IMG/VR virus record: IMGVR_UViG_3300011116_000487
Location: 1 to 20,744 of that record
Strand: one strand, 5' to 3'
Source of the DNA: a virus
DNA: 20,744 nucleotides
Shown here: one piece after another, positions 1-20,744 of the stretch
Position numbering within the stretch: position 1 is the stretch's first letter
How the letters are laid out: each line of letters begins with the position of its first letter
Notes under the pieces: model-generated
The model's database searches: none
The model's input: only the letters and a program-made list of their open reading frames with translations
Told to the model about the DNA's origin: nothing
Translations under genes and position numbers: made by a program

Positions 1-649
1 TTGCCGGGATGAGTGACCACATTGCAGGATTTGCTTCAACATCTACTGTTGAGAGCAGTCCATAAAGACTGTCAATGCGAGCAAGTGCATCGAGTGCGAC
101 CTGCTCATCATATTCATACATCTCCATGTGCATCTCATCGAGTGACCCCGATGTTGGCAAATACACAAGTGCCACATGATTGACGGCAACGCCTTGTTGC
201 GCCTTGCCGTAACCATAAAGCTGAGTCTGAATGATCTGTTGTTTGCTCGCGCCTTCTTTCTTGCGTGTTTCAATCTGCTTTGCAGATGTGGTTTTCCAAT
301 CCATCACAATGCCTCGGTTGACATCAAATAAGTCAATCGTGCCTGATAGACCTGAACGAATGGTCACTCGTTGCTCCACTTCATAGCCATCAATCTTGCC
401 AAAGACCTCTGCCGAATAAGCGTGAATTGCCGTGCCAACCTGGGCTGCCCACGATCCATTGCCACCTTCATTGATCTTTTCCCAATCAAGAAGTTTGTAA
501 GCAAGACGGCGTGAACACTCATGCCCAATTTCAGATGGGCCGATGGCAATTTGCTTTGACCGTGGAGACCATTGACCTGCCTTGACGATAATCGCGGCAA
601 GTTCATCGGCAATCACCTTTGATGGTTTATGTGGAGCAACAAAGGTCAT
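1..649 (-). CDS. RecB/Cas4-like PD-(D/E)XK nuclease (partial, C-terminus beyond window)
   Basis: Predicted DNA exonuclease of the RecB/Cas4-like group, expected to process DNA ends in phage recombination or replication. The frame is open from an ATG at 649 to the left edge, giving about 216 residues without the C-terminus. Visible signatures are GPSEIGHECSRR (residues 38-48), a motif-I-like histidine in VGTAIHAY (H76), the acidic residue of SGTIDLF (D106), the DWKTTS core (D117, K119) and QTQLYGYG (about 142-149) as the QxxxY-type motif. C45 could be the first of the four cysteines that bind an iron-sulfur cluster in Cas4 proteins, but the other three would lie outside the window. The start directly follows the upstream stop (TAAATG). 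Family assignment is good; whether it is Cas4 proper or a cluster-free RecB nuclease cannot be decided here. Confidence 0.85.
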   Translation of the reverse strand, partial: MTFVAPHKPSKVIADELAAIIVKAGQWSPRSKQIAIGPSEIGHECSRRLAYKLLDWEKINEGGNGSWAAQVGTAIHAYSAEVFGKIDGYEVEQRVTIRSGLSGTIDLFDVNRGIVMDWKTTSAKQIETRKKEGASKQQIIQTQLYGYGKAQQGVAVNHVALVYLPTSGSLDEMHMEMYEYDEQVALDALARIDSLYGLLSTVDVEANPAMWSLIPA

Positions 650-733
650 TTATTCGTCATCCTCATCATCATCTTCATATGGTGTGAATGGTGGTTCATC
701 GAGAAGTGGTGCAATGGGCGTGATGATGCTCAT
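650..733 (-). CDS. 27-residue acidic small protein
   Basis: A very short gene in a fully coupled position. Its ATG follows the upstream stop directly (TAAATG), and its own TAA is followed directly by the ATG of the nuclease. The product begins MSIITPIAPLLDEPPF and ends in an acidic tail (YEDDDEDDE). I do not recognise a family. The tight TAAATG spacing on both sides and the lack of any other gene in the gap support real translation. An acidic C-terminal tail next to a recombination nuclease recalls peptides that bind basic surfaces of partner proteins, but that is only analogy. Confidence 0.6.
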   Translation of the reverse strand: MSIITPIAPLLDEPPFTPYEDDDEDDE

Positions 734-1051
734 TTATTCACCACTCTCGACAATTGTGAACCGCCGTGAAGTTGTTGGAACTTCCAAAAGCTGAATGACT
801 TGATCAGGCAGGATTTCTCGTGCCTTCTTGACATCAATGCGCTTGGATTCGACAAATGACCAACGGACAACTTCATTTCCGTTATACATTGCCACCTCTG
901 CCGTACCCATCGCATTTTCAAGATGCGAACGAGCAATATCGGCAACTTCTTGCCATTCTTTGATGCGACTCAATGCATCTGTGTATTGCTTGAGCCACGA
1001 AGCGATGTCATCATCAAAGACAACACGCTGATGTTCGATTTCAATGGTCAC
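734..1051 (-). CDS. Small nuclease-companion phage protein
   Basis: A 105-residue protein starting at GTG (1051) behind a GGGGGA ribosome-binding site about 7 bases upstream. The N-terminal half is helical and charged (residues about 15-45). The C-terminal half has a pattern I associate with small proteins or domains beside phage RecB/YqaJ-like nucleases: an EVVRW segment, then SKRID, then REILPDQVIQLL, ending in a TSRRFTIVE strand. Role inferred from position: two genes upstream of the Cas4-like nuclease in the same coupled unit, so it is probably part of the same DNA-end processing step. No catalytic residues can be named. Confidence 0.75.
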   Translation of the reverse strand: MTIEIEHQRVVFDDDIASWLKQYTDALSRIKEWQEVADIARSHLENAMGTAEVAMYNGNEVVRWSFVESKRIDVKKAREILPDQVIQLLEVPTTSRRFTIVESGE

Positions 1052-1071
1052 TTAAATTCCCCCGAATCTTG

Positions 1072-1458
1072 TCAGTACCAATTGAACTGTTTGAAGTGTG
1101 ACCATGCATTGCATGGAGACACATGGCGCCTGTGGATGTAGGCGAGCGTGGCCACGAGTTGTGACACACGAGACTCAGAATGTTCCATTCCGAGATTGCG
1201 ATAAGTAGAGTCAAGCAGTTGGCCGATGCCTTGAGCTGAACTCGTTGGATTTTTTGCATCTTTCCAGGCTGATTCTTTGCCAATCAACGCGGAAAAACAT
1301 TTGTATTGCTTAGTTGTAAGCAAATCACGAGCCACTTCCTTCGGATTAACCTGAGCAAGCGGTGGTCGCTCTGAATAAATAATTGAAGCAGGAACGGCAA
1401 CTTGAGGCGCAAATGCAGCATTGACAACCATTGAAGTCAAACCGCTTACGCTGATCAT
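1072..1458 (-). CDS. Lytic transglycosylase-like (SLT fold) small protein
   Basis: A 128-residue protein whose C-terminal two thirds match small transglycosylase or lysozyme-like domains. FSALIGKESAW carries the likely catalytic glutamate E62, followed by NPTSSAQGIGQLL (70-82) and STYRNLGM (84-91), and it ends with an aromatic HFKQFNWY. Such enzymes cleave the MurNAc-GlcNAc bond of peptidoglycan. Residues 1-26 are hydrophobic but lack a positive n-region, so export could be through a weak signal or an anchor. The ATG overlaps the WhiB stop (TAATG) with GGGGGA 8 bases upstream. It sits in the recombination and regulation unit, about 6 kb from the CHAP endolysin, which suggests a role other than final lysis. 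Confidence 0.75.
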   Translation of the reverse strand: MISVSGLTSMVVNAAFAPQVAVPASIIYSERPPLAQVNPKEVARDLLTTKQYKCFSALIGKESAWKDAKNPTSSAQGIGQLLDSTYRNLGMEHSESRVSQLVATLAYIHRRHVSPCNAWSHFKQFNWY

Positions 1459-1907
1459 TATTGCAATCCCCCTGATGAGTTTTTTGTTTTGAGTTGTGAT
1501 TGGAGTTCTCCCTCTGATTTCACCCCTGCCTTGCGTAGCACCTGTCCAACATAGGAAAGGTCAACATTCACGGCAACTGAGATTTCTTTTGGTGTTCTTC
1601 CTTGCAAATGAAGTCTGCGAATGGTTTCAGCGTTATTTTTGCCGAACTTCTTGCGCCTTCTTTGAACATAAACTCCACGCTCCTTCGGTGTCGTTCCTGC
1701 CCAAATCCCGAATGGGATGTTTTCTGCAAGTGCGTATTCCAAGCACTCCTTTCGTTCTATACAACCTTCGCAAATACTGCGAGCGATTGGGAGACTGTTT
1801 GCCTCTTCGACCTTTCCTTCAGGAAAGAAAATGTCGGGGTTTTCGATGTCACGGCATTTTGCCTGTAACAACAAAGGTAATGTTGGGAAGAAGTATATGA
1901 AATTCAC
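1458..1907 (-). CDS. WhiB-family iron-sulfur regulator with C-terminal helix-turn-helix
   Basis: Transcription regulator of the actinobacterial WhiB-like family. The four cluster ligands are C18, C46, C49 and C55 (C-x27-C-x2-C-x5-C), followed by the family signature GIWAG (67-71) and a basic stretch RRRKK (83-87). Residues about 92-128 (AETIRRLHLQGRTPKEI and onward) look like an added helix-turn-helix, which most Wbl proteins lack; they usually end soon after the basic region. These proteins bind a 4Fe-4S cluster and work with the primary sigma factor. The start is a GTG whose last bases form the resolvase stop (GTGA overlap), so translation is probably coupled. In a phage it may redirect host transcription. 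Its presence is the strongest host clue, since the family is confined to actinobacteria and their phages. Confidence 0.95.
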   Translation of the reverse strand: MNFIYFFPTLPLLLQAKCRDIENPDIFFPEGKVEEANSLPIARSICEGCIERKECLEYALAENIPFGIWAGTTPKERGVYVQRRRKKFGKNNAETIRRLHLQGRTPKEISVAVNVDLSYVGQVLRKAGVKSEGELQSQLKTKNSSGGLQ

Positions 1908-2254
1908 TCCCTAGTTCCAAGCCATTGTTCTAAATCCTGAACGACCCATGACTTTTCAATGCTGGCATTTCGGCGCTTAATTATGACATAAGCAGGTGGA
2001 GTTTGTTCAAGACCACGAGCTACGGCGTAATTGTGTGCTTCTGTGATTGCTTCATCCCAAAAGGCAGGAAGTGTGATCGCCTTGCGGTTTTTCAACTCAA
2101 AGATGTAAGTCTTATTTGCAACGACACAAACAATGTCACCTTCATCCTTGCTTCCTGCCTTTGTTAGTCGCTCGGCGCTGACCCCTCGTTCTCTTAACCA
2201 CTTCATTACTGAAGTTTCAAAGAGAGCGCCTTTGCGACCATTGGGATTTGCCAC
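1904..2254 (-). CDS. Holliday junction resolvase, Hjc-like PD-(D/E)XK nuclease
   Basis: A 116-residue nuclease of archaeal-type Hjc or related resolvase fold, expected to cut branched DNA during phage recombination or before packaging. Catalytic pattern: E13 in GALFETSV, D40 in KDEGDIV, and E53-x-K55 in YIFELKNRK, the usual E...D...ExK set. The size fits a single-domain resolvase. It starts at GTG immediately after the preceding stop (TAAGTG) and overlaps the WhiB start by 4 bases. Its place in a unit with a Cas4-like nuclease supports a recombination role. It could be another small PD-(D/E)XK endonuclease, but resolvase is the best fit. Confidence 0.85.
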   Translation of the reverse strand: MANPNGRKGALFETSVMKWLRERGVSAERLTKAGSKDEGDIVCVVANKTYIFELKNRKAITLPAFWDEAITEAHNYAVARGLEQTPPAYVIIKRRNASIEKSWVVQDLEQWLGTRE

Positions 2255-2602
2255 TTACTTCACCAACTCCAATTTTGTCGGCATAGGTTGCGAACGCATA
2301 GCGCGTGCGACCTTGACGGCGGTGATGAGTTGTTCAGCCAAAGTAAGTGCCTCGCTTTCGCTGATGCTTGCGAGTTTGATGGCAAGATCAGGAACGGCTG
2401 ACCTCGCCTTATCCATCAATCGAGCTGATTCAATTGATTTCAAATCGTGCAGAATGAGGCTTTGAATGCCTTCTAACAGTCTCAATGGAACTTCCCCGAC
2501 AACATCCTCAAGCAAATCAAGGGCTGCATCGCGCTCTTCAAGGTAAATGACAAAATCCCCATTGAGAGAGTTGTGAACTGAAAACAGAGGGTCGCGGTTC
2601 AT
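2255..2602 (-). CDS. Hypothetical helical phage protein
   Basis: A 115-residue protein that I do not recognise. I chose the ATG at 2602 (MNRDPLFS) because it overlaps the stop of the upstream membrane peptide as ATGA; an in-frame start 12 bases further up is possible. After a short N-terminal strand (VHNSLNGDFVIYL) the sequence is mostly amphipathic helices rich in Leu, Ala and Glu (residues about 22-105). There are no cysteines and no membrane segment. It lies directly upstream of the resolvase, with which it abuts (stop followed at once by GTG). A helper role in recombination is possible from position only. Confidence 0.75.
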   Translation of the reverse strand: MNRDPLFSVHNSLNGDFVIYLEERDAALDLLEDVVGEVPLRLLEGIQSLILHDLKSIESARLMDKARSAVPDLAIKLASISESEALTLAEQLITAVKVARAMRSQPMPTKLELVK

Positions 2603-2724
2603 AGGTAGCCCCATCCGCCCTCTGAGTGTGTAATCTGTGCTGTGAACCTGTCCTCAAGGGCTAGAAGCCCCCACACAAGCCCTGTGACGGCGATTGCGCC
2701 CCCAATGAGTGCCAAAAGCATCAT
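2599..2724 (-). CDS. 41-residue single-pass membrane peptide
   Basis: Short gene with a good ribosome-binding site (GGAAAGGGG, then ATACATG). The product starts MMLLALIGGAIAVTGLV and has one clear transmembrane helix at about residues 2-22, followed by a charged tail (EDRFTAQITHSEGG). Its stop overlaps the start of the next gene as ATGA, which supports real translation. Two ATG codons stand in tandem at the start (2724 and 2721). Function unknown; many phages carry single-pass peptides of this size at the head of early operons. Confidence 0.65.
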   Translation of the reverse strand: MMLLALIGGAIAVTGLVWGLLALEDRFTAQITHSEGGWGYL

Positions 2725-2906
2725 GTATCCCCTTTCCTTTGAGATGGGTCAATGGTCGCATGGAAGTTATCCACAGGGCAAAAAGACTCGCAGAAACTTC
2801 CTTGTGTTGTGTATTGACATCTGTATGGATGAGCGTATCGTTCTTCTTGTAGGGGGAACGGCTCCCACAGATCGGGGTTCAAAATGTTTCTAAAAATCTC
2901 ACACAC
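2721..2906 (-). CDS. Doubtful 61-residue Cys-containing protein
   Basis: Open frame from a GTG at 2906 whose stop overlaps the start of the 41-residue membrane peptide as ATGA, the same junction used throughout the window. The product contains four cysteines (C2, C30, C39, C43) and many aromatic residues. Against it: no ribosome-binding site before the GTG, overlap with the start of the opposite-strand gene at 2884, and a promoter candidate and DnaA box for the other direction lying inside it. It may be real, or the region may be only regulatory. Confidence 0.3.
   Translation of the reverse strand: MCEIFRNILNPDLWEPFPLQEERYAHPYRCQYTTQGSFCESFCPVDNFHATIDPSQRKGDT
2767..2775 (+). promoter_or_regulatory. 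DnaA-box consensus in the divergent intergenic region
   Basis: TTATCCACA at 2767-2775 is an exact match to the bacterial DnaA-box consensus. It lies between the leftward recombination unit and the rightward small-gene unit. I found only one copy in this stretch, so an origin is not established; a single box can also be a DnaA-responsive regulatory site or chance. Confidence 0.4.
2814..2841 (+). promoter_or_regulatory. Putative rightward promoter of the small-gene unit
   Basis: A perfect -35 hexamer TTGACA (2814-2819) is followed after 16 bases by TATCGT (2836-2841), which matches TANNNT-type -10 boxes. Transcription would begin near 2848, leaving a leader of about 36 bases before the ATG at 2884. 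The leader holds a small GC-rich inverted repeat (TGTAGGG...CCCACA, about 2848-2868, with one bulged base). No equally good promoter was found for the leftward unit. Confidence 0.45.
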
Positions 2907-3072
2907 TCGTTACATCTCTTTTGATGGCAAGTTTGAAATTGTTTCAATCGGTGGCGGTCTTTGGACAGTAAGCAAGCAAAATGACAATGACAAATTCTTT
3001 TCACTTTACTTTGATCGCCCATTCAATGGCGCACTTGAAGCAATGGCAGAGTTAAGAAAGGCGGTTGCATAA
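2884..3072 (+). CDS. Small hypothetical protein, paralogous to the gene at 3239
   Basis: A 62-residue protein, first in the rightward unit. It has a compact beta pattern (RYISFDGKFEIVSIGGGLW) followed by a C-terminal helix (FNGALEAMAELRKAV). The same arrangement of aromatic residue, D-x-K-F-x-I strand, Gly and Trp occurs in the product at 3239, so the two look like diverged copies. The ribosome-binding site is modest (CGGGG, 6 bases before ATG). The stop overlaps the next ATG (TAATG). No known function. Confidence 0.75.
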   Translation: MFLKISHTRYISFDGKFEIVSIGGGLWTVSKQNDNDKFFSLYFDRPFNGALEAMAELRKAVA

Positions 3073-3239
3073 TGACAACCAACAAAGCTGTTTTGGCTTT
3101 TTGTTCTCGTTGCGACAAAGTGACATATGTTTCAGCGATAAATTATCACGCTCAAAATCCTTGCATTGCATCTCGCAACGGTTGGGATTGCATGGAGTTT
3201 GAGAATGAAAATCTATTTTGTGCTTGTGAGAGTGCATAA
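3072..3239 (+). CDS. Cys-rich 55-residue protein (possible zinc-binding)
   Basis: A short gene coupled at both ends by TAATG. The product has six cysteines: C11-x2-C14 near the N-terminus, C31, C40, and C50-x-C52 at the C-terminus. A CxxC knuckle plus a distal CxC pair suggests a small zinc-ribbon or knuckle, though the spacing does not match a family I can name. It sits between two similar small proteins, so the three may form a unit. Possible roles are nucleic-acid or protein binding; this is inference from cysteine pattern only. Confidence 0.7.
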   Translation: MTTNKAVLAFCSRCDKVTYVSAINYHAQNPCIASRNGWDCMEFENENLFCACESA

Positions 3240-3469
3240 TGATTAAATTCAAAAGAATCAATGGTTGGTCTTATCGCACATCAGATGACAAATTCATCAT
3301 TTCAAACTGTGGCGCTCGTCAATGGTTTTCTGCCGAAGTTGATGAAGAATCTTCTGCTCGTCACGGATTTTTGATTGCTTTGGAAAACACAAAGGTTTAT
3401 CACACAACACTTGGAACAGCTCAAGATTGGGTTCGTTTCTTCAATTACAAAGAAAAGGAAAATGCATAA
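3239..3469 (+). CDS. Small hypothetical protein, paralogous to the gene at 2884
   Basis: A 76-residue protein with the pattern GWSYRTSDDKFIISNCGARQW, matching the beta pattern of the product at 2884 (aromatic, D-x-K-F-x-I, Gly, Trp). It has a longer C-terminal part containing TAQDWVRFFNYK. It is coupled upstream and downstream by TAATG. No membrane segment and no catalytic signature are visible. It may belong to a small domain family repeated in phage early regions; function unknown. Confidence 0.75.
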   Translation: MIKFKRINGWSYRTSDDKFIISNCGARQWFSAEVDEESSARHGFLIALENTKVYHTTLGTAQDWVRFFNYKEKENA

Positions 3470-3717
3470 TGAACGCACAATGGAGATCACTTGATGACAC
3501 ATTCACAAAAGCAGAAGCAGTTGGCAGAATGGAAGAAGCAGTTGATAAGTATCAATCTTTTCTTCATGACCTGCTTGAGATATATGAAAATTCAGATGAT
3601 GAACTTCAACAGTTTTTGACTGAAAAATATGGCGAGACAGTTTTCAAATATGCTTGTGTCTTAGACATTTCAGAAATGTTGTTTGAGGTTGCAACTTGGG
3701 AGAAGGTGGAAGCATGA
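3469..3717 (+). CDS. Hypothetical acidic helical protein
   Basis: An 82-residue protein starting at the ATG that overlaps the previous stop (TAATG); an upstream in-frame start exists but would overlap the previous gene by about 40 bases. The sequence is acidic and predicted helical (for example KAEAVGRMEEAVDKYQSFL), with no membrane segment and one cysteine. I do not recognise the family. Small acidic proteins in phage early operons often bind or inhibit host proteins, but nothing here shows a target. Confidence 0.7.
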   Translation: MNAQWRSLDDTFTKAEAVGRMEEAVDKYQSFLHDLLEIYENSDDELQQFLTEKYGETVFKYACVLDISEMLFEVATWEKVEA

Positions 3718-3878
3718 TCACAAAGCGCGGAAAGAAAGTGCGAGCAATTGCAATTGCAGTTGGCATCATTCTTATTTGGCAAGTTGCAAGCAATCTGTGG
3801 TGGGTTGGTATTGATTCACCTCAAGCAGAGTTTCTTGGTTGGTGTTGGGGTTCAATGAGCGAATGTGTGGTGTTGTAA
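3714..3878 (+). CDS. 54-residue single-pass membrane protein
   Basis: Starts at the ATG that overlaps the previous stop as ATGA. A basic N-terminus (MITKRGKKVR) precedes one transmembrane helix (about residues 11-30, AIAIAVGIILIWQVASNLWW), consistent with an N-in topology. A short C-terminal tail with two cysteines (C44, C51) would lie outside the membrane. Function unknown. It is one of two membrane proteins in this unit. Confidence 0.65.
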   Translation: MITKRGKKVRAIAIAVGIILIWQVASNLWWVGIDSPQAEFLGWCWGSMSECVVL

Positions 3879-4010
3879 ATGGTAGGCAAAAAGGTCAGAT
3901 CAGTTCGCGTGTCCGATCAACTATGGGCACGGGCAATGGCAAAGGCAAAGTCAGAAGGCAAGTCTGTTTCTGAAGTCATCGTGGATTTCTTGAAAGGATA
4001 TATCAAATGA
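3879..4010 (+). CDS. 43-residue ribbon-helix-helix DNA-binding protein
   Basis: A very short gene placed directly after the preceding stop (TAAATG) and overlapping the Prim-Pol start as ATGA. The sequence has the ribbon-helix-helix (Arc/MetJ/CopG) pattern: a basic strand KKVRSVRVSDQLW (residues 4-16), helix 1 ARAMAKAKSEG (17-27), the turn KSVSE, and helix 2 VIVDFLKGYI (33-42). The length fits a minimal RHH monomer. Such proteins dimerise and usually repress their own operon, so it may bind the divergent region upstream of 2884. No toxin partner is evident. Confidence 0.7.
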   Translation: MVGKKVRSVRVSDQLWARAMAKAKSEGKSVSEVIVDFLKGYIK

Positions 4011-4465
4011 CAAAAGCTGACACCGCCATTGCCTTCGCCGAAAAGGGTTGGCACATCCTGCCTGTTGCCCCTTATCAAAAGACACCTTTCTTTCCCATTG
4101 CAAAGAATGGGTACAAATCTGCAACAACTGACATTGGCGAGATTGAGAAATGGTTCACTCGCGCACCGATGCTCAACATTGGCATTGCCTGTGCCCCTTC
4201 ATCATTGGTTGTCTTTGACATTGACTTCCGCAATGGTGGAACCACAGAAGGTCTCAACCTTGACACATTCACAGTTGCAACAGGTGATGGCTTGCATCTG
4301 TATTACACCGCCCCTGCCGATGCGAAATTCAAAGGAAAACTCCGTGAAGGCGTTGACATCAAACACAATGGATATGTTGTGGGTGCAGGGTCATTGCACG
4401 AGTCAGGCAAATTCTACGAAGTGGTCAAAGACATCCAACCTGCACCAATGATGGAGTGGATATGA
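4007..4465 (+). CDS. Minimal Prim-Pol (archaeo-eukaryotic primase superfamily) domain protein
   Basis: A 152-residue stand-alone version of the bifunctional primase/polymerase N-terminal domain, which makes primers for DNA replication. Visible motifs: LPVAPYQKTP near the N-terminus; motif I VVFDID with acidic residues D71 and D73; motif II GDGLHLYY with H97; motif III GVDIKHNGYVV with D117; and GAGS after it. All catalytic positions expected for the family are present. Most family members are fused to a helicase of many hundred residues; here the protein ends just after the domain. Its neighbours are an RHH protein upstream (ATGA overlap) and a membrane protein downstream (ATGA overlap). No helicase or polymerase gene is in this window. 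Confidence 0.9.
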   Translation: MTKADTAIAFAEKGWHILPVAPYQKTPFFPIAKNGYKSATTDIGEIEKWFTRAPMLNIGIACAPSSLVVFDIDFRNGGTTEGLNLDTFTVATGDGLHLYYTAPADAKFKGKLREGVDIKHNGYVVGAGSLHESGKFYEVVKDIQPAPMMEWI

Positions 4466-4707
4466 GTTGGATCAATGTTCTTGCAGTCCCCATTGTGGCA
4501 CTCGTTGCAATGGGTCGTGGCAGACGATTTGCGGTGTGGTCAATTTCTGCCTTCTTCTTTGGCTTTTGGGTACTGATACCGCTTCTCTTATTGCCTAAGC
4601 GCGACAAAGCTGAAATCGAAGTTCCAAGAATCTTCATCGCACTTGCAATCAATCATCACATCAAAAAGGAAATGAAAGGAATCAAATACCCATCCGACAT
4701 CGCCTGA
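4462..4707 (+). CDS. 81-residue two-helix membrane protein
   Basis: Starts at the ATG overlapping the Prim-Pol stop as ATGA. Two hydrophobic segments are visible: about residues 3-18 (WINVLAVPIVALVAMG) and about 25-45 (AVWSISAFFFGFWVLIPLLLL), separated by the basic loop RGRR, followed by a charged cytoplasmic-type tail. The family is not recognised. It is the last gene of the rightward unit and ends 11 bases before a strong terminator. Coupling to a primase suggests co-expression, not necessarily a shared function. Confidence 0.75.
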   Translation: MSWINVLAVPIVALVAMGRGRRFAVWSISAFFFGFWVLIPLLLLPKRDKAEIEVPRIFIALAINHHIKKEMKGIKYPSDIA

Positions 4708-4718
4708 AAATGACAAAG

Positions 4719-4762
4719 AAATCCCCTTCACCATGACCGACCAATGGTGAAGGGGATTTTTT
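4719..4762. terminator. Strong intrinsic terminator between convergent units
   Basis: Perfect 16-base inverted repeat: AAATCCCCTTCACCAT (4719-4734), a 9-base loop, and its complement (4744-4759). On the plus strand it is followed by a run of six T (4757-4762), a textbook terminator for the rightward unit. On the minus strand it is followed by ATTTCTTT, a weaker tract, so it probably also stops late leftward transcription. The stop codon of the epimerase gene lies inside its right edge (4761-4763). Confidence 0.92.
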
Positions 4763-5624
4763 ATGAGGCAAGTGCGCGAGCAATGCCTTCTTCAAGAGAA
4801 ATCTTTGGTTCATAGTTTTGCAACATCCAAGTCGGATCGCCGACTCTGTATTCAACACCAACAGGTGCGTTCAAATTGGTCTTAATGGGTGCAAGATAAC
4901 CTGCTTGCAACATAACCATCTCTGCCAACTCAATGAAAGAGGTTGGTCTGCCTGAACAGATGTTCATGACACCCACATCATTTGTGACTGCTGCAAAGGT
5001 TGCCCCAACAACATCATCAATGTGGACAAAATCTCGCACCTGAGTTCCTGCGCCCCACACTTCAAATGGGTCTGCCTTGCGCTTTGCTCGTTCAATAAAG
5101 GATGGGAATGGGTAATCAAGTGCCTGATCTGAACCGTATCCGCTAAATGGTCGAAGAACGCTGACCTTCAAACCTTCAGCTCGTGCATAAGAGGCGAGCA
5201 TTTCACCTGACAACTTTGCCCAACCATAGGTGAAGTCAGGTGTTCTGATATGTTCAAGATTGATGTCAATTTCACGCAATTTTTGTTGGTAGGCAAGTTT
5301 CTGCAAGAAAATCGGATAAGCCGCAGATGATGAGAAATAGACAATGTGCTTCGGACGAGTTTTCAGCGCCCATTGAAACATATCTGCATCAATGGCAAGG
5401 TCAGAGGCAACTGACAATGGGTTTCCCTCAATGGTCATTCGCCCACCGACAATTGCCGCGAGATGAATCACCACATCAAACTGAGTGTTGTCAGTTGCAA
5501 AGAAGTGGCGAACCTCTTTGCCATTGACCAAATCAATGCCTGTAATCTCATGATTCTTGCCATCAAGTGCGCGGTGAAAAGCACGCCCGACAAATCCTGC
5601 ATCACCTGTGATGAGAATTTTCAC
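4761..5624 (-). CDS. NAD-dependent epimerase/dehydratase (extended SDR)
   Basis: Sugar-nucleotide epimerase, dehydratase or reductase of the extended short-chain dehydrogenase group. It has the N-terminal NAD-binding motif GDAGFVG (GxxGxxG) right after the first strand, the catalytic serine segment FSSSAAYP, and YGWAK as the YxxxK active site. LRPFSGYG and WGAGTQVRDFVHIDDV are typical substrate-side motifs of this family. I chose GTG at 5624, which overlaps the upstream stop as GTGA and has GGGGGATGGA just ahead; an ATG at 5636 is an alternative adding four residues. The exact sugar cannot be read; GDP-fucose synthase-like or UDP-glucose epimerase-like activities are both possible. It is the last gene of the late operon, behind two glycosyltransferases. 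Confidence 0.9.
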   Translation of the reverse strand: MKILITGDAGFVGRAFHRALDGKNHEITGIDLVNGKEVRHFFATDNTQFDVVIHLAAIVGGRMTIEGNPLSVASDLAIDADMFQWALKTRPKHIVYFSSSAAYPIFLQKLAYQQKLREIDINLEHIRTPDFTYGWAKLSGEMLASYARAEGLKVSVLRPFSGYGSDQALDYPFPSFIERAKRKADPFEVWGAGTQVRDFVHIDDVVGATFAAVTNDVGVMNICSGRPTSFIELAEMVMLQAGYLAPIKTNLNAPVGVEYRVGDPTWMLQNYEPKISLEEGIARALAS

Positions 5625-6346
5625 TCCATCCCCCATTCATATTGATATTTGTCATCACCTGTCAGGGCAATGGATTTTTGTTGATCAATAGCGAAGATAA
5701 ACTTATCATTCTCATCAAGGGCTGCGCCAATGTGACTGATGGGGTTTGCAGGTTCTAAAAGGTAATCCTTGCGAACCGACTTGCCTTCAACCTCGGTGTT
5801 GTAGAACTCGTCATGAACAAAGCAGGAAAATTGAATTCTTGGATAAATCATATTCCGCAAGAAATCTTGGTCTTGGGTGTAATAGTCGGAAATCTCAACC
5901 GACTCAATCAGGGTGCGGATGTCTTTGAATAAGGCACAGCGAACCGAGAACATACCTGCATTGATCGGATAATTGTGACCGATGGGGTGATCTTTCATGA
6001 TGTGAGCATCAAGACCTGACTCAAGGAACTGCTCGTGGGCGTTCAACTCGCGCAAAGACAGGCGAGCATCGGCATCACGGAAGGCAACAAAGTCATAATC
6101 TAATTCACAGGCAAGAAATCGCCATAACTTGGCGGTGTGATCTTCAGGTGCATCTGTCTGAATGATTCGAACATTGCTAAACAGGCGCAAGGTTGAAATC
6201 ACCCAGGGTGGAACGGATGCACCTACGAAAAAGACCAACTCATATTCATCATCCAAAATCTGTTGAGCGATGATGGCGTTTTTGATTGCGCCCACCGAAT
6301 ACCGCAAATCTGACCCATAAAGTGAGAATGCAATTGCCTGTTTCAT
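5621..6346 (-). CDS. Glycosyltransferase-like protein (GT-A type)
   Basis: A 241-residue protein with features of a nucleotide-sugar glycosyltransferase. Strand-rich N-terminal half, then FVAFRDADARLS with the metal-binding DxD (D91, D93), then INAGMFSVRCALF (about 128-140), which resembles acceptor-region motifs, and YYTQDQDFL (155-163). The start overlaps the preceding stop (ATGA) and the end overlaps the epimerase start, so the three sugar genes form one translational unit. The likely substrate is a nucleotide sugar made or altered with the help of the epimerase. The target (virion protein, host envelope or other) is unknown. Confidence 0.75.
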   Translation of the reverse strand: MKQAIAFSLYGSDLRYSVGAIKNAIIAQQILDDEYELVFFVGASVPPWVISTLRLFSNVRIIQTDAPEDHTAKLWRFLACELDYDFVAFRDADARLSLRELNAHEQFLESGLDAHIMKDHPIGHNYPINAGMFSVRCALFKDIRTLIESVEISDYYTQDQDFLRNMIYPRIQFSCFVHDEFYNTEVEGKSVRKDYLLEPANPISHIGAALDENDKFIFAIDQQKSIALTGDDKYQYEWGME

Positions 6347-7011
6347 CGGCGCAATTTCTTCAGCAAAACCTCGTAGCCTTCAGATTCAATATAATTCCTG
6401 TACGCAAGAGCATCGGCAGAATAAACTTCCTGTGCATTGACTGCGACATATCCTTCATCCCACTCAGCTTTTCCTGCAACCGGGTGCATATGCTCAACGA
6501 TGACATCTTCAAGATAAGTCAAAGAGCCTAAATCCTCGCCCAATTTCTTCCAAAAGTTGTCCAAGTAAAGGTGCTTCATATTCGGTGGCACCATTCCTTG
6601 AAGGGCGGTGACAATATCTGATGTCATTGCAACCATCGTTGGAAGGCGTTTGCCTTGAAGTAGATCGTTGCCGTAGGCAAGTGACGGTGCCTTTTGCAAT
6701 GCCGCAATCAAGAGTGCATCCCAATCGGCGGTGCGTGGGCGGTGGTCATCGCCTAAGAAGGCGAAATACTTGTATTTGTCGGCATATTTGTGTGCCACAT
6801 AATTGAGTGGCTTTGCCATACCGCGTGAGTCATTATTGCAGGTGATTACATAGTCATCGCCTAATTCAAAGACATATTCATCACCCTTTGGATCGTCATA
6901 ATCTACGATGAAGAGCAAGCGTGATGCAGATGAGAGTTCATCGTGAGCCGCAAGGAGTTCAATGGCATTTTGTGGTCTGCCACGGGTTGGAACAAGTGTG
7001 ATCATTTCCAT
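6343..7011 (-). CDS. Glycosyltransferase-like protein (GT-A / family 2-like)
   Basis: A 222-residue protein. It opens with the family-2-like MITLVPTRGRPQN and has NDSRGMAKPLN (60-70), the segment YFAFLGDDHRPRT holding the metal-binding acidic pair (D88, D89, H90), and EDVIVEHMHP (169-177) as the C-terminal acidic and histidine element. It lacks membrane segments, so it is presumably cytoplasmic. I kept the ATG at 7011, which has GGGGAG 11 bases upstream; an ATG at 7005 that overlaps the upstream stop as ATGA is equally possible. It is first of the three-gene sugar cassette at the end of the late operon. Confidence 0.8.
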   Translation of the reverse strand: MEMITLVPTRGRPQNAIELLAAHDELSSASRLLFIVDYDDPKGDEYVFELGDDYVITCNNDSRGMAKPLNYVAHKYADKYKYFAFLGDDHRPRTADWDALLIAALQKAPSLAYGNDLLQGKRLPTMVAMTSDIVTALQGMVPPNMKHLYLDNFWKKLGEDLGSLTYLEDVIVEHMHPVAGKAEWDEGYVAVNAQEVYSADALAYRNYIESEGYEVLLKKLRR

Positions 7012-7271
7012 CGTGATTCAATCTCCCCTGCAATCGCGGCATATGCTGCCAAATCTACAAATGAATCATCATGATCAGGTGTCTCAATCAAGCGAGCTAT
7101 TTTGACAAGGCACAAACACAAAGCGACCTGTGAAGGTGTTATCTCAGTTTCAAGATACACACTCCACAGGTCGGCGATGCGCTTGTGATTTACATACGGT
7201 GATCCATAGTTTTTTTGACGATCAGTATGTGTGAGGCGTTTTGCCTCATCTAAGATTTCCCCCCGATTCAT
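7002..7271 (-). CDS. DUF6378-like conserved phage protein
   Basis: An 89-residue protein strongly resembling a conserved phage family (to my recollection DUF6378). Conserved features are the LTHTDRQKNYGSP opening, NHKRIADLWS, EITPSQVALCL, LVKIARLIETP, and DSFVDLAAYAAIAGE. The function of the family is unknown. The regular helical pattern with conserved Asp, Arg, Tyr and His recalls nucleotide-handling all-alpha folds such as MazG-like pyrophosphatases, but I do not see a full EExxE set, so that is speculation. It lies between the holin-like gene and the sugar cassette. Confidence 0.85.
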   Translation of the reverse strand: MNRGEILDEAKRLTHTDRQKNYGSPYVNHKRIADLWSVYLETEITPSQVALCLCLVKIARLIETPDHDDSFVDLAAYAAIAGEIESRWK

Positions 7272-7274
7272 GGC

Positions 7275-7472
7275 TTACTTGCTTCCTCGACCAAATTCGG
7301 TTGACTTGGAATCAAGCGCCTTCAATACAGGCCCGGCAACTGCTGCCAATCCTGCCACCAAATAATTCTTCACAGGTTGATTTGGGTCTGCAAGATATAA
7401 AGCTGCAACCGCTGCTGCCGCTGCTCGCAAATAAGTCTTTACAACTGCTTCAATTTTTACTTTGTCAAACAT
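7275..7472 (-). CDS. Small holin-like membrane protein
   Basis: About 65 residues with two hydrophobic stretches, residues about 12-29 (LRAAAAAVAALYLAD) and about 37-54 (NYLVAGLAAVAGPVLKAL), and a charged tail ending TEFGRGSK. This arrangement, directly downstream of the endolysin, fits a holin. Two ATG codons are in tandem. The AAGGAG site, which is formed by the last codons of the endolysin gene, stands only 2 bases from the first and 5 bases from the second, so I chose 7472. Lysis function is inferred from topology and position. Confidence 0.65.
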   Translation of the reverse strand: MFDKVKIEAVVKTYLRAAAAAVAALYLADPNQPVKNYLVAGLAAVAGPVLKALDSKSTEFGRGSK

Positions 7473-7474
7473 CA

Positions 7475-7978
7475 TTACTCCTTAAAAGTAGGCTTGCCGA
7501 ATCCAACGATGAACACAGGCAAGGATGGCTTGAGTTTGCCCCGATTCTTTGTCTTATAGGCGCGAACCTTACGGCATACTTGCCCACCGTTGCGCTGATC
7601 GCCCTTCTTATCAGGTGCCGTGTTGCCCTCAATTGTCACGACAGTTCCATCATCTCGAACCTGCAAGACGATGCCAACATGAGAAATCCGGTTGACACCA
7701 TCTGATGGGAAATCAAAGAAGGCGATGTCACCTGGCATTGGCGTGGCAGTTTCGGCATCTTGCCACTTGCCCTTTGCTTGGAACGCCTCTGCCCCTGACG
7801 GGGTGAAGGTGCAGTTGGGAATGGATGTGACTTTTGCCTTCTTTGCACACCAATTGACAAAGGCTCCACACCAGGGTTGATTTGCCTTCTGATAATGAGT
7901 TTGATTCTCGGCAGGGCCTTCAATAAAACCCTCTTCGCCACGAGCTATGTCAAGAAATGTGTTCAGTTGTGCTGACAT
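7475..7978 (-). CDS. CHAP-domain endolysin
   Basis: A 167-residue peptidoglycan hydrolase. The CHAP catalytic set is visible: C37 in PWCGAFVNW, H100 in ISHVGIV, and E117 with N119 in TIEGNT. MPGDIAFFDF (81-90) is the usual strand before the histidine. CHAP enzymes act as amidases or endopeptidases on the peptide part of the wall. There is no signal peptide and no obvious separate wall-binding domain, although the C-terminal 30 residues (basic, KTKNRGKLKPS) could aid binding. Ribosome-binding site AGGGGAACC precedes the ATG. It is followed at once by the holin-like gene (TAATG). Confidence 0.92.
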   Translation of the reverse strand: MSAQLNTFLDIARGEEGFIEGPAENQTHYQKANQPWCGAFVNWCAKKAKVTSIPNCTFTPSGAEAFQAKGKWQDAETATPMPGDIAFFDFPSDGVNRISHVGIVLQVRDDGTVVTIEGNTAPDKKGDQRNGGQVCRKVRAYKTKNRGKLKPSLPVFIVGFGKPTFKE

Positions 7979-7987
7979 TTGGTTCCC

Positions 7988-8188
7988 CTATTTACTGTTT
8001 GAAAGAAGAATGCGATAAATCTCTTCAACTTGTCGCTCTAAGCGTGCAACTGAATCTTTGACACTTGAACCGCCGTTAGGTTTCAACTCTGCCAGGTAAT
8101 GCTTGACCAACCATCGCACCGCTGTTGCAAATGCTCCGATGATGGTGATGATTGCAACTGCAAGAGCCGCGTAATCCTGCGCGTTCAC
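7988..8188 (-). CDS. Single-pass membrane protein with coiled coil, possible holin or spanin-like partner
   Basis: I chose the GTG at 8188, which overlaps the upstream stop (GTGA), giving 66 residues; an upstream ATG would read through the end of the previous gene. The N-terminal part holds one transmembrane helix (about residues 5-25, DYAALAVAIITIIGAFATAV), followed by WLVKHYLAELKPNGGSS and a C-terminal amphipathic segment (SVARLERQVEEIYRILL) that should form a coiled coil. Small one-helix proteins of this type lie just upstream of endolysin genes in many actinophages and are suspected holins. With the two-helix protein at 7275 there are two candidates flanking the endolysin. Confidence 0.7.
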   Translation of the reverse strand: MNAQDYAALAVAIITIIGAFATAVRWLVKHYLAELKPNGGSSVKDSVARLERQVEEIYRILLSNSK

Positions 8189-8439
8189 TTGCCGATTGCC
8201 AATACCATCATTGTCACGGTTCCTGCTGCTGCAATTCCCCAAATGCCATTGGCTTTGTTGTCAAGGGTCAACTTGTCACCGTTGTCCATGCGGTATCCGG
8301 TGCTTGTTGTCACATCGCTGTTGCCGATAAAGCATTGACCTGTTGAACTGTGCAGATAAACCATCTCTGCTTCAGCGGTTCCATCAACAAGTGCTGTTGG
8401 CGATGTGGTGACGGTGACTTGACGGGTGGAGATGCCCAT
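8185..8439 (-). CDS. Small beta-rich virion-type protein
   Basis: An 84-residue protein rich in short strands and Thr/Ser/Gly (MGISTRQVTVTTSPTALV and onward), with VYLHSSTGQCFIGNSDVTTSTGY in the middle and WGIAAAGTVTMMVLAI at the end. The pattern resembles small structural phage proteins that form a single beta sandwich. It follows the fibre-like genes and precedes the lysis genes, so a minor tail or decoration role is likely but not shown. A strong ribosome-binding site, AAGGAGCAACA, stands before the ATG; the same 14-base leader is found before two other genes of this region. Confidence 0.7.
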   Translation of the reverse strand: MGISTRQVTVTTSPTALVDGTAEAEMVYLHSSTGQCFIGNSDVTTSTGYRMDNGDKLTLDNKANGIWGIAAAGTVTMMVLAIGK

Positions 8440-8466
8440 TGTTGCTCCTTGATTGTGAGTGGAAAG

Positions 8467-8697
8467 TTATCCGAGAAGTGCTGCAACCTCATCGGCGGTT
8501 AAACCGAGAGCTGCAAGTTTTGCCTGTGCAGAGGCTTTGGCTGCTGCCTTTGCTTCTGCCTCAGCCTCAGCAGCCTTGCGGTCTGCCTCTGCCTGTGCCG
8601 CTGCTGCTTCATTGGCTGCGATTTCGTCAGGTGTCAAATCACGCTCGATGACCTCGCCTGTTTCGCAGTTCACTTCAAGTGCTTTTGGTGTTGTCAT
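8467..8697 (-). CDS. Alanine-rich helical small protein
   Basis: A 76-residue protein with a short N-terminal strand section (KALEVNCETGEVIERDLTPDE) and a long Ala/Glu/Lys helix (about residues 26-62), ending in LAALGLTADEVAALLG. The helix has the regular spacing expected of a coiled coil. I know this arrangement from small genes that follow fibre genes in phages of actinobacteria; its role is unproven, perhaps fibre assembly or trimerisation. The ribosome-binding site (AAGGAGCAACA) overlaps the stop of the upstream fibre-like gene. Confidence 0.7.
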   Translation of the reverse strand: MTTPKALEVNCETGEVIERDLTPDEIAANEAAAAQAEADRKAAEAEAEAKAAAKASAQAKLAALGLTADEVAALLG

Positions 8698-8706
8698 TGT
8701 TGCTCC

Positions 8707-9216
8707 TTATGAGTTCTTGATGCCGTATAGATAGAAAGATGAACCTGCCACGAATAAAGGTGCTGTATCTGTGTCAATCTTCAATTCAGTAATTGCTGCG
8801 GTGTTAGACCAAAGTAAAGCATTAATTCTCATTGTGACAGTTGTTGCGTTTGTCTCGGCTACACCAAAAACAGACATTGGCTTATTCTGGCTCACTGTAT
8901 AATTGGGTATGTAAATCTCAACCGAACCAAAAGTGTTCGCAGTAGCATTTGCCGCTGTAAATCTTCCAGCATCGAAATCTGTAGTTGCTCGTGCAGAAGT
9001 GGCAGTAGATCCGTCACCGCTTAAAGATGTATTTGAATCACCTGTAGTTAATGAATTAGGTCGAACTCCGAGGCTTCTATCTACAGAAGCTGCATCGCAA
9101 CGCGCGCTAAGCCTTACTACTAAATCTGTGTAAGTCTGCGGGATGGCTGTAAATGTGACAGAAGATGCGCCTGTAGTTAGGACATTGCTTGCTATAAGTG
9201 TGTATGTATTTGCCAT
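8707..9216 (-). CDS. Fibre-like protein, third tandem copy
   Basis: A 169-residue member of a three-gene tandem family. It shares the opening TYTLIASNVLTTGASSVTF..IPQTYTDLV with the next two genes upstream, a Thr/Ser/Asn-rich beta centre, and the C-terminal LYGIK motif (FYLYGIKNS). Such proteins are probably trimeric beta structures displayed at the tail tip. Receptor binding is plausible but not shown. It starts one base after the stop of the preceding copy (TAAGATG). There are no catalytic motifs. Confidence 0.75.
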   Translation of the reverse strand: MANTYTLIASNVLTTGASSVTFTAIPQTYTDLVVRLSARCDAASVDRSLGVRPNSLTTGDSNTSLSGDGSTATSARATTDFDAGRFTAANATANTFGSVEIYIPNYTVSQNKPMSVFGVAETNATTVTMRINALLWSNTAAITELKIDTDTAPLFVAGSSFYLYGIKNS

Positions 9217-9217
9217 C

Positions 9218-9709
9218 TTATGCCTTTAGTATTCCGTAGAGTGTGGCTGTTGTGCCTGTGGCGAAGTTTGACCCATCAGTCAAAGTAATGGTGCTTATGG
9301 CAGAAGTTGAACGCCATAGAGCCACAATCCTGTCTACTGTTCCCGAACCATTTTGGTCATTTGCAGCTGTGGTTAAAATTGTTTTGTAAGTAGAACCAGC
9401 ATAAGAAAATAAATCTATAGTGTAAAGACTCCATAAATTAGCACCAGCATTGTTAGCTCCTATGTTAATCGAAGTAGCATTAGTGCTTCTGGCAGTATTA
9501 GCCGCTGTGCCATTTCCGTTTATAATTGTTCTTGAATAATTAGTCGCAGTATCGGAATTGAAACGAACAGTTATTAAGCCCCCAACGCCATCATTAGAGA
9601 CTAATACTAACCTTAAATCTGTATAAGCAGAACTAATTGATGAAAATGTAATTGTGCTTGCTGCACTTCCCAGAGTAGTGGTAGCGATTGGCTCGTATGT
9701 TGCTGGCAT
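9218..9709 (-). CDS. Fibre-like protein, second tandem copy
   Basis: A 163-residue relative of its two neighbours. Shared parts are TYEPIATTTLGSAASTITFSSI, then SSAYTDLRLVL, and the ending TATLYGILKA. The centre (residues about 45-125) is rich in Asn, Thr and Ala and differs from the other copies. The start follows the upstream stop directly (TAAATG) with GGGAG ahead. It is likely a virion fibre or tip protein, judged from composition, order and relation to the other copies. Confidence 0.75.
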   Translation of the reverse strand: MPATYEPIATTTLGSAASTITFSSISSAYTDLRLVLVSNDGVGGLITVRFNSDTATNYSRTIINGNGTAANTARSTNATSINIGANNAGANLWSLYTIDLFSYAGSTYKTILTTAANDQNGSGTVDRIVALWRSTSAISTITLTDGSNFATGTTATLYGILKA

Positions 9710-10306
9710 TTACGCTCCCTTAATTCCGTATAGTGCAAACTGAGTAGATGTTGTGAAATTAGCACCTGCATTGGTTGAAAATGTTAATGATGTTATAGCA
9801 GCCGTGTTCATCCATAATCCAGATGACAACCTCACAGATCCTTGAGTTGTATCATTGTTATTAACACCGCTGAAAGATCTAAAAGTTTTATTACGGGTTG
9901 TGCTTGCATAGTCGTGAATGTCCAAAATAGTCACACCCATGTTGTTGGCTGTATAATTGGCGTTGGATAAAACACCTACACGCATTTGTGTGGAGGTATT
10001 ATCCCAAGATGCCGATGCAGTTGTACCATCACCATCTAGCCAATGATAAGGAAGTGTGCTTGTGGTGTCAGCATTAAGCCGTAAAAATAACTGAATAGGT
10101 CCGGGATCTGTATTAGTTTGGTGCCGACCAATTATTCTTAATTGCAAAGATGCATAAGTGCTAGGGATCGATGAAAAGGTAATTGTTCCCGATGATCCTG
10201 TGCCATTTACAGATGCGATGGACTCGTAAGCCGTACCCGCTGCCGCCGCAAAACTACGGTACCCATATGCAGAGGCGTTTGCCAATGTTGAACTGATCGG
10301 TGACAT
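9710..10306 (-). CDS. Fibre-like protein, first tandem copy
   Basis: A 198-residue protein from the ATG at 10306, with AAGGGG 6 bases upstream; a TTG one codon earlier is less likely. It has an N-terminal extension of about 25 residues (SSTLANASAYGYRSFAAAAG) that the other two copies lack, then the shared block AYESIASVNGTGSSGTITFSSI and STYASLQLRII, a variable centre, and the C-terminal FALYGIKGA. The extension might attach it to the tail or to the fibre-like protein encoded just upstream. Role inferred: tail tip or receptor binding. Confidence 0.75.
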   Translation of the reverse strand: MSPISSTLANASAYGYRSFAAAAGTAYESIASVNGTGSSGTITFSSIPSTYASLQLRIIGRHQTNTDPGPIQLFLRLNADTTSTLPYHWLDGDGTTASASWDNTSTQMRVGVLSNANYTANNMGVTILDIHDYASTTRNKTFRSFSGVNNNDTTQGSVRLSSGLWMNTAAITSLTFSTNAGANFTTSTQFALYGIKGA

Positions 10307-10315
10307 CAAAACCCC

Positions 10316-11020
10316 TTATGCAAACTTCGTCTGTGTTTCAAGAACTGTGTATGTTGGTGTTGCTGCTGTCTTGATGATTGTGAACACATACGCATCAATT
10401 GCAGAAGCATTTCCTGCGCTGATTGCAGCAGGTACCTTTGGGGTGACGGCGCTACCGTCAATCTGAATTGTGCTTGGATAGTATGCGGTTGATCCGTTGG
10501 TGTTAAGCCATACAAGAGTGATGGCATCACCTACTGCTAGAACCGAGCTGAGAGTTGCTCCGCTTGAATAGCGGAAGTTCAGCGTGTGATTTGCAGTTGC
10601 GTTGGATGTGTAATACCAAACCGATGCTGTTGAAACATCAAAGTTGATTGTGCCTGTTGCAGCACTTGCAACAACATTGACATCTTCTTCAAACCCTTTG
10701 ATGACCAAATCTGACTGTGCAGATGCAATTGAAAGTGTCACAGTTCCCGATGTTCCGCCACCTGACAGACCTGTTCCTGCCGTTACGCCTTCAATGTCAC
10801 CTGCGCCAATTGCGCCCCATGACGATCCGTCATACTTCTCAACTGCGTTTGTGTCTTGAAGGTATGAAAGCATTCCTTCAGCAAGCACGCCTGACAGGGC
10901 TGTTGTTCGAGCTGCTGAGTTTGCAAAAACCATCACGCTCTGTTGCATCAAATAAGTATTCACCTGGGCGGCTGTTAGCACATCGCCTGTGTTGAATAAC
11001 TTGTAACCTGCTCCTGCCAT
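10316..11020 (-). CDS. Minor tail / tail-fibre protein
   Basis: A 234-residue protein. Its N-terminal part (MAGAGYKLFNTGDVLTAAQ, then VNTYLMQQSVMVFA and MLSYLQDTNAVEKYDG) resembles a domain I recall near the N-terminus of tail fibres and minor tail proteins of actinobacterial phages. A glycine-rich linker with the fibre-type motif VTAGTGLSGGGTSGTVTLS (79-97) follows, then a beta-rich domain. This suggests an N-terminal attachment segment and a C-terminal exposed domain. The strong AAGGAGCAACA ribosome-binding site follows the stop of the upstream gene. It is probably the anchor or partner for the three fibre-like proteins encoded downstream. Confidence 0.8.
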   Translation of the reverse strand: MAGAGYKLFNTGDVLTAAQVNTYLMQQSVMVFANSAARTTALSGVLAEGMLSYLQDTNAVEKYDGSSWGAIGAGDIEGVTAGTGLSGGGTSGTVTLSIASAQSDLVIKGFEEDVNVVASAATGTINFDVSTASVWYYTSNATANHTLNFRYSSGATLSSVLAVGDAITLVWLNTNGSTAYYPSTIQIDGSAVTPKVPAAISAGNASAIDAYVFTIIKTAATPTYTVLETQTKFA

Positions 11021-11033
11021 TGTTGCTCCTTAA

Positions 11034-12296
11034 TCAGTAGGAAAGCACAGAGTTTGCGCCATCCAATATTCCTTGTGTTGCTGAATCTAAAATGAATGCC
11101 TGAATTATAGGCTCTGCGGTGAACAATTTTGTTGTCCATGTGTTGGTGGTGATGTCGTGCTGAATACCCTGAACGAAGAGTTCAAGAGTCACACTTCCCG
11201 ACCCAGGGGTTGATTTGGTGATATTAGTCAGGTCAAAAATGTCTAAACTCAAACCTGCCTGAATGCGTGCGGTTTCGGTGTCATCTGCCAAATTCAAACC
11301 AATGGAGTCAATGCGAAAGATGGCATCTTTGCGTGATTGCAAGATCATGGTTGCCTGATCCAAAGACTCAGTATCAGTTTGAATCAACAAACCTTCACGC
11401 TTGCCTGAGTGGATGAAGTAGGTTTCAATGCTGCTTGTATCCTGCACAGTCTGAGCTGTACCACCCACGCGGTTGACGGTGACATCATTGAAGATCAGGG
11501 TGTCATCGTAGGCAAAGTCAATTGCCTGATATGAGATTCCTGTGCCATTATCTGCAAAATCTGTGGCAGTTCCATCTGCCTTTTGAGCCAATGTGTTCCG
11601 TGAAAGGAATACGGCGTTGCCTTCAGGGTCAATGTAGAAACCACCGAATTCGCTGTTCTCAATTGTCTGCAAGGCGTTGAGTAGGTCACGCTCGGTGCCT
11701 GGGTCTGCCTGAACGGTGCTGTCTCCTGTGTCAATATTTCGCATTGAACTTGGGAAAGTTGGAACATCAAGTAGGTTATTTATTCGCGCACCTGTTGTCT
11801 GCCCTGCCGAAGTTCCTGCCACAGTTGAGATTGCAACATTGGAGAAAAGGCGGAATGCATCTACACATTGCAAGGTCACAGTTGAGATGTCATCAAGACC
11901 GACTTTGAAGTTGGTGTCATAGCTCGTGATATACCCTGAATAAAGGTAATACCGAACGGTTCCTGATCCTGAATCGTAATCTGCCCAAATGCGGATTTTG
12001 CGAAGAGGTACAAGTTTGCCGTAATAAGGAGATGAGGTGTTTGTTGGCACCCAATCGCCGTTGGTATCCTCAAGGATAACTGTGGCACTTCCTGCTTCAA
12101 ACTTGTTCAGGATACGGTTTCGACCTCTGCGAATTGAAGCGCGAAGGGTAATGTTTGAAACATCAACAACATCAGATGGTGAATCTGCCAAGATGCCCAC
12201 GCCAAGCGGCGTTGATGCATCGTCAAGAATAAGCGGATTGCCGAAGGCAGGGCCGTTGGCAAAGTCAACTGAAACTCCAAGCGTAGGCATAGCCAT
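11034..12296 (-). CDS. Minor tail protein (tail tip / baseplate hub type)
   Basis: A 420-residue protein encoded right after the tape measure. Its N-terminal half resembles minor tail proteins of actinophages: RASIRRGRNRILNKFEAGSA (53-72), then TVILEDTNGDWVP and NTSSPYYGKLVPLRKIRI, followed by a YYLYSGYI strand. The central part has EFGGFYIDPEGNAVF, typical of tail-hub proteins. The C-terminal region continues in beta structure. The start overlaps the tape measure stop (TAATG). It is expected at the distal tail end, linking tube and fibres. Which baseplate component it equals (distal tail or tail-associated hub) cannot be decided from sequence alone. Confidence 0.85.
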   Translation of the reverse strand: MAMPTLGVSVDFANGPAFGNPLILDDASTPLGVGILADSPSDVVDVSNITLRASIRRGRNRILNKFEAGSATVILEDTNGDWVPTNTSSPYYGKLVPLRKIRIWADYDSGSGTVRYYLYSGYITSYDTNFKVGLDDISTVTLQCVDAFRLFSNVAISTVAGTSAGQTTGARINNLLDVPTFPSSMRNIDTGDSTVQADPGTERDLLNALQTIENSEFGGFYIDPEGNAVFLSRNTLAQKADGTATDFADNGTGISYQAIDFAYDDTLIFNDVTVNRVGGTAQTVQDTSSIETYFIHSGKREGLLIQTDTESLDQATMILQSRKDAIFRIDSIGLNLADDTETARIQAGLSLDIFDLTNITKSTPGSGSVTLELFVQGIQHDITTNTWTTKLFTAEPIIQAFILDSATQGILDGANSVLSY

Positions 12297-14854
12297 TAGA
12301 TGGCAACCGCCGACTTCGTAATCACTTGGCCGTTATTTTGAGCCTGAAGGAGTGCATTGCGAATGCCTGAAACTAAGTCTGCCTCTGCAATCACCGATCC
12401 TGCATTGTTGATTGTGATGGTGATATTGCCACCGATTCCGCTGCCTGAAAGTGGGATAACCGCTTCAGGCCCGGCTTCACCGATCAATGCCATCGTTGGT
12501 GAGGTAACAATTCCACCGCTTGCAAGAGCGATCAGATCACCACGCTTTGAATTGATGCCAGGTGGTAATTCTTCAACAGGTTTTGTTGAACCCCCATTGA
12601 TTTCATCAAGAATCTTCTTCTTCTCAGCATCACTCAAACCTGCAAGTGCTTCTGCTGCTGCTTTGGCTGCCTCTGCTGCTTCAATCATTGCTGCTGCTTC
12701 ATCGGCTGCTGCTGCCGCTGCTGCTGATGCTGCCGCCGCTGCTGCATTTGATGCTGCAATTGCCGCGTTAGATGCTGATGTTGCTGCCTCTGCCCCTGCA
12801 ACCGCCCTTGATGTTGCTTCTAAAGCGGCAACGGCGGCGGCTTGGGCTGCTGCCGATTGTGTGATCGCTGTGTTGAGTCCTGCAATGTAAGCAAAGAGAG
12901 CTGCGTTGGCTTTGTTCCAACCTGCCGTTGCTGCATCTGCTGGTTCAATGAGAGTTCCTGAATATGAAACAGGCAATCCGATTTGCTTTGTGTAAGCAAG
13001 AACTTCGGCAGTTGTTAAACCCCAACGATCTTGAAGTTTTTTGATTTCTTCATCAGAAAGTGTGAAGTCATCTAATTTTTCAACAAAGTCTGCATATTGC
13101 AAGACTTCTTTATATGTTAAATTCCATTTGTCTTGAAGTTTTTTGATCTCTTCATCGCTGAGTTTGCCATCATTGAGTGCTGCGTAAAAATCAAGGTACT
13201 TTTGTGCTGCCTCTTTGGAGATGCCCCATGCTGCTGCCAAGAGTGCAACTTCAGAGTCATCAATCTTCTGATCTTTGATGATGAAGATTGTTGCAAGGTA
13301 ATTAGTAACTGCCGCAATTGACATTCCCCACTTGGCTGCCAATACGCCAATTTCTTCAGGGCTGATCTTGTTGTCTGCAAGTGCAACGAGAATGTCTGCA
13401 TACTTTTGTGCATTCTCATTGACCTTCATCTGCGCCTCGGCAGACTTGAGCATCAATTCAATTTGCTTGAGTTGCTCAAGATTGCCTTGCTTAACAAGGT
13501 TCAGGCGTGCTGCTTCAAGCTGAATTGGATCGGTGTCTGAAACATTCTTTACACCAAAGACATCCAACCCTGCCTTCTTGATGGCGGCACGAACTTCTGC
13601 TGCCTTCTTTTCAGCGGCGGTAAGTTCTTTGGTTACTTTTGTATTGTCATTGATGATCTTGTTGTTCTTGATGTTGGCTGCTGCAACCTGCTCTGCAACT
13701 CTGCCAAGTTCTTTCAAATGTGAATTGTATGTCTTTGTTGATGTTGAACCTTTGTCGGTTGCTGCCGTCAACTTGTTGATGCCGATATATGCCGCACCTG
13801 CTGCTGCTACGAACACGCCAATGGCTGCTGCCGCTGCAATCGCCGAAGCACCGCCTGTGGCAAATGCTGTGGCTGTGCCGGCGGCGGTTGCGGCTGCTGC
13901 TTGCTTGACAAAGGCTGCTCGTAAAAGACCAACGGCAGTCACAATGGCATAAATACCCGAAGCCAACTTTGCGCCAACAAAGATTGCTGCAAATGCTTTG
14001 ACAACACCTAAGTTGTCGGCAATGACTTTGAAGAATCCTGCCAAAGTTTTTGCAACTGTGATGAGGGTTGTACCCACATCTTTCAAACCTGCTGCAAGTT
14101 CATCCTTGTTTGTGTTGACCCACTTTTCAAGAGCAGGAAGCACATTTGCAACAATGTATTCTGCAAATTCTTGGATGACGGGAAGAAGGGCATATCCCAA
14201 AGTCTCAAGGATTTCGCCGTAGGCAATTTGGAGTTGTCGCAAGCGACCTTCAAGACTATCTGCTGCCGTAATTGCAGCTCCACCATATGCCTTTGTTAAG
14301 GCATCTACTGCGCCTTTGAAATCTTTATTTTTGACAATTGTTTTGTCAATGCTCACACCAAGTTTTGTGAGTGCGCCAATGTTCCCGTTGTATGCCTTTG
14401 CAATTGCTAAGGAAACAGTTTGCAAATCTTTTGTTGTGCCGGCTGCTGTATCAAGAGCAACATTTTGAAGAGCCTGTGCCTGTGTTAAATCACCTGTTGC
14501 TGTGGTGAGCGTGATGAGGCTCTGACGAAGTTCTGTGTCAGATACGGCAACCAACATTTGTTGCGCTGATATGTAATCTTCAACAGCTTTGATTGCATCA
14601 TCGGTTGCACCTGTTGTGTTCCGTAATGCATTGGCAAGAAGTGCTTGTGATTTTTGATCTTCAATTGCGCCTTTTACGGCATCAACACCAACTTTGGCTG
14701 CAAATGCGCCAACGGCTATTGTTGCAACGCCAAAGGCTTTGCCAATTCTTTTTCCTGCATCAATAAAGTTCTTTTCAAGTTTCTTGAGGTCTTTGACCGC
14801 TTGCTTGGAACCTTTGTCATTATAGACGGTGACTATGCGCTCAACAATTGACAC
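12296..14854 (-). CDS. Tail tape measure protein
   Basis: An 852-residue protein that sets tail length and is ejected with the DNA. It starts at GTG (14854) with AGAGAGGTG ahead. Domain order: N-terminal tape-measure region (residues 1-260, with the TKLGVSIDKTIV type segment), a hydrophobic stretch (about 284-358) that could insert in the host membrane, a charged helical part (375-484), four exact-length 34-residue repeats (485-620, each with Trp at W509, W543, W577 or W611), an alanine-rich helix (about 665-738), and the C-terminal signature GGIVTSPTMALIGEAGPEAV (780-799). At about 1.5 angstroms per residue the tail would be near 130 nm; that is a rule-of-thumb estimate. Chaperone genes precede it, as usual. 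Confidence 0.96.
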   Translation of the reverse strand: MSIVERIVTVYNDKGSKQAVKDLKKLEKNFIDAGKRIGKAFGVATIAVGAFAAKVGVDAVKGAIEDQKSQALLANALRNTTGATDDAIKAVEDYISAQQMLVAVSDTELRQSLITLTTATGDLTQAQALQNVALDTAAGTTKDLQTVSLAIAKAYNGNIGALTKLGVSIDKTIVKNKDFKGAVDALTKAYGGAAITAADSLEGRLRQLQIAYGEILETLGYALLPVIQEFAEYIVANVLPALEKWVNTNKDELAAGLKDVGTTLITVAKTLAGFFKVIADNLGVVKAFAAIFVGAKLASGIYAIVTAVGLLRAAFVKQAAAATAAGTATAFATGGASAIAAAAAIGVFVAAAGAAYIGINKLTAATDKGSTSTKTYNSHLKELGRVAEQVAAANIKNNKIINDNTKVTKELTAAEKKAAEVRAAIKKAGLDVFGVKNVSDTDPIQLEAARLNLVKQGNLEQLKQIELMLKSAEAQMKVNENAQKYADILVALADNKISPEEIGVLAAKWGMSIAAVTNYLATIFIIKDQKIDDSEVALLAAAWGISKEAAQKYLDFYAALNDGKLSDEEIKKLQDKWNLTYKEVLQYADFVEKLDDFTLSDEEIKKLQDRWGLTTAEVLAYTKQIGLPVSYSGTLIEPADAATAGWNKANAALFAYIAGLNTAITQSAAAQAAAVAALEATSRAVAGAEAATSASNAAIAASNAAAAAASAAAAAAADEAAAMIEAAEAAKAAAEALAGLSDAEKKKILDEINGGSTKPVEELPPGINSKRGDLIALASGGIVTSPTMALIGEAGPEAVIPLSGSGIGGNITITINNAGSVIAEADLVSGIRNALLQAQNNGQVITKSAVAI
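12641..12862 (-). repeat. Alanine-rich, GCT/GCN-repetitive segment of the tape measure gene
   Basis: The part encoding residues about 665-738 is a low-complexity run of alanine codons, including a stretch of eight alanines, seen on the plus strand as repeated CTGCTG and GCTGCTGC. It probably makes a long uninterrupted helix. The segment is prone to slippage during replication, so its length could vary between relatives. Confidence 0.8.
12995..13402 (-). repeat. Four in-frame 34-residue (102-base) repeats in the tape measure gene
   Basis: Residues 485-620 form four consecutive units of exactly 34 residues beginning at Y485, Y519, Y553 and Y587, with Y621 starting a remnant. Each unit has a (D/N)-x-K or similar turn, a SDEEI-like acidic helix start and a Trp at a fixed place (spacing 34). 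Units three and four are most alike (LSDEEIKKLQD(K/R)W). The nucleotide copies have diverged. Confidence 0.9.
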
Positions 14855-14857
14855 GAT

Positions 14858-15511
14858 TTACACCTCTCTTTGACTTATGACGGAATCAACCCGTGCTTGT
14901 GCTTTTGCAGAGGCTTTATCAACTGCCTCACGGATTGCATTCAATGCTTTATATCTGTTGTTATCAACTGCACGAATGACTGCGCGACCTTTATCTTTAC
15001 CTTCATGGCGAGCAGTTGGTAATGCACCATGCTCTCTTTGAATCACACCAATGAAATGTTGTGAAGCCTGTGGATTGCGTGATCGGCTTGTCTTACTGCG
15101 TGAACGAGATGCCGCGCTTCCTCGACCTGCCGTTTCAAAGATTGCTCCACCTGGGTCACGCTGAATGACTCCATAAGTGTTGCGAAAACCTGTGCCGTTC
15201 TTCTTAGAAGTTGCAGCAGTTTGTTTGATTCCTGCCTTAGCTCGTTCGGCATCGTAGGCAATGAAGCCACGAGTTTGTTCTTGGCTTAACGGCCCAACGC
15301 CATTGAAGCGTTTGAATCCGCCTTTTTGCCATCCCGAAGGATGGATTTGATCATTGCTTGGAAGATAACCTTTTGCCTCAAGGACAATCGGTGCAAGGAT
15401 GCCACGGATTTCTTTATTCAATTCTCTTTTAAGGTCAGGCGCGAAGCGTTCAAGAGCGATGATGTTTTCGGTTAGCCCTTGCATCTCAATTCGATAATTG
15501 ATTTCCGCCAT
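14858..15511 (-). CDS. HK97 gp10-like / minor tail protein
   Basis: A 217-residue protein. The N-terminal part (MQGLTENIIALERFAPDLKR, followed by ELNKEIRGILAPIVLEAKGYLP) matches the HK97 gp10-like pattern: a leading strand, two helices and AxxIVxxAK. GGAIFETAGRGS (about 120-131) and a C-terminal basic helix are further features. The centre is rich in Arg and Ser (SRSRSKTSRSRN). Family members are usually neck or tail-completion proteins encoded before the tail tube; here the gene is between the chaperone and the tape measure. The ATG overlaps the stop of the chaperone T frame (TAATG), not that of the shorter chaperone. Confidence 0.65.
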   Translation of the reverse strand: MAEINYRIEMQGLTENIIALERFAPDLKRELNKEIRGILAPIVLEAKGYLPSNDQIHPSGWQKGGFKRFNGVGPLSQEQTRGFIAYDAERAKAGIKQTAATSKKNGTGFRNTYGVIQRDPGGAIFETAGRGSAASRSRSKTSRSRNPQASQHFIGVIQREHGALPTARHEGKDKGRAVIRAVDNNRYKALNAIREAVDKASAKAQARVDSVISQREV

Positions 15512-15917
15512 TACTTGCTTCGCGCCTTCGCTCGTTCTTTCATGTATATGACTATTGCTTCAAGGATTCCTTCAGGTGCATCAAGTAATGCAACCGGAGA
15601 CAATCCTGTTTCCACCGAGATTGCTGCGATTGAATATGTCAGGCTGTCTCGGTGGATTCGGAATTTGGGTTTGCCACCAACGAAACTTCTTTGAGAGTAT
15701 CAAGGAAGTCTCCGCCGAAAGGCTTAATGATATTTCCGTTGTGCTTCAAGGCTAACCAAGCCAAATAATAGATATGCTCTAATTTTTGCTCTTCGCCAAT
15801 CAGCTTTGCAAGTCCTTTGTTGTATTTTTGTTCAAAGTCAACAATGATGCGTGGTCGAAGCGAATACACTCTTTCCACATCATCATTGGTGACGATTTTG
15901 ATACTTAGTCCATCCAT
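15511..15917 (-). CDS. Tail assembly chaperone G-T fusion made by -1 frameshift
   Basis: Extended form of the chaperone. Ribosomes slipping back one base at AAACCCA (15666-15672) leave the short frame near codon 82 and read on through PKFRIHRDSLTYSIAAISVE, then ALLDAPEGILEAIVIYMKER, ending in KARSK with TAA at 15511-15513. The fused product is 135 residues. The T frame has no own start, but its composition and its SLTYSIAAISVETGLSPVALL pattern are those of real T extensions, and its stop overlaps the next start (TAATG). In lambda and most long-tailed phages such G and GT proteins bind the tape measure during tail assembly. Confidence 0.88.
15639..15917 (-). CDS. Tail assembly chaperone, short (G-like) form
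   Basis: A 92-residue protein starting at the ATG at 15917 with GGGGGAAAT ahead. It is acidic and mostly helical (VDFEQKYNKGLAKLIGEEQ, EHIYYLAWLALKHNG), with a FGGDFLDTLKEV segment near the end. FxxDFLDxLxEV-type endings are common in tail assembly chaperones of actinophages, just before the slip site. It precedes the tape measure with one gene between. It is the main product; a minority of ribosomes should make the longer form. Confidence 0.88.
   Translation of the reverse strand: MDGLSIKIVTNDDVERVYSLRPRIIVDFEQKYNKGLAKLIGEEQKLEHIYYLAWLALKHNGNIIKPFGGDFLDTLKEVSLVANPNSESTETA
15666..15672 (-). other. Programmed -1 ribosomal frameshift slippery site AAACCCA
   Basis: Read on the minus strand the heptamer is A AAC CCA in the chaperone frame, a correct X XXY YYZ slippery sequence (AAA, CCC, A). 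It is followed 27 bases later by the zero-frame stop TGA, while the -1 frame stays open to 15511. Its position near the end of the tail chaperone gene is exactly where siphophages place this signal. No obvious downstream stem-loop was identified by eye. Confidence 0.85.
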
Positions 15918-15936
15918 TTATTTCCCCCTTGTTTGA

Positions 15937-16344
15937 TTAGGATGTTGCTTTTGTGATTGCGCCTGAGATCGGCCAGGACACACTTGCAGTTGCCAACTCG
16001 CCCACAGCACCATTTACCGGAGTCCACTCTGAAATCACGGCAGAAAAACTGTATTGAGGATTGATCGTACTCGTTGAAGTATTCACAGGCTTGACTGCAA
16101 TTGTGACGGCTGTTCCAAGTGTTGGATAGATCGTCTGCTCAATGCTTGAAGTCGCGTAATCCTGATGAAATTCAAGAGTCACAGAATTGTCTGCTAATCC
16201 AGCCACCCTCGTCTTCGAAGAATTTCCGAAAGCCGTGGTCTCAACAATGTCATAACTTGTTGAAAGTGAGATTGATGCCACATGGTCAGAGATGTCAGTT
16301 GATCCAAAAAGGACATATGCGTTTGTTAATACGATTCTTGCCAT
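15937..16344 (-). CDS. Major tail protein (tail tube), second copy
   Basis: A 135-residue tube subunit candidate, highly similar to the gene just upstream (about two thirds of positions identical in a hand alignment). Shared blocks are MARIVLTNAY, IVETTAF, KTRVAGLADNS, TLEFHQDYAT, EQTIYP, AVISEWTP, NGAVGELA and ASVSWP. It differs mainly at residues about 11-35 and 82-105. The protein is beta-rich, as expected for tail-tube folds. It starts by TAATG overlap with the first copy, so both are made from one message. It could be a second tube protein, or a specialised subunit at one end of the tube. Confidence 0.85.
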   Translation of the reverse strand: MARIVLTNAYVLFGSTDISDHVASISLSTSYDIVETTAFGNSSKTRVAGLADNSVTLEFHQDYATSSIEQTIYPTLGTAVTIAVKPVNTSTSTINPQYSFSAVISEWTPVNGAVGELATASVSWPISGAITKATS

Positions 16345-16754
16345 TATGCAACCGCCTTAGTGATGGCACCTGTTACAGGCCATGACACCGATGCGCTGGC
16401 TAACTCGCCCACGGCTCCATTCAAAGGAGTCCATTCTGAGATAACCGCGTTGCAGGTATATGAAGGATTGAACGCACTTGTTGTTGAACCATTTGGCTTC
16501 ACAATTACTGCTGCAACTGTTCCGAGAAGTGGATAAATTGTTTGCTCAACTTCGCCTGTTGCATAATCCTGATGAAATTCAAGAGTGATTGAATTGTCTG
16601 CCAATCCAGCCACCCTAGTTTTTGTTGCTGATGATGAAAATGCTGTTGTTTCTACGACATCAAATGTTGATGAAAGTGAGACTGAGCTGACCAAATCGCT
16701 CAAATCTACTCCACCAACCGAGATGTACGCATTGGTTAATACGATGCGTGCCAT
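16344..16754 (-). CDS. Major tail protein (tail tube), first copy
   Basis: A 136-residue beta-rich protein in the tail-tube position: after the tail terminator and before the chaperone. Conserved blocks are those listed for its twin, ending ISEWTPLNGAVGELASAS, then VSWPVTGAI. Its ATG overlaps the stop of the small protein upstream (TAATG). The short N-terminal strand section with VDLSDLVSSVSL is usual for tail-tube subunits, which stack as hexamers around the tape measure. That there are two adjacent copies is discussed as a finding. Confidence 0.88.
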   Translation of the reverse strand: MARIVLTNAYISVGGVDLSDLVSSVSLSSTFDVVETTAFSSSATKTRVAGLADNSITLEFHQDYATGEVEQTIYPLLGTVAAVIVKPNGSTTSAFNPSYTCNAVISEWTPLNGAVGELASASVSWPVTGAITKAVA

Positions 16755-16936
16755 TAGTTGGTCGCTCCTTCTGTTGCTGGTTTGATGGATGGTGTTGCTG
16801 CATTGCTTGCCTTGATGTGGTTTGCAGCAATGAGTGCCTGTGCGCTCACTCCTGCATCAACAAGTTCTTTGTCGGTGATTGACTCACCCTTCTTCTTGCC
16901 ACAGACCTCTCGATCTGAGATGACGGTGTATGCCAT
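16754..16936 (-). CDS. Small hypothetical protein between tail terminator and tail tube
   Basis: A 60-residue protein with an excellent ribosome-binding site (AAGGAGAACC before ATG). The sequence has a short strand (AYTVISDREVCGKKKGES) and a small helical motif DKELVDAGVSAQALIAANHI, which resembles a compact domain common in small phage proteins at this place, followed by a Ser/Thr/Pro-rich tail. Function unknown; it is possibly a minor structural or assembly protein because it sits between the tail terminator and tube genes. Confidence 0.75.
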   Translation of the reverse strand: MAYTVISDREVCGKKKGESITDKELVDAGVSAQALIAANHIKASNAATPSIKPATEGATN

Positions 16937-16945
16937 TGGTTCTCC

Positions 16946-17344
16946 TTATCCCCAAATCGTGATTCTGTAACGATAGGAAAGAAATGTGACTCCTTGTGAG
17001 TCATAAGTACCTGCTTCGGCACCTGTAACTCGCAAAGTGTTGACGGTTCCCCCAAGAGTGCGATCACCTTCAATTGCTGCTTTGATAGAACTTGCGCCTG
17101 AACCTGCAAGGTAGGCATCTAGTTTGTCCTGTCCAGCACGCTCTGAAAAGCGTTGCACAATCACAAGTGCATCAACCTGCGCTTGGTCAAGACCACGAGC
17201 ATTGTCAATGTCAAATGTGAAATCTAATTGTCCGACTACTGCACACGGCGGAACTACCGTGTCAGGAATCAAATCATACGCTCGCAAGCCTGTAATTGTT
17301 TGCAGTCTTGTTTTCAAACCGTCTCGAACTTGACTTGGATTCAT
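16946..17344 (-). CDS. Tail terminator-like protein
   Basis: A 132-residue protein. Early helix (PSQVRDGLKTRLQTITGL), a DTVVPPCAVV strand, a repeated beta pattern with QVDALVIVQRFSERAGQDKLD, and the end TFLSYRYRITIWG. This is the usual form of phage tail terminator proteins that cap the tube and join tail to head. The position, between connector and tube genes, agrees. The start overlaps the connector stop (TAATG) without its own strong ribosome-binding site, so translation is probably coupled. Confidence 0.78.
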   Translation of the reverse strand: MNPSQVRDGLKTRLQTITGLRAYDLIPDTVVPPCAVVGQLDFTFDIDNARGLDQAQVDALVIVQRFSERAGQDKLDAYLAGSGASSIKAAIEGDRTLGGTVNTLRVTGAEAGTYDSQGVTFLSYRYRITIWG

Positions 17345-17952
17345 TACTTAGCCAACCCATTGTTCTTGCGGAAAGGTCGAAGCAATGCTTCAACATCAGG
17401 ATCAAGTCGTGAAGTTAAGCGAACAGTTCCAAGTTCAGGTGTTCCTGCAATTCCAAAAGGTGATTGACGGCGAACAAAGATGCGTGAGGATTGAATCAAG
17501 CAAGCAGATTGCACCTCGTAAGGCACCGCGCTCCAACCCCAAATGCCTGTGATCTTGCAAGCCTGTGGCAAGTAATAAGGCCATACATAACGACCTATTG
17601 CAAGGATTCTTGTGAACGGCCACCCTCTGCGTGGATTGTTGATGGGTTCAACCATGTAATCACTTGTTGACCATACGGTGTCCCAAGTTTGATTGAAGTT
17701 GTCATCGGTTGCAATCTGTGTGATTGTCACAATGTCATCAACATTCATTGTCCACGGATCAAGGGCGGTGTAATAACGAGCAACAGGTGTTTGCGCTGTT
17801 CCGTCAGGATAGAAGAATCGCCCTGTATAGTCATCAATCATGCGACTTGTTGCATTGATGGCTGCTTCAAGAGCTGCATCATCTGTTGCATCGCTGATTG
17901 TCAATGCTGCCTTCAACTCGGCAAGTGTGGAATAACCGTTAGTGATCGCCAC
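17344..17952 (-). CDS. Head-tail connector (gp6-like adaptor)
   Basis: A 202-residue protein. It opens with YSTLAELKAALTISDATDDAALEAAINATSRMIDDYTGRFF in outline (residues 7-47), the helical start typical of HK97 gp6-like adaptors that form a ring under the portal. The middle is beta-rich (DIVTITQI, TSDYMVEPIN), and the C-terminal part has helices (QSACLIQSSRIFVRRQSPFG). It starts at GTG (17952) with AGAGGA 8 bases upstream, inside the end of the 39-residue gene. Confidence 0.82.
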   Translation of the reverse strand: MAITNGYSTLAELKAALTISDATDDAALEAAINATSRMIDDYTGRFFYPDGTAQTPVARYYTALDPWTMNVDDIVTITQIATDDNFNQTWDTVWSTSDYMVEPINNPRRGWPFTRILAIGRYVWPYYLPQACKITGIWGWSAVPYEVQSACLIQSSRIFVRRQSPFGIAGTPELGTVRLTSRLDPDVEALLRPFRKNNGLAK

Positions 17953-18058
17953 GCTTTATCCTCTTTTCTGCTTTTGGCAGGATTGCTCGTTCTAATTGTG
18001 GCTCCGCCGTTGCCGTTTCTTTCGGCTTCCTGCGAAGAAGTTTTTTTAATCTGTCCAT
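17939..18058 (-). CDS. 39-residue basic peptide between glycosyltransferase and connector genes
   Basis: A short frame from ATG at 18058 to TAA at 17939. Its start lies inside the end of the glycosyltransferase gene and its end inside the start of the connector gene (13- and 14-base overlaps), filling the otherwise empty gap. The product is strongly basic (MDRLKKLLRRKPKET..., ending AEKRIKRGDH). There is no clear ribosome-binding site, so it would depend on coupling. No family recognised. It may be a real small virion protein or simply keep ribosomes moving into the connector gene. Confidence 0.55.
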   Translation of the reverse strand: MDRLKKLLRRKPKETATAEPQLERAILPKAEKRIKRGDH

Positions 18059-18729
18059 GCTTCGTGATGACTTTCATCTAACCAAAATGACTTTTGGTGA
18101 GGGAGTATGACTGAAGTGTTCACATGGATTGGATAACCAAGTGATTTGATTCTGCGTGAGAAAAGTAAGTCCTCGCCAATCCATTCGCCATTGACAGGCC
18201 CATCCCAAAACCAACACCAATCTTTGCCTTGATTTGGGTCTGCAACTTCGCGCATCTTTTCCAACACGCTTCGATGAATCATCAGGCAACCTGTACCTGC
18301 TGCATCTATTTCAAAAACTGAGTTCTTGTCATATTTATACAAGGGCAAGAATCCTTGTGGTGAATCCTGAAAGATTGCAGGAACGGGTTTTGGATAAGTT
18401 TTGCCAGGAACTCCGAAACCTGCAAAGACTAGACCTGCAACAACAGGGCGATCTTTGTCATGGGCGGTGTTACATAAAGCATCAAATGCTTCAACTGAAA
18501 GTTGCTCATCGCTGTCAAGCATCAACAACCAATCGGAATCGGTCATTTCTAAGAATTGTTTCACAACACGATTGCGTTGCTTTGATAGTAAGCCTGAACC
18601 TTTGACTCGAACGAATGGGCCGAGTTTTGAACTTCTAGCTCCTGAAAGTTGAATGAGTCTGTACGCAAAAGCGCCATTGACCATTCCTGGGTCGCAAGAC
18701 CCGATTGAAACTGTGTGACCTGTTTTCAT
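18046..18729 (-). CDS. Glycosyltransferase (family 2-like) inside the capsid module
   Basis: A 227-residue GT-A-fold transferase. The start is the ATG at 18729 with a GGGGGA site. Features are VSIGSCDPGMVNGAF near the start, QRNRVVKQFLEMTDSDW (51-67), LLMLDSDEQLS with the metal-binding DxD (D72, D74), the acceptor-side GTGCLMIHRSVLEKM (145-159), GEWIGEDLLFSRRIKSLGYP (181-200) with the acidic pair E186-D187, and H211 in LPHQKSF. It would move a sugar from a nucleotide sugar to an acceptor. It lies between capsid and connector genes, where such enzymes are unusual, and is preceded by a perfect hairpin. Confidence 0.9.
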   Translation of the reverse strand: MKTGHTVSIGSCDPGMVNGAFAYRLIQLSGARSSKLGPFVRVKGSGLLSKQRNRVVKQFLEMTDSDWLLMLDSDEQLSVEAFDALCNTAHDKDRPVVAGLVFAGFGVPGKTYPKPVPAIFQDSPQGFLPLYKYDKNSVFEIDAAGTGCLMIHRSVLEKMREVADPNQGKDWCWFWDGPVNGEWIGEDLLFSRRIKSLGYPIHVNTSVILPHQKSFWLDESHHEAWTD

Positions 18730-18751
18730 TTGATTCCCCCGAATCTTAGGA

Positions 18752-18793
18752 GTGAAGAGTGGGTAAGTCGGGGGAGTCCTACCCACTCTTCAC
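18752..18793 (-). promoter_or_regulatory. Perfect 14-bp hairpin between capsid and glycosyltransferase genes
   Basis: Inverted repeat GTGAAGAGTGGGTA (18752-18765) and its exact complement (18780-18793) with a 14-base loop. It lies 20 bases after the capsid stop and 22 bases before the glycosyltransferase ATG. No T-tract follows on the minus strand (TCCTAAG), so it is more likely an mRNA-stabilising or attenuating stem at the capsid 3' end than a full terminator. Confidence 0.7.
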
Positions 18794-18813
18794 ACTATTT
18801 AAGAACCTTCAAA

Positions 18814-20160
18814 TTAGAAGGTTGGTGCCGATAATCCGGAACCTGAGATGATTGATGCTGCAAGTGGGTAACGCTCTGCGGTGAACGCTGCGTATCCATA
18901 AACAACAGCCTTCAGAGTCAGGCTTCCTGCTCCTGTTGCATCATAACGAAGTGTGAATGGTGATCCTGGTTGTTCCCAAAGATGCGCTTCACCTGCGTTG
19001 ACAACATAGATTTCATCCTGATTTGTTGTTGTTCCATAAGTTGTTCCAACATTTGCATCAGTAATGATTGGCAGACCCATCATCTGATAACCGGAGTTAC
19101 CGTATGCAGATGAACCTGCTCCAACACCTGCTGCATTCATTGGGCCGTTAGCGGCTGGCACTACCAATGGGCGGTTTGTGCTGTCAACTGCTGCAAGCAA
19201 GAATGCTAGGCGGCGTGGGTGCATGATGAAGTGTGTTGGATTTGTGAATGAGTTTGTCTGAATCTGTTGGATCGCATCTGCGAGCTTTGGATACAAAAGA
19301 CCAACTGTTGGTGCTGTTGATGTGAATGTGATTGCGTTTCCGCCTGATGCACGGAGACCCTTGATTGTGCCGGCTGTACCTGCACCATTTAGAATCTGTG
19401 AATCAAGTGTTGTGTGCCATGACTTGATCAAGTCTGCTGTTACGAAAACATCAATGCCTGTTCCACGCTCAATCGCCTGGCGGCTCATATCTTGCTGTCC
19501 GGCAATTGTACGCACATTCACAGTTAGCAATGTATCGTCAACATCTGTCTCTGATACTGCATCATTCTGTGTAACCTGAACGGCTGTTGAACTTCCGGTT
19601 GTCATGCGAGAAATATTCAGGGTCATGCCAGATGCCGGCAATGTCATCTTGTTTGTTGCAAAATCCGCGAATGGGCGGCCTGCACGAGCAAGAGGTGCTG
19701 CTAGGTCAATGAGGTACTGTGGAATTACAAGACCATCGAACTGTGGAGTTCCAACATCGCGGCGCTCAATCTCTTCTTCGCGCATATGGCGAGCAAGGCG
19801 ATCCTGTGCTGAGAAGTCTGACTTGAACTGTGCGTTGTATGCATCCTTGAAGAATGAAGAATCTGAACGCTCTGAGTAAGTGCGTGATTCGCGTGTGACT
19901 GTTGTTCCACCAACTCGTGGTGTTGCAACTGATGCAACTGAAGAGCGAATCTCAGATGCCTTTGCATCTGCATCTGCCTGTGCCTTCAGCTTTTCGATCT
20001 TTGTATCTAGTGAGCGTGCCTCTTCTACGAGAGCATCAACCTTCTCGGTTTCCTCAACAGTAAGGTCGGTGCGATCTTCTGAAGCTACTGCCTCAAGAAC
20101 TGCATCCATTTCTGCCTTTACTGCATCACGGCGCTCAACTACTTTGTCAAAATATGACAT
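18814..20160 (-). CDS. Major capsid protein, HK97 fold, with N-terminal scaffold-like region
   Basis: A 448-residue protein. Residues about 1-70 are a charged coiled coil (KVVERRDAVKAEMDAVLEAV and LVEEARSLDTKIEKLKAQA) like the delta/scaffolding domain removed in maturation. The HK97-type shell domain starts near residue 100: FDGLVIPQYLIDLAAPLAR, RPFADFATN, a strand-rich centre, RTIAGQQDMSRQAIERG (217-233), and LDSQILNGAGTAGTIKGL (252-269), all familiar from HK97-like capsid proteins. The ribosome-binding site is excellent (AAGGAGACAAAATG). The protein is expected to be cut by the protease encoded just upstream. A hairpin follows the gene. Confidence 0.96.
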   Translation of the reverse strand: MSYFDKVVERRDAVKAEMDAVLEAVASEDRTDLTVEETEKVDALVEEARSLDTKIEKLKAQADADAKASEIRSSVASVATPRVGGTTVTRESRTYSERSDSSFFKDAYNAQFKSDFSAQDRLARHMREEEIERRDVGTPQFDGLVIPQYLIDLAAPLARAGRPFADFATNKMTLPASGMTLNISRMTTGSSTAVQVTQNDAVSETDVDDTLLTVNVRTIAGQQDMSRQAIERGTGIDVFVTADLIKSWHTTLDSQILNGAGTAGTIKGLRASGGNAITFTSTAPTVGLLYPKLADAIQQIQTNSFTNPTHFIMHPRRLAFLLAAVDSTNRPLVVPAANGPMNAAGVGAGSSAYGNSGYQMMGLPIITDANVGTTYGTTTNQDEIYVVNAGEAHLWEQPGSPFTLRYDATGAGSLTLKAVVYGYAAFTAERYPLAASIISGSGLSAPTF

Positions 20161-20252
20161 TTTGTCTCCTTGTGAGTTTGTTGTTTTGGAAGTGAGGTGG
20201 TGGCGATGCTTCTCACGGCGCTTTCAGGGTGTGAGTCTCGCTCCGACTTCGA

Positions 20253-20272
20253 TCTGTCAGATTGCTGACAGA
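20253..20272. other. Short 7-bp hairpin between protease and capsid genes
   Basis: TCTGTCA (20253-20259), loop of 6, TGACAGA (20266-20272), starting 3 bases after the protease stop. It lacks a T-tract on the transcribed strand. It may stabilise or process the message ahead of the strongly expressed capsid gene. The remaining 90 bases before the capsid start show no convincing promoter by eye. Confidence 0.4.
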
Positions 20273-20275
20273 AAT

Positions 20276-20744
20276 TTATTTTGTGCGATTGACAATCGCT
20301 TGTGCTAGACGAAGAGAAATCTTGCGACCTTCTTCTTCTGTTGGTTCAGGCAATGCCTCAATGTAACGAAGTTCAGACATTTTGTGTCCAACTAAAGTTT
20401 CTGTTGGTCGGTATCCGTCACGAAATTCTTCATACACACGAACTAGAACGGCAGGATCGCCTTCTTCGGCGGTGATGCTGAAATCTGTTCCTGGGATACC
20501 AAGAACTCCTTCTTCCATAATGTGTTCAATGCGACCCTTTGCAGTTCCACCGCTTGAATCCCATTCAACGAAATCTCCGACATTTTCGCGTGCTTCTTCT
20601 TCCATCATTGGTTCTATGCCAAGCAATGTTTCAAGCATTGACTTGCCTTCTCCAAGATATTCATAAGATTCATCAACCTTGTCAAGAATTGCCTGAATAA
20701 CAATCAAACTTTCGCCTGTAACTTCACGACCTTCTTTGATAGCT
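20276..20744 (-). CDS. C-terminal part of the probable prohead protease with a Tudor-like domain (partial)
   Basis: Open frame from the window's right edge; about 155 residues are visible and the start is outside. It begins with a helical stretch (KEGREVTGESLIVIQAILDK) of the kind that ends HK97-type prohead proteases. A beta domain follows: VGDFVEWDSSGGTAKGRIEH, then GTDFSITAEEGDPAVLVRVYEE and TETLVGHKMSELRYIEAL, which matches Hva1-type Tudor-like domains as I recall them. Lying just upstream of the capsid gene, protease is the best assignment; the catalytic His and Ser would be outside the window. A separate Tudor-like protein is possible. Confidence 0.7.
   Translation of the reverse strand, partial: AIKEGREVTGESLIVIQAILDKVDESYEYLGEGKSMLETLLGIEPMMEEEARENVGDFVEWDSSGGTAKGRIEHIMEEGVLGIPGTDFSITAEEGDPAVLVRVYEEFRDGYRPTETLVGHKMSELRYIEALPEPTEEEGRKISLRLAQAIVNRTK

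Follow-up and report, generated by a model that had tools for sequence, protein, structure and literature searches.

A conserved pair of adjacent paralogous tail tube genes, candidate partners in a mixed siphophage tail tube

Siphophage tail tubes are described in textbooks as rings of one repeated protein, and the single-tube siphophages lambda, SPP1, R4C and phiPsal1 each have one tube gene. Two kinds of tube subunit are nevertheless found in one shaft, in a fixed ratio, in SPP1 (gp17.1 and gp17.1*) and also in TP901-1 and the lactococcal 936 phages. The second kind arises in SPP1 from a translational frameshift on one gene, which adds a C-terminal domain, and the ratio is 3:1 (PMC8718954). 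A duplicated tube domain is present in T5 pb6 and in Thermus phage P74-26, in which pseudo-hexamer rings are made of two non-identical domains (PMC5717097, PMC10034513). In T4, too, a single particle has tube-fold proteins of more than one kind, among them the tube-initiator paralogues gp48 and gp54 of its contractile tail. A siphophage with two separate paralogous tube genes, paired major tail proteins or a heterohexameric tube was not found in the literature searched, which is weak evidence of absence.

The stretch of DNA analysed here (the window), a virus record of 20,744 bases, carries two tube genes, designated A and B, and both are conserved in its phage group, in contrast to the single gene of the siphophages named above. 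Unlike the SPP1 subunits, A and B are encoded by two separate full genes, have near-equal lengths and show their differences within the body of the fold. A frameshift extension of one gene, as in SPP1, was not observed, each being a complete gene with its own start, stop and Shine-Dalgarno sequence. The domains of P74-26 are fused in one polypeptide and have 16% identity, whereas A and B are separate and 69% identical; a fused two-domain tube ORF of the T5/P74-26 type was present in none of 550 fetched loci. T4 gp48 and gp54 occupy end rings, whereas A and B are adjacent, coupled and far more similar to each other. The locus is an arrangement of known components for which no description was found in the literature.

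The minus strand carries the tail module, which runs from the capsid gene through glycosyltransferase, head-tail adaptor, tail terminator, the 60-aa gene, A, B and the probable chaperone to a 217-aa gene, followed by the tape measure and more tail genes (Table 1). This position of A and B is typical of tube genes, with the terminator (phrog_17840) upstream and the tape measure (phrog_12798) downstream, and the order terminator, tube, chaperone, tape measure is identical in phiPsal1. Family matches of the probable chaperone were too weak to count. The 60-aa gene, which had no PHROG or Pfam match, was detected between terminator and A in 75 of the 76 two-copy loci whose upstream DNA was long enough. 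The half of the genome with the structural genes also contains a nucleotide-sugar epimerase gene and glycosyltransferase-like genes (4761-7011 and 18046-18786, minus strand), and phiPsal1 likewise has glycosyltransferase genes between its capsid and neck genes. Downstream of the tail genes are three adjacent paralogous genes (8707-9216, 9218-9709 and 9710-10309, minus strand) with 31-34% identity and at most one weak PHROG match, to a family of unknown function; they are possibly fibre or receptor-binding modules. The window also contains a WhiB gene (PF02467, 5.5e-15); WhiB is considered to mark actinophages (PMC10202952, PMC6802176). This gene points to an actinobacterium as the host of the window phage, and the hosts of the two-tube-gene phage group are probably actinobacteria.

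Table 1. Features of the tail module in the window, listed in the direction of transcription.
Feature	Position	Strand	Size	Basis or remark
Head-tail adaptor	17344..17952	minus		phrog_442, E 3.7e-19; PF05135, 9.4e-05
Tail terminator	16946..17344	minus		phrog_17840, E 2.8e-25
Conserved gene just upstream of A	16754..16936	minus	60 aa	No family assignment; TAATG-joined to A
Shine-Dalgarno sequence of A, AAGGAG	16765..16770	minus		Duplex energy -8.0 kcal/mol
Tube gene A	16344..16754	minus	136 aa	Tail tube (major tail) protein; more conserved, ancestral-like copy
Shine-Dalgarno sequence of B, AAGGCGG	16352..16358	minus		Within the last codons of A (K133 AAG, A134 GCG, V135); anti-SD duplex -8.2 kcal/mol
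TAATG junction	16342..16346	minus		A stop overlaps B start by one base; predicted termination-reinitiation coupling
Tube gene B	15937..16344	minus	135 aa	Paralogous tail tube protein; derived copy (F13, T16, V88 type)
Probable tail assembly chaperone	15639..15917	minus		Position and size only; phiPsal1 and REQ1 likewise have it between the tube and tape measure genes
Tape measure protein	12296..14854	minus		phrog_12798, E 1.2e-06; length and position

The original prediction, made from the sequence of the window, placed two adjacent, coupled tube genes at 15937-16754. Indeed, both ORFs occupy this interval on the minus strand and are joined by TAATG. The two products had been estimated to share about two thirds of their residues, in good agreement with the BLASTP alignment (69% identity and 85% positives over 134 aa, E 6e-70). 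Both matched phrog_4574, 'major tail protein', over nearly their full length (E 4.9e-25 for A and 8.7e-26 for B). Differences had been located at residues of about 11-35 and 82-110 and were measured close to these positions: across lineages, amino acid identity between A and B of the same locus was 47% at residues 9-31 and 44% at 79-104, compared to 72-88% elsewhere. These two segments were also more variable among orthologues (69% and 63-69%, respectively), and part of the concentration of A-B differences is therefore ordinary variability.

Sequence searches found no solved structures related to A or B, and their relatives emerged by fold only. AlphaFold2 models of the single chains (pLDDT 84.8 for A and 88.0 for B) had an identical order of strands and helix and contained the tube fold, a beta sandwich with one helix and a long hairpin, with 119-123 residues aligned to solved tubes at Z 9-11. 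The A model was matched to the R4C tail tube 8gtb (Z 10.5) and to lambda gpV 7t2e (Z 9.1), and the B model to 8gtb (Z 10.8, 21% identity). The monocin tube, the GTA tube and SPP1 gp17.1 were further solved tube proteins that aligned to both models. The fold of lambda gpV, SPP1 gp17.1, the R4C tail tube protein and the phiPsal1 tube is common to A and B over nearly the whole protein, as had been anticipated for both products. The models support the identification of A and B as two genuine tube-fold proteins.

To the extent covered by the IMG/VR loci, the pair is a fixed property of the group. The original prediction had looked to related genomes for the same pair, and A and B were adjacent and in the same order in 80 of the 80 loci nearest to A. 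All scans pooled, 241 two-copy loci were read, the same contig having been fetched twice in some cases; they collapsed to 83 non-redundant lineages plus L328, a locus of a sister group. In the 83 lineages of the window's group the order was always A then B, with no loss of either gene, and no internal stops, fusions or third copies occurred among the 241 two-copy loci. When loci were collected by DNA pattern instead of similarity, eight single copies were returned, seven of them cut by a contig end; the eighth (L394), away from the contig end, belongs to a diverged lineage outside the B clade. Relatives of A and B were absent from cellular genomes (genome_contigs). An assembly or sequencing artefact is refuted by the many contigs, of different samples and independent assemblies, that carry the same pair with diverged sequences, and its probability is negligible. 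Relatives with a decaying second copy, which had been named as the case that would speak against the prediction, were not seen in the window's group; the sister group does have clean single-copy members.

Outside the group, a single tube copy was found in about 165 loci related to Pontimonas phage phiPsal1 and a single matching place in 8 of 8 related cultured-phage records (REQ1 entered twice), which fits the earlier statement that most siphophages have one tube protein. Since phiPsal1 has a single tube gene in an otherwise identical gene order, one gene was taken as the ancestral state. The sister group to which L328 belongs (L427-L506) comprised 42 two-copy and 38 single-copy loci. Among the latter, 33 of 38 were away from contig ends and without remnants of a second copy, and their existence indicates that phages of the sister group can function with one tube protein.

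The sister-group pairs were mostly spaced by 13-26 bases and not joined by TAATG (for example, L328:5025-5843), and placement of the L328 copies as orthologues of A or B was rejected (AU tests, p 0.0003-0.004). The columns that separate the copies of the sister pair correlated with those that separate A from B, with a partial rho of 0.34 beyond general variability that was reached by 0 of 120 circular shifts. At residues 88-89, one partner of each pair has NG and the other has V at 88; N88-G89 is found in clade-1 A and clade-2 B, and V88 in clade-1 B and often in clade-2 A. These shared residues suggested one ancient duplication common to the two groups, with swapped order; AU tests rejected it in the core (p 0.0005) and neither favoured nor rejected it in the divergent segments (p 0.07-0.08). 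Independent duplication is preferred as a result, and the best reading is that the sister-group pair would have arisen by an independent duplication with similar specialisation.

Within the window's group, the B sequences formed one clade (support 100/97 and 100/99 in two trees) with which A sequences never mixed (monophyly of A was neither supported nor rejected, p 0.17), placing the duplication before the group's diversification. Synonymous differences between A and B were large (pS about 0.6). A simple recent duplication, already considered unlikely in the original prediction, was ruled out by this value and by the age of the A/B split. Signature residues were in the ancestral state in A (V13, V16) and changed in B (F13, T16), and fixed A/B differences included residues 13, 16, 81, 88 and 89. 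Both genes were under purifying selection, B evolving slightly faster (dN/dS 0.134 for A and 0.159 for B). These data support the retention of both copies of an old duplication. They also bear on escape from a tube-sensing host defence, in which a second variant would dilute or evade recognition by systems such as DSR2. DSR2 does recognise a phage tail tube protein (PMC10981675), but selection on both copies was purifying and not diversifying, and we regard such an escape as very improbable.

Fourfold-site identity at residues 105-133 was 0.56 between A and B of the same genome, compared to 0.43 between A and B of different genomes and 0.49 among A orthologues. In segments 9-31 and 79-104 the within-genome excess was only 0.05-0.06, approximately that of shared codon usage. 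Homogenisation was clear in few single loci and the effect was mild. The reading of this pattern is that the core would have been partly homogenised by gene conversion and the two segments kept different. The homogenised core, and the sister-group phages that manage with one copy, are what could be cited for a dosage or neutral redundancy model, under which A and B are interchangeable, randomly mixed or dispensable, and kept for protein amount. Interchangeable copies would often be lost, however, and 0 of 83 lineages had lost one; moreover, fixed A/B differences persist despite gene conversion in the core, and dN/dS is low in both copies. Redundancy is on balance distinctly unlikely. Special coevolution of A with B was not detected, the correlation of A-B distances (r 0.80) being similar to those with the terminator, adaptor and chaperone (0.68-0.84).

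Conservation of the translation signals was examined across the same loci. The exact one-base overlap at the start of B was present in 230 of the 241 two-copy loci, mostly as TAATG and in a few as TAGTG. Mean Shine-Dalgarno duplex energies across loci were about equal (-8.1 kcal/mol for A and -7.5 kcal/mol for B). In the A codons that contain the Shine-Dalgarno sequence of B, K133 was encoded by AAG in 82 of 84 genes and A134 by GCG in 76 of 84, compared to approximately 7% of Ala codons elsewhere in A; GCG occurred at the homologous end of B in 0 of 84. The Shine-Dalgarno sequence of B is thus held in synonymous codons of A, which indicates selection for B translation and provides direct evidence, at the level of codon choice, that B is selected to be translated. 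In one locus (L331:7156-7974, minus strand) A and B are in the same frame with only TAG TTT between them, and readthrough or a single stop-codon change would join them into a naturally fused tube protein.

Codon adaptation to the capsid gene was higher in A than in B in 75 of 83 loci, which speaks against a strict 1:1 ratio and suggests that A is made in larger amount than B; B may be the minor partner. The expectation that A and B are made in similar amounts was thus borne out for ribosome binding strength and not for codon adaptation. The same asymmetry is relevant to a model of segregated rings, in which A forms most of the shaft and B forms homomeric rings at one end or zone (tip or terminator), like the initiators of contractile tails. 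A is more conserved and better codon-adapted, as a bulk subunit would be, and paralogous tube-fold proteins do act at tube ends elsewhere, as in T4, where gp48 and gp54 provide the hub for tube polymerisation (PMC8718954). An end ring needs only about six copies, however, whereas B has a strong, conserved ribosome binding site and is tightly coupled to the gene for the bulk subunit. B is also of the same length as A, without an added domain, and its 69% identity to A far exceeds the similarity of known end proteins. Segregated rings are therefore considered unlikely.

We consider it fairly probable that A and B are paralogous tube proteins, translated in a coupled manner from a single message, and that the tail shaft contains both. 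From these sequence data we infer that both proteins would be present in the virion, where they most likely co-assemble into a mixed tube. In the proposed model, an ancestral single-tube phage similar to phiPsal1 would have duplicated its tube gene in tandem; the ancestral sequence would have survived in A, and B would have diverged in two segments rich in surface residues, at about 9-31 and 79-104, with the ring-forming core remaining alike, partly by gene conversion. Both copies would then have become necessary in the lineage, most simply as mixed-tube partners. Loss by each copy of some of its ability to work alone would be the simplest account of the strict retention, the coupled translation and the preserved differences. 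A parallel is offered by the V-ATPase ring, whose duplicated subunits have come to depend on each other as obligate partners. The second tandem pair in the sister group is a further point in favour of the mixed tube.

The arrangement of the subunits is predicted less firmly. Ring contacts of tube proteins consist of lateral strand pairing and salt bridges, formed in R4C by D67, E70 and E103 with R91 and K126 (PMC10276861). E70, E107 and K133 do not vary in either A or B and may match, by rough position only, D67, E103 and K126 of the R4C lateral network. With these candidate ring-contact residues invariant in both, A and B should each fit into a ring. The leading form of the mixed-tube model would combine A and B within one six-subunit ring, with an alternating A3B3 ring as the extreme case; such a tube would be the unfused equivalent of those of T5 and P74-26, whose double domains are fused. 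Such mixed rings are a guess, which we hold as a possibility at less than even confidence, and the sequence data appear compatible with either mixed rings or separate homomeric rings. It is more doubtful still that two subunits encoded by separate genes form the tube as an obligate hetero-oligomer, whether A3B3 or some other fixed arrangement, and that such a tube arose at least twice in these phages.

Taken together, the phages of this group probably build their tails from two kinds of subunit, compared to one in nearly all known phages of this type. With two different tube genes retained over a long period, this large clade of uncultured phages allows the change from a homomeric to a heteromeric ring to be tested directly, and is a possible living intermediate toward fused tubes such as T5 pb6, a stage that could so far only be inferred. 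Because the sister group has both one-gene and two-gene members, this step is open to comparison and reconstitution. A second tube gene may also affect tail flexibility and the rules of length control.
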